A stretch of DNA of 64,000 nucleotides from an uncultured Cocleimonas sp. (GTDB taxonomy: Bacteria; Pseudomonadota; Gammaproteobacteria; Thiotrichales; Thiotrichaceae), in assembly GCF_947495625.1 (NCBI RefSeq), contig NZ_CANLZW010000020.1, positions 1-64,000 on the forward strand. Direction: 5' to 3'. The position numbers were made by a program, and so were the translations under genes. The notes below the pieces were generated by a model. That model did not search any database. It saw only the letters and a list, made by a program, of their open reading frames with translations, and had not been told where the DNA came from. This document shows, piece by piece, positions 1-64,000 of the stretch; positions within the stretch are counted from its first letter, which is position 1, and every line of letters starts with the position of its first letter.

Positions 1-67
1 GTGAAACGTGTCATCGCCGATGATAGTGTGGGGCTTCCCCATGTGAAAGTAGGTCATCACCAAGTTA
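1..67 (+). rRNA. rrf: 5S ribosomal RNA, 3' part
   Basis: The first ~65 bases match the 3' half of gammaproteobacterial 5S rRNA: GTGAAAC, then CGCCGATGATAGTGTGGGG, CTTCCCCATG and GAAAGTAGG, ending in the 3' strand of the closing helix (CACCAAG). The 5' part lies before the window, so a ribosomal RNA operon on the plus strand ends here. The 3' end is set by analogy with E. coli 5S and may be a few bases off. A terminator follows directly. Confidence 0.93.
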
Positions 68-74
68 TTATCCT

Positions 75-107
75 AAAAGCCTGTCTAGCAATAGACAGGC
101 TTTTTTT
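75..107 (+). terminator. Intrinsic terminator of the rRNA operon
   Basis: Stem AAAGCCTGTCTA with a GCAA tetraloop and the complementary arm, followed by seven T. It lies just after the 5S 3' end and is the expected end of the rrn transcript. Confidence 0.93.
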
Positions 108-186
108 ATGCCTGCGATTTAGGGAAACATCAGGTTTATACACCGAGCATGTAACACCATCTACTATCCCCAAATCCTACGTTATG

Positions 187-293
187 GCTTTTATATGTGA
201 GGTAACGTGACTCTATAAGGAGTTTATCTATTAAAATAAGGGTATTACTACGCTATATAAATAAAGGTAGATATACCTCACATAGATAAAAGC
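187..293. repeat. Imperfect inverted repeat in the rrn-downstream spacer
   Basis: GCTTTTATATGTGAGGTA (187-204) is inverted at 274-293, where the second arm carries two extra bases (CT). The arms are ~18-20 bp and flank ~70 bp of A+T-rich DNA. This is the only notable structure in the 400-base gap 108-508 apart from the dispersed repeat at 394-421. It could be a small non-coding inverted-repeat element or a long hairpin; no open reading frame lies inside. Confidence 0.6.
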
Positions 294-393
294 TTGAGGA
301 ATTTACTGTTTACGGATTTTTATAAAAATAAAATTGTCTTATATTTAGTCTTTAGGTAAACAGCGCCCAGCCACAGCTAAGTGATATAGATAG

Positions 394-421
394 AAAGTGC
401 CTGAAAGTAGGGGGGTGACCT
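394..421 (+). repeat. Dispersed G6 repeat, full copy
   Basis: AAAGTGCCTGAAAGTAG followed by GGGGGTGACCT. It matches the copies at 44863-44889 and 36064-36092 across the A-run, GCCT segment and G-run core. It lies ~90 bases upstream of the repeat-protein gene at 509. Confidence 0.9.
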
Positions 422-508
422 GTAATTAATATTAAAGATGTAATATATATTAGAGTATGCTAATATAGTGATTAAGATCAATGAATAGAGTTATTATTAG
501 GTATAAAT

Positions 509-1375
509 ATGAAAAATACAAACTTACAGTTTTTACTATTTTCTTCCTTGCTGGTATTCGCGAGTGGAGTAAATGCTGACAACCGCCTGGTTTATCCGCC
601 GGCTGATAACTCTCAAATATATGAATATCCACCAATAAACTTTGGAAGTGCGCCAGTAGCAAACTCCAGTATCCCTTATCCTTCAATGAATAGTGCACCA
701 GTTTATAACCAACAAAAGTTTACTGGTAATAGACCAGCACAAAACAATGGTTATCAAAACCGCATGCTTCCACAAAACGCTATGACTAATGGTATGCCGA
801 TGAATAGGATGAACCCTTATCAAACTAATAATGGTTTTCCAATGGCTAATAATATGCCATTTAATAATAATTCGAATAATGGTTTTAATCCATTCTCTGG
901 TGGCAATATGCCTTTTGGTAATAATTCGGGGAATAGCTTCAATCCATTCTCAGGTAATAATATGCCTTTCGGTAATAATTCTGGCAATAGTTTTAATCCA
1001 TTCTCTGGTGGTAATATGCCATTCGGAAATAACTCAAACAATCCAATGAGTAATATGTTTGGCAACAACAATGCTAATAATAACACTATGCCTTTTTTCG
1101 GAAATACTCGTAATCCAAATCGTAAAAAAGCTTGGGGTGATACAAGAAATATCTGGCCTGATTTTTATACAGATTTTACAGATGATGCCTGGGATACGAT
1201 GTCTAGTGGGCCACGTGATTTGGGTACAATGCCGGGTGGCTGGCGTTTTCCTCATATCAGTACACCTGATCCAGTCACTGTTTCAGATGCCATTACTAAT
1301 CAGTTCCCGCCCATAGCTGAAGAAGCTGGCAATATGATGGATTTTTCTGATTGGGGTGTTTTTGACGATAAGTAA
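509..1375 (+). CDS. Secreted Asn/Phe/Pro/Met-rich tandem-repeat protein
   Basis: 288 residues. A signal peptide is visible (MKNT, hydrophobic FLLFSSLLVFASG, likely cut after VNA). The middle holds four 18-residue tandem repeats of type NMPFGNNSGNSFNPFSG (DNA 851-1066). The C-terminal ~95 residues are not repetitive and are rich in Trp, Asp and Pro (KKAWGDTRNIWPDFYTDF, GGWRFPHIS, QFPPIAEEAG). The composition resembles envelope proteins of sulfur globules in sulfur oxidisers and is shared with the protein at 38188; that role is inference. Alternatives are a surface or matrix protein. The start is the only ATG before the signal sequence, with TTAGGT upstream. Confidence 0.8.
   Translation: MKNTNLQFLLFSSLLVFASGVNADNRLVYPPADNSQIYEYPPINFGSAPVANSSIPYPSMNSAPVYNQQKFTGNRPAQNNGYQNRMLPQNAMTNGMPMNRMNPYQTNNGFPMANNMPFNNNSNNGFNPFSGGNMPFGNNSGNSFNPFSGNNMPFGNNSGNSFNPFSGGNMPFGNNSNNPMSNMFGNNNANNNTMPFFGNTRNPNRKKAWGDTRNIWPDFYTDFTDDAWDTMSSGPRDLGTMPGGWRFPHISTPDPVTVSDAITNQFPPIAEEAGNMMDFSDWGVFDDK
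851..1066 (+). repeat. 54-bp in-frame tandem repeat, 4 units
   Basis: Units start at AATATG at 851, 905, 959 and 1013, exactly 54 bp apart. The central units are nearly identical; the last diverges after ~30 bp. This is a site of likely copy-number change by slippage or recombination. It also creates spurious long antisense and out-of-frame reading frames. Confidence 0.9.
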
Positions 1376-1503
1376 AAGTAAAAATTATGATGTTATTAAT
1401 CGCTTTATTATTTTAAGTTAATACTCATTCAGCTAGCATTTATATAAATGATGTAAGATATTCCCTAAGATAGTCAAGGATGAGTTATCAAGGGGAATAA
1501 ATA

Positions 1504-2949
1504 ATGAGCATCGTAAAAATGCTAGCGGGTATCAGTATTTGTATTGCTGTAGTCAATATGACATCTTGCAGCAATACTAAAAATGATACAAAGCCAGCTA
1601 CAAAAGTAAAACCAGTAAAACATCACGTTAAAGCTGATACAAAACAAAAACAACAATACGCTAAACTACTAGATATCTGGGAAAAGCAGGGTTTAGTAAA
1701 ACCCAAAACAACACAAAATATACGTACTGCAACTGCTAAGCCAGCAAAAAAACTAGCTCAGTCTAAAGCAACCAATAAAGTTTCATCAAAAGTAGCACAG
1801 CAAAAAGTTGTCTATGAGAAACGGAGGCCACCTGCTAGAAACAAGATAGTACGAAATAACACAGCCAAAAAACCAGTAAAAAGCAGTTATCGTACCCCGT
1901 CTCACAGAGCTCCTGTTAAAAATATAAAATATGCCTCTCTTTCTGGAGATTATGTTAATAATCAACAGACGCATGCTTTTATTAATAAAATGGTAAACAA
2001 GCATGGGTTTGATCGCGGATATTTGAATTACCTTTTTGCTAATACTGAAGCAACTCCATTCTTGAAACGCATGGCGTACTCTGATGCAAAAGGCCCAATA
2101 AAATCCACTAAAAAATCACGTTCTGGTCGTTGGAATAGATACCGTGGGAATTTCTTGACCGAAAAAACAATAAGCAAAGGCGTTCAGTTCTGGCGTGAAA
2201 ATAGAGTTGCTTTACAACAGGCTGAGCAAAAATACGGAGTACCGCAAGAATACATTTTAGGCATCATTGGTGTTGAAACTCGCTATGGTGGTAATGTAGG
2301 TAAAAATAGAGCGATTGATGCTTTATCTGCAATGGGCTTTGATAATGCTCGCCGAGGAAAATATTTCCAGAGTGAATTAGAAAGCTATTTGTTGATGACG
2401 AGAAAAGAAGGACTAGATCCTCTTAAACCAATGGCATCTTATGCTGGAGCACTAGGTCTTTGTCAATTCATGCCAAGCAATATTAAGCGATATGCTGTTG
2501 ACCACGATAGAAATGGTCATATAAATCTCTGGACTCCTAAAGATGCTATTGGCAGCGTAGCTAATTACTTTAAAAAGCATGGTTGGAAAACAGGCGGTAC
2601 AGTCGCTGTTCGTGCTTCTTCTAAAAACAGTAGTTACAAATCACTGCGTACAGGTTTTAAATCTAGTCATAGTTTAAATAGCCTTAAAAGTAGGGGGGTG
2701 TCTGCTGACTATCTGGGTAATATCTCTGGTAAAGCAAGTCTAATCAAACTAAACACGTATAGTGGTGATGAGTTATGGCTTGGAGGTCATAATTTCTACG
2801 TGATTACGCGCTACAATCATAGTAGTCATTATGCAATGGCTGTTCATCAGTTAGCTGAAGCAATTGATGCGCGTATTGGTGGGAAAAGTGTCATTCGACA
2901 GGCGTCTATTGATTCAGAGTTAGATGAATATAGAGCGTTACTGGATTAA
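1504..2949 (+). CDS. Lytic murein transglycosylase, MltB (SLT_2) family
   Basis: 481 residues. The N terminus looks like a lipoprotein signal (cysteine in NMTSCSNT), followed by ~130 residues of Lys/Thr/Ala-rich, strongly basic linker. The catalytic domain (about 165-470) has GVQFWRENR, IGVETRYGG with the expected catalytic Glu, SYAGALGLCQFMPS and DAIGSVANYF, which are MltB signatures. It should cleave glycan strands to anhydromuramyl products in the periplasm. It is a paralogue of the MltB at 52884 but longer because of the basic linker. One copy of the dispersed G6 repeat lies in frame near residue 397 (LKSRGV). AAGGGGA precedes the ATG. Confidence 0.93.
   Translation: MSIVKMLAGISICIAVVNMTSCSNTKNDTKPATKVKPVKHHVKADTKQKQQYAKLLDIWEKQGLVKPKTTQNIRTATAKPAKKLAQSKATNKVSSKVAQQKVVYEKRRPPARNKIVRNNTAKKPVKSSYRTPSHRAPVKNIKYASLSGDYVNNQQTHAFINKMVNKHGFDRGYLNYLFANTEATPFLKRMAYSDAKGPIKSTKKSRSGRWNRYRGNFLTEKTISKGVQFWRENRVALQQAEQKYGVPQEYILGIIGVETRYGGNVGKNRAIDALSAMGFDNARRGKYFQSELESYLLMTRKEGLDPLKPMASYAGALGLCQFMPSNIKRYAVDHDRNGHINLWTPKDAIGSVANYFKKHGWKTGGTVAVRASSKNSSYKSLRTGFKSSHSLNSLKSRGVSADYLGNISGKASLIKLNTYSGDELWLGGHNFYVITRYNHSSHYAMAVHQLAEAIDARIGGKSVIRQASIDSELDEYRALLD
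2681..2702 (+). repeat. Dispersed G6 repeat inside a transglycosylase gene
   Basis: GCCTTAAAAGTAGGGGGGTG is read in frame as ...L-K-S-R-G-V.... The paralogous MltB has L-Q-Q-H-G-V here, so the reading frame and local length are kept. Confidence 0.85.
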
Positions 2950-3004
2950 GCCTCGATTAGTACAGCCTAATAATGCTTGATTAGAGCTAGTATAAATCTA
3001 TAAT

Positions 3005-3042
3005 GCACAGTCTTCTTTATTTAGAAGACTGTGCTTTTTTTT
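3005..3042 (+). terminator. Intrinsic terminator after the transglycosylase gene
   Basis: GCACAGTCTTCT, loop TTATTT, AGAAGACTGTGC, then eight T. Perfect 12-bp stem. Confidence 0.93.
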
Positions 3043-3101
3043 GCCCGTCTTTTTTATACTTAAATATACGATCTTCAACACAACTAATTTAGGTAATCGT
3101 T

Positions 3102-4694
3102 TTGATTTCAGCTTCTAATATCACAATGCAGTTTGGCGAAAAGCCATTATTCGAAAATGTATCTGTCAAATTTGGCAACGGTAATCGATACGGATTGATT
3201 GGCGCAAATGGGTGTGGAAAGTCCACATTCATGAAAATCTTAAGCGGTCAATTAGCGCCTACTGCCGGAAACGTGACAATTGATCAGGGTATTCGTTATT
3301 CGGTATTAGGACAGGATCAATTCGCATTTGAAGAATTCAGTGTGCTAGATACCGTTATCATGGGTGATAAGAAACTTTGGGCCATCAAAGAAGAGCGTGA
3401 TCGGATATATTCATTGCCAGAAATGAGTGAGGAAGATGGGATCAAAGTCGCAGATTTAGAGATTGAATTTGGCGAAATGGATGGTTACACCGCAGAGTCA
3501 CGCGCGGGTGAATTATTACTAGGGCTGGAAATATCTGAAGATCAGCATTGGGGGCCGATGAGTGCGATAGCTCCGGGTTGGAAACTTCGTGTTTTACTTG
3601 CTCAAGCCTTATTTGCTGATCCTGATTTATTATTGCTGGATGAGCCAACCAACAACCTTGATATAAATACCATACGTTGGCTAGAAAAAATCCTAAATAA
3701 TCGAAAAAGTACCATGGTAATCATCTCCCATGATCGCCATTTTTTGAATAGTGTCTGTACCAATATGGCTGACTTGGATTATGGCGAATTACGCATGTTC
3801 CCGGGCAATTATGACGAGTACATGACAGCAGCAACACAAGCACGCGAGCAACTACAAAACGAGAATACGAAAAAGAAAGCTAAAATTGCAGAATTACAAC
3901 AATTTGTAAGTCGTTTCTCGGCGAATGCATCAAAAGCAAAACAAGCTACATCGCGCCAGAAACAATTAGATAAAATTGAGTTAGCGCATATCAAACCGTC
4001 TAGTCGTGTTAATCCTTACATCGTTTTTGAACAAGAAAAGAAATTGTTTAAAAATATACTGGAAGTGAAAGGCCTAAGTAAAAGTTACGATGAACCACTC
4101 TTCCGTGATATTGATTTGATGGTTGAAGTAGGTGAACGTATTGCGATTATCGGGCCAAATGGTATCGGTAAATCTACTCTTTTACGTTGCCTAACAAATG
4201 ATATACAACCTGATAGTGGCATGGTGAAATGGTCTGAAAATGCCACGCTGGGGGTATACGCTCAGGATCACGCATATGAGTTTGAAAATGGTGAATCACT
4301 GTATGACTGGATGAACCAATGGCGCAGTGAAGAAGATGATGAGCAATCAGTTCGCTCAGTTCTAGGTCGCCTGTTATTCTCAAAATCACAAAGTGAAAAA
4401 TCTGTAAAAGTCATATCAGGTGGTGAACAAGGTAGAATGATTTTCGGTAAGCTTATGATGAGGAAGGATAATGTACTTCTGATGGATGAGCCAACCAATC
4501 ACCTGGACATGGAATCTATCGAGTCTTTGAATCTAGCGCTAGAAAATTACCCGGGAACATTATTCTTTGTCAGTCATGACCGTGAGTTTGTTAACTCACT
4601 TGCGACACGTATCATTGAAATGACTCCTACAGGAATCAATCAATACTCTGGTACTTACGATGAGTATCTAGCTAGTCAAAGCCTAGAAGGCTAA
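3102..4694 (+). CDS. ybiT: ABC-F family ATPase YbiT
   Basis: 530 residues, equal in length to E. coli YbiT and close to it throughout. Two ATPase domains: Walker [10 protein letters not shown] near residue 35 with [12 protein letters not shown], and Walker [10 protein letters not shown] near 350 with [12 protein letters not shown]. The ABC-F linker between them is Lys/Gln-rich with a conserved [16 protein letters not shown] stretch. There is no membrane domain. ABC-F proteins of this group act on the ribosome rather than as transporters; the exact role of YbiT is not settled. The start is TTG: the first in-frame ATG (3126) would remove the conserved first strand. Confidence 0.96.
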
Positions 4695-4713
4695 ATAAGG
4701 CTGTTATAAAGCT

Positions 4714-5463
4714 ATGATTGGAATAATGGCTGCAATGCATGAGGAACTCAAACGCATTGTAACCATGCTTGAAGATGTAACAGAAGAAAAAGTAGGCCAT
4801 AAGATAGTTTATCTTGGCCTACTCAATCAAAAAAAAGTTGTCGTCGTTTTCTCTGGCTGGGGAAAAGTGGCTTCCGCTTCAACGACAACAATGCTTGTCG
4901 AAAGATATAGAATCTCAAAGCTCGTATTTACCGGTGTCGCTGGAGCAATTCCAGAATACTTAAAAATTGGTGATATTGTTATTGGGAGTTCTTTTGTACA
5001 GCATGATATGGACTGCGCAGGTGTATTGGGTATCAAGCGCTTTGAAATACCGCTTCTATCACTCACTGAAATTTCTGCAGACCCAGCTGATTTAACGTTA
5101 GCTAAAAATGCTTCCCAGCAATATATATCCGATGATCTAAATGATGATGTTGAAGCAAAGGAATTATCTAATCTAGGAGTCACGAAGCCAGTTGTTTATA
5201 CCGGCTTAATTGCGAGTGGCGATCAATTCATTAGCTCGTTGAAGAAACAACAAGAATTATTAGAGGCATTGCCTGATCTGTTGGCTGTGGAAATGGAAGG
5301 TGCAGCAGTCGCTCAAGTTGCCCATGAATACTCATTACCTTTTACAGTGATAAGGATTATATCTGATAAAGCTAATCACGATTCTATGATTGATTTTCCG
5401 CGTTTTATCGAGCAGGTCGCCTGTCACTTTACTGCGGGTATTGTGAACCGCTTGATCACTTGA
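4714..5463 (+). CDS. mtnN: 5'-methylthioadenosine/S-adenosylhomocysteine nucleosidase
   Basis: 249 residues. The N terminus MIGIMAAMHEEL carries the active-site Glu (residue 11) of the Pfs/MtnN family. VFTGVAGAI, VEMEGAAVAQVA and RIISDKAN supply the substrate-binding Glu and catalytic Asp. It hydrolyses MTA and SAH to adenine plus the thioribose sugar, feeding methyl-cycle and methionine salvage. It is ~17 residues longer than the E. coli enzyme, with the excess in the middle. The gene starts 20 bases after ybiT, so the two are probably co-transcribed. Confidence 0.95.
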   Translation: MIGIMAAMHEELKRIVTMLEDVTEEKVGHKIVYLGLLNQKKVVVVFSGWGKVASASTTTMLVERYRISKLVFTGVAGAIPEYLKIGDIVIGSSFVQHDMDCAGVLGIKRFEIPLLSLTEISADPADLTLAKNASQQYISDDLNDDVEAKELSNLGVTKPVVYTGLIASGDQFISSLKKQQELLEALPDLLAVEMEGAAVAQVAHEYSLPFTVIRIISDKANHDSMIDFPRFIEQVACHFTAGIVNRLIT

Positions 5464-5470
5464 CATCTAT

Positions 5471-5497
5471 TTACGTTTTAAAAAAGCTAAAACGTAA
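5471..5497. terminator. Hairpin between convergent mtnN and uppP
   Basis: TTACGTTTTA, loop of 7, TAAAACGTAA: perfect 10-bp stem 8 bases after the mtnN stop. No T-run follows, so it is a weak or factor-assisted terminator at best. Confidence 0.5.
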
Positions 5498-5500
5498 TAT

Positions 5501-5524
5501 CCTTCAAAGTAGGGGGGTGACCTA
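5501..5524 (+). repeat. Dispersed G6 repeat
   Basis: CCTTCAAAGTAGGGGGGTGA with CCTA following. It lies in the convergent mtnN/uppP spacer, 20 bases beyond the uppP stop codon. Confidence 0.88.
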
Positions 5525-5544
5525 TTACTAGTATTGTTATTGAA

Positions 5545-6342
5545 TTAAGCGTGAGCAGAAGGACTAATAACTCCAGCGTAAATCAAATACAGTAATATTG
5601 CTCCAAATATAATCCGGTAGATGCCAAAGCCAACAAAAGTAAACTTCTCTAAGAATCGAAGAAATAATTTCATTGTGAAGTAAGCGACGATGAACGATAC
5701 AACAAAGCCAACGGCCAAAGTCAACAAGTTTGAATCACTGAAGTCCTTATAGTTTTTTAGTAACTCATAGCCACTCGTTGCAGCCATTACTGGTAATGCC
5801 AGCAAGAATGAGAACTCAGCACTGGCTTTGCGACTTAATCCGACTAAAAGTGCACCAACGATAGTAGAGCCAGCGCGGCTTGTTCCTGGGATCAGAGCAA
5901 ATACTTGAGCAATACCAACCCACGCGGCTTGCTTATAACTAATAGCTTCAACATCTAGCGTTTTAGCAACGGCATTTTTCTGAAAGTATTCAATAATCAA
6001 AAAGACGATGCCACCGATAATAAACATGATCGCAACGACTTGAACTGAAAAGAGCATTTTGATTTGGTCTTTAAATATAAAGCCAATGATTGCTAAAGGT
6101 AAAAATGCGATAAGAATTTTTACCCATAAATCGAAATGTTTGGGGTGAAACTTATCTTTGTAATTGGCAATAACAGCGAGAATCGCTGATAACTGGATAA
6201 TTATCTGGAAGGCGGTATTCTCTTCGGTCTGCGGTAAGCCCATTAATTCCGAGCCCACTATTAAATGACCTGTAGAAGATATGGGTAAAAACTCTGTGAT
6301 ACCTTCGATGATGCCTAGAATGACGGCATGAATGATTTCCAT
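5545..6342 (-). CDS. uppP: Undecaprenyl-diphosphatase
   Basis: 265 residues, polytopic inner-membrane protein of the BacA/UppP family. Diagnostic motifs: [16 protein letters not shown] at residues 13-28 and [20 protein letters not shown] near 160. It dephosphorylates undecaprenyl pyrophosphate so the carrier can be reused for peptidoglycan and other envelope polymers; the family is also tied to bacitracin tolerance. Length fits the family. On the coding strand AGTGGGA lies 7 to 15 bases before the ATG and forms the 3' arm of a hairpin (6349-6380). Confidence 0.96.
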
Positions 6343-6348
6343 CTAGTA

Positions 6349-6380
6349 AATCCCACTCTAAAATATAAAAAAGTGGGATT
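6349..6380 (-). promoter_or_regulatory. Leader hairpin overlapping the uppP ribosome-binding region
   Basis: AATCCCACT and AGTGGGATT form a 9-bp stem around a 14-base loop. On the uppP-sense strand the 3' arm contains the purine-rich AGTGGGA that is the only Shine-Dalgarno-like sequence before the start, so folding would hide it. Regulation is inferred. Confidence 0.45.
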
Positions 6381-6387
6381 GTACACC

Positions 6388-6420
6388 AATCTAAGATGAA
6401 ACTAACTATCATCTTAGATT
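6388..6420 (-). terminator. Hairpin in the pckA-uppP spacer
   Basis: AATCTAAGATGA, loop of 9, TCATCTTAGATT: perfect 12-bp stem. It lies 40 bases after the pckA stop on the minus strand. The T-rich segment is not immediate, so it may be a weak terminator or a processing site. Confidence 0.55.
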
Positions 6421-6459
6421 GCTTAAAACTAAGTTTAACTAAATAAAATTAGTTGTTAG

Positions 6460-8061
6460 TTAGTCAATAGTTGGAGAGGCAACCAGCAATGATTTTCCTT
6501 CAGGAATATCTGTGTATTTCTCGAAGTTATCGATAAATAATTTTGCTAAGTCTTTAGCTTTGGTATTCCATTCTTCAGCATCCGAGTACGTATCACGAGG
6601 ATCAAGAATTTCTGGGTTTACGTTATCTAATTGTACTGGCACTTTAAGGTCAAAGAACGGAATTGACTTTGTTTCTTGTTCGTCGATGCTGCCATCTAGA
6701 ATAGCGCTGATTATTGCACGAGTATCTTTGATGGAAATTCGTTTGCCAGTACCATTCCAGCCAGTGTTTACCATGTAAGCTGTCGCACCAGATTGTTCCA
6801 TACGCTTAACTAGAGTAGCCGCATATTTACTTGGGTGTAACGATAGAAAAGCAGCGCCAAAACAAGCAGAAAACGTTGGAGTCGGCTCTGAAATGCCACG
6901 CTCAGTTCCAGCTAGTTTTGCTGTGAAGCCTGATAGGAAGTGGTATTGCGTTTGCTCTGGTGTCAAAATAGACACAGGAGGTAAAACACCGAAAGCATCT
7001 GCCGATAAGAAAATAACTTTATTTGCAGCGCTACCTTTTGATTGAGGCTTTACGATGTTTTGTATGTGGTAGATTGGGTATGAAACACGAGTGTTTTCAG
7101 TTTTTGATCCGTCATGAAAATCAATCGTGTTATCTTCGCGTGTTACTACATTTTCGAGTAATGCATCACGGCGAATTGCCTGATATATTTCTGGCTCTTG
7201 CTCCGGGTCGAGACTAATGGTTTTAGCATAACAACCGCCTTCAAAATTGAAGATGCCGTCATCATCCCAGCCGTGTTCATCATCACCGATTAAAGCACGT
7301 TCAGGGTCTGTAGAAAGGGTTGTTTTACCGGTGCCAGATAAGCCAAAGAAAATTGCAGAATTTCCGTCTTTTCCAATGTTTGCAGAACAATGCATAGAAG
7401 CAATGCCTTTGAGTGGAAGTAGGTAATTCATAATCGAGAATAAACCTTTTTTCATCTCTCCGCCGTACCAGGTGCCTCCGATTAACTGGATGTTTTTGGT
7501 TAGATTGAAAGCAACGAAGTTTTCAGAATTCAACCCCTGTTCTTTCCAGTCAGGGTTAGTGACGCTTGCACCATTCATAACCGTGAAGTCTGGCTCGAAT
7601 GTTTCTAGCTCTTCATCAGTAGGGCGGATAAACATGTTTTTAACAAAGTGAGCTTGCCATGCAACCATGGTGATAAAGCGTACGCTTAATCGAGAGCTTT
7701 CATTTGCACCACAGTAAGCATCGACAACAAATAAGCGTTTGTTTGATAACTCATCTACAACTAGTGTTTCAAAATGCTCCCAAAGCTCAGGCGTAATTGG
7801 GTTGTTATCATTTTTGCCTTGATCAGACCACCAGAAAGTATCTCTGGTTACATCGTCACGAACTATGTATTTATCTTTAGGAGAGCGTCCAGTAAAAATA
7901 CCTGTATCCACTGCGACAGCACCGGTGTCAGTTACCACCCCTTTTTCAAAGCCTACCAGATCTTCACGTGTTTCTTCGTTAAACAGCGTTTCATATGAAG
8001 GATTATAGATAACTTCAGATGGGTCTTTAATACCGTAACTACTTAGATCAATGGTTTTCAT
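6460..8061 (-). CDS. pckA: Phosphoenolpyruvate carboxykinase (ATP)
   Basis: 533 residues, the usual length of the ATP-dependent class. The P-loop is [11 protein letters not shown], followed by the metal-binding DDEHGWDD and [12 protein letters not shown]; the N terminus has [13 protein letters not shown]. It converts oxaloacetate plus ATP to phosphoenolpyruvate, the first step of gluconeogenesis. With the malic enzyme at 19933 it forms a C4/C3 interchange node. The upstream gap (8062-8446) holds an inverted repeat at 8181-8219 that may be an operator. Confidence 0.97.
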
Positions 8062-8180
8062 TCTTATAAGGCTTCCTTAAGATTCTTGTACTCAGTTGTA
8101 ATCAGTCGATACTTTAGTACGGCTGGGGTGGGCGAGTGTATGGATTTAAATTATTCTGTCAACAAGGATTGAAGATCTAA

Positions 8181-8219
8181 AGTGTAATTATACTGTGTAA
8201 ATATAAACAGTATTACACT
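8181..8219. promoter_or_regulatory. Inverted repeat upstream of pckA
   Basis: AGTGTAATTATACTGT (8181-8196) faces ACAGTATTACACT (from 8207), identical after removing a 3-base insertion. It sits ~120 bases before the pckA start. The rest of the 385-base gap between pckA and the tRNA shows no gene. The half-site TTACACTG also occurs in the palindrome before bioF (29319-29329). Confidence 0.5.
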
Positions 8220-8446
8220 GACCTGACTCAATTTTTCATATTTACAGCAGTAACTGAAATCTAACTTATATGAAATATTAATGAATTGATTAATATCAGT
8301 CTCGACTTATAAATTTGGTATCGAAAAATAAGGTTTGTTGATTTTGGAAAGGTATTTCGATTTTCATCCATTGAAATTTAGCGGATATGATTACCAGGAA
8401 CGCTTAAAGAAGTGAAATGAGGAGGGAGATTTGGCGCTGAATAAAT

Positions 8447-8523
<77 letters not shown>

Positions 8524-8655
8524 AAAATACAGATAGTATTAAGGAAATACTAAGGCTAAATATTGTTGCTATGTTGCAGGATTGTATCGAACTTTTAGCT
8601 CTGTTTCAGAATATTTATTTCTCATTTGTGAATAAGTACTTATACTCCATGCCCT

Positions 8656-9279
8656 ATGGCTTCAATCGACAACAAACTTACAAATAACGAAACACTGATT
8701 AATGAGTTTCGCCTGGGGATGGCTGATTTTAATGCGGCGATGAAATCTCGTGAAGAGCTATCTTTGCGAATTGCAAAACGCACGACACAGCTTATCCGGT
8801 TTACATTAATTGGTTTGGTTGTCTTGGGCTTGGCGATGTTTATTATGATCTGGACGCTAACTAGTAATATGGCAGACATCACCAATCATATGTCTAAAAT
8901 ATCAGGTGACATGAAATCGATGCGCAATGATTTTCATCAAGTTGCTGGAGATGTTGGTACTATTCGTAAAGACTTCTCAGGTGTAAGTGCAGATATTAAG
9001 TTGCTTAATAACTCTGTCACATTTATGCAGCAAGATATGTCGAAGCTTGATCAAAGTGTTGGTTATATGAGTAACAATATCAATACAGTACGAAAAATTC
9101 TGGCTCAAATGGATAAGAGTATTCACCGGATAGATGTGAATATCACCGGCATGCGACAAGATGTTAATACGATGACAATCGGTGTTGGTAGAATTTCAGA
9201 CAATATTGGTTATATGACTAAAAACATTGATACGATGGCTTCACCGATGCGGGTCCTTCCATTTTCCTCTTGGCGCTGA
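8656..9279 (+). CDS. Single-span membrane protein with a long coiled coil, function unknown
   Basis: 207 residues. A ~45-residue N-terminal soluble part is followed by one membrane helix (LIRFTLIGLVVLGLAMFIMIW, about residues 47-67). About 125 residues of regular hydrophobic heptad-like sequence follow, with repeated motifs (ISGDMKSM, ISDNIGYM, MSNNINTV) resembling the coiled coils of chemoreceptor signalling domains but lacking their conserved tip. There is no enzymatic motif. It stands alone between the tRNA and mutS. ATG was chosen because the upstream sequence has no alternative start; no strong Shine-Dalgarno sequence is visible. Confidence 0.72.
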   Translation: MASIDNKLTNNETLINEFRLGMADFNAAMKSREELSLRIAKRTTQLIRFTLIGLVVLGLAMFIMIWTLTSNMADITNHMSKISGDMKSMRNDFHQVAGDVGTIRKDFSGVSADIKLLNNSVTFMQQDMSKLDQSVGYMSNNINTVRKILAQMDKSIHRIDVNITGMRQDVNTMTIGVGRISDNIGYMTKNIDTMASPMRVLPFSSWR

Positions 9280-9387
9280 TTTGCGAATCGACTGGAAGAA
9301 TACTAAAAAAAGATGCACTGACATAAAAAAACACCCTAGCTCTGCATAAATTCCAAAACCGTTTTTAAACAACAAAAACAAATTGTC

Positions 9388-9410
9388 ATTCAAAGTAGGG
9401 GGGTGATCAT
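9388..9410 (+). repeat. Dispersed G6 repeat
   Basis: ATTCAAAGTAGGGGGGTGAT, two bases from the mutS stop codon on the other strand. Confidence 0.88.
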
Positions 9411-9411
9411 A

Positions 9412-12045
9412 TTAATTATCTAATAGCTTTTTTAGCTGATAAAGTTTCTCTAGTGCTTGTTTCGGCGTTAAGTCATCTGGATCGATATCGATCAGTGTGT
9501 TTTTAATCTCTATAGCTGATTCATCTTCAATAGCAAAATGATCATCATCTATTGGATCTTCATCAGCAAAACCTAAATTCAAAGACATTGTTTGCCCTGG
9601 TTGTGGCTTCTGTCTTGCGTCCTGTTCTAGTTGATGAAGTTTCTTGCGTGCCTGAGCTATTACGCCTTTAGGCACTCCTGCTAGTTGTGCTACTTGCAGT
9701 CCATAACTTTGATTCGCGGGGCCGTCTTTTACACTGTGTAGAAACACAATTTTGTCACCATGCTCAACAGCGTTTATATGCACATTTGCTATCGTCGGTA
9801 TTTTCTCTGGTAGTGCCGTCAATTCAAAATAGTGTGTTGCGAATAAGGTGAATGCTTGTTTCTGCTTTGCTAGAAACTCGGCGAAAGACCACGCCAAAGA
9901 TAAACCATCAAAGGTACTTGTACCTCGACCAATCTCATCCATTAGCACTAGTGAATTAGCCGTCGCGTTATTGAGAATATTTGCAGCTTCAGTCATCTCT
10001 ACCATAAAGGTAGATCGACCTGTGCTTAAATCATCGTGCGCTCCGATTCGTGTAAATATTCTATCAATAGGACCGATTACAGCAGATTCTGCGGGTATGA
10101 AGCTTCCGATGTGAGCCATTAATACAATTAAGGTAATTTGGCGCATATAGGTCGATTTACCACCCATATTAGGGCCGGTAATCATTAGCATACGGCGCTG
10201 ATCGTCCATATTTAAGTCGTTAGGTACAAAAGGGTCATCTAAGGTGCTTTCAACCACTGGGTGCCGTCCAGCAACGATATTGATGCCGGGAGCTTCGCTG
10301 AGTTCTGGTTTTGAGTAATTAAGTAATACTGCGCGTTCGGCAAAGTTACTCAGCACATCTATTTCGGCAATGTTTTGCGCGGTTTCTCTAAGTGACAGTG
10401 TGTATATTGCAAGGTCTTTGAGTAGTGTTTCATAAAGCGCCTTTTCGCGTGATAACGAGCGTTCTCTGGCAGATAGTACTTTGTCTTCAAATTCTTTTAA
10501 TTCCGGAAGTATAAAACGCTCCGCCATTTTTAATGTTTGGCGACGGATATATTCAGGAGGGATTTCATCGGTGTGTGAACGTGGAATCTCAATATAAAAA
10601 CCATGTACGCGGTTGTAAGCTACTTTTAAGCTAGAGATGCCTGTTCGTGCTTTTTCACGCGTTTCCAAATCTAATAAGTACTGATCTGAATTTTTACTCA
10701 GATTACGTAACTCATCGAGTTCTTCATCAAAGCCTTCAGCGACTACTCCTCCGTCACGAATTAAGACAGGTGGATTTTCTATAATGGCAGAATCAAGCAG
10801 AGCCACTAACTCCTGATGCTCATCAATCCCCGTTCTTAGTGTTTCAATGAGTGGGTTATCTAATTGTTTTAAGGTGCTGTTTAACTCAGGGACAACTTTC
10901 AGAGAGTCTCTTAGCGTGGATAAATCACGTGGCCTTGCGGTAGCCAAAGCGATTCTGGAAATAATACGTTCGATATCACCGATATGGCGTAATACGCCAT
11001 GCAGTGTTTCATAGTGGTATTGTTGAATGAAACTATCGATAGCCTGATGGCGATTTCTCAATACGTTTTGGTCACGCAGTGGCTTATTAAGCCAGCGACT
11101 TAATAAGCGCCCACCCATACTGGTAGCAGTGTTATCCAATACCGATATCAAGGTATTCTTATGGTCTCCCATAAGGCTATGTTCGAGTTCTAAGTTGCGT
11201 CGACTTGCTGCGTCCAGAATAATGCCGTCATCGCTGCTTTCTACTTTTAAGCTGTTAATGTGCGGCAGTGCCATACGTTGAGTTTCATTAACGTATTGCA
11301 GCAAAACGCCAGCGGCAGTAATTGCAACGGGGAGATCATCACAGCCAAAACCTAATAAATCTTTAGTGCCAAGTTGCTTTTGTATTAGGTTTCGAGCATT
11401 TTCTTCATCAAAGTGCCAAGGTGCTCTTTTGGTAATAGAGTACTGACCCGATAACTTAATTTTGGAATCTTCATTTACGAGTATTTCTGCTGGACGCATG
11501 CGTTCAACTTCATTGTGTAAAGCCTCGATGCTATCGACTTGTTGAACAATAAAGCGCCCATTGCTCAAATCGATATACGCCAAACCAAAGTTGCTTAGGT
11601 GCTGGTTTGTTGGCTCTGAGATTGCCAGTAATAAATTGTCACGGCGCTCTTCCAGTAAGAAGTCATCAGTGACTGTTCCCGGTGTGAGAATACGAACAAC
11701 TTTTCTTTCAACTGGCCCCTTGGATTTAGCTGGGTCTCCAATCTGTTCGCAAATACCAACTGATATACCTTGTTTTAGTAAACGCGGTAAATATTGTTCT
11801 GCAGCATGATAAGGAATGCCGGCCATAGGAATTGGCTCACCATCTGACTTTCCACGGGCGGTAAGCGTAATGTTTAAAATTTGAGCCGCTTTCTTTGCGT
11901 CTTCAAAAAACAATTCATAGAAGTCACCCATCCGATAAAACAGTAAAAGATCTGGGTTTTCAGCTTTGATGCGTAAAAACTGCTGCATCATCGGGGTATG
12001 TTTCTGCGTACTTTTCGGTGCAGACTTGGTAGGGGTTTGAGTCAT
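9412..12045 (-). CDS. mutS: DNA mismatch repair protein MutS
   Basis: 877 residues, full length for the family. The mismatch-reading Phe-x-Glu is in GDFYELF near residue 40. The ATPase has Walker [10 protein letters not shown] (about 625) and Walker [17 protein letters not shown]. The C terminus carries a short hydrophobic tail ([11 protein letters not shown]) as in the tetramerisation region. MutS recognises mismatches and recruits MutL; mutL is not in this window. Confidence 0.97.
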
Positions 12046-12236
12046 CCGGCTAATTTAACAAATCAGTCTTACAGTGTCACAATAAACTTGGAAATCTAAA
12101 CAGAGAAATTAGCATTGATGAAACTATTTATTAAGCTTATGTCTAAAAGATTTATAAAAGCAGTCTAAATTATGTCTACAGGATTGCTTATGGTAGAATC
12201 ATCGCGGCTTTATTATAAAAATTTATGGGGATAAAT

Positions 12237-13391
12237 ATGTTAAAGATTAATGGCTTAATAGCATTAACCACAGTTTCATTGTTTGGGCTTACGGCTTGTG
12301 GTGGTGGCGGAAGTTCCTCTTCCGTTGTTAAAAAGGATGGTGTTTTCAAAGACAGTAACGTGTCTGGTCTATCTTATGTTTCTGGTGGTCAGGATGGCGT
12401 AACAGATTCATCTGGAGGCTTCGTCTACGAAGATGGCGAAGATGTTGCTTTCTCAGTAGGTGTAGTAGCGCTAGGATCGGGTGCTGGTAAAGCGGTAATG
12501 ACACCAGTAGACCTTGTTACAGATGGTACTTTGGCCTCAGCAGAAGTGATCAATAAAGTTCGCTTTTTGATGATGCTTGATAAAGATAATACGCCGAGTA
12601 ACGGCATCGAAATTTCTAAAAAAGTTCAGGCGAAAGCAGCTAGCTGGACAGCAGTAAATTTTGCTGCGGCTGATTTTCCTACGCAAAATGTGAATAATAT
12701 CGTAACTTCCGCTTCGGTTGAGGATGGGGTAGTGCACGAACTGCCTGATGCTTTGGCTGCAGCAACTCACTTAAAGACGACATTACTTTGTGCGAATGCG
12801 GGTGCTTATGTAGGTTCTTACGAAGGTACAGAATCAGGTAATGTTGCATTAGTCGTAAACCCAGTAACGGGTGAGGTAGCAGGTTCTTCTTATAATCCAG
12901 ATAACGAAGTATCGGTTGAAATTAGCAGTACTACGGCGCTTGATTATGATATGGGTTTAGAGTTTGTTAGTGCTGAAGATTCTGCAAAAGCATTTTCCGG
13001 AAAACTGAATTCTACAGAAGACCTATCAGGTACTTGGGAAAATAGCGCGGATACGTCCCAGAAAGGTACATTCTCTGCAGAGAGATTAGGTGGTGAAAGT
13101 GATGCGGTTTATCGTTATACGGTTCCATTTACTGGTGGAGACAAAGGTTTATTTACCTTTGATGTCGACAAATCAAATAATGTGAAGGGTTCTACTTATA
13201 GTGTTTCAACAAATGAAGAAAGTGAAATCACAGGTAAGTTAGTAGATAACAAACTTACTGCAAAATCAGCTGATGGCACTGAAATTGATGGTGTTTTAGA
13301 TGAAGAAACTTTGACCTTGAGCGGAGTCTGGTCGAATGTTACAGATCTGGAGGCAGGTTCTTACGTTGGTGGTGGTTGCCGGCTAAACTAA
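12237..13391 (+). CDS. Putative surface lipoprotein with a GGGGSSSS linker
   Basis: 384 residues from the chosen start. The lipobox is LTAC with GGGGSSSS right after the Cys. The next ~70 residues (GVFKDSNVSGLSYVSGG, DGVTDSSGGFVYEDGE) match a segment common in secreted adhesin-like and lipoprotein sequences of gammaproteobacteria. The C-terminal half looks like a beta-rich barrel or sandwich with repeated G-T-W/S motifs. Function unknown. An ATG lies at 12225, but the one at 12237 follows GGGGATAAAT and gives a normal signal peptide. The first ~20 residues after the Cys resemble the lipoprotein at 43047. Confidence 0.75.
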   Translation: MLKINGLIALTTVSLFGLTACGGGGSSSSVVKKDGVFKDSNVSGLSYVSGGQDGVTDSSGGFVYEDGEDVAFSVGVVALGSGAGKAVMTPVDLVTDGTLASAEVINKVRFLMMLDKDNTPSNGIEISKKVQAKAASWTAVNFAAADFPTQNVNNIVTSASVEDGVVHELPDALAAATHLKTTLLCANAGAYVGSYEGTESGNVALVVNPVTGEVAGSSYNPDNEVSVEISSTTALDYDMGLEFVSAEDSAKAFSGKLNSTEDLSGTWENSADTSQKGTFSAERLGGESDAVYRYTVPFTGGDKGLFTFDVDKSNNVKGSTYSVSTNEESEITGKLVDNKLTAKSADGTEIDGVLDEETLTLSGVWSNVTDLEAGSYVGGGCRLN

Positions 13392-13446
13392 GCTAGTTCA
13401 ATAAATTTAAGTCGAATCATCAAAATAATCACATATAAGCAATAAA

Positions 13447-13499
13447 AAAGGGGGATGTATTTTTGCAAATACACCCCCCTACTTTTAAGCCTTTTTTAA
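13447..13499 (-). repeat. Dispersed G6 repeat within a hairpin
   Basis: The repeat (minus orientation, 13471-13499) is preceded by GGGGGATGTATTT, which is complementary to AAATACACCCCCC with one mismatch. The result is a ~13-bp stem with a TTGC loop between the convergent lipoprotein gene and mscL. It may act as a terminator for the lipoprotein transcript. Confidence 0.8.
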
Positions 13500-13540
13500 G
13501 AAATAATCTAAATTCTTACTTCCTAAAATTAACCTAAAAA

Positions 13541-13933
13541 TTACTTCTTTTGTAACGCGTCACGAATCTCAGTAAGTAGATCTTCTTGAGATGGACCAGC
13601 TTCTGGCTCAGGCTCTTTATTACGAGTAGCGATTTTAATAATAATAAATACAACTGCCATAATAATTAGGAAGTCGATAAAGCTTTGAATGAAAGCGCCG
13701 TACTTAAGCATAATTGGCTCTAAACCTTTATCTCCACCACCTGTTTCAGCAAGCTTGATGCCTAAATCTGTAAAATTTACACCACCTAATGCTACTCCGA
13801 TTGGAGGCATGATTACGTCGCTTACTAATGATGAAATTAGTTTACCTGATGCTACACCGATAATAATACCAGTAGCCATATCTATTAAATTGCCGCTTAG
13901 TGCGAATTCTTTGAAATCTTTAATCATTCCCAT
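13541..13933 (-). CDS. mscL: Large-conductance mechanosensitive channel
   Basis: 130 residues, standard length. It has the N-terminal amphipathic helix (MIKDFKEFALSGN), TM1 with the pore-lining glycines (IDMATGIIIGVASGKLISSLV), a periplasmic loop, TM2 (SFIDFLIIMAVVFIIIK) and a charged C-terminal helix (EDLLTEIRDALQ). It opens under membrane tension to release solutes after hypo-osmotic shock. AAGGAAG lies upstream of ATG. A structured RNA with a terminator lies 130-270 bases upstream on the same strand. Confidence 0.97.
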   Translation of the reverse strand: MGMIKDFKEFALSGNLIDMATGIIIGVASGKLISSLVSDVIMPPIGVALGGVNFTDLGIKLAETGGGDKGLEPIMLKYGAFIQSFIDFLIIMAVVFIIIKIATRNKEPEPEAGPSQEDLLTEIRDALQKK

Positions 13934-14064
13934 GTCTATCTTCCTTAATTGTTTGTTGATAATAAAATAAGTGATTGTTTTGTAAAATCGTACGTTTAGT
14001 GCATCCCACTTAGAATTGGTTCGAAACTTTAATAAATAATATTAATTGTTATTAATTTTCTGGG

Positions 14065-14207
14065 AAATAAAAACCCCGAGATAGACTCGGGGTTGAATGT
14101 GGTTACAACATGAAATCATATGATCTCAGGCAGTGTCATCCTCCAAGAAAACACTAAGTAACCTTTCTCCTCGGGTGGTATTTGTGGAGAGCGCACAGTT
14201 TACTATA
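14065..14207 (-). ncRNA. Candidate structured RNA or attenuated leader upstream of mscL
   Basis: The minus strand has a -10-like TATAGT (14207-14202) and ends in a strong terminator: AACCCCGAG, 5-base loop, CTCGGGGTT and a T-rich tail (14094-14067). Between them GGTTAC/GTAACC (14163-14158 with 14106-14101) encloses two hairpins: AGTGT/ACACT and GAGATC-ATAT-GATTTC. An upstream CCCGAG (14175-14170) could pair with the terminator's 3' arm CTCGGG, giving a possible antiterminator. It fits either a free-standing sRNA of ~130 nt or an attenuated mscL leader. I do not recognise a known riboswitch or 6S RNA. The remaining parts of the 13934-14304 gap show nothing else. Confidence 0.5.
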
Positions 14208-14304
14208 AAAATTACTATTGGTGAATTTAAATTCATGTATTAAAAAACGAGGTAGGGTGCTTTGTCTTTATTTTGAAAAAGAAATATAGTGACTAAGTGC
14301 TGCT

Positions 14305-15141
14305 CTATTTTTGAGTTGCAGTGTTAGGGATATGTTCAAGAATCTGCAATACAATTAATCCATCTTTACCATTCAATGAGTGATTTTCAGTGCTCAATGC
14401 GATGCCAGATCGGTCCTTCAATGCCCAGATGTTATTCATATCCTGACTAAAAGGAGGAACAACAAAATCGAATTTATCCGGTTTGGTAAAGGAATCATTT
14501 TTACGAATGATAGAAGCGTAATGAATATTGGGATGGTATTGGTGATTCATCCAGTAAATAAAATTATACGATGACTCTTCTTTAAGGTCAGAAAATAAAC
14601 CGCGTGAATCTTGCAGTTCGTCTACACCAGCCATGCTTGCCATCATCCCAATCGGTGAATTACCTGCTAAATGCGCGATGTTCGCTGCCGGTGTTCCCAG
14701 ATGTGGTGAGGCAATAGTAATCAATGCATTTACTGCTATTTGACGTTGTGGGTCGAGCACATAAAGTCGGGCAACTAATCCACCAGCCGAGTGTCCGACT
14801 AAGGTGATTGGTTCTATACGATAAGCATACAAGTGAGAAAGATACTGCATCAATAAACTTTCCTGAATTTGTAAGTTGGCTTTTGATGGAAGGTTTACCG
14901 TATAAAAGACATCGCCTTTTGTCATCAGGTCACGAGGTATAAGCATTCCTTGTGGGCCATAGCCATAGCTTCCACCATCTTTCCAGCCAGCGCTTAATAA
15001 AGGCTGGGTAAATCCAGAATATCGCCATGACATATCATCCGCCATAAATCCATGCACTAGGACAATCGTTCTTGCTTGCGCGGAACTTACAGCAAAGATT
15101 GAAATCAATAGTAAGGCTAATGATATTATGAAGCGTTTCAT
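14305..15141 (-). CDS. Secreted alpha/beta hydrolase, lipase-like
   Basis: 278 residues with a signal peptide (MKRFIISLALLLISIFAVSSAQA). IVLVHGFMADD is the oxyanion-hole HG region, and GHSAGG near residue 117 is the nucleophile elbow. Then ITIASPHLGTPAAN, typical of triacylglycerol lipase/PGAP1-like folds, and a late His (ENHSLNG) that may complete the triad. It probably acts on an ester or lipid in the periplasm or outside; the substrate is unknown. It is transcribed alone. Confidence 0.85.
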   Translation of the reverse strand: MKRFIISLALLLISIFAVSSAQARTIVLVHGFMADDMSWRYSGFTQPLLSAGWKDGGSYGYGPQGMLIPRDLMTKGDVFYTVNLPSKANLQIQESLLMQYLSHLYAYRIEPITLVGHSAGGLVARLYVLDPQRQIAVNALITIASPHLGTPAANIAHLAGNSPIGMMASMAGVDELQDSRGLFSDLKEESSYNFIYWMNHQYHPNIHYASIIRKNDSFTKPDKFDFVVPPFSQDMNNIWALKDRSGIALSTENHSLNGKDGLIVLQILEHIPNTATQK

Positions 15142-15334
15142 GAGTGCCTCCAGGGCAACTTTTGGTAGATGAATCAGCTTTAAGTAGCAAATATAAGCTT
15201 TAATATTTGTTCAAATATTGAGATCAAAATAAATCAGGATTTTCCAATCTAGCATTCACTGCAAATTATGCATTAAGTATGTTAGTTTCTTGTCTTGAGG
15301 ATTGGAATATATAAATGGGAGTACACACGGTTTC

Positions 15335-16018
15335 ATGACAATTAAATGTATCGCTTTTGATTTGGATAATACCTTGTGGGCAGTAAACCCTGTGATTATT
15401 AAGGCTGAGCAAGGTTTTTACCAATGGCTAAAATCAAACTATCCAAAGATCACCCAAAAATATAGCGGTGAGGCGTTAGTTCAGCATCGTATGGACTATA
15501 TGCACTCTAAACCTGAGTTGCATCACAACTTAACCGATTTGCGTAAAAACTGGATGAAAATACTGGCTGATGAAGCGGGCTATGATCACAGTTATGTCGA
15601 GCCTGGTTTTGATGTATTTTGGTCAGCCAGAAACGAAGTGACTTTTTATGATGGCGCTTTGGAAATGCTGGAAAAGCTTTCTAAAAAATACTCTTTAGGC
15701 GTTATTACTAATGGTAATGCTGATGTGAATAAAATCGGTGTGGGTCATTATTTCGATTTTTCACTCTCTTCAGAAAAAGCTGGTGTGTCCAAACCTCATC
15801 AGGATATTTTTCATCAAGCCATGGAAATGTCAGATCACGATTTACACCAAACTGTTTATGTCGGTGATGATCCCGAGCGAGATATTATCGGCGCCCAAAA
15901 AGTCGGGATGAAAGCTATTTGGTATAACCCGACACTGATGCCATGGCCGGGTGGTCAAACGCCTGCTGCTGTATTCCAGCATCATCACCAATTAGAAGAC
16001 AAAATACTAAATTTATGA
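15335..16018 (+). CDS. HAD-superfamily hydrolase, YigB-like
   Basis: 227 residues from MTIK. HAD motif I is DLDNTLW, motif II TNGN, motif III/IV K...VGDDPERDI. The helical cap follows motif I. E. coli YigB, its likely relative, dephosphorylates FMN and other small phosphates. In E. coli yigB follows xerC, whereas here the xerC cluster is 10 kb away. An upstream in-frame TTG (15302) would add 11 residues that are not HAD-like, so ATG at 15335 is preferred. Confidence 0.85.
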   Translation: MTIKCIAFDLDNTLWAVNPVIIKAEQGFYQWLKSNYPKITQKYSGEALVQHRMDYMHSKPELHHNLTDLRKNWMKILADEAGYDHSYVEPGFDVFWSARNEVTFYDGALEMLEKLSKKYSLGVITNGNADVNKIGVGHYFDFSLSSEKAGVSKPHQDIFHQAMEMSDHDLHQTVYVGDDPERDIIGAQKVGMKAIWYNPTLMPWPGGQTPAAVFQHHHQLEDKILNL

Positions 16019-16120
16019 CATGATAGGTTGCCTATATACAGTCAAATTGCTACTTAAAGACGAATCGTAAATGGTCAATTAATAGCTTAACGTTTGATTA
16101 AATAATAAGAAGAAATAACT

Positions 16121-16148
16121 AAAAAAGCCCTTAAAGTAGGGGGGTGTA
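16121..16148 (+). repeat. Dispersed G6 repeat upstream of relA
   Basis: AAAAAAGCCCTTAAAGTAGG followed by GGGGTGTA, 38 bases before the relA start. The GTG in the G-run is in frame with relA but is not a likely start. Confidence 0.9.
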
Positions 16149-16185
16149 CTTCCAGTTCAATATTTCCATTGAGGGTTTTGGGGTA

Positions 16186-18339
16186 ATGAAGCATAGTCAG
16201 CTAAGAGATACCAGTTCGCGCACTCGCGAACAATGGATACATCGCCTATCCATTAATGAAAGCGAAGAAGATCAACAACTGCTGATTGAAGCAATTGATC
16301 TGATGCTTACTGTTGCCGAGCTTGATGAAGATTCTCAGGTGCCTTTAAGTCTGGATGTCGCAGATATCTTACGAAATTTACAAGTTGATCAAGTTACTCT
16401 AATCGCCACTGTGCTCAGCGATGTACGCCTTTGCGATACCTTTTCAATAGAAGAAATAGCTGAGAAATTCAGTAGCACTATCGCATTGTTAGTGAAAAAT
16501 ATGCGTTGGTTGCATAATTTCAAACCACAAAACGAAAACGAAGCCGTTATCCCAGAACAAGCCGAACGCCTTAGAAGGATGTTGTTGGCGATGGTCGATG
16601 ATGTGCGTGCGGTGCTAATTTATCTCGGTTGGCGTTTACAATATCTGCGTCTTCTTGCGGATGCTGAACTATATGATAAACGCGAAGTTGCTCAAGAAAC
16701 GATGGATATCTATGCGCCCTTGGCAAATCGTCTGGGTATCAGTCAGTTAAAATGGGAGATGGAAGATCTGGCTTTTCGTTATCTTGATCCCATTGGTTAT
16801 AAGAAAATTGCTAAATCACTAGATGCTAAGCGTCTGGAACGCGAAGCGTATGTTGAAGCATTTATTTTTAATTTGCGCCAGCTATTAGGCGATATGGAAA
16901 TAGAAGCCGAGGTATATGGTCGTCCCAAGCATATCTATAGCATCTGGAAGAAGATGCAGCGCAAAGAACTCTCTATCGATCAGCTATATGATTTACGTGC
17001 GGTCAGAGTTATCGTCAGCGATGTTAAAGCCTGCTATACCGCGCTTGGTGTTGTGCATGAAAAATGGAAACACGTTCCTGCGGAACTCGATGATTATATT
17101 GCGAATAAAAAGCCCAATGGTTATCAGTCTTTACATACCGTCGTCATTGGTCCACAAGGACGATACGTAGAAATCCAGATTCGCACACAGGATATGCACG
17201 TTTTCGCCGAATTAGGAGTTGCCGCGCATTGGCGCTATAAAGAAGGTGGCGCACAAGATGCAGCGATGGAAAGAGTCGTTGGTTCTTTAAGAAGATTGCT
17301 GGATAGCGATGATACCGATGCAGAGTTACTCGAAGATTTCAGGGCAGAGATATTTCCCGACCGGGTGTTCGTGCTAACTCCGCAGGGCGATATTGTAGAG
17401 CTATCAAAAGGTTCGACGCCATTAGACTTTGCCTATGCTATTCATACCAGCGTTGGACATCGTTGCAATGGCGCAAAAGTGAACGGTGTAATCGTCACTC
17501 TCGACCATAAACTTAATAATGGCGATCAAGTAGAAATTATCACTAAGAAAGTCGAGCAGCCCAGCAGGAAATGGCTCAATCCGACCTTAGGTTATGTCGG
17601 ATCAGCAAGCTCTCGGAGCAAAATCAGACATTGGTTTAGACAGCAGGATCATGAGAAGAACTTGCAAGATGGCAAGGATGTCATCGAGCAGGAAAAACAT
17701 CGTTTAAATCTTAAAAAGATAGATCTGGAGCCGTTAATTCAGCGTTTTCGATATCAATCTAAAAAAGAATTTCTGATTGCATTGGGTAGAGGCGATATCA
17801 GTGTCGCTCAGTTGATCGATACACTGGAAGTGCCGAAGAAAGAAGAAGTTAAATTCCGTAAGGTTAATGTCAAAAATGAACATAACGACCGCGGTATTCA
17901 AATTCAGGGTGTCAGTAATCTTCTGGTTGAAATTGCAAATTGCTGTAAACCTGTACCAGGAGACAATATCATTGGTTATATCACTGTCGGACGAGGTATT
18001 ACCATACATCGAGAAGACTGCCCCAATATTGATGAAACCAATCTGGGTCCAGATAAATCATTACGCTTGGCTGAAGCCAGTTGGGGTACAGAAACAACGG
18101 CCTATACCGTCGATATTCAGGTGACTGGATTTAATAAGCCTGGTTTGATTAGTGATGTTGCACAAGTGTTAGCTAAAGAACAAATTAACGTTGTTAGTAT
18201 GAATACCAAACGCGGTAATACAGAACTCGTATCTTTATTGAGTATTTCTATCCAGATAGAAAACACCGGGCAGTTGTTCGATGTACTGGAAAAAATCGCA
18301 CAACTACAAAATGTAATGGACGCTAAACGTCAGAGCTAG
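16186..18339 (+). CDS. relA: (p)ppGpp synthetase RelA
   Basis: 717 residues. The N-terminal hydrolase-like domain lacks the HD signature (IATVLSDVRL in its place), as in RelA rather than SpoT. The synthetase domain has YDLRAVRVIV, KPNGYQSLHT and EIQIRTQDMH. TGS (VFVLTPQGDIVELSKGST), a zinc-finger-like region (CCKPVPGD) and a C-terminal ACT domain follow. It makes (p)ppGpp on stalled ribosomes during amino-acid starvation. ATG at 16186 is chosen with GAGGG 10-15 bases upstream; an in-frame GTG at 16144 lies in the dispersed repeat and would add 14 non-conserved residues. Confidence 0.95.
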   Translation: MKHSQLRDTSSRTREQWIHRLSINESEEDQQLLIEAIDLMLTVAELDEDSQVPLSLDVADILRNLQVDQVTLIATVLSDVRLCDTFSIEEIAEKFSSTIALLVKNMRWLHNFKPQNENEAVIPEQAERLRRMLLAMVDDVRAVLIYLGWRLQYLRLLADAELYDKREVAQETMDIYAPLANRLGISQLKWEMEDLAFRYLDPIGYKKIAKSLDAKRLEREAYVEAFIFNLRQLLGDMEIEAEVYGRPKHIYSIWKKMQRKELSIDQLYDLRAVRVIVSDVKACYTALGVVHEKWKHVPAELDDYIANKKPNGYQSLHTVVIGPQGRYVEIQIRTQDMHVFAELGVAAHWRYKEGGAQDAAMERVVGSLRRLLDSDDTDAELLEDFRAEIFPDRVFVLTPQGDIVELSKGSTPLDFAYAIHTSVGHRCNGAKVNGVIVTLDHKLNNGDQVEIITKKVEQPSRKWLNPTLGYVGSASSRSKIRHWFRQQDHEKNLQDGKDVIEQEKHRLNLKKIDLEPLIQRFRYQSKKEFLIALGRGDISVAQLIDTLEVPKKEEVKFRKVNVKNEHNDRGIQIQGVSNLLVEIANCCKPVPGDNIIGYITVGRGITIHREDCPNIDETNLGPDKSLRLAEASWGTETTAYTVDIQVTGFNKPGLISDVAQVLAKEQINVVSMNTKRGNTELVSLLSISIQIENTGQLFDVLEKIAQLQNVMDAKRQS

Positions 18340-18387
18340 TTTCTACTTGATTATGCTTTTAGTTTGATGTGTTTAAATAAGTCAGCA

Positions 18388-18407
18388 AGAGAACAATATT
18401 GTTCTCT
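18388..18407. terminator. Palindrome after relA
   Basis: AGAGAACAATATTGTTCTCT is a perfect 20-base palindrome 49 bases after the relA stop, followed by TTGTTG. The T-run is short, so it is a weak terminator or a protein site. Confidence 0.5.
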
Positions 18408-18418
18408 TTGTTGATAAT

Positions 18419-18438
18419 ACACCCCCCTACTTTAAGCA
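18419..18438 (-). repeat. Dispersed G6 repeat
   Basis: ACACCCCCCTACTTTAAGC, minus orientation, between relA and the MFS gene, directly after the 18388-18407 palindrome. Confidence 0.85.
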
Positions 18439-18570
18439 TAAAATTAGCCATATTCAGAAATATTACGCTGATGCGTTTTCTATGATATTTCTATTGGTTT
18501 TAATCAGTTTCGGTGCGAGAATGCGCCATTTTTTGACCTAACGTTTTATTTCCTTCTGCAGCTTCGTCTT

Positions 18571-19851
18571 ATGATTAACAATATTTTAAAAACTACATGG
18601 CCTTTGTTTTTAGGTTTGGCCTTTTTGATGCTGGGAAATGGCCTGCAGGGTACTCTGGTGAGTTGGCGAGCCAATTTCGAAGGGTTTAGCTCGAGTACCA
18701 CGGGTTGGATCATGACGGCCTACTACTTAGGCTTTCTGGCTGGGTCTTTACTTACCAATAAACTCATAAGACAGGTAGGTCACATTAGAGTGTTTGCAGC
18801 GCTAGCGTCATTGGCGTCAACGGCAGTATTAGTGCAAATTCTGTTAATCGATCCCGTTGCCTGGATATTTATGCGGTTGATTACCGGGTTTAGTTTTGCT
18901 GGTGTCTATGTGGTTGTTGAAAGCTGGTTGAACGCACGTGCTGATAATGACAGTCGTGGCAGGATTTTATCGCTATATATGATTGTTTCCTACGGTGGTC
19001 TGGCGGGCGGACAATTATTGTTTAAGGTCGCCGATCCCACTACCTTCAACCTATTTTTACTCTCTTCGATTTTGCTATCGGTGGCGTTAATTCCGCTATT
19101 GGTTACCCGGGTAGCGGCTCCTTTAGAAGAAGAAAGCGAAAGCATGAGTGTTTTAGAGTTGTTTAAAACCGCACATACGGGTGTTGTGAGTATTACATTA
19201 ACCTCGATAGTTTCAGGTGTGGTTCTCGGTATGGGTGCGGTTTATGCCGCGAATGCAGGGATGAGTATTTCGCAAACCGCGGTCTTTATGAGTGTGTTCA
19301 TTGCTATGGGTGCAGCGGCGCAATGGCCGGTAGGCTGGATATCTGATAAATTTGATCGACGTTTAGTCATCGTTGTTTTGTGTGCGCTTTCTGTTGCCTT
19401 CATTGCCGTGCTTTATAGACTAGATCCGCAGTCCACAGCCTTTATTGTAATATTTGGCTTGTTTGGCGCTGCAGCTCTGCCTGTGTATTCATTGAGTATT
19501 GCGCATACCAATGATCGTTTGAGGCCAGAGCAGATGACGAGCGCAAGTAGTACCATGGTACTGTTTTCTGGTATTGGAGCGGCTGCTGGCCCAATAACGG
19601 TAGGTTACTTAACAGCCGCTTTTGGCAATGTATGGTTTCTCTTGTATTTAGGAGCGATACATGTGGTGCTAGGTTTGCTTGTTTTATATTTCATCTTCCA
19701 GAGAGAGGCGGTACCAGACGACGAGCAAGTGGATCATCAGCTTATGGCTTCAAGAATTACTCCGGTAGGTTTAGAGGCGGTTGCATTAGATGCGGAAGAG
19801 TCAGCGAATGAAGAGGATGATGCAGAAAAAGCCGTTAAAAAAGGCATGTAA
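18571..19851 (+). CDS. MFS transporter, YcaD-like
   Basis: 426 residues with about twelve membrane helices. GVYVVVESWLNARADNDSRG and ILSLYMIVSYGGLAGGQLL match the YcaD group of the major facilitator superfamily. The central loop (about residues 180-200) is acidic. The C terminus is a hydrophilic Glu/Asp-rich tail of ~40 residues. Substrate unknown. Its start ATG is clear, although no strong Shine-Dalgarno sequence is visible. It is convergent with the malic enzyme gene and shares a terminator with it. Confidence 0.88.
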   Translation: MINNILKTTWPLFLGLAFLMLGNGLQGTLVSWRANFEGFSSSTTGWIMTAYYLGFLAGSLLTNKLIRQVGHIRVFAALASLASTAVLVQILLIDPVAWIFMRLITGFSFAGVYVVVESWLNARADNDSRGRILSLYMIVSYGGLAGGQLLFKVADPTTFNLFLLSSILLSVALIPLLVTRVAAPLEEESESMSVLELFKTAHTGVVSITLTSIVSGVVLGMGAVYAANAGMSISQTAVFMSVFIAMGAAAQWPVGWISDKFDRRLVIVVLCALSVAFIAVLYRLDPQSTAFIVIFGLFGAAALPVYSLSIAHTNDRLRPEQMTSASSTMVLFSGIGAAAGPITVGYLTAAFGNVWFLLYLGAIHVVLGLLVLYFIFQREAVPDDEQVDHQLMASRITPVGLEAVALDAEESANEEDDAEKAVKKGM

Positions 19852-19882
19852 CAATTTCATTTATTTATAGATATGTAGAAAC

Positions 19883-19912
19883 AAAAAAGGATGCCAAATG
19901 GCATCCTTTTTT
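19883..19912. terminator. Bidirectional intrinsic terminator
   Basis: AAAAAAGGATGCC, loop AAAT, GGCATCCTTTTTT. It serves both the MFS gene (plus) and the malic enzyme gene (minus). Confidence 0.93.
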
Positions 19913-19932
19913 ATTACTTTAAAAATATTTTG

Positions 19933-21159
19933 TTATTTGATCTTAGCAACGCCAGAATCAATTGCAGCCTTTGATATAGCCGCAGGTAAAATATCAGCTA
20001 AGCGCGGATCTAAAGGAGTAGGGATGATGTATTCAGGACCAAACTCCATAGACTCTTTGTTGTAAGCCTTAAGGACTGAATCGGGTACTGGCTCTTTAGC
20101 AATTGACGCTAGTGCGTGAACAGCAGCCATTTTCATCTCTGTATTGATGTTAGTTGCGCGAACATCTAAAGCGCCTCGGAAGATGTATGGGAAGCCTAAT
20201 ACATTGTTGATCTGATTAGGGTAATCACTTCGGCCAGTCGCCATAATGATGTCAGGGCGAGCTTCGCGTGCTACTTCAGGATCAATTTCTGGGTCTGGAT
20301 TAGAAAGAGCAAATACAATTGGATTGTCAGCCATCGCTTTTAGTGCTTCTACACTCAATAAATTAGGACCAGAAAGACCAATAAATACGTCGGCACCAGT
20401 ACATGCATCTAACAACGTTCTGTCTTCAGTTTCTAGTGCCCATTCCTGTTTGTATTTGTTTAAGTCATCACGACCAGAGTGAATAACGCCGCCGCGATCA
20501 AGCATATAGAGTTTGCTTTTATCTGCGCCCAGTGACGTTAGTACTTTCATTGAAGCGATACCGGCTGCACCAGCACCTAGACAAACAATTCTAGCATCTT
20601 TTAGTTCTTTGCCTTTCAGCTCTAAAGCGTTAATTAGGCCAGCAGCAATGATAATGGCTGTGCCGTGTTGATCATCATGAAATACCGGAATATCCAGTTT
20701 TTCTTCCAGGATACGTTCAATTTCAAAACATTCAGGTGCTTTAATATCTTCTAGATTAATACCACCAAAAGTAGGCGAGATATTTTCCACTGTCTTGCAG
20801 AAATCCTCAATTGAATCTGAATTTACTTCAATATCAAAAACATCGATATCTGCAAAGCGTTTGAACAATACGCCTTTACCTTCCATCACAGGTTTGCTTG
20901 CAAGAGCACCAGTGTTACCTAGACCTAATACAGCGGTTCCATCAGTTATAACACCAACCAGATTTCCTTTTGCGGTGTATTTATAAGCATTTTCAGGATC
21001 TCTTTCGATCTCTTTAACTGGTTCTGCTACACCAGGTGTGTAAGCAAGCGATAAGTCCTTCTGAGTTTCAGTAGGCTTTGTAATCTCAATTGCGATTTTT
21101 CCCGGCTTAGGATTTAAGTGGTACTCAAGGGCTTCTTTTTTTAGTGTTTCATTCGACAT
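19933..21159 (-). CDS. Malic enzyme, short form without phosphotransacetylase domain
   Basis: 408 residues. YTPGVAEP, DDQHGTAIIIAAGL and the nucleotide-binding VCLGAGAAG are family signatures. It oxidatively decarboxylates malate to pyruvate with NAD(P)+. It corresponds to the N-terminal domain of MaeB; the ~340-residue phosphotransacetylase-like domain of the long form is absent. Cofactor preference cannot be told with certainty from the sequence. Confidence 0.93.
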   Translation of the reverse strand: MSNETLKKEALEYHLNPKPGKIAIEITKPTETQKDLSLAYTPGVAEPVKEIERDPENAYKYTAKGNLVGVITDGTAVLGLGNTGALASKPVMEGKGVLFKRFADIDVFDIEVNSDSIEDFCKTVENISPTFGGINLEDIKAPECFEIERILEEKLDIPVFHDDQHGTAIIIAAGLINALELKGKELKDARIVCLGAGAAGIASMKVLTSLGADKSKLYMLDRGGVIHSGRDDLNKYKQEWALETEDRTLLDACTGADVFIGLSGPNLLSVEALKAMADNPIVFALSNPDPEIDPEVAREARPDIIMATGRSDYPNQINNVLGFPYIFRGALDVRATNINTEMKMAAVHALASIAKEPVPDSVLKAYNKESMEFGPEYIIPTPLDPRLADILPAAISKAAIDSGVAKIK

Positions 21160-21245
21160 GAATTCTTCCTTATAGTAATTCTAGGTAACGTGTATTTAAG
21201 CGTAGACCAATATTAGTCTGAGTGGTGAAAAATAACAAAAATTGC

Positions 21246-22256
21246 TTATTGAATGACCTTTACCAAACTTCCCTGAACGGGTTGTCCTTTTGGGAACATG
21301 CCATTTATAAGACGTAAACGTTGTTCATTGACCTTGCTTTTTTGTGCTAGCGTAGCATAAGTCAAACCTGGTGTAGTTGCACGACCTACAACGATTCTTC
21401 CATTATTATTTTTATCTATGCGAAACGACATCCCATCAATTTGTTTTAAATATTTATCGTGGCCTGCATCTCTGGTGGTTTGAGTTTTGAATTTATTGGC
21501 TTGTCTAATAACTTCCTTTAGACGCGTATCGTTATCTGGGTGTGAAGAGAAAACACCGTGATACGCCTGAACTTTACGACCTTCTTTCTGCGCCTGATAC
21601 TTCTCAAATTCTTCTTGTGACTTCAATACGCTAACGACTTCAATCATGTTTTCAGGATCGTATCCGACACGCGCTAAATACTCTGCGCCTAATTTATCCG
21701 CTTGCAGTTCGTGATCTCTGCCATAACCGCTCAACAGTGCTTGTCCTAACTGACCAAACCCCTTGCCTGCTGTTACACCAGCCTGATCAGCTAAAATACT
21801 TTGCAGCACGGCACCCACAGCGCCTGCACTTTGCTGTTTTACGCCATGTTTGGCTGTAACGTGACCAATCTCGTGTCCTAATACGCCGGCCAACTCGCCT
21901 TCTGAATTAAGATAAGCCATGAGTCCTGTGGTTACATAGACATAGCCACCCGGAAGAGCAAAAGCGTTAACGGTGGGGTCATCCAATACGGTGAAGGTAT
22001 AGCGAATATCGCTTCTATGACTTTGTTTTGCGAGTTCCTGACCAATATTGTTAACGTAAGCCTGTAATCCAGAATTGTTATAGCGCTTCTTCTGTTTCAT
22101 GATGCTTTTATGGCCTTGCGCGCCAATTGACAATTCCTGCTCTTCATTGATCAGGGTAAAGTCTCTTTTGCCAGAGACAGGATTGGTAGAACAGCCTGCA
22201 AGCGTGGTGATTAGTGCCGTAGCGATTAAGCCTCTAAAAGTAGTTTTGATGTTCAT
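21246..22256 (-). CDS. M48 family metalloprotease, lipoprotein
   Basis: 336 residues from MNIKTTF. Lipobox LAGC, then NPVSGKRDFTLI. The zinc site is GHEIGH (HExxH), with the third ligand Glu in HELQADKLGAEYL. A C-terminal ~40-residue domain (TYATLAQKSKVNEQRLRLING) looks LysM/TPR-like. Outer-membrane or periplasmic M48 lipoproteins of this type take part in envelope protein quality control. The start is at 22256: the upstream nuclease stop and this ATG overlap (TAATG), and GGAG lies 8 bases before it. Confidence 0.9.
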   Translation of the reverse strand: MNIKTTFRGLIATALITTLAGCSTNPVSGKRDFTLINEEQELSIGAQGHKSIMKQKKRYNNSGLQAYVNNIGQELAKQSHRSDIRYTFTVLDDPTVNAFALPGGYVYVTTGLMAYLNSEGELAGVLGHEIGHVTAKHGVKQQSAGAVGAVLQSILADQAGVTAGKGFGQLGQALLSGYGRDHELQADKLGAEYLARVGYDPENMIEVVSVLKSQEEFEKYQAQKEGRKVQAYHGVFSSHPDNDTRLKEVIRQANKFKTQTTRDAGHDKYLKQIDGMSFRIDKNNNGRIVVGRATTPGLTYATLAQKSKVNEQRLRLINGMFPKGQPVQGSLVKVIQ

Positions 22257-23083
22257 TATTTTGAGCTCCATTTAATCATCGATTCAATTTGCGTCCCTGC
22301 AAATATTTGAAGTTGTGATGGGTGATTAAGTTGAATGGTTCGTCTTTTTCTTTGGTTTTTGAGCATACCTGAAACGATTATGCTTTTGCCGATTAATTTA
22401 TCAAAGTCTATGGATTTAAAATAGCCTAAGTTTTTGTTTTTTATTGTTATGTGTGTTGGTTTTTTATCATGGCTTTCAAGCGTTAGAGAAATAGATTTTT
22501 TATGTGTTTGTTTACTTTTAACGACGCCTTTTAAACGGACATAACCTTTCGTTTTGGGTTTAATCGATTCAGTCGTTACAAGCCGGTTTTTCTTGAGTTT
22601 CCATATTTTTAGTGATTTTAGTTGAGCCGTTTGCTCTGCTTTTTTGTAGCAATCTGCGAATGCAATATTAGGTGATATGGCGAGTGTTTTTGCATAGCCT
22701 TGCTGAAGTAGCCAGCTAGATATATTGGTACCATCTTTTAAAAACACATGTGCCAGTACTCTAGAATACTTATCTTTCTTTTCTTTTCCATAAAGGAGTC
22801 TGACTTTGTAATTGTGCTGTTTAAGTTTTTCTCTTAAAGCTTCTTTGGCTTTTGCGCCGTATGCCTGACCTTTTTGTTTGTGGTGTTTTGTTTCTGGCGT
22901 GTCTACACCAATGATTCTTACTTTGCGTTTGTCGGTAAGTAACACCGTATCGCCATCATAGACCCACTTAACGGTTGCGCTTTCTAATTGATTATTTTTA
23001 GGGGAAGGGCAAATTTCGGCCGCAAAGGTGGGGGGTGTCAAAACGATAAATGTGATTATCACAGACGCAAAAAAGGCACTCAT
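22256..23083 (-). CDS. Secreted thermonuclease-like (SNase) protein
   Basis: 275 residues from MSAFF. Signal peptide MSAFFASVIITFIVLTPPTFA, cut before AEIC. The SNase domain spans about residues 30-150: VYDGDTVLL, IIGVDTPET with the metal/catalytic region, GKEKKDKYSR. The C-terminal ~110 residues look like an extra OB-type domain (VRLKGVVKS...). It should cleave DNA/RNA outside the cytoplasm. Its start codon sits in the loop of the rpmE terminator (23069-23099). The segment coding LTPPTF matches a degenerate dispersed repeat. It is translationally coupled to the M48 gene. Confidence 0.86.
   Translation of the reverse strand: MSAFFASVIITFIVLTPPTFAAEICPSPKNNQLESATVKWVYDGDTVLLTDKRKVRIIGVDTPETKHHKQKGQAYGAKAKEALREKLKQHNYKVRLLYGKEKKDKYSRVLAHVFLKDGTNISSWLLQQGYAKTLAISPNIAFADCYKKAEQTAQLKSLKIWKLKKNRLVTTESIKPKTKGYVRLKGVVKSKQTHKKSISLTLESHDKKPTHITIKNKNLGYFKSIDFDKLIGKSIIVSGMLKNQRKRRTIQLNHPSQLQIFAGTQIESMIKWSSK
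23021..23040 (+). repeat. Degenerate G6 repeat in the nuclease signal peptide
   Basis: CGCAAAGGTGGGGGGTGTCA. Compared with the core it has GTGG for GTAG. On the coding strand it reads T-P-P-T-F. The neighbouring bases also match the copy in mltB (53827-53844). Confidence 0.6.
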
Positions 23084-23099
23084 AACAGGTGCCTTTTTT
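23069..23099 (-). terminator. Intrinsic terminator of the L31 gene
   Basis: AAAAAGGCAC, loop of 9, GTGCCTTTTTT; on the minus strand it follows rpmE by ~85 bases. The nuclease ATG (23083-23081) is inside the loop and its Shine-Dalgarno-like AAGG is in the stem. Confidence 0.9.
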
Positions 23100-23183
23100 G
23101 AGGTATGCTTTAAAAGCATTAACGAATGTAAGTTTGCAGCAAGCCAGATCGGAACCCGGTTTAGCTCAGCAGACAAGGATTCG

Positions 23184-23429
23184 TTATTTTCTACCGTAAC
23201 GATTGTTAAACTTGTCAATCGCACCAGCAGTTGTTTTAGTGTTTTGCTTGCCCGTGTAGAAAGGGTGAGATGCACTAGAGATATCCACTTTAATTAGTGG
23301 GTATTCATTACCATCTTCCCATTTTGCAGTCTCTTTTGAAGAAAGCGTTGAGCGAGTAAGAATTTTAAAGTCGCTCGCAAGGTCCTGAAAAATTACTTGA
23401 TTGTAGTCTGGGTGTGTATCGGCCTTCAT
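23184..23429 (-). CDS. rpmE2: Ribosomal protein bL31, type B
   Basis: 81 residues. [17 protein letters not shown], the [14 protein letters not shown] motif and FNNRYGRK match the B-type L31 that lacks the zinc-binding cysteines of the A type. It is a 50S subunit component. In many bacteria type B is made when zinc is scarce; no Zur-box was identified here by eye. A terminator follows. Confidence 0.94.
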
Positions 23430-23516
23430 TAGAAGATCCTCTTAAAATCGTGTTCAAAAATCGAAGAGCGGGGATTCTAACAGATGCCCCCAATGCTTTG
23501 CAAGCGGAGTATGCCC

Positions 23517-23963
23517 TTATAATCCTAAAAGTGGAAGATGTTTTATCTTATGGTAAGTCAAACAAAGCAATAAGCATTGTTTTAATGCATCTTTAGGAAT
23601 TGTTTCATCGAGAGAAAAAATAATCGCTCTATTACCATCATAGCGAAACGTATCTGGATAAATCTCTCTGAATGTCTCAACTAAAGTAGTGCTACAGGTC
23701 AAATAAACCGCGTAGTCATTGGGAGTCGACGCCTTCCACGTTAATCTTACGGTAGATCCAGACTTGGCTTTGTAAGCAGGTTCCCCCCATTTAAGTGTTT
23801 CTTCAATATCACTGATTTCATCATTATGTTTAGCGAGATCAAATATCATTTGTCGAATGGTTAGCAGTTTTTTCTGAATCGTTTCAGGATACAAACCATA
23901 GGTATGTTTGACATCATCGGATTGAATAACGTTTTCTAGTGATTTTAGATCTGGGTCAGGCAT
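23517..23963 (-). CDS. DUF1801 domain protein
   Basis: 148 residues. The order IRQMIFDLAKHNDEISDIEETLKWGEPAYKAKSGSTVRL, then YAVYLTCSTTLVETFREIYPD, is that of the DUF1801/YdhG fold. No catalytic residues are known for the family; function unknown. It is divergent from lemA, and the spacer holds a full dispersed repeat. Confidence 0.82.
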   Translation of the reverse strand: MPDPDLKSLENVIQSDDVKHTYGLYPETIQKKLLTIRQMIFDLAKHNDEISDIEETLKWGEPAYKAKSGSTVRLTWKASTPNDYAVYLTCSTTLVETFREIYPDTFRYDGNRAIIFSLDETIPKDALKQCLLLCLTYHKIKHLPLLGL

Positions 23964-24009
23964 GGCTGTTAATTCCTTTGATTAATCATCCTTTTTCTTT
24001 TTCTATAAT

Positions 24010-24038
24010 ACACCCCCCTACTTATAGGCACTTTTTAA
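24010..24038 (-). repeat. Dispersed G6 repeat, full copy
   Basis: ACACCCCCCTACTTATAGGC followed by ACTTTTTAA, minus orientation. Identical in its inner 25 bases to the copy before ubiD. Confidence 0.92.
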
Positions 24039-24178
24039 GCAGGATTAACTTAGATGTTAGATGAGATGGCACAAAAGAAGCGAGCAGGCTAGACTAGTGA
24101 CAAATTCATAAATATATGAATTAATAAGGCTATTCAAAGTGAAGTTAAGTTTACGTAAAACAGAAGGGGAGAGAGAGA

Positions 24179-24790
24179 ATGTCTAAGTTCGGAATGGTAA
24201 TTCTTGCAGCAATCACATTATTTATTATTTTTGGTGTGGGTGTTTATAACCGCATTGTAAGTGGTGATGAAGGTGTGACTGCCTCCTGGTCTGAAGTGGT
24301 TAACCAATACCAGCGCAGAGCAGACCTGATACCTAATCTGGTAAGCACGGTTAAAGGTTTTGCCGCACAGGAAAAAGACGTATTAACCAGTGTTGTTGAG
24401 GCGCGTGCGAAAGCTACCTCCGTTCAAATCACACCGGAAACGCTCAATGATCCTGCGGCATTCAGTCAATTCTCACAAGCGCAAAGTCAATTAACAGGAG
24501 CTTTGAGTCGTTTGCTGGTAACGGTTGAGCGCTACCCTGATCTGAAGTCAGATAAGAACTTCCTGGAATTACAGACTCAGTTAGAAGGAACGGAAAATCG
24601 CATTACAGTCGCACGTAAACGCTATATCGATGCGGTAAAAGATTACAATTTAACGGTCAGAAAATTCCCCGGCAATATGATTGCTAGCCTTATGGGGTAT
24701 TCGACCAAGCAGAATTTCACCGTTGAAAATGAAGACGCGATTGCCGCACCACCAAAGGTTGATTTTAATACGGCGCCTGCTACAAATTAA
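24179..24790 (+). CDS. lemA: LemA family protein
   Basis: 203 residues. One N-terminal membrane helix (FGMVILAAITLFIIFGVGVYN), then a helical-bundle domain with SWSEVVNQYQRRADLIPNLVSTVKGFA and YNLTVRKFPGNMIASLMG, the LemA signature. It is periplasm-facing in most models; biochemical role unknown. GGGGAGAGAGAG gives a strong ribosome site. It heads a three-gene operon with two TPM-domain proteins, the usual partner of LemA. A palindrome (AATTCATA-N4-TATGAATT, 24103-24122) lies ~57 bases upstream. Confidence 0.94.
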   Translation: MSKFGMVILAAITLFIIFGVGVYNRIVSGDEGVTASWSEVVNQYQRRADLIPNLVSTVKGFAAQEKDVLTSVVEARAKATSVQITPETLNDPAAFSQFSQAQSQLTGALSRLLVTVERYPDLKSDKNFLELQTQLEGTENRITVARKRYIDAVKDYNLTVRKFPGNMIASLMGYSTKQNFTVENEDAIAAPPKVDFNTAPATN

Positions 24791-24810
24791 ATTGATCTAC
24801 TAAAACCAGA

Positions 24811-25692
24811 ATGTATACAAGGCACTCATTATCAGGGTTATTCCTGAGTTTCTTCATAGTGATTGGGACTATCAGTGGAATACTAGTCTCAAGTAATGCG
24901 ATGGCTGACTTGGTAAAAGTCCCTGACTTAAGTAGCCGAGTGACTGATTTAACGCGGACCTTATCATCGGCTGAGAAAGCAACACTCGAATCGACTCTGG
25001 AAAATCTGGAGAAGACCAAAGGAAGCCAATTGGCTATCTTAATCGTAAATAGTACAGCTCCAGAAGCCATTGAAGATTTTTCCATGCGCGTTGTGGATAA
25101 ATGGAAATTAGGTCGTGAAGACACAGATGATGGCGTATTACTTTTAATCGCGATGAAAGATCGAAAGATGCGGATTGAAGTAGGTTATGGATTAGAAGGT
25201 GCAATACCTGATATCGCAGCGGGCCGGATCATCAACGAATACATCACCCCTGCGTTTCGAAGTGGCAATTATTACTCAGGAGTTGCCGCAGGTGCGAATA
25301 AAATAATCGCGCTAATTAATGGTGAAGCATTGCCACCACCGAGTTCATCACAAGGCAGTAACAGTGATTCAGTCGGCCCGATTCTGTTCTTTTTAATCTT
25401 TGTCAGTAGCTTTATTTCAAGAGGGCTTACCGTTATGTTGGGTAGCCTGATTGCTACCTCAATTATCGCTATAAGTGGGGGGGTGATCATTTGGTTTTTA
25501 ACTCAGGATATATTCTTCACCTTATTTGCCGCCATGTTTTTGGCGATCTTTAGCTCTGCATTTGGCAGCTCAAAAAGCAGTAGTTACCGCGATGGTGGGG
25601 GTTACGGCGGCGGTTTTGGCGGCGGCGGAGGAGGAGGCTTTAGTGGCGGCGGTGGTGGATTCGGCGGAGGCGGCGCGTCCGGCGGATGGTAA
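24811..25692 (+). CDS. TPM-domain protein, YgcG family, with Gly-rich tail
   Basis: 293 residues. Signal peptide (to SNAMA), then the TPM domain (about 35-160): VTDLTRTLSSAEKATLES, DDGVLLLIAMKDRKMRIEVGYGLEG, AAGRIINEYITPAFRSGNY. Two membrane helices (about 190-245) and a ~30-residue Gly/Ser-rich end (GGGFGGGGGGG...) follow. The family is linked to photosystem repair in plants and membrane-associated roles in bacteria, but the activity is unsettled. An in-frame degenerate G6 repeat falls in the second helix (I-S-G-G-V-I-I). Confidence 0.9.
   Translation: MYTRHSLSGLFLSFFIVIGTISGILVSSNAMADLVKVPDLSSRVTDLTRTLSSAEKATLESTLENLEKTKGSQLAILIVNSTAPEAIEDFSMRVVDKWKLGREDTDDGVLLLIAMKDRKMRIEVGYGLEGAIPDIAAGRIINEYITPAFRSGNYYSGVAAGANKIIALINGEALPPPSSSQGSNSDSVGPILFFLIFVSSFISRGLTVMLGSLIATSIIAISGGVIIWFLTQDIFFTLFAAMFLAIFSSAFGSSKSSSYRDGGGYGGGFGGGGGGGFSGGGGGFGGGGASGGW
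25469..25488 (+). repeat. Degenerate G6 repeat inside the TPM gene
   Basis: CTATAAGTGGGGGGGTGATC; it differs from the core by G for A after AAGT. Read in frame as I-S-G-G-V-I. The flanking CTATAAG and GATC agree with other copies. Confidence 0.6.
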
Positions 25693-25694
25693 TT

Positions 25695-26192
25695 ATGAAT
25701 TTTAAAAGAACAATCAAACATCTGTTTTATCCCGGTTGGTGGTTGCGTCGTGATTTTCCGCCATCAGAAATGGCGAGAATCGAAGGGGCAATCAAACAAT
25801 CAGAAAGTAAACATAGTGGCGAGATTCGTTTCGCCATTGAAAGCTCATTGCCGTTCAAGGCGCTCTGGCATGATGAGTCGATGCATGAACGCGCTATTGA
25901 GGTATTTTCGCTCTTAAGAGTCTGGGATACCGAAGACAATAATGGCGTGCTGATCTATTTATTACTGGCTGATCATAAAGTTGAAATTACCGCTGATAGA
26001 AATATCAATAAGGTCGTTGGTGAACAAGAATGGCAGAGAATTTGCGGAATAATGCAAACGGAATTTCGCGCAGGAAATTTTGGTAATGGCGTGGTGTTAG
26101 GGATTAATGAGATTGGCGTATTGCTGGAAAAGCATTTTCCTGTTACTGCCGCTGATACTAATGAATTATCGAATAAACCTGTGATTCTTTAA
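25695..26192 (+). CDS. Second TPM-domain protein
   Basis: 165 residues from MNFK. No signal peptide. The TPM-like core includes SKHSGEIRFAIES, DTEDNNGVLIYLLLADHKVEITADRNIN and RAGNFGNGVVLGINEIG. It is commonly paired with LemA and the YgcG-type protein, as here. ATG at 25695 follows GGATGG and lies two bases after the previous stop; an ATG at 25686 overlaps that gene and is less likely. Confidence 0.88.
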   Translation: MNFKRTIKHLFYPGWWLRRDFPPSEMARIEGAIKQSESKHSGEIRFAIESSLPFKALWHDESMHERAIEVFSLLRVWDTEDNNGVLIYLLLADHKVEITADRNINKVVGEQEWQRICGIMQTEFRAGNFGNGVVLGINEIGVLLEKHFPVTAADTNELSNKPVIL

Positions 26193-26219
26193 CGGATAAA
26201 CGCTTAGGTATCAATTTAA

Positions 26220-26250
26220 GGTCACCCCCCTACTTATAGGCGTTTTTTAA
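26220..26250 (-). repeat. Dispersed G6 repeat, full copy, overlapping the xerC stop
   Basis: GGTCACCCCCCTACTTATAG followed by GCGTTTTTTAA, between convergent TPM and xerC genes. Its A/T end supplies the xerC stop codon (TAA on the minus strand, 26249-26247). Confidence 0.92.
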
Positions 26251-27143
26251 TCGCTCTTCTTTTTACGCGCTCTAGGGTGCGCTTTATCGTAGACTTTGGC
26301 CAAATGTTGAAAGTCTAAATGGGTGTAAATCTGTGTAGTCCCAATATCGGCATGCCCCAGTAATTCCTGTACCGCTCTCAAATCTCCTGATGATTCTAGA
26401 ATATGACTGGCAAACGAATGTCTTAGTTTGTGCGGGTGTAGATGCTGTTCCAAACCTTGTTTCTTACGCCAGAAATTTAAACGCTGTTGGATCGAGCGCT
26501 GACTAATTCGTTTGCCTCTATTGCTTACGAATAGTGCTTGTTCATCAATTTTGGCCAAGATATCTCGCTTACCTAACCACATTTGTATCGCGTCGCTCGC
26601 TTTACGTCCAATCGGAAGAACTCTGGTTTTATTACCTTTACCCAATGCTCTAAGAGAGTTTTCAGTGAGGTCGATACTGTCTAAATCAAGATTCGTCAGT
26701 TCAGAGAGTCGCAAACCAGATGAATAAAAAAGCTCCATGATCGCTTTGTCACGAATCGCTAAGATGCTGTCGGGTGGAATATCCAATAGCTGGCTGAGCG
26801 AATCAACATCTAATGTATCTGGGAGTGTTCTGGCCGACTTTGGAGCACGAATGTCGACTGCAGGATTGTTTTTGAGTTGATGATTTCTAATCAGGAACTG
26901 ATAGAAGCTACGCAATGACGATAGCTTCCGTTGTAATGTTTTTCCGCCGATTCCTTGTCGATGTAAACCGGCAACCCAGTTGCGCACGTGCAAGCTGTCT
27001 GCTTTAACAATGTCATCGCAGTCATTTTTTTTCAGCCAAAGGCTGAATTGCTTGAGGTCTCTTTCGTAGGCGCCAAGCGTATGCGGCGAGTATTGTTTTT
27101 GGTATTTTAAGTGTTCAGCGAATTGTTTGGTGGCGTGCGACAA
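26247..27143 (-). CDS. xerC: Tyrosine recombinase XerC
   Basis: 298 residues. N-terminal SAM-like core-binding domain (LKYQKQYSPHTLGAYERDL). The catalytic residues are in SSGLRLSEL (Arg), HPHKLRHSFASH (His, Arg), LGHADIGTTQ (His) and IYTHLDF (Tyr nucleophile). With XerD it resolves chromosome dimers at dif. It is the last gene of dapF-DUF484-xerC, with a 13-base gap to DUF484. Confidence 0.96.
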   Translation of the reverse strand: MSHATKQFAEHLKYQKQYSPHTLGAYERDLKQFSLWLKKNDCDDIVKADSLHVRNWVAGLHRQGIGGKTLQRKLSSLRSFYQFLIRNHQLKNNPAVDIRAPKSARTLPDTLDVDSLSQLLDIPPDSILAIRDKAIMELFYSSGLRLSELTNLDLDSIDLTENSLRALGKGNKTRVLPIGRKASDAIQMWLGKRDILAKIDEQALFVSNRGKRISQRSIQQRLNFWRKKQGLEQHLHPHKLRHSFASHILESSGDLRAVQELLGHADIGTTQIYTHLDFQHLAKVYDKAHPRARKKKSD

Positions 27144-27156
27144 ATCAGTAATCAGA

Positions 27157-27903
27157 TTACTGATTTAGTTTCGGTAAATGGTAAGTGATGCTGGTAGAAA
27201 TTAGCTCACCTAAATGACTGATAAATACAGTGCCCATTCCAGGGTGGAAACGGCTTTCGTCTTCACTACCAAGCGCTAATATACCGATGTTTTCTGCGCC
27301 GAATAATGGGACTAGCGCTGCAGAATTAACCTTGTCAGCCTGTTTTTCAAACAAGAAGGCTTGCTGCTCTTCTTTCATGTGACCACAAATAGGTTTTTTA
27401 GATTTGAAGAGGTTATCAAAGCTTTTCAGGTTTTCGTTGCTTGATGAGATAAAGTGCATGGTGTCATCGCCACCAATGATTTTTAGTGTGACAAAATCGG
27501 CATTAAAATCTTCACGAAGTACATCCTGACAGGTACCAATAACATCGTCGATACCGTCGGCGCGCATTAATTCGAGTGTGAAACGTTGTAAGCGCGTAAC
27601 AATTTGCTCATTACCACGAGCCGTTCTGATCAGACCATTCAGTTGCTCTTCAAGGTCACGGCTTTTTTCACGAAGTATCGCAACTTGACGCTCAATAAGC
27701 GATGCTGTTCCCGCCCCATGAGGTACTTGAATCTGTGATAACACATCAGTGTGACGCTGGAAGAAATCAGGGTGTGAAGCTAAATACTTGGCAATAACGG
27801 ACTCATCCATCATTGCATCGGCCATTATCGCGTCAGCGGATGAAGTGTCTGTGCTTTTTTCATCATTCTCTTTCGCAGATTTAGATGTTTCGCCGGTACT
27901 CAT
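27157..27903 (-). CDS. DUF484 family protein
   Basis: 248 residues. The N-terminal ~35 residues are acidic and Ser-rich. Then VIAKYLASHPDFFQRHTDVLSQIQVPHG...SLIERQVAILREK, the DUF484 signature, followed by a GAF-like domain. It is always found between dapF and xerC in gammaproteobacteria; its function is not known. Confidence 0.93.
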   Translation of the reverse strand: MSTGETSKSAKENDEKSTDTSSADAIMADAMMDESVIAKYLASHPDFFQRHTDVLSQIQVPHGAGTASLIERQVAILREKSRDLEEQLNGLIRTARGNEQIVTRLQRFTLELMRADGIDDVIGTCQDVLREDFNADFVTLKIIGGDDTMHFISSSNENLKSFDNLFKSKKPICGHMKEEQQAFLFEKQADKVNSAALVPLFGAENIGILALGSEDESRFHPGMGTVFISHLGELISTSITYHLPKLNQ

Positions 27904-27997
27904 TAATAAAGCTCCCTAAGATTTCTTTGTAGGTTTAATTGGATTTTGAATATGGTTTTTATGTGGAACATGGCTATTAACCTATGTGACCAAAAAT

Positions 27998-28855
27998 TTA
28001 CAGTGAAATCATTCCCTTGAACACCGTAGCTGTTGGTCCGCTCATCATAACTGGATTTGCATCTCCTGCCCAGCTAATTGATAAATTGCCGCCGAGCAAA
28101 TTTACATCAACATCATTATCCAAATGCCCCATAACTATGCCAGCAACTACTGCTGCACAGGCTCCTGTGCCACAAGCCTGGGTTTCGCCAACGCCACGTT
28201 CGTACACACGAAGTTTGATATTTTGTCGGTCGAGTACTTGCATAAAACCTACGTTTACCGAGTTAGGGAAGTAACTGCTTTGCTGAATTGCTTTGCCTAA
28301 TTCTTCAACCGCTGCGGCTTGTGTGTCATCAACAACTATAACAGCGTGCGGATTACCCATAGAGACTGCACCTATCTCAATGTTCTGTTGATTGATTTGA
28401 ATAGGGTAGGCTCTTTGTTGAAGGTTTTCTGCTTTGTCTTCATTGCCTGCGTTAGCAATAAAAGGGATTTGTGCTGGCTCTAGAATAGGTGCGCCCATAT
28501 CGACAGTGACGTTACCATTCTCTTCGACATTTAAAATTAGCCGGCCGTTTTTAGTGATGACTGAAATTTCATTTTTATCTATTAAGCCTTCATTTTGAAC
28601 AAAATGTGCAAAACAGCGTGCGCCATTTCCACATTGTTCAACTTCGCCACCATCAGAATTAAATATTCGATAGCGAAAGTCTGTGCCTTCAACATCAGAC
28701 TTTTCGACCAGCAATAATTGATCGCAGCCAATGCCTAATTTACGATCTGAAATGAAACGCACTTGCTCTGGAGTTAGGTTAATTGCCTGATTTATGCCGT
28801 TGATAACAACAAAGTCATTTCCGAGGCCATGCATTTTTGTAAAGTTAATATTCAT
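27998..28855 (-). CDS. dapF: Diaminopimelate epimerase
   Basis: 285 residues. Both catalytic cysteines are present: EQCGNGARCF and ETQACGTGACAA. It converts LL- to meso-diaminopimelate for lysine and peptidoglycan. The N terminus NINFTKMHGLGNDFVVI is canonical. It leads the operon with DUF484 and xerC and is divergent from tusA. Confidence 0.97.
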   Translation of the reverse strand: MNINFTKMHGLGNDFVVINGINQAINLTPEQVRFISDRKLGIGCDQLLLVEKSDVEGTDFRYRIFNSDGGEVEQCGNGARCFAHFVQNEGLIDKNEISVITKNGRLILNVEENGNVTVDMGAPILEPAQIPFIANAGNEDKAENLQQRAYPIQINQQNIEIGAVSMGNPHAVIVVDDTQAAAVEELGKAIQQSSYFPNSVNVGFMQVLDRQNIKLRVYERGVGETQACGTGACAAVVAGIVMGHLDNDVDVNLLGGNLSISWAGDANPVMMSGPTATVFKGMISL

Positions 28856-28922
28856 TGTGCTATCTGTCTAATTGCCTTGAATAAACGTAATTAATTCCTA
28901 TATTACAATTATGGTGTCACGT

Positions 28923-28952
28923 TTGACATACAAAGTTGATGCAGAAATAGAA
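28923..28952 (+). promoter_or_regulatory. Possible promoter of tusA
   Basis: A perfect -35 TTGACA (28923-28928) is followed at 18 bp by ATAGAA, a poor -10. The tusA start is ~60 bases on. Confidence 0.3.
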
Positions 28953-29011
28953 ATTTAATGATAAAGTACGCGACAATATCAGCTTTCACTAATATAGAAT
29001 AGGAGAATATA

Positions 29012-29245
29012 ATGAGTGATTTTAACGAAGAATTAGACGCACGTGGACTTAATTGCCCTTTACCAATTTTACGTGCTAAAAAAGCAATTAATGGATTAGA
29101 GAATGGCGAAACTTTAAAAATCATTGCAACTGACCCTGGTTCAGTTAAAGATTTCGAAGCGTTTTGTAAGCAGACTGGTAACGAGTTAGTGTCTACTGCT
29201 GAAGATGGTAGCGAGTTCACTTTCTTTATCAAGAAAGCTGGCTAA
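29012..29245 (+). CDS. tusA: Sulfur carrier protein, TusA family
   Basis: 77 residues. ELDARGLNCPLPILRAKKAI holds the CPxP motif whose Cys carries the persulfide. TusA relays sulfur for tRNA 2-thiouridine and molybdenum cofactor; in sulfur oxidisers TusA homologues also feed cytoplasmic sulfur oxidation, which may be relevant here. AGGAGAAT precedes the ATG and a terminator follows, so it is a single-gene unit. Confidence 0.94.
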   Translation: MSDFNEELDARGLNCPLPILRAKKAINGLENGETLKIIATDPGSVKDFEAFCKQTGNELVSTAEDGSEFTFFIKKAG

Positions 29246-29281
29246 AAAAAACTAATTATTTCCCGCTAGAAATGATTTAGT

Positions 29282-29309
29282 AAAAAGCACCTTCGGGTGC
29301 TTTTTTTTT
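29282..29309 (+). terminator. Intrinsic terminator of tusA
   Basis: AAAAAGCACC, TTCG tetraloop, GGTGC and nine T. Confidence 0.95.
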
Positions 29310-29318
29310 ATCTTCAGA

Positions 29319-29350
29319 TTACACTGTAATATTTTAGGCTTACATTGTAA
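29319..29350 (+). promoter_or_regulatory. Two tandem palindromes before bioF, possible operator
   Basis: TTACACTGTAA (29319-29329) and TTACATTGTAA (29340-29350) are near-identical odd palindromes with centres exactly 21 bp apart, two helical turns. The second ends two bases before the bioF ATG and occupies the ribosome-binding position. The regulator is unknown; the sequence is not the E. coli BirA operator. Confidence 0.55.
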
Positions 29351-29352
29351 CA

Positions 29353-30561
29353 ATGAAAAATGATCCAAAATTAATACAGGCTTTCTTAAAAGAAAAACAA
29401 CAGCAACACTTATATCGTAAGCCGCGTATTAGTGAATCCGCACAACATCCATTAATGCAGATTGATGGTGATAAATATTTAACCTTTTGCAGTAATGACT
29501 ATCTAGGGCTGGCCAATCATCCTGATTTGATCAATGCTTTCAAACAAGCGGCTGATAAATATGGGGTTGGGAGTGGTTCAGCACACCTAATTAATGGTCA
29601 TTCAATTGAGCATCAAAAATTAGAAGAAGAATTAGCTGTATTTACCGGACGAGATCGAGCTTTGCTTTTTTCAACGGGTTATATGGCAAATCTGGGAACG
29701 GTAAACGCACTATTAGATCGGGGTGATTCTTTATTCGCTGATCGATTAAACCATGCGTCTTTAATAGATGCGGGTTTGCTTTCTAACGCTAAAATGAAAC
29801 GCTATGCGCATGCAGATGTGGGAGCACTCGAAAAACTCTTTAAAAAACTACCGAGTACTCAACAAAAAGATAGTTTCACCAATAGCATGATTTTGACTGA
29901 TGGCGTTTTTAGTATGGATGGTGATGAAGCACCACTGCAAGATCTCGCAACAGTAGCAAAGAAATATCAAGCCTGGTTGATGGTAGATGATGCGCATGGT
30001 TTTGGCGTGCTGGGTAAAACCGGAGCAGGTCAGCTACAGCAGGATAATCTTTCACAAGATGACGTGCCTGTTCTGATGGCAACGTTAGGTAAAGCAGCAG
30101 GAACCGCAGGTGCATTTGTCGCAGGCAGTGAGGATTTGATAGAATATCTGACACAAACCGCGCGTACTTTTATCTTTACTACAGCAATGCCACCGAGCAT
30201 TGCGGCAGCGACGCGTGCTAGTTTAAAAGTAATTGCAGAAGAAAGCTGGCGTCGAGAAAAATTGAATGCCCTAATCAATCAATTTAAGCAAGGGGCCGAA
30301 CAATTGGGTATTGAATTAATGCCTTCCAATACAGCCATTCAACCTATTTTACTCGGTAGTACAGAACGCTCATTAAAACTAAGCAAGGCCTTATCTGATC
30401 AGGGTATACTGGTTTCTGCCATACGACCGCCTACGGTACCCGAAGGCCAATCTAGATTAAGAGTAACATTTTCTGCAAGCCACACCGATAAACAGGTAGA
30501 GCAACTTTTAACCGCATTGGAAAATGCCTTTCATGAAAATAACAGGAATACACACGAATGA
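29353..30561 (+). CDS. bioF: 8-amino-7-oxononanoate synthase
   Basis: 402 residues, PLP enzyme of the alpha-oxoamine synthase family. FCSNDYLGLANHP, GSGSAHLINGHS, DDAHGFGVLG and the Lys in ATLGKAAGTAGAF fit BioF. It condenses pimeloyl-ACP/CoA with alanine in biotin synthesis. No other bio gene is near. There is no Shine-Dalgarno sequence before the ATG; a palindrome takes that place. The stop overlaps the next gene by ATGA. KBL-type alternatives are less likely on sequence. Confidence 0.92.
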   Translation: MKNDPKLIQAFLKEKQQQHLYRKPRISESAQHPLMQIDGDKYLTFCSNDYLGLANHPDLINAFKQAADKYGVGSGSAHLINGHSIEHQKLEEELAVFTGRDRALLFSTGYMANLGTVNALLDRGDSLFADRLNHASLIDAGLLSNAKMKRYAHADVGALEKLFKKLPSTQQKDSFTNSMILTDGVFSMDGDEAPLQDLATVAKKYQAWLMVDDAHGFGVLGKTGAGQLQQDNLSQDDVPVLMATLGKAAGTAGAFVAGSEDLIEYLTQTARTFIFTTAMPPSIAAATRASLKVIAEESWRREKLNALINQFKQGAEQLGIELMPSNTAIQPILLGSTERSLKLSKALSDQGILVSAIRPPTVPEGQSRLRVTFSASHTDKQVEQLLTALENAFHENNRNTHE

Positions 30562-32363
30562 TCGCAACTAGTTTATTTATAACTAGCTCAGCTACTAGCA
30601 AAATAGTCAGAAAAGTAAACGGTATAGTTTCTAACTGGCTAGAAGTTTTTCAACGTCTGTTTTTAGCCTTTTGTGTGTTTTGCTTGCTCTTATCTGGAGC
30701 ACCTGTTTTCGCAGAAAGTCATACAAAAACGGATGAAAATATAACGGAAAAAGTTGAAGTTCCTTCAGTTGAAGCGACTAAAGAGGAAATAAAACTAGGT
30801 CTTACCCAACAAACACTCTCTACGATGCTGGATTTTCTGGAGCTGCAAGAACGACTAAAAAATGATCTTGTTCTTTTACAAAAAGAATTAAAAACGGCTA
30901 AATCGGAAACCGAGACTGCCGAACTAAAAGCTGAAATCAAAACGATAGAAGATAAACTAAAAGACACTAAGGGTAATATTGAAAACATTGCGGCTGATAC
31001 AGATTTGGGGGCATTAGAATCTGTTGAAGCAAAGCCTTTTGATCTGCAAAAAGAAATAATGGCGTTACTTGAACCTGCTTTAAAGGAGATGAAGTACGCA
31101 ACCAATGATGTTCGGAAAAAATCTGATCTTCGCGAAAAGATAGATTATTTTAGTAAGAGAGAGCCAATCGTAAAAGAAGCTTTAGCCAATATTGCAGAAT
31201 TAAACAAAGCAAATAAGAATCCCAAAATAGCTAAAGCATTAGAAGAAATGAATGACAACTGGTCTAAGCAGTTAGTTTTTATTCAAAGTGAGCTTAAGGC
31301 GAAGCAGTTGCAACTAGAAAAACTCGTTGCGGAAGAAACAACCTTTTTAAATAAGTCAGAGAGCTTCTTTAAGAATTTTTTCCAGCGACGTGGCTGGGTA
31401 TTAATACAAGCGCTTCTTTCTATTATCGGGATACTCATATTGTCCCGGTTAATTCATTCAGTCCTAACTAAAACAGTAAAAGGGTACCGCGCTCAATATC
31501 GCAGTGTGCAACTTCGCGTTATTGATTTGATGCATCGTATTGGAACTTTGCTATTCCTCATTATTGGGCCGATGGTGGTGTTTTACCTAGCTGAAGACTG
31601 GGTGTTATTTAGTTTGGGTGTACTATTTTTAATCGCATTTGCCTGGAAGTTAGGTCAGGCAATTCCAAGATATTGGTCGCAATTGGAATTGTTTTTGAAT
31701 GTTGGTCCAGTGCGAGAAGGTGAAAGACTTTTATTGTATGAAATCCCCTGGCGAGTTAAAAATATCAATATGTATTCGGTTCTGGAAAACCCCGTAGCTG
31801 ATCTTACTCTGCGTTTAGATATCAATGATTTAGTCGATTTACGTTCGCGACAAATCGTACCGGGTGAGCCCTGGTTTCCCTGTAAGCAAGGTGATTGGGT
31901 CATTCTGAAAGATGGATTGCGCGGAAAAGTCATTGGTATTTCATTGGAGCTGGTACAACTTATCCAGCGCGGTGGCGCAGTGTCAACCTATCAGATGGAT
32001 ACTTTTTTATCGTTATCCCCATTAAATATGTCAAAGAGTTTTCGTGTTAAGGAAACGTTTGGCGTTTCTTACAAGCATCAAAAAGAAAGCACCACTGATA
32101 TTGTTCAGAAACTGAAATTCATCATCAATAAACGCGCTGTAGACGAAGGATATGAAGATCATATTCAGAGCATTAATGTAGAATTCGAATCAGCTGCTGA
32201 GTCCTCTTTGAATCTGGTTGTGATTGCCGACTTTAAAGGTGAGGTTGCTGATATTTCTAATCGTTTGCGTCGTTCCATTCAACGTTGGTGTGTTGATGCT
32301 GCGACTGAGAATGGCTGGGAAATTCCGTTTCCACAACTCACAGTACACAGAGAAGATAATTAG
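30558..32363 (+). CDS. MscS-like mechanosensitive channel, divergent
   Basis: 601 residues. An N-terminal hydrophobic segment (LFLAFCVFCLLLSGAPVFA) looks like a signal peptide or anchor. About 220 residues of coiled coil follow (LKTAKSETETAELKAEI...), then two or three membrane helices (about 280-380) and a C-terminal cytoplasmic part with an MscS-like beta domain (KQGDWVILKDGLRGKVIGISLELVQLI). The classic MscS pore motif is not obvious, so this is a family-level call. It is coupled to bioF by a 4-base overlap. Confidence 0.68.
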   Translation: MIATSLFITSSATSKIVRKVNGIVSNWLEVFQRLFLAFCVFCLLLSGAPVFAESHTKTDENITEKVEVPSVEATKEEIKLGLTQQTLSTMLDFLELQERLKNDLVLLQKELKTAKSETETAELKAEIKTIEDKLKDTKGNIENIAADTDLGALESVEAKPFDLQKEIMALLEPALKEMKYATNDVRKKSDLREKIDYFSKREPIVKEALANIAELNKANKNPKIAKALEEMNDNWSKQLVFIQSELKAKQLQLEKLVAEETTFLNKSESFFKNFFQRRGWVLIQALLSIIGILILSRLIHSVLTKTVKGYRAQYRSVQLRVIDLMHRIGTLLFLIIGPMVVFYLAEDWVLFSLGVLFLIAFAWKLGQAIPRYWSQLELFLNVGPVREGERLLLYEIPWRVKNINMYSVLENPVADLTLRLDINDLVDLRSRQIVPGEPWFPCKQGDWVILKDGLRGKVIGISLELVQLIQRGGAVSTYQMDTFLSLSPLNMSKSFRVKETFGVSYKHQKESTTDIVQKLKFIINKRAVDEGYEDHIQSINVEFESAAESSLNLVVIADFKGEVADISNRLRRSIQRWCVDAATENGWEIPFPQLTVHREDN

Positions 32364-32394
32364 ATAGTTAAGTCATCGTATCCATATTAATTAA

Positions 32395-32424
32395 CACACC
32401 CCCCTACTTATAGGCACTTTTTTA
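32395..32424 (-). repeat. Dispersed G6 repeat, full copy, abutting ubiD
   Basis: ACACCCCCCTACTTATAGGC followed by ACTTTTTTAA. The ubiD ATG is the next base, so the repeat occupies the whole ribosome-binding region and no purine-rich Shine-Dalgarno sequence is left. Confidence 0.93.
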
Positions 32425-32425
32425 A

Positions 32426-33892
32426 ATGAAATATAAAGACCTGCGTGATTTTATTAAACAACTTGAGTCTCAAGGAGAATTAAAAAGAATCACGGCTGAG
32501 ATTGATCCTAATCTGGAAATGACTGAAATTTGTGATCGTACATTGCGTGCGGGTGGACCTGCATTGTTGTTTGAAAATCCTAAAGGCTTTGATGCACCAG
32601 TTTTAGGTAACCTGTTTGGTACGCCAGAGCGCGTGGCAATGGGGATGGGGGAAGATTCAGTATCGGCGTTGCGTGACGTGGGCAAATTATTAGCGAGTTT
32701 AAAGGAACCGTCACCGCCAAAGGGAATCAAAGACGCACTAAGCTCGATTCCCAAATACAAAAAAGTATTGGATATGGCTCCGAAAAAGGTGAAGAAAGCT
32801 GCCTGCCAAACTCATGTGATTGAAGGCGATGATGTCGATTTATCCAAACTGCCGATTCAAACCTGTTGGCCGGGAGATGTTGCTCCGCTTATCACCTGGG
32901 GTCTAGTTATCACCAAGGGGCCGAATAAATCTCGTCAGAATTTAGGTATTTATCGACAACAGGTAATTGGTAAAAACCGGGTAATCATGCGTTGGTTATC
33001 GCATCGTGGTGGTGCACTAGATTTTAGAGATTGGTTGGAAAGTCATCCGGGAGAACCTTTCCCAATTTCCGTTGCCTTAGGCGCTGATCCGGCAACCATT
33101 TTAGGTGCGGTGACACCGGTTCCTGATACCTTGTCTGAATACGCATTTGCTGGTTTGTTGCGAGGTTCTCGAACTGAAGTAACCAAATGTATAGGTAATG
33201 ATTTACAAGTGCCAGCCTCGGCAGAATACGTGCTAGAAGGCTTTTTATATCCTGATGATATGGCGGATGAAGGCCCCTATGGCGATCACACGGGGTATTA
33301 CAATGAAGTCGAACGTTTTCCTGTGTTCACTATAGAACGAATCACACATCGCGAAGACCCTATTTATCACAGTACCTATACGGGTAGACCACCTGATGAG
33401 CCAGCTATGTTGGGCGTTGCGCTCAATGAGGTGTTTGTGCCTATCTTACAAAAGCAGTTTCCTGAGATTGTAGATTTCTATTTACCGCCAGAAGGCTGTT
33501 CGTATCGCATGGCCGTGGTGAGTATGAAGAAACAGTACCCGGGCCATGCAAAGCGCGTGATGATGGGTGTCTGGTCATTCTTAAGACAATTTATGTACAC
33601 CAAGTTTGTGATCGTGGTAGATGATGATATCAACACGCGTAACTGGGAAGATGTTATCTGGGCGATGACTACCCGCATGGATCCTGTGCGAGATACCACC
33701 ATGATTGAAAATACCCCGATTGATTATCTTGATTTTGCCTCACCAGTGTCTGGTTTGGGTTCAAAAATGGGCTTTGATGCTACCAATAAATGGCCTGGTG
33801 AAACCAGCCGTGAATGGGGAGAGCCTATCGTGATGGATCAAGCGGTAAAGGACAAAGTAGATCAGATTTGGGATGATTTAGGTATAGATTAA
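32426..33892 (+). CDS. ubiD: UbiD decarboxylase of ubiquinone synthesis
   Basis: 488 residues, near the 497 of E. coli UbiD. Conserved blocks: [57 protein letters not shown] with the acidic catalytic region, and [12 protein letters not shown] at the end. With prenylated FMN (made by UbiX) it decarboxylates 3-polyprenyl-4-hydroxybenzoate. The start fits the family although the upstream region is a dispersed repeat. Confidence 0.96.
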
Positions 33893-33910
33893 TCACAGGA
33901 TAAACTTTCT

Positions 33911-33929
33911 CCTTAAGCTTCCCTTAAGG
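33911..33929 (+). terminator. Weak hairpin after ubiD
   Basis: CCTTAAG-CTTCC-CTTAAGG, 7-bp stem; only a short T-rich tail. Confidence 0.4.
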
Positions 33930-34069
33930 CTTAATATGTAATACTCTCCATAAGGCTTGGAATTTATTAATAATAATTAACTGAAGTCCGTTAAAGAATT
34001 AAGCCAAATCAAGATAAGAATAATAATTCAAATAAATTATCGTCGAGAAAATAATATTAAGGTGTGAAT

Positions 34070-36025
34070 ATGAAATTTGAGAAAATCTTTCTCATTTTGC
34101 TTGGGTCTGTTTTTACTATTGTTTTGTCTACTCCTGCGCGCGCAGCAGAAAAGCTTAGCTCAATGGAAGCGGTTTGGAATGCTGTAGGTGTAACACCCAA
34201 TGCAAATCCTGTTGCGCAAAAGAAAGCCGCCCCTAAAACAAACAAAGCAAATAACTCTCAGGCAGAAGCCAAACTCGCACGTCAACGTGCTATGTGGAGA
34301 GCGAAATGGGAAGCACAACAACGTGCTAAAAAGAACAAGAATGCTACCGTTGCAAAAGCAGCAGCAAAACCCGTGTGGAAAAAGCCCGTTGCTGCGCCCG
34401 CAAAAGCGCCCGTCAAACAATTGGCAAAACAACAGGCACCAAAGCCTTTAACCAGAGAGCAATATATCTGGCGCTGGAAACAGCAGCAGCTGAAGGAAAA
34501 GCAACTTGCTGGCGGTAACGCTCCTGCAAAAAGAGCTCCTGCACAAAGACCAGCAACTAACAAAATACCTTCGTTTACAAACGCAGATATTAATACCGTA
34601 TTAAATGGACGCGCGCCATTAACGTCCAAAAGAACTGCTTTTCGTCAAAACAAACAACCTGCCGCAATAAGCTCATTGCCGTTTGCAGTAAAGAACAAAC
34701 TTCATGCTGCAAAACTAAGCTCCAATGGTATGAGTGCTTATGTTCAGGATGTGAATTCACCTAGACCTTTACTGGGTCATCAAGCGACAACTTCTAGAGT
34801 ACCAGCATCAGTAATGAAGTTAATTACTTCTTATGCTGCTTTAGGAGCACTAGGACCAAAATATCGTTGGCCTTTAGATGTTTATACCAAGGGCCAGGTC
34901 CGCGGTGGAACATTACAGGGTGACCTCATTATTAAGGGTTATGGCTCTCCAGAGTTTAAACAAGCAGAATTGCGTAAAGTGTTGCAGGGTATTCGCAACA
35001 AAGGCATTAGAAATGTTTCTGGTCGCGTGGTGTTCGATAACACCTACTTCAATGTTCCGAATCAGGGTTCATTTGATGGCAAATCTCAATCTGCCTATAA
35101 CGCACAGCCAGATGCATTGTTGTACAACGAGCGTCTAAGCAGTTTTCAGATACGATCTACTGGAAAGCGTGTGCATGTAAGTACTACGACGCCAACACAT
35201 AATTTAAAAATTGTGAATAATATGCGTACCACTAAAAGAGGGTGTAGACCGCATATCAAAGTGTCTAAGCGAGGGGTGCAAACCGTTGTAACATTTAGCG
35301 GTCGCTTCTCCAGACGTTGTGGTACTAGAAGCTACCATCGTGTCATTAGTCGTCCGGCTGAAATGATCTATGGTGCGATGCAGGCGATGTGGAAGCGTGA
35401 TGTCGGTGGTAAATTAAATACTCGCTTTGCTATGGGTAAAGCGCCTGCAAACGCTAGACCACTACTAAGAACCTACTCTCGTACTTTGGCTGAAATCTTG
35501 CCAAGCATTGATAAAGACAGTAATAACGTGATGGCTCGCCAAGTGATGTTGACCATTGGCGCGAAATCAACAGGGCAGGGCACGCAACGTAGTGGTGCAA
35601 ATGCAATTGGTACCTGGTTGGCTTCGCGTGGATTAAACTTTCCCGAATTACGCATTGAGAATGGTTCTGGTTTAAGCCGAACTGCGCGTATTAGTGCAAG
35701 ACATGTTGGTGATTTACTTGTTGATGCATATCGCAGCCCATTCAGAAATATATTGATGCAATCACTAGCAGTTGCGGGTGTTGATGGCACCATGAAAAGA
35801 CGCTTGAAAGGCACTGGTGTTAGAGGTCGAGGCTTCTTTAAAACTGGGACTCTACGTGACGTGCGCAGTATCGCTGGTTATGTCAAAGCGGCAGATGGTA
35901 AAACTTATGTAATGGCTATTCTGCATAATGATCCACGCGCCAAACGCAGAGCATTAGCGGCTCATGATAAATTGATTGAGTGGGTTTATTCAGGTGGTCG
36001 AAGTCATAATGTGGCTATGAGATAG
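34070..36025 (+). CDS. dacB: PBP4-type D-alanyl-D-alanine carboxypeptidase/endopeptidase
   Basis: 651 residues, far above the ~477 of E. coli PBP4. Signal peptide to PARAAE. Residues ~30-200 form an Ala/Lys/Gln-rich basic linker with Trp-containing repeats (RAMWRAKWEAQQRAKK, REQYIWRWKQQQLKEK). The S13 domain has SVMKL (SxxK), SNN and FKTGTL (KTG). It trims or cleaves peptidoglycan peptides in the periplasm. ATG at 34070 follows AAGGTG; a GTG at 34064 is possible. The long basic linker is unusual for the family. Confidence 0.92.
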   Translation: MKFEKIFLILLGSVFTIVLSTPARAAEKLSSMEAVWNAVGVTPNANPVAQKKAAPKTNKANNSQAEAKLARQRAMWRAKWEAQQRAKKNKNATVAKAAAKPVWKKPVAAPAKAPVKQLAKQQAPKPLTREQYIWRWKQQQLKEKQLAGGNAPAKRAPAQRPATNKIPSFTNADINTVLNGRAPLTSKRTAFRQNKQPAAISSLPFAVKNKLHAAKLSSNGMSAYVQDVNSPRPLLGHQATTSRVPASVMKLITSYAALGALGPKYRWPLDVYTKGQVRGGTLQGDLIIKGYGSPEFKQAELRKVLQGIRNKGIRNVSGRVVFDNTYFNVPNQGSFDGKSQSAYNAQPDALLYNERLSSFQIRSTGKRVHVSTTTPTHNLKIVNNMRTTKRGCRPHIKVSKRGVQTVVTFSGRFSRRCGTRSYHRVISRPAEMIYGAMQAMWKRDVGGKLNTRFAMGKAPANARPLLRTYSRTLAEILPSIDKDSNNVMARQVMLTIGAKSTGQGTQRSGANAIGTWLASRGLNFPELRIENGSGLSRTARISARHVGDLLVDAYRSPFRNILMQSLAVAGVDGTMKRRLKGTGVRGRGFFKTGTLRDVRSIAGYVKAADGKTYVMAILHNDPRAKRRALAAHDKLIEWVYSGGRSHNVAMR

Positions 36026-36061
36026 ATTTTTATTCACTGTCTATAATATTTAAACACATAT

Positions 36062-36128
36062 AAAAAAACGCCTATAAGAAGGGGGGTGACCTAAATAAAG
36101 TCACCCCCCTACTTATAGGCGTTTTTTT
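36062..36128. repeat. Inverted pair of G6 repeats forming a long hairpin terminator
   Basis: A plus copy (36064-36092) and a minus copy (36100-36127) face each other around AAATAA. The ~28-bp stem has one mismatch (AAGAAGG against AAGTAGG). A-run on the left, T-run on the right: it has the form of a bidirectional intrinsic terminator for dacB and ppk2. Confidence 0.94.
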
Positions 36129-36144
36129 ATTAAATAGAGTGTGT

Positions 36145-37104
36145 TTACGCTTTAAACTTACCTTTCTTGAGTCTGTCAGCTTCCATTGTTTCTATCTCTC
36201 TTGCGCCTGAAACTACAATATCCGGGTCAGGAATATAATCCAAATCAGGATTGGAGCGTTTATAAGGAACGCTGTTCAAAATTACTTTCAATGTATTCAA
36301 GCGCGCCGCATTTTTGTCATTAGAACGGACAATCACCCAGGGAGCTGCTGAAGTATGCGAACGTTTCAGCATTTCGTATTTTGCGTTGGTAAATTCATCC
36401 CAATGTTCCTGTGCCTGAATATCAACTTCAGATAGTTTCCACTGTCTTAAGGGGTCGGTTTTTCTGCGTTCAAAACGTTTAGCCTGTTCATCTTTAGTCA
36501 CACTAAAATAGAGTTTTACCAATATCGTACCTTGGCGCACTAAATCTTTTTCGAAGCCAACCACACCCTTCATAAAACTTTTGTGCTCTTCTGGGGTACA
36601 AAAACCTAATACGGGCTCTACCATTGCGCGGTTGTACCAGCTCCGGTCAAATAAAACCAATTCACCACCATGCGGGAATTGCTCGACGTAACGCTGAAAA
36701 TACCATTGTGAGCGTTGTTCTTTAGTGGGTTTGCCTAAAGCGACAAGACGATAATGTTTTTCATTCATATATCGTGCAACACGTCGAATAGTTCCGCCTT
36801 TTCCTGACGCATCGCGACCTTCAAAAAGGATGATCATGCGTTTATTGGTATCTTCAAGGTATTTCTGTAAAGCGATTAATTCTGCTTGAAATGGCTTCAG
36901 TGTTTTTTCTATTTTGTATTTTCTATCAGCTTTATGTTGGCTTTTTGTTAGCGCTTCAATTTGTTGTTGAAGATCAAGAATCTGTTGTTCTTGAGAAACC
37001 TCAGCGGTAATGTCTTGAGTTCCAAGGTTTTCAGCAATTACTGGATCTGGATTGGAGTTTAGATCGACTATCTTTTCATTGCTAGAATCATTATTTGCAG
37101 ACAT
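36145..37104 (-). CDS. ppk2: Polyphosphate kinase 2
   Basis: 319 residues. Walker A is EGRDASGKGG, Walker B LFDRSWYNRA, and a lid ERRKTDPLRQWKLSEVD. It phosphorylates nucleotides with polyphosphate as donor (or the reverse). Single-domain class I architecture; whether ADP or GDP is preferred cannot be decided here. The first ~50 residues are acidic and variable. Confidence 0.95.
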   Translation of the reverse strand: MSANNDSSNEKIVDLNSNPDPVIAENLGTQDITAEVSQEQQILDLQQQIEALTKSQHKADRKYKIEKTLKPFQAELIALQKYLEDTNKRMIILFEGRDASGKGGTIRRVARYMNEKHYRLVALGKPTKEQRSQWYFQRYVEQFPHGGELVLFDRSWYNRAMVEPVLGFCTPEEHKSFMKGVVGFEKDLVRQGTILVKLYFSVTKDEQAKRFERRKTDPLRQWKLSEVDIQAQEHWDEFTNAKYEMLKRSHTSAAPWVIVRSNDKNAARLNTLKVILNSVPYKRSNPDLDYIPDPDIVVSGAREIETMEADRLKKGKFKA

Positions 37105-37187
37105 TATATTCTCCCTAATTATTACTTTTTGAGGCTTCGGGCTTTTTTAGATGTGCCCTAGAAAGTCATCATAACGAATATCAGTAT

Positions 37188-38108
37188 ATGCACCAAATTA
37201 AGTTTTTAATATGTGTCGTGTTTGTCTTAATTGGCGTTTGGGGGAACCCTCTATACGCTAAAAGTTCTTCTAAACCATCTCTCATGTTAGCGAATGTCTA
37301 CCACGAAGGTATTGATCTAAATCAGTATTGGGTTAGCGAGAAGTATGATGGCGTGCGTGCTTTATGGGATGGGGAGAAGTTTTTATCTAGAGGTGGCAAT
37401 ATCTATCATGCCCCAAACTGGTTTATACGCGATTTCCCAAAACAGAAACTCGATGGTGAACTGTGGATAGCTCGACAACGATTTGAATTACTGGTCAGTA
37501 CCGTAAGAGATCAGCAACCCGATCATAGCGCCTGGAAAAGAGTTAAATTCATGGTTTTTGATATGCCAGAACTGTCTAGACCAGGATTATCAATGAAAGA
37601 GGAAGCGATGGATTTTGATTCACGGATTCTTCATATAAACAAAGTGATTAAACAAGCCAATATAGAATGGTTGCAAGCAGTAAAGCAGTGGAAGGTTGCG
37701 AGTCACGAAGAGCTTATGCAAGAGTTGGCTACGATCACAGCTGCTGGAGCAGAAGGTTTAATGCTACATCTTGGCTCCTCTTTGTATAAAGGTAAACGCA
37801 CTGGTGATTTATTAAAAGTTAAACCTTATGAAGATGCAGAAGCTGTTGTTATTGCTCATATTCCGGGCAAAGGAAAATACACCAATAAAATGGGTGCGCT
37901 TCTGGTAGAGACTGTTCCAAAGACAGGTACGCAAATCACGCAGCAGAAAATTCGTTTCAAACTGGGTACCGGTTTTAGTGATGAAGAACGTCTTAATCCC
38001 CCACAAATTGGAGATATTGTTACTTTTCAATACAGAGGAAAAACTAAAAATAATGTTCCTCGTTTCGCGTCATTCCTAAGAATTAGAAAGACTAAAAATA
38101 ATAAATAG
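37188..38108 (+). CDS. ATP-dependent DNA ligase with signal peptide (LigE-like)
   Basis: 306 residues. Signal peptide FLICVVFVLIGVWGNPLYAK. Adenylation motifs: I KYDGVRA (Lys for AMP), III-like KFMVFDMP, IV EGLMLH, V LLKVKPYED. An OB domain closes the protein (GDIVTFQYRGKTKNNVPRFASFLR). Minimal periplasmic ligases of this kind are found in Haemophilus, Neisseria and other Proteobacteria, next to the essential NAD-dependent LigA, and may mend incoming or extracellular DNA. It is divergent from ppk2. Confidence 0.93.
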   Translation: MHQIKFLICVVFVLIGVWGNPLYAKSSSKPSLMLANVYHEGIDLNQYWVSEKYDGVRALWDGEKFLSRGGNIYHAPNWFIRDFPKQKLDGELWIARQRFELLVSTVRDQQPDHSAWKRVKFMVFDMPELSRPGLSMKEEAMDFDSRILHINKVIKQANIEWLQAVKQWKVASHEELMQELATITAAGAEGLMLHLGSSLYKGKRTGDLLKVKPYEDAEAVVIAHIPGKGKYTNKMGALLVETVPKTGTQITQQKIRFKLGTGFSDEERLNPPQIGDIVTFQYRGKTKNNVPRFASFLRIRKTKNNK

Positions 38109-38187
38109 TTTACAAAATAAGAATATTAGGATAATCTAATATACATATTTTAATAATCCCCTTTATCAAATTCTAGGAAGGTAACAA

Positions 38188-38958
38188 ATGAGAACTCAAA
38201 TAATTTTAGCTACAGCATTAATTGCATTATCGGCGACGACAACTGCATCTGCAGATTGGTTTGATGGTTTTAATAACGGTACTGGAAACGGCAACGCTTA
38301 CGGTAACGCAGCTGGAAATACTTCAGGCAACGGCAAAATTGATGGACAAACAGCCGCAAAAGGAAATGGCTGGGGTACTGGCAAAGGCAATGCTGATGGC
38401 GAGATGGATTTTGCTATTAATTTTAAAGCAAAAGGAAAAACCGATGTAAATACCCAAGGTAATTTACAAGCAGAAGGCACAGGTAAGGGTAATGCAGATG
38501 GCCGTGGAAATGTAGACGGAACAACAGCTGCGAACACTTACGGAAACACTATGACTAATACAGGTTCTAATGGTGGTGCTTATAACATGCCGTGGAACAA
38601 CAACAGTGCGAATGGTAACGGTTTCACAATGCCATGGAATAACAATAATAATGGTTACAGAGGCAATAACTTCAACATGCCTTGGAATAACAACAACGGA
38701 TATAACGGAAATAATTTCAATATGCCGTGGAATAATAGCAACGGTAACGGTTTTACCATGCCTTGGAACAATAATAACGGCAATAGCTTTAACATGCCGT
38801 GGAACAACAATAATGGCAATGGTTTCAATATGCCATGGAACAATAACAACAGTAATGGATTCACGATGCCATGGAACAATAATAATTCTAATTATTACTA
38901 TCCTCCGCAGCCTCAGGGATACAAATTTGCTCCAATACCTACTGTTCCAGCTAATTAA
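38188..38958 (+). CDS. Secreted Asn/Gly/Trp-rich repeat protein
   Basis: 256 residues with signal peptide (to TASA). The first half is Gly/Asn/Lys-rich (KGNGWGTGKGNADGE). The second half has eight repeats of the form N/T-MPWNNNN-G-N-x-F, ending in YYYPPQPQGYKFAPIP. Composition (Asn, Gly, Trp, Tyr, Pro) and signal peptide suggest a structural protein of the kind enclosing sulfur globules, or a surface matrix protein; not provable here. AGGAAGGT lies before the ATG, and a terminator follows. It is compositionally related to the protein at 509. Confidence 0.82.
   Translation: MRTQIILATALIALSATTTASADWFDGFNNGTGNGNAYGNAAGNTSGNGKIDGQTAAKGNGWGTGKGNADGEMDFAINFKAKGKTDVNTQGNLQAEGTGKGNADGRGNVDGTTAANTYGNTMTNTGSNGGAYNMPWNNNSANGNGFTMPWNNNNNGYRGNNFNMPWNNNNGYNGNNFNMPWNNSNGNGFTMPWNNNNGNSFNMPWNNNNGNGFNMPWNNNNSNGFTMPWNNNNSNYYYPPQPQGYKFAPIPTVPAN
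38585..38900 (+). repeat. In-frame MPWNN-coding tandem repeats, 8 units of 36-48 bp
   Basis: Each unit codes ATGCCNTGGAAYAAYAAY. Unit lengths vary by whole codons; the last four are 36 bp each. Confidence 0.88.
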
Positions 38959-39002
38959 TCTTAACCAGAGATTTTATAATCAGTTTTATGGGGAGCATCC
39001 CA

Positions 39003-39032
39003 AAAAAATAGCCGCTAATGCGGCTATTTTTT
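39003..39032 (+). terminator. Intrinsic terminator, bidirectional form
   Basis: AAAAAATAGCCGC, TAAT, GCGGCTATTTTTTT; shared with the convergent gene at 39051. Confidence 0.94.
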
Positions 39033-39050
39033 TATTTGTTTTTAGATAAA

Positions 39051-39509
39051 CTACTCGGGACTATTTGGAGTAGCGCTTTTACTTTGTTCCGGTGCCTTTT
39101 GCATCGTGGCTTGGTGCACTGGGTTTTCTGATGCTGGTTCTTTTGGGGTTATCTTAAAGAATCTCGCTATGCGATAAGAGAGTTTTTTCTCTTTCTCCAT
39201 CTCCAATACTTTTTCGTAAGCAATCTCATTGACTGTTTTGTCTAATTCTCGATCATAGACTTTATTGAAGTGATCAAATTCGATATCGACCACTTTTTTG
39301 TGTCGATCACTGAAAAGGTTTTCTATTAGTGGAAGTTCGCGTTTACTTTGTGATGATATACCTTGTGGCTGTCCATTCTTATCCAGAAAGGTCATGCCAG
39401 TCACTCTTCGACAACCGCCATTTTCGTCAACCAAATGAAAAGTCATCTTACCTGTAGAATCAGAACACACTTCTTCTTCTATCTTTTCGATCATAAATGT
39501 TTTTAACAT
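39051..39509 (-). CDS. Hypothetical protein
   Basis: 152 residues, no family recognised. Single Cys at residue 15 and another in GGCRRVTGMTF. The N-terminal half looks beta-rich (KMTFHLVDENGGCRRVTGMTFLD), the middle helical with many charged residues (YEKVLEMEKEKKLSYRIARFF), the end Pro/Ser-rich. No signal peptide. ATG follows AGAGATATG with an AGAG at 39515-39518. It is convergent with the repeat protein gene. Confidence 0.65.
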   Translation of the reverse strand: MLKTFMIEKIEEEVCSDSTGKMTFHLVDENGGCRRVTGMTFLDKNGQPQGISSQSKRELPLIENLFSDRHKKVVDIEFDHFNKVYDRELDKTVNEIAYEKVLEMEKEKKLSYRIARFFKITPKEPASENPVHQATMQKAPEQSKSATPNSPE

Positions 39510-39680
39510 ATCTCTGCTCTAAATTTGCGCTACGAATTATTATTATTAGGCTTGTAACTTCGATTGTAGGTATTTACGGGTTAAATACAAATGTGACTGA
39601 CGAATGGTAATTCAAGATTTATATTAAATGAAAACATACGGGGATTTTAGAAAATGACTTATATAAGAAAAAGCCAGATA

Positions 39681-39720
39681 AAAAATGCTCTGAGAAGCAT
39701 GATGGCTTACTCAGAGCATG
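39681..39720 (-). terminator. Intrinsic terminator of the DUF533 gene
   Basis: On the minus strand ATGCTCTGAG, a 15-base interior with a further AAGC/GCTT pairing, CTCAGAGCAT, then TTTTTT. The rest of the 39510-39757 gap holds nothing recognised. Confidence 0.9.
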
Positions 39721-39757
39721 GTCGTACTTTGTAAAGATAAGAGTTACACGTCATTCA

Positions 39758-40444
39758 TTACGAATAAAGAGCAGGAGCGCCTAATTTTTCATGAATCTGG
39801 TTGCACGCCTGATTAGAGATATTCAAGCCTTTCGCTAACTCATCAAGGAATTTAGCTTCGTGATTAGAATCCAGGTCAATCGCTAACAGCGCCATGAAAT
39901 AAACTTGTTCTTCCATTCCGCGCGGTACACTCTGGATTAAACCTTGTGTATCTAAAGGAGATTCTAGTTCCTGACGAACGAATGCGATTTCTTCTGGCGT
40001 TGCGTCGCCAAGGTGCTCAGTGATTTTACGCTTTTCTTCATCATCCAACACGCCATCAGATTTAGCTGCGCTAATCATCGCTCGTAACATGACTTCAGCC
40101 TGGTTATCTTGTTCTGTACTTGCTTCTGGATCATTACCATTTAACGCGTTATTCAATAAATCTCCAAGACCACCGCCAGATTGTGAATTGTTGCTTCCAC
40201 CTAGAGAATCAAGAATTCCACCTAGACCTCCACCACTGCCAGAATTTCCTGCGAGACCACCTAATAAGCCACCAAGGCCGCCGCCTGTACTGCCAGAATT
40301 AGAGCTGTTACCGCCAGTAAGACTGCCAAGTAAACCACCTAAACCACCACCGCTGCTACTTCCGCTTCCGCCCATCATTTTGCCAACGCCTTTAGCAACG
40401 ATAACGCCCATAGCGACTTTTCCTAATGTACCCATTAAACTCAT
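39758..40444 (-). CDS. DUF533 / TerB-like protein with Gly-rich region
   Basis: 228 residues from MSLMGTL. It starts with a glycine-zipper-like hydrophobic stretch (GTLGKVAMGVIVAKGVGKMM), then ~90 residues of Gly/Ser/Asn/Leu repeats (GGGLGGLLG). The C-terminal ~110 residues match the TerB-like/DUF533 fold (MLRAMISAAKSDGVLDDEEKRKI). Related E. coli YebE is envelope-stress linked; function unknown. AAGGAGATG precedes the chosen start; an upstream in-frame ATG at 40495 lacks such a site. Confidence 0.86.
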   Translation of the reverse strand: MSLMGTLGKVAMGVIVAKGVGKMMGGSGSSSGGGLGGLLGSLTGGNSSNSGSTGGGLGGLLGGLAGNSGSGGGLGGILDSLGGSNNSQSGGGLGDLLNNALNGNDPEASTEQDNQAEVMLRAMISAAKSDGVLDDEEKRKITEHLGDATPEEIAFVRQELESPLDTQGLIQSVPRGMEEQVYFMALLAIDLDSNHEAKFLDELAKGLNISNQACNQIHEKLGAPALYS

Positions 40445-40557
40445 TTGATCATCTCCTTTATAATTATGAATAGTTGTTGTAAACACTACTTTCATTTAGA
40501 TAGTAGCAGCGAGACTCAAAATGGATTGATATTTTTTATTTTTTATTAGATTCAATA

Positions 40558-40585
40558 AAAAAAGCCCCCAAAGGTGGGGGGTGTC
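40558..40585 (+). repeat. Degenerate G6 repeat with internal hairpin
   Basis: AAAAAAGCCCCCAAAGGTGG followed by GGGGTGTC. CCCCCA and TGGGGG pair around AAGG. It lies between the divergent DUF533 and oxygenase genes. Confidence 0.6.
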
Positions 40586-40702
40586 TTTGATTTACATTGT
40601 TTACGAGATACGGCAGTAAGCGATAACAAATAGTCTTAACTGTATCTGTACTGTACTAGGATACAGCGGTAATATTCCGTATTGCTTAAAAAGAATCATT
40701 CA

Positions 40703-41428
40703 ATGAAACCCATAGACATTCAAAAAGATTTAAAGTCAGAAGGCTTTTGCTTGCTACAAGGCTTGAATATTACTAATTCTCAATGGAGTGATTGGTTAAA
40801 AAAACATGATATTGACCTAACTACCTTCCAACAAAGCTGGAATGACCTGCCAGAGGATAAATTTTTAAGTGATGGAGGACACTATCGTTTTCGACGTTAT
40901 TCGGTGTTTAACTGGTATGACAATGGCAAGTTAGAATTATTACCGCACGAGCCGCATTACCAAAGTACTTACCGGAATAATATGAATGGTGGTATCTACC
41001 GCGAATTCGAAGCGTTTAAGGATGCTACGGTAAAAAGCCCAGTCTTAGAAAAACTGATTCGATTAGTCACCAAAGAAATTAGTTTTAATAACGAAAAACA
41101 ATGGCGCGTCCAGGCGCATCAGTTTCGAATCGTAGCGAGCGCTGAGGAAGCGGGAAATCCTACTCCTGAAGGTATTCATCGTGATGGCGCTGACTTTATC
41201 CTGATTATGGTGCTCGAACGTCATAACATTACTGGTGGTGTGAATCACATTTACGATGATGATCAACGTTTAGTGTTTGGTAGTGTACTGACAGAAAAGG
41301 GTGATGCCGTACTAATTGATGACAGAATGGTATGGCATGGCGTGAGTGAAGTTTATCCTATTGATGAAAGCAAACCCGCATATCGAGATGTTCTGGTGCT
41401 GACATTTCATAATCAAGTGAAGAGCTGA
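40703..41428 (+). CDS. 2OG-Fe(II) oxygenase family protein
   Basis: 241 residues from MKPID. The facial triad is visible as HRDGAD (His-x-Asp) and a distal His in WHGVSEV; a following Arg in KPAYRDVLVL may bind 2-oxoglutarate. YRFRRYSVF and YRNNMNGGIYREFE match the PF10014-type group that includes free amino-acid hydroxylases (isoleucine dioxygenase). The substrate is not known. An in-frame TTG at 40682 is possible, but the ATG fits family N termini better. Confidence 0.85.
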   Translation: MKPIDIQKDLKSEGFCLLQGLNITNSQWSDWLKKHDIDLTTFQQSWNDLPEDKFLSDGGHYRFRRYSVFNWYDNGKLELLPHEPHYQSTYRNNMNGGIYREFEAFKDATVKSPVLEKLIRLVTKEISFNNEKQWRVQAHQFRIVASAEEAGNPTPEGIHRDGADFILIMVLERHNITGGVNHIYDDDQRLVFGSVLTEKGDAVLIDDRMVWHGVSEVYPIDESKPAYRDVLVLTFHNQVKS

Positions 41429-41626
41429 TCTGACGGTTCTTTATTCAATGGTTTTTTCATTGCATCGATTTAAATTCCTTAAAGTACATAAGTAAATAAA
41501 GAATAAATTAAAATAATACGGTAGACTGAAAATGCAAATCGTCATAGTCAGAGCTTGGGAGTGGCTATAATTTTTTTATAAGTTTAATGGCATATCCTAA
41601 CGATATGTATACAGGAGATTTCAACA

Positions 41627-42412
41627 ATGTTCGGACTATTTGACAAATTAAAAGATATGTTTTCAGGTGCCGCTGAAAAAACCATAGACGCAGCTTCCGA
41701 GGCTGCTAATTCAGCCATAGATACTGCTGCGGATGCTGCCAGTAGTGTCACTGATGTGGCAAAAGATGCCGTATCAAATGCAGTAGATACAGCCACTGAA
41801 GTCGCGTCAAGTGCAACAGATATAGCTAGCGATGCTGCTAGTGCTGCAACAGATGCGGCTAGTAATGTAACCAGTGCCGCGACAGATGCTGTATCGAACG
41901 TGACAGATACCGTTGGAGATTTGGCAAGTTCAGCAGTAGATGCAGCTACAGATGCAGCCAGTGGTGCTGTTGATGCAGCCACAAACGCGGCTTCAGGCGC
42001 AATGGATGCCGCAGGCGATGTGGCAAGTAGTGCAACAGATATTGCAGGTGATGCTATGAATAGTGCCACAGATGCAGTCACTGATGCTGTGAGTCATGTA
42101 ACGGATGCTGCTGGTGATGTCGCATCAAGTGTGACAGATACGGTGACAGAGTCCGTAAGTAATGCAAGCAATGCAGTAGGGGATATGGCCTCATCGGTTA
42201 CAGATTCTGTGACAGATGCAGGCAAAGCCGCCTTAGACTCAGCAGTAGAAGCGGCAAGTTCAGTTTCAGAAACGGCCGGTGATATAGCAGGAAGCGTTGC
42301 AGATGCAGGTAAGTCAGCGATGGATACAGCTACAGATATGGCAAAAAACGCGGTTGATGGCCTGACTGATACTGATTTAACAGATGCTGAGATAACCGAA
42401 AAAGACGCTTAA
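41627..42412 (+). CDS. LEA-like low-complexity amphipathic-helix protein
   Basis: 261 residues, over half Ala, Ser, Asp, Thr and Val. After MFGLFDKLKDMFSGAAEKT it is an almost unbroken series of 11-12-residue units such as ATDAASNVTSA and SATDIAGDAMN. There is no Pro, Cys or Trp. This is the pattern of late-embryogenesis-abundant or apolipoprotein-like helices that fold on membranes or on drying. No signal peptide. AGGAGA lies ~12 bases before the ATG. Function inferred only from composition. Transcribed singly; terminator at 42464. Confidence 0.82.
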   Translation: MFGLFDKLKDMFSGAAEKTIDAASEAANSAIDTAADAASSVTDVAKDAVSNAVDTATEVASSATDIASDAASAATDAASNVTSAATDAVSNVTDTVGDLASSAVDAATDAASGAVDAATNAASGAMDAAGDVASSATDIAGDAMNSATDAVTDAVSHVTDAAGDVASSVTDTVTESVSNASNAVGDMASSVTDSVTDAGKAALDSAVEAASSVSETAGDIAGSVADAGKSAMDTATDMAKNAVDGLTDTDLTDAEITEKDA

Positions 42413-42463
42413 TTATCATAAAAATGACTAGTAACTTTATGTTTTAATTTTAGTTACACAAAG

Positions 42464-42492
42464 AAGAGTAAATATTTTTTACTCTTTTTTTT
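42464..42492 (+). terminator. Intrinsic terminator
   Basis: AAGAGTAAA, TATTT, TTTACTCTT then a T-run. Confidence 0.85.
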
Positions 42493-42541
42493 GAATTTTT
42501 TTACTGTTTATGAATCTATATGATGAGATCTGGCGTATACA

Positions 42542-42603
42542 GGGGTAAGTTAGTTGGTCTACTTATCATTTTAATCTTTGATAAGGCGAACTTGGATTAC
42601 CCC
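42542..42603 (+). promoter_or_regulatory. Nested inverted repeats in the bufferin leader
   Basis: Outer arms GGGGTAA (42542-42548) and TTACCCC (42597-42603) enclose CTTATCA (42562-42568) and TGATAAG (42579-42585). They lie 74-135 bases before the bufferin ATG. Either an RNA structure in the leader or an operator; which one cannot be told. Confidence 0.45.
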
Positions 42604-42676
42604 GAATAATCTTTTGTTAGATTCAAATAACTTTAAATAATTATCAACAACAACTTATCACTAGAGGATCATTAAA

Positions 42677-42943
42677 ATGACACAAGTAAAGAAATTATCT
42701 GGCGTAGCATTAGCATCAGCGGCAGCAGCACTTATATTAGGTGGCGTTAACACAGCATCAGCTGCGTCTCATAGCAAAACTGCAGAAGTTAAATGTTCTG
42801 GAATTAACTCGTGTAAGGGAACTAGTGCATGTGCGACAGCAACTTCTGCATGTGCAGGTCAAAATAGCTGTAAAGCTCAGGGTTGGATAAAAGTATCTGC
42901 TGAAGAATGCACAGAAAAAGGCGGAACAGTTGTTGAAGGTTAA
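42677..42943 (+). CDS. Bufferin-type metallophore precursor (BufA2-like)
   Basis: 88 residues. Signal peptide MTQVKKLSGVALASAAAALILGG, cut near SAASHS. The mature part has regularly spaced cysteines: VKCSGINSCKGTSAC, TSACAGQNSCKAQGWIKVSAEEC. This matches BufA-type bufferins, periplasmic peptides whose Cys are turned into metal-binding thiooxazoles by the MNIO enzyme BufB with BufC. Neither partner gene is in the window. It has its own terminator (42970) and an AGAGGATCATTAAA ribosome site. Expected role: copper binding and tolerance. Confidence 0.85.
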   Translation: MTQVKKLSGVALASAAAALILGGVNTASAASHSKTAEVKCSGINSCKGTSACATATSACAGQNSCKAQGWIKVSAEECTEKGGTVVEG

Positions 42944-42969
42944 TTAGAGCCTAACAGCGTTAAAATTAA

Positions 42970-43005
42970 GAGCCCTGATAGGCGATATGCTTATCGGGGC
43001 TTTTT
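42970..43005 (+). terminator. Intrinsic terminator of the bufferin gene
   Basis: AGCCCTGATA, 15-base interior, TATCGGGGCT (one G-T pair), then TTTTT. Confidence 0.9.
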
Positions 43006-43046
43006 ATTGTCTGAAATTAACTAATAGTTAATCTCAATTCTCTAGT

Positions 43047-44225
43047 TTATTGACAAACAGAACCAATATTTTGCACAAGATACTTCATTGCTCTTTCTTG
43101 TTCAGAGTCCTGACTCGCGCCTTCTATGTGATATGAAGAGTAAAACACACAGCCTGAGTTGCTATTTTCTCTCCAGCCGACGGTGATAGGATGAATACCT
43201 GAATAAGTGCTACTAAGAGAAGTAATATCTCCTTCAACAAATGTTGTAACATCTGAGGCAACAGTATCAATCGCTGACCATACAGATAGGTCAAATTCAA
43301 CTTCCATAGTGCTTCCCACTACTGATTGTAAACCTGCAGTTGTTACATCTGCTTCTATGGTACCTGTTGATGTTGCATTTCCCGCAAAATTTACTTTTCC
43401 CGGGAAGGCACTTGATAACCAACTGCTAGAAAGGTCAGAGAAATACACATGACCGCCATCATCCACAAAATCTTGAACAACCGTGTTTACTCCAGAAACA
43501 TTGCCGTAATCAGCGGAGCAGTTAATAAAGAGTGAGTCGTAATTAAATAAATCATTGGACGAAAAGAAAGCGGATGCTTCTTCGGCTGAATTAATTTCAT
43601 CATCGAGTACAAGCAGCCCTTTGTTTTCACAATCTGCACTACCTCTAGCACTTTCTGGTGATCCAGTTGCGTAGTTAAATGGGTTTCCTGAGCCATCCGA
43701 TAAGGTACAGTCTTTTAATTGTGATAACAAAACCTGTACGCCATCAAAAGCGCCTGGTACGACAACCCATTTATTACTGTTGTCACTTTCTAGTGGCTGG
43801 CTACCCGCTTCTGTAACTGAGCCTGGTGAAACTGTCGTGTCTACGGTTGCGTCAACAAAACCAGGAAGACTAATGAGGAGGCTGACTGCTCCATTAACAC
43901 CTTCAGGGAGTAAACAAACATAGTCTCCCGCAACATCGGTTAAACAAACATCAGGGTCTTCTACGCCTCTAGCAGATGCACCGCTAGGTTTAGCACCATC
44001 ATCAAGTAAGGTGACTTCTGCATTTATTAATGGGGTGACACCATCACTGGCTAACGCTGTTCCACAAACCACCGCTTGTGTTGAATTGATTGTGTCGCAC
44101 TCAGAAAGTCCTGATACGTCCCTTGATTCAGGTTCGTCGTTGCTACTGCTGGAGCCTCCTCCTCCGCAAGCAGATAAACCGAGAGTTATTAAGCTAATTC
44201 CAAACAGTTGATTGATGCGTTTCAT
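43047..44225 (-). CDS. Cys-rich secreted lipoprotein with carboxypeptidase-regulatory-like domain
   Basis: 392 residues. Lipobox LSAC followed by GGGGSSSS, the same linker as in the lipoprotein at 12237. Residues ~45-135 look like a CarboxypepD_reg-type beta sandwich (VVCGTALASDGVTPLINAEVTLLD, AGDYVCLLPEG). Residues ~150-390 resemble a glutamine-amidotransferase-like alpha/beta fold (VVVPGAFDGVQVLL, VVQDFVDDGGHVYFSDLSS). There are ten or so cysteines, probably disulfides. No catalytic triad identified. Function unknown; surface or periplasmic. Confidence 0.78.
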   Translation of the reverse strand: MKRINQLFGISLITLGLSACGGGGSSSSNDEPESRDVSGLSECDTINSTQAVVCGTALASDGVTPLINAEVTLLDDGAKPSGASARGVEDPDVCLTDVAGDYVCLLPEGVNGAVSLLISLPGFVDATVDTTVSPGSVTEAGSQPLESDNSNKWVVVPGAFDGVQVLLSQLKDCTLSDGSGNPFNYATGSPESARGSADCENKGLLVLDDEINSAEEASAFFSSNDLFNYDSLFINCSADYGNVSGVNTVVQDFVDDGGHVYFSDLSSSWLSSAFPGKVNFAGNATSTGTIEADVTTAGLQSVVGSTMEVEFDLSVWSAIDTVASDVTTFVEGDITSLSSTYSGIHPITVGWRENSNSGCVFYSSYHIEGASQDSEQERAMKYLVQNIGSVCQ

Positions 44226-44315
44226 TTAAACTCCTTTTATATAAATGATTGTGATCTAAGTCATAGTACATTATTAATAAGTCTGAATATAAAAAATAAT
44301 TTAATAATGAAAGGT

Positions 44316-44741
44316 TTAGCGATTAGTAAGGAAATAATCTATTCCCGCTTGTGCAACTTCCATGTCTTGTTGAGGCGTTCCTGAACTCGCACCGATGCCG
44401 CCTACAAACTCTTCATCAATTACAACAGGTATTCCACCTCCAACTGAGCTTATACGACCGCCACATTCTGTATGAATACCAAAAGCAAGACTTCCCGGGA
44501 CATTTGCAGCATTGTATTCATGGGTTGCTTTGCGTGCGGCTCCGGCAGTGAAAGCTTTATCCTGAGCGATACTAATACTGTGTGTTTTACCGCCATTCAT
44601 ACGTTCGAACGAAATTAGATTTCCTGATTCATCGGTGACCGCAATACACATAGGAATACCTATTTCATTGGCTTTGTCACGTGCGCCTTTGATGAGCAGG
44701 TTAGCATCATCAATATCAAGCCTTGTAATTGTTAGCATCAT
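44316..44741 (-). CDS. GlcG/HbpS family protein
   Basis: 141 residues from the first Met of MMLTIT. DDANLLIKGARDKANEIGIPMCIAVTDESGNLISFERM and GGGIPVVIDEEFVGGIGASSGT are the GlcG/HbpS (heme-binding-like) signature. Members bind heme or small acids; the role here is unknown. AAGGAGAATC precedes the tandem ATGATG; a start at 44738 is equally possible. Confidence 0.9.
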   Translation of the reverse strand: MMLTITRLDIDDANLLIKGARDKANEIGIPMCIAVTDESGNLISFERMNGGKTHSISIAQDKAFTAGAARKATHEYNAANVPGSLAFGIHTECGGRISSVGGGIPVVIDEEFVGGIGASSGTPQQDMEVAQAGIDYFLTNR

Positions 44742-44834
44742 GATTCTCCTTGAGAGTTCCAGCAAAATTGATTTGTTTTTTATAGAATGTATTAACTACT
44801 GTTCTATATCTATTGTAGTAAGTGTTTGTAAACA

Positions 44835-44889
44835 CACCCCCCTACTTTTAGGCACTTTTTAATAAAAAGTGCCTAAAAGTAGGGGGGTG
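44835..44889. repeat. Inverted pair of G6 repeats, perfect 27-bp arms
   Basis: A minus copy (44835-44861) and a plus copy (44863-44889) are exact inverses with one central base. A/T ends face inward and C/G runs outward, the opposite geometry to 36062-36128. It lies between plsB and the GlcG gene. Confidence 0.96.
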
Positions 44890-44921
44890 ACTTAATCTTA
44901 TTAAATTATCTTTAAATAGTA

Positions 44922-47387
44922 TTATTCACCAATCATTTGCAGGATGTTAGCTCGCATTTGCTTAGGTAATAGCAGCCGAATTCGTTTATCTGTTTTGTGA
45001 AAGACTTCATTGTATTGAAGTTGCTCCGTATCAAACTCACGTAAGTAATCGATATGAATAAGCGTTTCAATGAAGTTAGCAATGAGATGTTTGTCTGAAT
45101 AATCTGGCGAGTTGATTTCGTGAATCATCGCTACTCGCTGAGACATCAAAATACATTCATCGACTAATTTTTGTTTACTGATGGTGGTTGATTCTTCTTT
45201 TTTAGAACCTCTAGAGAGTAAAGCAAGTGTGAGGTAATAGACTTCGAGAACGGGTGAAATGACCTTCGCTAGAAGTGTTAATTGCGTAAACGCTTTGGTA
45301 TTTGGCGAAGGACGAGAGTAGTTGTGTTTGTCCTTGTCTTGAATGAGTAAGCCCGACTCAACTAGTTGATCTAATACTTTGGTAATCACATCTTCGAGTT
45401 CTGTTTTATCCCACGCTAAAAATAACTCTTTCTGAATAAAAGGGTAGGCAAGTGAAGCCAAGCTAACAATTTCATCTTTTGTCATCGAGCGCACATTAAA
45501 AAAGCAGCAACTGATAATGGAAGGTAGCGCTAATAGATGAAGAATATTATTGCGATAGTAGGTCATTGAAACCGCTTGTTTGCTATTCAGATAAATAATA
45601 TCGCCAAGCTCATGAGGACGCCTTTTGACCATCTTTAGTGATTCCGCATGGCTGATTTGATCTTTACCCGTACGAGGGGTGATGATTATTTTTTCCGAAT
45701 ATCCAAGAGATTGAATCAGTGTTTTATAAGTTTCCAGTTGATGATCTAAATCCTTTTCATCCATGCTTTGATTTGAAGCGGCAAGCAACACGCTTGCTAT
45801 CAGGTTAATCGAGTTAACCGTTGCCGCCTGGTTAATTCTAGTCATTATCTGTTCGGATAAATTGACCACAATATCTCTGGTCCAGACAGGACGTGAATCG
45901 TCATCATAACTTGCGGAAGCCCAATCCGGCTGCTGATGATCCAGAATATTATTCAGAAAAACAGGTTTACCAAAATTAGTCGAAACCTTGCCGTATTCAC
46001 CACGTATTTTAAGGATTGATTTCACCGAGTTAATAAAAGTTTCGCTCTTTTTATCTTCCCCAGATAATTCTGCTTGATAGGCTTTGCTTTCAAGCAGTTT
46101 CTCATAGCCAATATAAACAGGAATAAATGCAACGGGTCGTTTACGGTATTTTAGGAAGCCACGCACGGTCATTGATAACATTCCAGGCTTTGCCTGTAAT
46201 AAGCGACCCGTTCGACTTCTGCCTCCTTCGACAAAGTATTCAATCGCAATGCCTTTTGCGATTAACTCAGCAACATATTCAAACATCACCGTTGAATAGA
46301 GTTCATTGCCCTTGAAGCTGCGACGAATAAAGAAAGCGCCACCACCGCGTAATATCGAACCAATCACTGGCATGTTTAGATTTTTACCCGCAGCGATATA
46401 AGGAATGGCTAGGCCTTCAAAATAGATTACATAAGAAAGTAATAGGTAATCAATGTGACTGCGGTGACAAGGAACATAAACCAATTCATGGCTTAGAGCG
46501 AGGCTCTTCAGGTACTCACTATTATTGACTTCGATGCCCGAATAAAAACGATTCCAGAAAGACGATAGCGCGCGTTGCATAACCTGAATGGTGACATTAG
46601 TGCAGTTTGCGACGATTTCATTTAGATAGCGTCTTGCTTGAAGAGCGGCTTTATATTCAGTGATATTGTCTTCGGTGCTTCTTTTGCTGATTGCCGTTTG
46701 CACTGCTGGTTTTAAAATCAAATCGCGAACCAGAGTTCGTTTATGCGAGATATCTGGACCGAGTGTGGCACTTCTGATTTTCTTTAATCGATTGGCTAAT
46801 GTGTCTTGCAAAGAATCTATGACTTCATCATCAGAGCGGATACTGGCAGGGTTGCTGCGATAGCTGATGATTTCTGAATATTGGATAAAGGTATTGCGTC
46901 CGTGAAATAGGACTCTGAAAAAAGTACGGGTTCTGCCAGCCAAGCCCCATGAATCTGAAAATAACACCTGCAACCAGTGTTTTTGTGTGGCGACTGGTCT
47001 GCCCCAGAAAATCTGTACGGGTATGAATTGTATTTCCTGTTCTGGGTAATCGTTGAGCGTTTCGATAATGCCCCGTAACATTCGAGAGCGCTTTGGTTGG
47101 TTCTGCAACCAGGCTTTAAACGGTTCTCTAGGGGCGATGGTATAAACGGAATGCCACGCATGTAACTCGGGTATTGCAATTTTTGCTAATGGCGCTTCAA
47201 GGCCCAATCGTTTGCATTGCTCTTCCAGAACCAGAAGGTTGGTCCATGAGCGTGTTTCTAAGACATAAATTACCGGCAAATCAGGATTGATATCCAGTTG
47301 CTCAATTTTATTGGGGATGACTTCTGTCTTAAGCCAAAGATATAAAACTTTGCGGCCGATGTAATTAAAAGTAGTTCTTAAACTCAT
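44922..47387 (-). CDS. plsB: Glycerol-3-phosphate acyltransferase PlsB
   Basis: 821 residues, close to the family length. HRSHID (HX4D), IRRSFKGNELY and EGGRSRTGR are the acyltransferase blocks I-IV near residues 310-425. It acylates sn-glycerol-3-phosphate at position 1 using acyl-ACP/CoA, the first step of phospholipid synthesis at the inner membrane. Stand-alone gene with the perfect inverted repeat beyond its stop. Confidence 0.96.
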   Translation of the reverse strand: MSLRTTFNYIGRKVLYLWLKTEVIPNKIEQLDINPDLPVIYVLETRSWTNLLVLEEQCKRLGLEAPLAKIAIPELHAWHSVYTIAPREPFKAWLQNQPKRSRMLRGIIETLNDYPEQEIQFIPVQIFWGRPVATQKHWLQVLFSDSWGLAGRTRTFFRVLFHGRNTFIQYSEIISYRSNPASIRSDDEVIDSLQDTLANRLKKIRSATLGPDISHKRTLVRDLILKPAVQTAISKRSTEDNITEYKAALQARRYLNEIVANCTNVTIQVMQRALSSFWNRFYSGIEVNNSEYLKSLALSHELVYVPCHRSHIDYLLLSYVIYFEGLAIPYIAAGKNLNMPVIGSILRGGGAFFIRRSFKGNELYSTVMFEYVAELIAKGIAIEYFVEGGRSRTGRLLQAKPGMLSMTVRGFLKYRKRPVAFIPVYIGYEKLLESKAYQAELSGEDKKSETFINSVKSILKIRGEYGKVSTNFGKPVFLNNILDHQQPDWASASYDDDSRPVWTRDIVVNLSEQIMTRINQAATVNSINLIASVLLAASNQSMDEKDLDHQLETYKTLIQSLGYSEKIIITPRTGKDQISHAESLKMVKRRPHELGDIIYLNSKQAVSMTYYRNNILHLLALPSIISCCFFNVRSMTKDEIVSLASLAYPFIQKELFLAWDKTELEDVITKVLDQLVESGLLIQDKDKHNYSRPSPNTKAFTQLTLLAKVISPVLEVYYLTLALLSRGSKKEESTTISKQKLVDECILMSQRVAMIHEINSPDYSDKHLIANFIETLIHIDYLREFDTEQLQYNEVFHKTDKRIRLLLPKQMRANILQMIGE

Positions 47388-47440
47388 AACACATAGTATA
47401 GAAAAAACTTGCTACTAATGTATTTCTTAATGTGTCTGTT

Positions 47441-47473
47441 AAATGAGCAGTCCTGAATTATTCCTGCTCATTT
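47441..47473 (-). terminator. Hairpin at the 3' end of the aspartoacylase-like gene
   Basis: AAATGAGCAG, 13-base loop, CTGCTCATTT; the stem overlaps the stop codon. The T-tract is only ATTT. Confidence 0.55.
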
Positions 47474-48491
47474 ATGGCCTTAATTCAATTCTTTCCATCA
47501 GATAACAAAGGCAATCCTGGCGAATCACATTTTCATCTAAGGTCAGCATCGCCGGCATCATTGGTTTACTTAATACAATCTGGTTATTTTTTTTGGTGAA
47601 ATAATGATCGCTAACGACTTGTTCATGGTCGTCTAAAGCTTCCAGACAGGCTTTATCGGCATTTTGTATTTGTCCAAAAACCGTTTCTTCTGTTAATTCT
47701 GAAAAATTCATACTATCAAGTTTGGTATCAAATAAAATATCTGCTGATTTTTCAGTAAAACTAAACGTGCATGTTTTAGGCACCGTAACTCTGGCGACAG
47801 TTTGGAAAACATCTATGTCGTTGGTATTTAAATGCGTTGAATTCAGACTTTCCATGTGTAATACAGTATCGAGATAATCTGTTGCATGCTCTATGCCTTG
47901 GGGTAGATGAGGCTGGCCACACTCAAGAGTGATAGCTGGGCATAGTTTAGCCATAGCCATTGATTGCACGCCTTTAGGCGTCTCAAAAAATACTACCGTG
48001 CGCGAAAACAGTGATGCTAGATACAAATACTCATCTTCAAGTGAATTGATGCAACCATAGTGTGGGTTCTTTCCGGTGTTATTGTGCACATCAATGCTGG
48101 CAAATGGTTTCTGTTTTGCTACTTCATCCACGACATTCTGCATTAAACGGGTTTCATCACATTCAGGGTGGTCGGTACCTGGCCATACCCGGTTGTAATC
48201 TGGCTGGTCTTTTAATCTTCTGACGCCTTCTTTACAGGCTGCGATATTGCCAAAAAAGATGCTCACTGATCTTGGTAATTCCTTATCCTGATACTTTTTT
48301 AAAAGCTCTTGAATAGCTATAAAACCAGTATCTTCATTTGCGTGTAAAAGCACTGAAATAAATAACGGATTTTCCTTAACTCCTTTTAAATTTAGCAGAG
48401 TAGGTTGGTCAAAAATCTGTTGAATATCCTTGGAACTGGCAAGATCTAATAGCCCATCAGGTATTTCGTTGATGATATTTAGTTTAAGCAT
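47472..48491 (-). CDS. Succinylglutamate desuccinylase/aspartoacylase family protein
   Basis: 339 residues. The zinc-site motif is HANEDTG (His, Glu), with SIDVHNNTG carrying the third ligand and ECGQPHLPQG the later substrate region. M14-like zinc deacylases of this group remove acyl or amino-acid groups from amino acids or protein tails. It is preceded by a GCS2-like ligase with a 29-base gap. Such pairs often accompany RimK-type ATP-grasp ligases, but none is nearby. Substrate unknown. Confidence 0.85.
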   Translation of the reverse strand: MLKLNIINEIPDGLLDLASSKDIQQIFDQPTLLNLKGVKENPLFISVLLHANEDTGFIAIQELLKKYQDKELPRSVSIFFGNIAACKEGVRRLKDQPDYNRVWPGTDHPECDETRLMQNVVDEVAKQKPFASIDVHNNTGKNPHYGCINSLEDEYLYLASLFSRTVVFFETPKGVQSMAMAKLCPAITLECGQPHLPQGIEHATDYLDTVLHMESLNSTHLNTNDIDVFQTVARVTVPKTCTFSFTEKSADILFDTKLDSMNFSELTEETVFGQIQNADKACLEALDDHEQVVSDHYFTKKNNQIVLSKPMMPAMLTLDENVIRQDCLCYLMERIELRP

Positions 48492-48520
48492 GATTTATCT
48501 ATCTTTGATTTTTAAGTAAT

Positions 48521-49936
48521 TTAGTTGTGTGCCCAAGTGTGAACGGGTTGTCCAATGTGTTGTAAAGCAAGGTAATCAGCGGTCATTTTTGTTAAATCGC
48601 CATGATGTTGATTGAGATGATAAATTTGCCACACAGAGCCTGTTTGACCGCTAATGGTACGCTCTTTTATGATATTAAGATAATGATCGATTGATGCTTG
48701 TTCAAGGTCTAATTGTTGTAAACCTTGTTCAGCCAAAGGGATTAGTTTATCGACAATTAACTGTTGCAAACTGTCCCCAGAATAAGTGTTACCTTCCCAG
48801 TTTATTTCCCCTTGTAATCCATATTGAGCCGCTTCATAGAAATTATTTTTAGCGGTTTCAAAAGGCATTTTTTCCTGATTGGATATGCGTTCCATAATGC
48901 TTTGTGTCAGGCCATAGAAAAACGTAGCATTCGCCATCATGTCTGAAACGGTCGGCCCTGCGGGAAGAATACGATGCTCAATTCTGATATGAGGTGTTCC
49001 ATCAGGGTCAAAGCCAACCAAAGGTCTATTCCAGCGCCAGATTACACCATTATGTAAGCTTAGATGTTTGAAGTCCTTTGGCTGACTATTGAATATCATG
49101 GGTAAAAACACGGAATAATCATTCAGGTTTTCCTCAAAACATTCAAGGATGGAAGATTCTGCGTAGCCAGAACCGAAGCTAACCCTTTGTTTGCCTCCTG
49201 TTTCTATCGCTTGTTCGAATAGAGGAATACGGGTTTCATGCCAGAGTTTGTCCCCAAAGAGTACGGGCGAATTCCCCGCAATAGCCATAATGGGGGCAGA
49301 TGCAATAATCGAAGCATTGTAATAATGATGGGCTTGTTTCCATGGTGTCTGTATATGGATTTGAAAAGAGGTGGTAGCGGCTTCAATCATTACCGAGTGT
49401 TTGGTTAAATGACAGTGATCTTCGCCGTTAATATCAAGATGTAACGGTTTATTATTGCGTGCATTAAGAACGATTTCATTAAGCGCTTCGTAACGTTTCA
49501 TTGAAGACATATTTTCCAGACAAAAATCATCTGCAACAGCAGTGGGAAGCGTGCCTATAAGAATTATATTTGATTTGAGTTTTTCTGTGACTGCATCAGC
49601 TTCTGATAAAACAGTGCGAATTTCGGATTCAAACTCTTTTAGTGAATTACCTGTGAGAGGTAAAGGAGTGTTATTTAATTCTATATTAAACTTTGCCAAT
49701 TCAGGCGTAGCTAATGGATTATCGAATAAATCAAAGAATTCGTTATTGATAGGTGCTGGTCGTAAAGACTTGTCCACCAGCCAGGCTTCTATTTCAAACC
49801 CTCCCATAGGTTTATGTGAAGAAAACTCCCCAGCCTCAAACTGTTTCTTCAACAGTTTTGTTTCTTCAATCAAGAGTTCTTTAAAGCATTTGCTTTCTTC
49901 ACTGGTAAAATGTGAATGCGATATTTCCTGACCCAT
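48521..49936 (-). CDS. Glutamate-cysteine ligase-like (GCS2 family) protein
   Basis: 471 residues. GGFEIEAWLVD and FNIELNNTPLPLTG are the ATP/Mg-binding Glu-rich strands of the GCS2 fold; then HCHLTKHSVMIEAATTSFQIHIQ and IRIEHRILPAGPTVSDM. The family makes gamma-glutamyl or related amide bonds with ATP. Whether it makes gamma-glutamylcysteine cannot be told. GGAGGAG lies before the ATG on the minus strand. Operon with the deacylase downstream. Confidence 0.85.
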   Translation of the reverse strand: MGQEISHSHFTSEESKCFKELLIEETKLLKKQFEAGEFSSHKPMGGFEIEAWLVDKSLRPAPINNEFFDLFDNPLATPELAKFNIELNNTPLPLTGNSLKEFESEIRTVLSEADAVTEKLKSNIILIGTLPTAVADDFCLENMSSMKRYEALNEIVLNARNNKPLHLDINGEDHCHLTKHSVMIEAATTSFQIHIQTPWKQAHHYYNASIIASAPIMAIAGNSPVLFGDKLWHETRIPLFEQAIETGGKQRVSFGSGYAESSILECFEENLNDYSVFLPMIFNSQPKDFKHLSLHNGVIWRWNRPLVGFDPDGTPHIRIEHRILPAGPTVSDMMANATFFYGLTQSIMERISNQEKMPFETAKNNFYEAAQYGLQGEINWEGNTYSGDSLQQLIVDKLIPLAEQGLQQLDLEQASIDHYLNIIKERTISGQTGSVWQIYHLNQHHGDLTKMTADYLALQHIGQPVHTWAHN

Positions 49937-50112
49937 ACTTCACTCCTCCTTAAACTATGTATCCTCAGAGATGCGGATACGTTTGAAAAAGAATAACTTT
50001 TTAGCTTGTGTATAAATCAGTTTAAGATGTTGTGAAACAAATTTGTAGAATAAGTGGTGATTAATTGACCTGAAAGAGCTTCTTATTGTTGATTCTAGCT
50101 GATAATTTCGCG

Positions 50113-50751
50113 TTATTTACTTTCTGAGGCTTTAATAATTTCTGATTTTATAATTGAATTCAGCATTTCAGAGAGCACTGGCATTGAGTCTTTGATGCCT
50201 AAATCTACGCATTGCGTAATTTCGAGTCCTTCATAACCGCAAGGATTTATGTATTGAAAGGGTGTTAAATCCATTTCAACATTTAAACTTAATCCGTGTG
50301 TGGTTCGACCTTTAGATACTCGAAGTCCCAATGCCGCAATCTTCTTCTTGTCGACATATACCCCAGGTGCTTTTGCATCGCTATAGGCTGTGATTTGATA
50401 ATCGGCTAATAGTTCAATAATGCAATTTTCAATTAAAGTAACTAATTGACGAATACCCATGCTTCTTCGATGTAAATCGAGCAAAAGATAAATCACTATT
50501 TGCCCTGGGCCGTGGTAGGTAACTTGGCCGCCTCGGTCAACTTTAACAATAGGAATAGAAGTTTCTTGGAGAATGTGATGTTCTTTGCCGTTTCTACCTA
50601 GTGTGAAAGTAGGGGGGTGTTCTACGATCCAGATTTCATCAGGGGTATTTTGATCTCGAGTTTGAGTGAAGTCTTTCATCGACTCCCAAACGCTTTCGTA
50701 ATCAGTTAACCCTAATTGTTTGGTGATTATACTATTGACTAGAGTGCCCAA
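50113..50751 (-). CDS. lipB: Octanoyltransferase LipB
   Basis: 212 residues. [38 protein letters not shown], the Lys in KKIAALGLR and the Cys in INPCGYEG are the LipB signature, with Cys/Lys as catalytic dyad. It moves octanoate from ACP to lipoyl domains. The start overlaps ybeD by 13 bases. The codons for HPPTF contain an exact G6 repeat core. Confidence 0.96.
50603..50621 (+). repeat. G6 repeat core inside lipB
   Basis: GTGAAAGTAGGGGGGTGTT. On the lipB strand it is CAC-CCC-CCT-ACT-TTC for the conserved H-P-P-T-F. Because the peptide is conserved in the family, chance or co-option are both possible. Confidence 0.6.
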
Positions 50752-51011
50752 ACTACCAGCTCGTGATTAGTAAGATCTTGATATAGCGCATCCAGCTGTG
50801 GCTTATTTTTGGCATGAATGTTTAACGTCAAACTCACGTATTTTCCTGTTTTACTGGTATTTTGTTTCGTATGACTGGGGTCAAAATCCGGATCGTGAGC
50901 TTGTACTATTTTTTCAACGGCAGAATGGAATTCCGGTATTGCTGCACCCATAACTTTAACGGGAAATTCACAAGGAAATTCAATCAGTGTTTCTTCATCT
51001 CGCACGGACAT
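50739..51011 (-). CDS. ybeD: YbeD family protein (DUF493)
   Basis: 90 residues. [19 protein letters not shown] and [25 protein letters not shown] match YbeD, an ACT-like small protein kept between dacA and lipB. Function unproven. Overlaps lipB. Confidence 0.94.
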
Positions 51012-51069
51012 TTTTACTACTCGATATTTGTTTACTTAAGTTGAGACTTAAAAGCTATTTGATCAATAA

Positions 51070-52197
51070 TTAGTTAAATAATTTCTTAACACTATCAGTA
51101 ACTTTAGACCAGAATCCACCTGGGTCAACCGCATCAAGTGCTAATAGGGGAACCTGATTAACGATGGTTTCGCCATCTTTGATTATTGCTGTGCCAACGA
51201 CATCGCCACGTTTGATTGGAGCATCGAGCGATCCATCAAGTTCCATCAAACCTTTTAACTGATTATAGTGACCTTTTTCAACAGTAACGTAGAAATCTTC
51301 CATTATGCCTGCGGGAACAGTGCTTTTATTGCCTTTCCAAACGCGAGCATCTGCAAGCACTGAGCCTTTGTCATAAAGCTTATGTGTTTCGTATAATCTG
51401 AAACCAAACTCTAATAATTCCTGACTGTAATCCGCGCGAGATTTTTCAGTTTCAGCGCCTAAGATTACTGAAATTAGACGCATATCATTACGAGCAGCCG
51501 AAGCAACTAAACAATAACCAGCAGATTCTGTATGACCTGTTTTAACACCATCAACCGTTGGGTCACGCCATAATAATTTATTGCGATTGTATTGTTTGAT
51601 ACCGTTGTAGCTATATTCTTTTAATGAATGAAGTTTGTATTCTTCTGGGTATTCTCTTATTACTTGACGCGTTAAAGTAACGATGTCTCTCGCTGTCGTG
51701 TAATGATTGGGATCAGGCCAACCTGTTGGGTTTGCAAAGTTTGTTGAATTTAAGCCCATTTCTTTGGCTATTTGGTTCATCTTCTCAACAAATGAAGCTT
51801 CATTGCCTGAGATGTGCTCTGCCAATGCTATAGCTGCATCATTTCCTGATTGAACGATAAGGCCTTTAATCATTCGATTTAGTGGAACTTTTTTTCCGGC
51901 TTCAACGAACATTCTTGAGCCTTCCATTTTCCACGCTTTTTCACTGATAAGGACGTTGTCATCTAGTGAGATACTGCCTTTTTCCAGTTCTTGATAAATA
52001 ACATAGGCAGTCATCAATTTAGTGATACTGGCTGGTTCTATGCGTTTATCAGGGTTTTTCTCAGCTAATTGAACGCCGCTATGGAAATCGACCAGTAGAT
52101 AACTATCCGCTTTTATCTCAGGAGCGCCAGTTGCTGCCCAGCCCTGATGAGTAAAAGAGATAAACAAACAAATAAAGACAGATAAAATTCGTTTCAT
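51070..52197 (-). CDS. dacA: D-alanyl-D-alanine carboxypeptidase, PBP5/6 type
   Basis: 375 residues. Signal peptide to QGWA. EPASITKLMTAYV (SxxK), QSGNDAAIALAEH (SGN) and DGVKTGHTESAGYC (KTG) form the active site. The C-terminal beta domain ends in an amphipathic anchor (GGFWSKVTDSVKKLFN). It removes the terminal D-Ala from peptidoglycan pentapeptides. Conserved position between the SPOR protein and ybeD. Confidence 0.96.
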   Translation of the reverse strand: MKRILSVFICLFISFTHQGWAATGAPEIKADSYLLVDFHSGVQLAEKNPDKRIEPASITKLMTAYVIYQELEKGSISLDDNVLISEKAWKMEGSRMFVEAGKKVPLNRMIKGLIVQSGNDAAIALAEHISGNEASFVEKMNQIAKEMGLNSTNFANPTGWPDPNHYTTARDIVTLTRQVIREYPEEYKLHSLKEYSYNGIKQYNRNKLLWRDPTVDGVKTGHTESAGYCLVASAARNDMRLISVILGAETEKSRADYSQELLEFGFRLYETHKLYDKGSVLADARVWKGNKSTVPAGIMEDFYVTVEKGHYNQLKGLMELDGSLDAPIKRGDVVGTAIIKDGETIVNQVPLLALDAVDPGGFWSKVTDSVKKLFN

Positions 52198-52293
52198 GGT
52201 GTGTAATTATGGATTCCGAATGTCGAAGAAGTAACTACCCAAAATGAGTAATTACCAAAGTCACTAATTATAACGAGTTATAACCGAAATTGA

Positions 52294-52809
52294 CTAGCTT
52301 TCTACTACTTTAAACTGCGATAAGCCAGTGCTGGTTAAGTTATCTTTAGCTTTGTCTATATCTTCTTGATTGTTGTATGGACCAAGACGAACCATATGCA
52401 GCAAGTTACCTGTTTTAGTCTTACGAGATTCCATTGTTGCGCCTTTTAAACCAATCGAAGAAAGACGGGTAAAGGTATCAAGCGCTTCCATTTGATCAGC
52501 ATAAGTGCCAACCACGATATAATAGTTCTTGTTTGCTTGATAAGTAGCTTTACGTGCTGGCGTGGACGCGGTAGTTCTTTTCGTCGTTGCTTGTTGTGGA
52601 GCTGCAGTTGTATTGCGTGCGCCTGGCTCACGAAGACTCGGTGGGATGACTAATTTATCGTCAGTGCCTGCCGTGCTTTTATCGCTACCAAAAGTTGTCA
52701 TATTTCTGGCAGATTTTCCAACTTGGCTAAAAGTACTACAGCCAGATAAGCCAACGAAAGTCGTTATTAATACTATGCTAGTACCAATGTTGAATTTACG
52801 GTATATCAT
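52294..52809 (-). CDS. SPOR-domain lipoprotein
   Basis: 171 residues. Lipobox LSGC. A Thr/Ala-rich linker, then a C-terminal SPOR domain (about 95-168: NYYIVVGTYADQMEALDTFTRL, HMVRLGPYNNQEDIDKAKDNL), which binds denuded peptidoglycan at division or growth sites. It takes the place of rlpA in this operon but lacks the double-psi beta-barrel domain of RlpA, so I do not call it RlpA. Confidence 0.9.
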   Translation of the reverse strand: MIYRKFNIGTSIVLITTFVGLSGCSTFSQVGKSARNMTTFGSDKSTAGTDDKLVIPPSLREPGARNTTAAPQQATTKRTTASTPARKATYQANKNYYIVVGTYADQMEALDTFTRLSSIGLKGATMESRKTKTGNLLHMVRLGPYNNQEDIDKAKDNLTSTGLSQFKVVES

Positions 52810-52883
52810 TATCGTCCCCTTTTTGGATAATGGTTTTTCGTTTAAATATATAAATTTCTATAATTATTACTTTAATTTTTACG

Positions 52884-53906
52884 TTATTTAGCCGAGTTTA
52901 ATTTCCTACGTTTTATTTCCCAAGCAAGTTGAAAAATGGCCATAGCGTATTTAGGGCTATGGTTGTATCTTGTTATTGTGTAGAAATTATCGCCCGTAAT
53001 CCAGTATTCATAACCTTGCAATCCTTGTAACTGCAACAGTGAAACCTTATCAGAACTAAAATTCCCAAGTGGTTCAACGCCGTGTTGCTGCAATATTTGC
53101 ATGGTATGTGCTGGTTTAATTGCTTTTGTATTTACAATTTTAGCATATAAATTGCCTAAAATTCGAGCAGGTACTGTAACATTACCATTTGGCTTCCAAC
53201 CGTGGCGCGAAAAATAGTTTGCTACGCTGCCAATAGCGTCTTCTGGATGCCATAAATCTTTGTGACCATCACGATTAAAATCAACGGCATAATGACGATA
53301 ACTACTAGAAATAAATTGTCCTAAGCCCATTGCCCCTGCATATGAACCGCTTAGGATATTTGGGTCTCTGATGCCTTCTTCTCTCATTAATTCAAGATAG
53401 TGTTCAAGTTCACTGGTATAAAACTTTTCTCTCGGAGGGAAATCCATCGCCAGAGTCGTCAGGCTTCTGAGAACTTTGTGTTTACCAGTGTTGCGACCAT
53501 AGAATGTTTCTACTCCTATAATCGCAACAATATATTCAGGGTCAACGCCATATTGAGTACTTGCTGCTTTGATCACTTTCTCGTGGCGTTTCCAGAAGTT
53601 GACGCCAGAATTAATGCGATCTTCTGTGATGAAAATGGGGCGATATTTGTGCCACGGTTTTCCTTCTGCAGGAGAGCTAACTAACTCAAGAATGCGCTCA
53701 TCGCGTTGTACTCTAGAAAAAATCTGATGTAAGTAATTTCGATCAAACCCTTTTTGCACCATGCGCTCGATTAGCTGCTGCATTGCTGGGTAACTTGTGT
53801 AATTAGCTTTTGCTGAAATTTCTGCCGCAAAGTAGGGGGGTGTCAATATTGAAGGCAATACTAATATTGCACTGATAATCAAATATTGTGTAAATACTTT
53901 TAACAT
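52884..53906 (-). CDS. mltB: Membrane-bound lytic murein transglycosylase B
   Basis: 340 residues. Signal peptide with TPPYFAAE at its end; no lipobox Cys is seen, so it may be soluble in the periplasm. GVNFWKRHEKVI, IIGVETFYGRNTG with catalytic Glu, GSYAGAMGLGQFISSSY and DAIGSVANYFSRHGW are MltB blocks. Its start overlaps the rodA stop. The TPPYF codons contain a dispersed repeat core. Confidence 0.94.
   Translation of the reverse strand: MLKVFTQYLIISAILVLPSILTPPYFAAEISAKANYTSYPAMQQLIERMVQKGFDRNYLHQIFSRVQRDERILELVSSPAEGKPWHKYRPIFITEDRINSGVNFWKRHEKVIKAASTQYGVDPEYIVAIIGVETFYGRNTGKHKVLRSLTTLAMDFPPREKFYTSELEHYLELMREEGIRDPNILSGSYAGAMGLGQFISSSYRHYAVDFNRDGHKDLWHPEDAIGSVANYFSRHGWKPNGNVTVPARILGNLYAKIVNTKAIKPAHTMQILQQHGVEPLGNFSSDKVSLLQLQGLQGYEYWITGDNFYTITRYNHSPKYAMAIFQLAWEIKRRKLNSAK
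53827..53844 (+). repeat. G6 repeat core in the mltB signal peptide
   Basis: GCAAAGTAGGGGGGTGTC, coding T-P-P-Y-F on the minus strand. Flanks match the nuclease copy at 23021-23040 over ~31 bases with three differences. Confidence 0.8.
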
Positions 53907-55022
53907 TTAGTCGTACCCTCGTTTTCGTTTTCTTAGACCCATGAGGAGTCCAAATGCTGCCATCAGTGTAACTAGAGAGGTACCTCCATAGCTAATTAAC
54001 GGTAATGGAACACCAACGACAGGAAGAATGCCGCTTACCATCCCGGTATTTACCAATAGATAGATGAAGAAAGTAAGACTAAGGCTACCACCCAATAATC
54101 GAGCAAAGGTGTCATGTCCCTTCATCGCGAGGTAAAGGCCGCGCCAGATAATAAATAAATATAATGTGAACAGTATTAGGTTGCCGAGTAAGCCGAACTC
54201 CTCGCCAAATACAGCGAAGATGAAATCGGTATGGCGCTCAGGTAAAAAGTCTAAGCGGGACTGATCGCCGTTCAACCAGCCTTTACCGTAAAAGCCACCA
54301 GAACCAATAGCAATTGTAGATTGGTAAATATGATATCCAGAACCTAATCGATCAGCACTTGGGTCAAGCAGTGTTAAAACGCGCTGTCTTTGATAATCGT
54401 GCATACCAAAATAAAACACTAACGGCGCAGCAATAATGATTGCGACCAATGTTGCCCCCAGCCATTTCCAGGATAAGCCGGCAAAATAGATGACGAAGAA
54501 ACCAGCGCTGCCAACCAGTAATGCGGTTCCTAAATCCGGTTGCTTAACGATCAGTAGCATTGGTATAGCTACAAGTAATGTAGCAATAAAAATCTCTTTG
54601 AATCTTGGGGGTAAGCTTTTCTTTGAAAGGTAGCTAGCTACCATCATCGGGACTGCTAATTTCATGATCTCAGAAGGTTGGAAACGTAAGCTTCCTATTT
54701 CTAACCATCTTTGAGCACCTTTTCCCATTGATCCCTGAATCAATACTAAGACCAGAACAACAATACCGATAATATAAATCCAGAAAGCCCAGCGTTTGAG
54801 TAAATCGCTCGATAATTGAGTGGCAACCAGCATAACGATAGTCGCAAGAATCAAATGAATAGTGTGATTATTCATCATCCGGGCATCTTCGCCGGATGCG
54901 CTAAATAAAATAATGCTACCCAAAGCGATCAAAAGTGCGAGTGACAGAAGCATAACCAAATCTATCGAGGTCAGCCAGCGCAGTACATATCCACCAAAAC
55001 TTGAACCGCCTTTTGAATTCAT
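53907..55022 (-). CDS. mrdB: Rod-shape glycosyltransferase RodA
   Basis: 371 residues, SEDS family, about ten membrane helices. QGSMGKGAQRWLEIG, RFQPSEIMKLAVP, VKQPDLGTALL and LPLISYGGTSL are conserved. It polymerises glycan strands for side-wall growth with PBP2. The ATG overlaps mrdA's end region closely (2 bases between genes). Confidence 0.97.
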   Translation of the reverse strand: MNSKGGSSFGGYVLRWLTSIDLVMLLSLALLIALGSIILFSASGEDARMMNNHTIHLILATIVMLVATQLSSDLLKRWAFWIYIIGIVVLVLVLIQGSMGKGAQRWLEIGSLRFQPSEIMKLAVPMMVASYLSKKSLPPRFKEIFIATLLVAIPMLLIVKQPDLGTALLVGSAGFFVIYFAGLSWKWLGATLVAIIIAAPLVFYFGMHDYQRQRVLTLLDPSADRLGSGYHIYQSTIAIGSGGFYGKGWLNGDQSRLDFLPERHTDFIFAVFGEEFGLLGNLILFTLYLFIIWRGLYLAMKGHDTFARLLGGSLSLTFFIYLLVNTGMVSGILPVVGVPLPLISYGGTSLVTLMAAFGLLMGLRKRKRGYD

Positions 55023-55023
55023 A

Positions 55024-57027
55024 TTATGTTCTCGGTGCTGTTGTTAGAGGGCTGTTGATTTGAATTTCTCGTTTAAGTTTTCTTTCAAGCTCTTTCTTCT
55101 TTTTCAACTTGTTTATATTCATCAATGAAGGTGATTCATCCGTATTTTTGGCATTGTTTTGTTCACTGATTTCTTCTTTTTGTTGTGGCGTTAGCAGGTA
55201 AGTATCTAGTAATTGTCTAGCTATAGGGGCTGCCACTTTACTACCGCCACCTGCATTTTCCGCAATTACGGCTAATGCAATACGAGGGTTTTTAACCGGA
55301 GCGAAAGCCACAAATAATGCATGGTCATGTAGTTTCTTTTTTAATTTTGCAGCATCGTATTCCTTGTTTTGAGCAATACCGAAAACCTGTGCTGTTCCGG
55401 TTTTACCCGCGAATTGGTATTTGGCTCCTGCGCCTGATCTTCTTGCGGTGCCATGTGTACCATGAACAACATTAACCATGGCGCGAATCACATCATCCCA
55501 ATACCTAAGTTTTGTGACACCTAATGATGGTAATTGTTCAGGTGTTACGATTTTGGGAGGTAAATTTCGAGAGACACGGGTCGCTCTGAGTACATGAGGT
55601 TTGAATTTTCGACCATGATTTGCCATGGTCGCTGTAGCAAACGCTAGTTGTAAGGGTGTCGCAGTAAAATAACCTTGGCCAATACCAGTGTTTACAGTGT
55701 CACCTGGATACCAGAATTTGTCGTATTTTTTTCTTTTCCATTCTGCAGAAGGCATGATTCCAGCACCTTCATGGGGTAAATCTATACCTAGTCTGCTGCC
55801 AAAGCCAAAGCGTTTCATTGCATCAGAATAACGTTTGATGCCCATCCGAAATGCGAGATCATAAAAATATACATCACAAGATTGATAGATTGCACGATTC
55901 AGGCTTATGTTTCCGTGTCCCGCCTTTTTCCAACATCTAAATCTATGTCTGTTGCCGGGAATTTGATAATAGCCTTTGCCGTAGACTGAGCTAGTTGGTG
56001 TGACAACGTCAGCACTTAATCCAACTAATGCAGCCATGGGTTTGATCGTAGATCCCGGAGGGTAAGCGCCTTGTAATGCTCTATTGTAGAGAGGGCGATC
56101 AATATCATCTCTTAAGGCATTATAGTTGGCATAGCTGATGCCATTCACAAATAAATTTGGATCGAAAGCCGGCATACTTGCCATCGCCAATATCTCCCCG
56201 TTTCTAGGATCGATGGCAACTGCGGCACCATTGTGTTCGGCTAATAATTCTTCTGCTTTCAGCTGAAGCTCAAGATCGATACTGAGGAAAAGGTCTTCTC
56301 CAGTTATTGGTGCTTTCTCATCAAGTTTTAGCTGAGGCTTACCGTGAGCATCGACTTCTGTTAGTTCCCAGCCAGCTTTGCCGTGTAATCGATCTTCGTA
56401 TTGCTTTTCAATACCGAGTTTGCCGATATGGGTTGTGCCTTTGTAATTCTTTTTATCTAATGTTTCTAAGTCTTTTTTATCAATTCTGCCGACATAGCCA
56501 ATTAAATGGCCTGCGGTTGAGCCAAGAGGGTAGTTTCGTCGCATACGTACGCTGACATTAAAGCCTTGGAAACGAAATCGATTGGCTGAAAATATTGCGG
56601 TTTCTTTTTCGGTGAGATTTTTACGTAAAACGACAGGTTGAAAACGAGAATTAACTCTCAATTTTTGTTTGAATTTTTTAATTTCCTGAGGAGTGATTGG
56701 AAGTAATTGCATCAAGCGCTTTAACTTCCTATCCATATCTTTCACATCATCTTCAGCTGCCTCGAGGACATATTCAATGTGATTGTCGGCTAATAATACG
56801 CCATTGCGGTCATAAATAAGGCCTCTAACTGGGGGGGTGGGTATTCTCTTTTGGTAATTTTCTTTTGAAAGCGTCGTATAGTGATCGTAATTTTTGACTT
56901 GTAAGAAAATAAGTCTGGCAAACACTAAGGTTAGTGCTACAAATACTAAGACTGCCGCGACAATAGCACGTGAGCGAAATAGGCGATATTCTTCGCGTTC
57001 GCTTTTGACTGTTACACGCTTTTCCAT
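55024..57027 (-). CDS. mrdA: Penicillin-binding protein 2
   Basis: 667 residues. One N-terminal membrane helix (IVAAVLVFVALTLVFARLIFL), a dimerisation domain with PPVRGLIYDRNG, and a transpeptidase domain with YPPGSTIKPM (SxxK), QSCDVYFYDLA (SxD-like SCD) and KTGTAQ (KTG). A hydrophilic C-terminal tail of ~50 residues rich in Lys/Asn/Glu exceeds that of E. coli PBP2. First gene of the elongation operon. Confidence 0.97.
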   Translation of the reverse strand: MEKRVTVKSEREEYRLFRSRAIVAAVLVFVALTLVFARLIFLQVKNYDHYTTLSKENYQKRIPTPPVRGLIYDRNGVLLADNHIEYVLEAAEDDVKDMDRKLKRLMQLLPITPQEIKKFKQKLRVNSRFQPVVLRKNLTEKETAIFSANRFRFQGFNVSVRMRRNYPLGSTAGHLIGYVGRIDKKDLETLDKKNYKGTTHIGKLGIEKQYEDRLHGKAGWELTEVDAHGKPQLKLDEKAPITGEDLFLSIDLELQLKAEELLAEHNGAAVAIDPRNGEILAMASMPAFDPNLFVNGISYANYNALRDDIDRPLYNRALQGAYPPGSTIKPMAALVGLSADVVTPTSSVYGKGYYQIPGNRHRFRCWKKAGHGNISLNRAIYQSCDVYFYDLAFRMGIKRYSDAMKRFGFGSRLGIDLPHEGAGIMPSAEWKRKKYDKFWYPGDTVNTGIGQGYFTATPLQLAFATATMANHGRKFKPHVLRATRVSRNLPPKIVTPEQLPSLGVTKLRYWDDVIRAMVNVVHGTHGTARRSGAGAKYQFAGKTGTAQVFGIAQNKEYDAAKLKKKLHDHALFVAFAPVKNPRIALAVIAENAGGGSKVAAPIARQLLDTYLLTPQQKEEISEQNNAKNTDESPSLMNINKLKKKKELERKLKREIQINSPLTTAPRT

Positions 57028-57071
57028 TAACTCTCTTTAAACCCGACAGCAGTGCTGCTTTTTTCTATTTT

Positions 57072-57112
57072 GGTGTGATGTAGTCACACCCCCCGGCTTT
57101 TATGAGGTTTTT
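57072..57112 (-). repeat. Degenerate G6 repeat with hairpin
   Basis: GGTGTGA-TGTAG-TCACACC is a 7-bp hairpin continuing into CCCCCCGGCTTTTATGAGG and a T-run; order and T-end resemble the repeat but GG replaces TA. Confidence 0.5.
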
Positions 57113-57176
57113 AGATTCAAAGCTTAGTTGCTTAAGTCAAAGCAAAATCAATGAAAATCTAAAACCCTATAGCAAA

Positions 57177-57202
57177 CGGTGAATCATTAAAATGATTCAC
57201 CG
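57177..57202. promoter_or_regulatory. Perfect 26-base palindrome between ppa and mrdA
   Basis: CGGTGAATCATT, AA, AATGATTCACCG. 12-bp arms. It lies 90 bases after the ppa stop and 150 bases before mrdA, both on the minus strand. Either an operator or a weak terminator (TTTGCT follows). Confidence 0.5.
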
Positions 57203-57292
57203 AGCATAATTGCTACGCATGCTTTTTAGTGTATTTATACTCGCGTGAAAGTATTTTAATACAAAAAAGCCAAGTATTGTAATTAACCTTTT

Positions 57293-57829
57293 TTAACTTT
57301 TGTCATCGTTGAACATTTTGATGCTATCTAGAATAGCTTTTTTAGCTGCAGTCGCATCGTTCCAACCATCCAGCTTAACCCACTTATCTTTGTCCATAAC
57401 TTTGTAATACTCAAAGAAATGTTCGATTTGCTCGAGTAATAATGGAGGCAGATCAGTATAGCTTTGTAAATGATCTGATGCTGAATGTAGTCCTTGAGCA
57501 GGCACAGCTAGAATTTTAGAGTCTTTACCCGCTTCGTCAGTCATTTCAAGAATTCCAACAGGACGTGCAGCGATAACACAGTTGTGAATTAATGGTGTTG
57601 GAGTTACAACGAGAACATCCATTGCATCGCCATCTTCAGCTAGAGTGTGTGGGATAAAACCATAGTTAGCAGGATAAAAAATGGGTGCCTGCATGAAACG
57701 GTCTACAAATAGAGCGCCACTGTCTTTTTCTATTTCGTATTTTACAGGTGAAGACTCTGCTGGTATTTCAATAATTACATTTACTTCTTCAGGGTAGTTA
57801 CTGCCTATTGCGATGTTATCAATGTTCAT
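57293..57829 (-). CDS. ppa: Inorganic pyrophosphatase, family I
   Basis: 178 residues. NVIIEIPAESSPVKYEIEKDSGALFVDRF, NYGFIPHTLAEDGDAMDVLVV (three metal-binding Asp) and EYYKVMDKDKWVKLDGW are canonical. Hydrolyses PPi from biosynthesis in the cytoplasm. Confidence 0.97.
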   Translation of the reverse strand: MNIDNIAIGSNYPEEVNVIIEIPAESSPVKYEIEKDSGALFVDRFMQAPIFYPANYGFIPHTLAEDGDAMDVLVVTPTPLIHNCVIAARPVGILEMTDEAGKDSKILAVPAQGLHSASDHLQSYTDLPPLLLEQIEHFFEYYKVMDKDKWVKLDGWNDATAAKKAILDSIKMFNDDKS

Positions 57830-57958
57830 AGAGGTATTCCGTTTCGCGGTTTAAATTACGGCGCATTATAACGGGCTCAGAGAGTTTGACAAACAGTATA
57901 GGAATTAAATAGAACCTATATTATGATTCTCAATAATTTAAAAACCTAAAGATAGATT

Positions 57959-58534
57959 ATGAGTTCACTAAGCGACCAATTATTGAAAGCAGGCCTTGTT
58001 ACTGAAGATCAGGTAAAAAAAGCCGCGGAGAAGCCAAAGCCTAAGAAGAAATTTACTGGAAACAGGAATAATTCTAAGTTAAAACAAAAGGCTACTTCAA
58101 GTCAAAACGCTGTTCCAAATAAAAAGCCAAAGAGGGGAGCGTCTGATTTAGAGCAGTTTTATAAAGAGCGTTCAAAGCTTGAAAGAAATGAAAAGCAAGA
58201 AGCGCTAAGAAAAAAGCAAGAAGCTGAGAAAATCAAGAAAGAAACAAATGACAAAATTAATAAACTGATCACGGCAAACCTTAAGAATGATGAAGCTGCT
58301 GAAATTCGTTACAACTTTGTAGTTGGAACCACCATTAAATATTTATTTGTCACCGAAAAGCAACAACAGGAATTAGCTGATAGAAGTTTGGCGATTACTT
58401 TTCTAGGTGGAAAACGAAGTCTAATTCCTATTGAAATAGCAAAAGAGATTACGGCATTGAATCCGAATAAAATTGTGATCATTGCCCCTGAGGATGATTT
58501 AACAGATACAGCAGAAATACAAACAGCGGATTAA
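57959..58534 (+). CDS. DUF2058 family protein (YaiL-like)
   Basis: 191 residues. MSSLSDQLLKAGLVTEDQVKKA then ~90 residues of Lys/Gln/Glu-rich helix, and a C-terminal domain (RYNFVVGTTIKYLFVTEKQQQEL). It matches the nucleoprotein/polynucleotide-associated YaiL group; function unproven. Confidence 0.92.
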   Translation: MSSLSDQLLKAGLVTEDQVKKAAEKPKPKKKFTGNRNNSKLKQKATSSQNAVPNKKPKRGASDLEQFYKERSKLERNEKQEALRKKQEAEKIKKETNDKINKLITANLKNDEAAEIRYNFVVGTTIKYLFVTEKQQQELADRSLAITFLGGKRSLIPIEIAKEITALNPNKIVIIAPEDDLTDTAEIQTAD

Positions 58535-58560
58535 AAGACACGAGAGTAATGGAGTAATTG

Positions 58561-58587
58561 AAAGAAGTGCTCTTTCTCTCTTTTTAG
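58561..58587 (+). terminator. Terminator after the DUF2058 gene
   Basis: GAAAGA, AGTGC, TCTTTC, then TCTCTTTTT. Confidence 0.65.
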
Positions 58588-58680
58588 TTGTCGTCGCAAT
58601 TTAAAAGTTTTTATGCTATAGTTATCATTCGGTTTCATACCGTGGGGCGAGTTGTTTAAATAAATACAATAATAATAGAA

Positions 58681-59571
58681 ATGCTTATGTCTTCTTCGAT
58701 AAAAATTTTTGGCAAAAATCCTCTGCTTTTAACAATACCAGTTTCATTGTTGTTACATGCTGGCTTATACGCAATGGGTTTTAAACCTCCTCAGTTTCCA
58801 GAGTCTAAACCTTCACCTACTTTTGATGTAACCATGGTTATGCCGCAGGATGTGCAAGCACCTGATAAAGCTGACTTTATGGCAAATAGTAATCAACAGG
58901 GTAGTGGCAGTGAAGACGAAAAAAGCCGTTTAAAAAGCCCTTTGGCAGCGCAAGAGGAAAACCTAGAAAACGGTGATGAGATAGTAACGTCAGAAAAAAA
59001 TATCGCCGAAGTTACACCTAAACCTGAGCCACAAGTTTTAACCACGAAAGGTGATACCAATAAATTTATTGAAAAACTTCCAGAAGAACAACCTCAAGAA
59101 GAGCCTGTAAAAACGGTTGTAGATAATTCGGAGCAAACACTAGCCATTGCTAAATTGATGGCAGAGATGAGTCAACAGGAAGAGCGTTTTGCCAAGCGTC
59201 CAAGAATCCATTTCATTGATTCTTTAAGTGCTAAAGGAACGGTTGAAGCAGAATATATTTATACCTGGTCTAAAAAGCTTGAGCGGATAGGTAATATCAA
59301 TTTTCCACAAAAAGCTTTGGATTTAAGTTTAAGTGGTACTTTAATATTAAATACAACGCTTGATCGCGCAGGTAGAGTGGTAGAAATTCAAATATCCGTG
59401 TCTTCAGGTTCAAAAATTCTCGATAACGCTGCTTTGAAAATTGTGAAACTAGCAGCGCCGTATGAACCTTTACCTAAAAAGATTCGTAAAAAATATGACC
59501 GATTAAATATCACCAGAACCATCGTTTTTCATAAGAAAGGCGGTAGTAAAGGCGTATTCTCATCTAACTAA
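58681..59571 (+). CDS. TonB-family energy transducer
   Basis: 296 residues. N-terminal membrane helix LLLTIPVSLLLHAGLYAMGF, a Pro/Glu-rich periplasmic span, and a C-terminal TonB domain (about 195-285: LSGTLILNTTLDRAGRVVEIQISVSSGSKILDNAALKIVKLAAPYEPLP). It corresponds in position to Pseudomonas TonB3, upstream of yqgE. ExbB/ExbD are not adjacent. The start could also be the ATG at 58687. Confidence 0.9.
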   Translation: MLMSSSIKIFGKNPLLLTIPVSLLLHAGLYAMGFKPPQFPESKPSPTFDVTMVMPQDVQAPDKADFMANSNQQGSGSEDEKSRLKSPLAAQEENLENGDEIVTSEKNIAEVTPKPEPQVLTTKGDTNKFIEKLPEEQPQEEPVKTVVDNSEQTLAIAKLMAEMSQQEERFAKRPRIHFIDSLSAKGTVEAEYIYTWSKKLERIGNINFPQKALDLSLSGTLILNTTLDRAGRVVEIQISVSSGSKILDNAALKIVKLAAPYEPLPKKIRKKYDRLNITRTIVFHKKGGSKGVFSSN

Positions 59572-59589
59572 ATCAGGTATGATATTTTA

Positions 59590-60204
59590 ATGGATGATAA
59601 TGAGACCACGGAATCGGTCACAACTAAGAATACAAGTAGCAATGAAAATGACAGTTTTTTACAAAGTCAGCTTTTAATTGCCATGCCGGGTCTGGGCGAT
59701 CCTTATTTCGAACATTCAGTCACACTGATTTGTCAGCATAACAATGAAGGTTGTTTTGGATTGACTATTAATCGACCTATCGAAATAACCGTTGATGAGC
59801 TTTTTGGTCAACTCGATATCTCTACTGAAAATTTTCCTGATAAAAAAATGCTTGCACTTCGTGGTGGTCCCGTTCAAGTCGAGCAAGGTTTTGTTATTCA
59901 CGATACTCAGCGTAAGTGGGAAAATACCCTGGAAATCGGAGATGATTTAGCGGTGACTGCATCCAGAGATATTCTCGAAGATATTGCAAAAGGTGATGGT
60001 CCTGAGAACTATATTTTAACTTTAGGTTGCGCAAGCTGGGCTCCCGGGCAAGTGGAAGCCGAGATTAAAGAAAACTCCTGGCTGAATTGCCCCGTGGATA
60101 AGAAAATTATTTTCAACATGCCGTATGCAGATCGTTGGCAGGGTGCTGCAGATACTCTGGGATTTGATGTAAACCTCATTAGCGATGTTGCAGGTCATGA
60201 TTAA
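59590..60204 (+). CDS. yqgE: YqgE/AlgH family protein
   Basis: 204 residues. FLQSQLLIAMPGLGDPYFEHSVTLICQHNNEG, GLTINRP and LRGGPVQVEQGFVIH define the family. Function unknown; linked to alginate regulation in Pseudomonas. Conserved position between tonB and yqgF. Confidence 0.95.
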   Translation: MDDNETTESVTTKNTSSNENDSFLQSQLLIAMPGLGDPYFEHSVTLICQHNNEGCFGLTINRPIEITVDELFGQLDISTENFPDKKMLALRGGPVQVEQGFVIHDTQRKWENTLEIGDDLAVTASRDILEDIAKGDGPENYILTLGCASWAPGQVEAEIKENSWLNCPVDKKIIFNMPYADRWQGAADTLGFDVNLISDVAGHD

Positions 60205-60216
60205 GGGTTATTTTCA

Positions 60217-60657
60217 TTGTCTGTAATAATTGCATTTGATTTTGGTTTAAAGAGAACGGGAGTTGCGGTAGGTAATACACTCACTGGTTCAGCAACACCA
60301 GAATGCACGCTAATAAGCAAAGATGAACGTCCTGATTGGGAAGGTATAACTCGTTTAATAGAAGAGTGGAAACCAGAACAGTTAGTCGTCGGTCTTCCGA
60401 TTGAGCTAGATACTGGCCCAGAGATAAAAGAAAATCCTATTAAAAAACGAATTGAACGTTTTTGTAATCAACTTCAAGGGCGTTATAATCTCAAAGTAGA
60501 TCAGGAAAATGAGCAATTTACTTCCATTGAAGCAGCAGCAAGATTAAAGCAACTAAGACAAAGTGGCAGAAAGAAAAAAGTCACTAAAGATGAAGTTGAT
60601 AAAATTGCAGCGGCAATAATTTTAGAAAACTGGATGCAAAGCAACGCTTACAGATAG
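60217..60657 (+). CDS. yqgF: Holliday-junction resolvase-like YqgF/RuvX
   Basis: 146 residues. IIAFDFGLKRTGVAVGN, LVVGLPIELDTG and a late Asp in KDEVDKIAAAIILENW give the RNase-H-like active site. Known to act in pre-16S rRNA 5' end processing. Start is TTG (60217) after AAGGG; no ATG is available before the conserved first strand. Confidence 0.94.
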   Translation: MSVIIAFDFGLKRTGVAVGNTLTGSATPECTLISKDERPDWEGITRLIEEWKPEQLVVGLPIELDTGPEIKENPIKKRIERFCNQLQGRYNLKVDQENEQFTSIEAAARLKQLRQSGRKKKVTKDEVDKIAAAIILENWMQSNAYR

Positions 60658-60693
60658 CACGTAGTAAAGCCATATTATAGAATGTGAAAGATA

Positions 60694-61221
60694 ATGATAA
60701 ATAAAGACCAGAATACTTACAACGTTGACGAATTGTTAACTAAAATGTCACAAGAGCTAAGTGATAGTGTTATCAAAAATAGCCCGGAAGCACCAGTAAT
60801 GATCGGTATTCATACTGCAGGTGTATGGGTTGCGGAAAAACTTCATGAGTTACTTAAAATAGAAGAGCCTCTCGGTACATTGAACATCAGTTTCTATCGT
60901 GATGATTTTAGTAGAATAGGTTTGCACCCTCAAATCAAACCCTCAAAATTACCCTTCAGTTTGGAAAACAAACATGTCATTCTTGTGGATGATGTACTAT
61001 ATACAGGGCGAACAATACGAGCTGCAATGAATGAACTCTTCGACTTTGGTCGTCCTGCTAGCATTACTTTGGCAGTGCTCATTGATAGAGGTCATCGCGA
61101 ACTACCCATTGAAGCTCAGGTTGTAGGTTTTAAACAAGAAATGACCCCAGAAAGTTATTTTAAGCTGAGTAAATCAGATGATAAATTGGAGTTGACAGTT
61201 ATAAATCGTGAGACTAATTAA
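60694..61221 (+). CDS. pyrR: PyrR bifunctional regulator / uracil phosphoribosyltransferase
   Basis: 175 residues. PRPP loop VILVDDVLYTGRTIRAAMNEL, and SFYRDDFSRIGLHP. It may regulate pyr genes and make UMP from uracil. No attenuator hairpin with a T-run was seen in the 105-base pyrR-pyrB spacer, so RNA-binding control is not supported by sequence. Confidence 0.95.
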   Translation: MINKDQNTYNVDELLTKMSQELSDSVIKNSPEAPVMIGIHTAGVWVAEKLHELLKIEEPLGTLNISFYRDDFSRIGLHPQIKPSKLPFSLENKHVILVDDVLYTGRTIRAAMNELFDFGRPASITLAVLIDRGHRELPIEAQVVGFKQEMTPESYFKLSKSDDKLELTVINRETN

Positions 61222-61326
61222 CTCATTTATTTGAGCTAAAATGATACCTGACTAAGCTTCTAACGCATCCTCTAACCCAAATAAGAGAATAGAACTATCA
61301 TTACCCCCGGCCCATTACCATCATCA

Positions 61327-62286
61327 ATGCAGCTAACTGCAGATGGAAAACTTAAACATTTTCTCACTGTTGAGGGGCTTCCTCCTTTATTGCTAGAAGA
61401 AATTCTAGATCGTGCAGAACAATTCGTTTCACTACCTGGAAAAAAACAAGTTCAAGCTCCTTTGCTAAGGGGTAAAACGGTGATGAATCTATTCTTTGAA
61501 AATTCAACACGTACCAGAACTACGTTCGAATTAGCAGCCAAAAGACTTTCTGCAGATTTACTCAATTTGGACATTAGAAATTCCGCAACCGCAAAAGGTG
61601 AAAGCCTGCTCGATACCATTCGTAATCTTGAAGCAATGAACTGTGACATGTTCGTGGTAAGGCATCAAAGCAGCAGCGCAGCCCACTTTATTGCTAAATA
61701 CTGTGCGCCTCATATCGGCGTTATTAATGCCGGTGATGGCAGGCATGCACACCCGACACAAGCGATGCTTGATATGCTAACCATCAGGCAACACAAAGGG
61801 GATTTCACACCGCTAAAAGTGGCCATAGTCGGGGACATAAAACACTCTAGAGTAGCTCGTTCACAAATACATGCACTGACAACATTATGTGCTGGAGAGA
61901 TCAGACTAATCGCACCTAAAACCTTAATGCCAGAAAGGATCGAGGAAATGGGTGTGAGTACTTATACCAATATTGAAGAAGGCCTGGAAGGTGTTGATGT
62001 GGTCATCATGTTGCGACTTCAACACGAACGAATGAACACTGCACTACTTCCATCAGTCAGAGAGTTTTACGCTCGTTACGGACTCACTCAGGAGCGCTTA
62101 AATCTTGCTAAGCAAGATGCAATAGTGATGCATCCCGGTCCGGTTAATCGCGGCGTCGAAATAGATTCTCGTGTTGCCGATGGGCCTCAATCAGTAATTC
62201 TCCAGCAAGTCACTAATGGGGTTGCTGTGCGAATGGCAGTCATGTCTATGGTGCTGGGTTCACGTGCTGAAAGTGGGGAGGTGTAA
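61327..62286 (+). CDS. pyrB: Aspartate carbamoyltransferase catalytic chain
   Basis: 319 residues. [20 protein letters not shown] binds carbamoyl phosphate, [11 protein letters not shown] and LRLQHERM bind aspartate. It makes carbamoyl-aspartate in pyrimidine synthesis. No Shine-Dalgarno sequence is visible, but the N terminus aligns with the Pseudomonas enzyme. It is 2 bases from pyrC', which fits a PyrB/PyrC' complex. Confidence 0.96.
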
Positions 62287-62288
62287 AC

Positions 62289-63572
62289 ATGAGTAGATCC
62301 ACACTTATTAAAAATGGCAGAATCATAGACCCTGCAAATGGTATCGATGAAATTGCTGATATAGCCATAGCTAAAGGTAAAATCGACGGTATTGGCAATA
62401 ATATAAACACTGAATTTAAAGCAGAACATATTATCGATGCAAAAGGCCAGTGGGTATTACCTGGTATCGTTGATCTTAGCGCTTATTTAAGAGAGCCTGG
62501 TCAAGAGAATAAAACGCGAATTGCTTATGAAACTTATAGTGCAGTGAGTGCGGGAATCACCCGTGTATGCTGCATGCCAGAAACCAATTCACCGATTGAT
62601 AGTGGTGCAACCGTAAAGTTAATTAAGAGTAAGGCGAAGCAAGCAGGCTTTGCGCGTGTAAGCGTTATTGGTTCTTTAACACAAGGCTTAAAAGGCGAGC
62701 AACTCAGTCACATGGGAAGTTTGAAATATGTGGGTTGTGTTGGTTTAAGTCAGGGACATCAGCCGATTAGAAACCTGGCAACGCTAAGAAAAGCGATGGA
62801 GTATGCGGCTACTTTCGAATTACCTCTATTTCTACATCCGATTGAGCATACATTGATGATGGATGGTGGGATGCATGAAGGCGCGCTATCGACGCGGTTA
62901 GGCATTCACCCGATTCCTGTTGCGACAGAAACAGTAGGAATGGCGCAAATTCTAATATTAGTAAAGCAGACTAATTGCCCAGTACACTTTTGCCGACTTT
63001 CAAGTGCAGATAGTATCGAGATGTTATCCAAGGCAAAACAAGACGGTTTGCCTGTGACAGCTGATGTTGCTGCCCACCAGTTGTTTTTAACTGAGATGGA
63101 TGTAGCTGATTACAATCCACTCTGCCACACAATCCCTCCATTAAGATCAGAGCGTGATAGAGATGCCCTACGTCAGGCAGTTTCAACAGGCGTTATTGAT
63201 GCAATATGCTCGGATCATCAGCCGCATGAGATTGATGCTAAATTAGCACCATTTGAAGAGACTGAGCCCGGAATATCGGCTTTTGAGACCTTACTGCCTT
63301 TAGTGATGCGTCTTGTCGAAGAAAAGGTGTTAACACTTTCTCAGGCAATAACATTTATAACGCAAAGCCCCGCAGAACTGGCAGGCATTAAAGCAGGTTC
63401 GTTAGAAGTGGGTCAAAGTGCTGATCTCAGCTTGTTTGATCCTGAATATTTCTGGCAGCTAGATCCTACTGATATGGTCAGTGAAGGTAAAAATTCGCCA
63501 TTTACTGGTTGGGGTTTCAATGGAAAAACCACGCAGACTTTCGTTAAAGGTAAATCTGTCTTTTCTCTATGA
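62289..63572 (+). CDS. Dihydroorotase-like PyrC', catalytically inactive
   Basis: 427 residues, amidohydrolase fold. The metal-binding HxH before REPG is replaced: IVDLSAYLREPG where active enzymes have a DxHxHLREPG-like sequence. Other blocks are kept (CSDHQPH). It matches the non-catalytic PyrC' of Pseudomonas, needed to assemble active PyrB. GGGGAGGTG is the ribosome site. A true dihydroorotase must be elsewhere. Confidence 0.93.
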   Translation: MSRSTLIKNGRIIDPANGIDEIADIAIAKGKIDGIGNNINTEFKAEHIIDAKGQWVLPGIVDLSAYLREPGQENKTRIAYETYSAVSAGITRVCCMPETNSPIDSGATVKLIKSKAKQAGFARVSVIGSLTQGLKGEQLSHMGSLKYVGCVGLSQGHQPIRNLATLRKAMEYAATFELPLFLHPIEHTLMMDGGMHEGALSTRLGIHPIPVATETVGMAQILILVKQTNCPVHFCRLSSADSIEMLSKAKQDGLPVTADVAAHQLFLTEMDVADYNPLCHTIPPLRSERDRDALRQAVSTGVIDAICSDHQPHEIDAKLAPFEETEPGISAFETLLPLVMRLVEEKVLTLSQAITFITQSPAELAGIKAGSLEVGQSADLSLFDPEYFWQLDPTDMVSEGKNSPFTGWGFNGKTTQTFVKGKSVFSL

Positions 63573-64000
63573 TTTCCAGTTTTGTTAAAAGGGCTATTTC
63601 TGGTCTTTTTATTTTGGGTTCGTCCGTTATAAGTGGCAGCCCTTTAAAGTCTGATGAAACGGTTGTATTTTTTCCAACTTCAGCATACCTAAATAGTCAA
63701 TTACAGTGGGAAGTGCCAATTCACCAATGGGTTTTCGAAAAAGAGGATCAATCGATTCTGCGTAAACTCACCCATAAATTGCTCACAGAGCTTGCTGAAA
63801 CATTAGATATTTCAGAAGAAGAGGCTAACTCTGAGCTGTTTAAAAATAAAGTGATGTGGTTTATCGTTGATAATGAGCGCAATAAAAAGCTCGATATCAT
63901 TGTTGAAAGCCTAACTTCCAAGACTGATAAACAAGATAGTGTTCATACCTTAAATACTAGCGCCGCCAATGGACATGCAAGAACAACGATTAAACTACCC
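63569..64000 (+). CDS. Truncated secreted protein, possibly APP1/DUF2183-like N terminus
   Basis: 144 codons run off the window. It starts with ATGA overlapping the pyrC' stop. Signal peptide-like (MISSFVKRAISGLFILGSSVISG). Then ETVVFFPTSAYLNSQLQWE and VPIHQWVFEKEDQSILRK; this opening resembles proteins with a C-terminal DUF2183 phosphatase domain, but the diagnostic part is not in the window, so this is a weak suggestion. Confidence 0.6.
   Translation, partial: MISSFVKRAISGLFILGSSVISGSPLKSDETVVFFPTSAYLNSQLQWEVPIHQWVFEKEDQSILRKLTHKLLTELAETLDISEEEANSELFKNKVMWFIVDNERNKKLDIIVESLTSKTDKQDSVHTLNTSAANGHARTTIKLP

Follow-up and report, generated by a model that had tools for sequence, protein, structure and literature searches.

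A candidate small RNA gene with an invariant C-rich 5' loop in Cocleimonas and a few other Thiotrichaceae

Genomic context of the RNA-like unit

The window analysed here is a stretch of 64,000 nucleotides from an uncultured Cocleimonas sp. (assembly GCF_947495625.1, contig NZ_CANLZW010000020.1, positions 1 to 64,000), referred to below as the source genome. An RNA-like unit on the minus strand of this stretch lies between a gene for an alpha/beta-hydrolase, possibly a lipase by resemblance only (15141-14305, minus), and mscL (13933-13541, minus; Pfam MscL, 7.5e-38), in the same orientation as both. From its fold, its conservation and its profile matches, the unit is read as a small RNA gene of approximately 125 nt, with a predicted start near 14190 and an end near 14066 (minus), which leaves about 132 nt between the RNA 3' end and the start of mscL in the source genome. 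The mscL gene is treated as a downstream neighbour and is not counted in the function of the RNA. It is preceded by a promoter-like site of its own (13986-13959, minus), taken from a promoter scan whose 19 promoter-like matches stand barely above shuffles (mean 14.6, sd 3.7). A 14-bp terminator-like stem follows mscL (13480-13449, minus) and faces a convergent gene (12225-13391), the protein of which gave no Pfam match.

Architecture of the RNA

The minus-strand orientation of the RNA is indicated by the T run, which lies 3' of the terminator stem on that strand only. Read in this direction, positions 14065-14207 fold with an energy of -43 kcal/mol (z = -3.85), whereas 200 dinucleotide shuffles averaged -30.0 (sd 3.4) and none of them reached so low a value. 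The 5'-terminal element is hairpin A (14190-14166, minus), in which the arms UCUCC and GGAGA close a 15-nt loop, ACAAAUACCACCCGA. Helix P2 (GGUUAC/GUAACC, 14163-14158 with 14106-14101, minus) then encloses hairpins B and C, and hairpin B (14155-14132, minus) carries UUGGAGGAU in its loop region. The unit ends in an intrinsic terminator (14094-14065, minus) composed of a 9-bp stem (14094-14072), a 5-nt loop and a U-rich tail. A preliminary description of this DNA had named a -10-like box, GGTTAC/GTAACC around two hairpins, a strong terminator and the motif CCCGAG, all of which are found on the minus strand; CCCGAG sits in the loop of hairpin A, a hairpin missing from the earlier list of elements. 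The claim of a structured RNA with a terminator is likewise borne out, both by the folding energy and by conservation in relatives, which makes the structured element more than a product of chance. A small encoded protein was rejected because no reading frame is common to the nine members, whose longest open reading frames span 2 to 17 codons and differ in sequence.

Sequence reading and comparison place a promoter-like element directly upstream (14225-14197, minus), consisting of TTCACC (14225-14220), a 17-nt spacer and TAAACT (14202-14197), the last of which overlaps another -10-like box, TATAGT. In all six Cocleimonas members, exactly 6 nt separate the end of the -10-like hexamer (TAAACT, TAGACT, TACACT or TACAAT) from hairpin A. 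When the source genome is excluded as a near-duplicate of C. flava, five of five members have a box at the same offset, against none of 5000 mononucleotide shuffles, in a test that ignores relatedness and counts a success whenever all five upstream stretches carry a box at a common offset anywhere between 0 and 59. TTGATA lies 17 nt upstream of the -10-like box in three of these genomes (G001, G005 and G007). In the members of a second genus, g8, the box is found farther upstream, ahead of an extra hairpin. Given the fixed distance of 6 nt, the transcript should begin with hairpin A.

A near-palindrome, TTGAT-ATAT-ATCAA, overlaps the -35 region in all three g8 members; it is exact in G034 (L021) and one base off in G059 (L028) and G018 (L019). 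This element resembles an FNR/ANR box; none was seen upstream of the RNA in the Cocleimonas members.

Distribution of the RNA

Nine genomes carry the RNA. Six belong to Cocleimonas, namely the source genome, C. flava DSM 24830 (G003), G001, G007, G005 and G010, and three to g8, namely G018, G034 and G059. A sequence profile of hairpin A gave one strong match in each of these nine among 63 Thiotrichaceae genomes (E from 1.4e-9 to 1.1e-5), corresponding to 6 of 12 Cocleimonas and 3 of 9 g8 genomes, and the next-best match (E = 0.014) falls inside a 645-aa frame. At the level of the order, the set again consists of these 63 genomes. When the complete RNA was used as a DNA query, 7 of 57 genomes matched, including the source genome; within the genus, at E up to 0.1, 7 of 12 did, with the match in G004 not accepted. 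A search for an exact 14-mer hit 9 of 63 genomes and added two g8 members. G005 lacks the exact 14-mer, having CTACC in place of ATACC, and was recovered by the DNA search and the profile. In a class-wide sample of 369 genomes drawn evenly, the source genome was the only one with a match, at 19 first-look candidates scored per genome, a depth at which a weak relative could escape. With nine of 63 family genomes and one of 369 class genomes (the source itself), the RNA family appears to be narrow, as far as a search with a 34-position profile of hairpin A can tell.

Several further matches were set aside. The 14-mer match in G004 lies inside a 324-aa frame read as thiL, and two weak DNA matches in the same genome (E 0.05) extend over no more than the terminator or a piece of 20 bases. 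A pattern scan of the genome contigs returned eight loci, seven of which are known carriers; the eighth lies in a reading frame of a Gemmatimonadota genome and was judged a chance occurrence. Among the weak profile matches (55 rows, E 0.01 to 1), ten loci were inspected in addition to those of G004 (L038-L044, L052, L054 and L055), and nine of the ten fall within frames 163 to 826 aa long. L054 is outside frames but does not contain the loop core UACCACCCGAGGA, and L038 is the sole inspected locus with this core, yet lies within a 645-aa frame. Inspection by eye revealed no diverged copy of the RNA ahead of TonB (18 loci), after DciA in four further g8 genomes, or after the hydrolase gene in G002, which has the hydrolase and no RNA match. 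One carrier record, a metagenome-assembled genome labelled Aquificaceae (L028, QOAQ01000063.1), is the same as G059 of the Thiotrichaceae genus g8, and its label looks wrong.

Conservation and covariation

The core of the hairpin A loop, UACCACCCGAGGA, is identical in all nine members. Part of this invariance stems from the way members were found, since most of them came in through hairpin A and members with an altered loop could be missed. The piece matched in the DNA search was hairpin A for G001, G005 and G018, and hairpin A together with the terminator for G007. Other routes led only to C. flava, which matched over the whole length, and to G010, where the terminator piece matched first; G034 and G059 were found by the motif. 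G010 has a shifted hairpin A stem, UCCUC/GAGGA.

The P2 and terminator stems were not used as search queries for membership, and the preliminary description had proposed a search for covariation in relatives; both stems do show compensatory changes. Of their 153 cells, 146 are paired (shuffle mean 130.6) and 21 double changes occur (shuffle mean 7.1). Neither value was reached in any of 2000 trials in which the 3' letters were shuffled, a control that ignores relatedness and offers support, not a probability. Hairpin A was left out of this count because it is nearly invariant, and the counts come from an alignment made by hand, as MAFFT alignments misplace the 5' arm of hairpin B and shift G007 by one base. 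The seven unpaired cells all lie at P2 (four at position 1, one at position 2 and two at position 8), where exchanges include G-C to C-G at position 2, G-C to A-U at position 3 and others involving G-U. The terminator stem pairs in all nine members, with exchanges of C-G to U-A and G-C to A-U, and is followed by a T run in each. All six Cocleimonas members have an identical UUGGAGGAU in hairpin B. The three g8 members lack this sequence, having a plain hairpin in place of hairpin B and an extra hairpin ahead of hairpin A. Identity between the source genome and C. flava is 94.3% for the RNA (116 of 123 columns), compared with 67.8% for the 118 bases upstream of it, 74.3% for the spacer to mscL and 90.5% for mscL itself.

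Gene neighbours across carriers

The gene downstream of the RNA differs among carriers, being mscL in two of nine (the source genome and C. flava), TonB in six and a ligand-gated-channel-like gene in one. TonB follows on the same strand in G007, G005, G010, G018, G059 and G001, where it stands at a contig end, and the downstream gene of G034 encodes solute-binding and ligand-gated-channel domains. In five carriers (G001, G005, G007, G010 and G034) mscL is located on another contig, and it was not found in G018 or in G059, the latter rated only 69% complete; 35 further family genomes contain mscL with no strong profile match to the RNA. On the upstream side, all six Cocleimonas members have the hydrolase gene as neighbour; DciA takes this place in G034 and G059, and the contig of G018 ends there. 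In the source genome the TonB gene (58687-59565, plus) lies about 44 kb from the RNA on the opposite strand, and in C. flava about 42 kb away, again on the other strand, which suggests a rearrangement. TonB was matched in 57 of 63 family genomes, the majority of which gave no strong RNA match. In G001, the sequence that follows the RNA on contig C108 (L003/L027) recurs almost unchanged on C8 (L066) ahead of another copy of TonB, through either a duplication or a mixture of strains in the metagenome-assembled genome.

Comparison with known systems

Rfam release 15, applied to the whole window at the gathering score, returned only a tRNA (8450-8523) and no family on the RNA. On the RNA strand no family emerged at E up to 10 either, the best candidate being anti-hemB with 21.9 bits of the 49.5 required (E 0.0055), a sub-threshold match that rests on the terminator hairpin. 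The earlier view that no recognised riboswitch class fits thus agrees with the lack of any Rfam family match.

Trans-acting sRNAs with C-rich seed loops are known from other bacteria, and include the RNAs with C-rich motifs of the RsaE/FsrA type and the sibling RNAs of Neisseria. The RNA described here resembles them in being a short intergenic gene with a promoter-like box, a single-stranded C-rich hairpin loop and a Rho-independent terminator. It differs from them in its core, which is UACCACCCGAGGA here and of the CCUCC or UCCC type in theirs, and in having no Rfam covariance match. Attenuators and riboswitches, such as the ydaO c-di-AMP class associated with osmotic genes, are similar in that a multibranched RNA is followed by a terminator upstream of a gene on the same strand. 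Unlike them, the present RNA has no fixed downstream gene, and its antiterminator pairing is not conserved.

Alternative explanations

One rival reading is that the mscL leader contains an attenuator or riboswitch acting in cis, with CCCGAG freeing or blocking the terminator in response to an osmotic or ionic cue. Such a switch would fit the shared strand, the short distance to mscL, the gene order common to the source genome and C. flava, and the ability of CCCGAG to pair with the terminator arm of the source genome. To this extent the attenuator-like layout of the preliminary description holds; the pairing is not maintained among relatives, since CCCGAG forms 6/6 pairs with the terminator 3' arm in five of nine members (one with a G-U pair) and only 5/6 in the other four. 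Selection on a switch should preserve these base pairs, whereas here CCCGAG is fixed and the terminator arm varies. The varied neighbours, together with the promoter-like and terminator-like sites belonging to mscL itself, weigh in the same direction, as do the carriers in which mscL lies elsewhere or was not detected and the 35 other genomes that have mscL with no strong match to the RNA. Sensing of osmotic or ionic conditions ahead of mscL is thus not upheld, and an mscL switch is considered highly improbable. Only slightly better placed, and still very unlikely, is a cis-acting TonB leader that was severed from its gene in the lineage of the source genome and C. flava, where it would be decaying or reused. 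It would account for the same-strand TonB gene downstream in most carriers of both genera, but the RNA of the two genomes with a distant TonB is more similar than its flanks and so does not look like a decaying remnant. In addition, G034 has a different downstream gene, and TonB is widespread in family genomes that gave no strong RNA match.

Binding of a protein instead of mRNA pairing, for example as a decoy for a CsrA/Rsm-type regulator through GGA motifs, would agree with the GGAGGAU of hairpin B, identical in all six Cocleimonas members, and with the invariant 5' loop, which also fits protein binding. Known decoys of the CsrA/Rsm type, however, contain many GGA hairpins, and hairpin B is missing in the three g8 members, so that this explanation appears unlikely. 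About equally unlikely is that the RNA founds a new family in which the invariant loop, instead of being an mRNA seed, is recognised by a dedicated protein or small ligand, making it a promoter-bearing sensor or decoy that acts in trans in Thiotrichaceae.

A probable trans-acting small RNA

The comparison of carriers reveals a unit that looks like a transcript: its box keeps a fixed distance, its helices are conserved, its 5' loop is invariant, and no one gene consistently lies downstream of it. The fixed-distance box and the terminator point to a self-contained small RNA gene. Judged from sequence comparison, the RNA is probably an independently transcribed sRNA gene of approximately 125 nt that has a promoter and a terminator to itself, is present in few Thiotrichaceae and acts in trans, for which action through the C-rich 5' loop would be the likeliest mode. 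In such a mechanism, the 5'-terminal hairpin A would protect the transcript, its C-rich loop would act as a seed for base pairing with G-rich segments of target mRNAs, and Hfq would bind at the terminator and its U tail. Matches to Hfq (PF17209) were obtained in the source genome, G018 and G034; none was obtained in the C. flava genome, which carries the RNA and is rated 100% complete, where an assembly gap is possible.

Target sites were sought as 12-mer complements of the loop with at most one mismatch, a search that bears on long, near-exact seeds. Such complements are not enriched in four genomes summed (109, compared with 113 for the reversed pattern), the individual counts being 26 and 27 in the source genome, 30 and 23 in C. 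flava, 32 and 36 in G007, and 21 and 27 in G018, with the RNA gene counted once in each. Ten exact loop matches lie outside the RNA gene: seven deep in sense frames, one antisense and two in a terminator-like hairpin, none of them near the start of an open reading frame of at least 80 aa. This terminator-like hairpin, AAAATACCCG...CCGGGTGGTATTTT (L107 in the source genome, C7:39424; L105 in C. flava, C2:1113589), contains the exact complement of part of the loop.

Literature and significance

All-term literature searches returned nothing joining Cocleimonas with 'small RNA' or Thiotrichaceae with sRNA. Papers joining Thiothrix with 'small RNA' name Thiothrix once each and, judged by their titles, deal with other subjects. 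In PMC10117811, which looked closest among the listed papers that mention both mscL and riboswitches, the passages on MscL describe no RNA control of it.

No small-RNA study of this group of sulfur bacteria emerged from these searches, and the RNA would represent an undescribed small RNA family there. The case also demonstrates that a terminator-bearing RNA beside an attractive gene can be mistaken for the switch of that gene. For the carriers of this RNA, the invariant 5' loop would offer a direct handle on its targets or partners.
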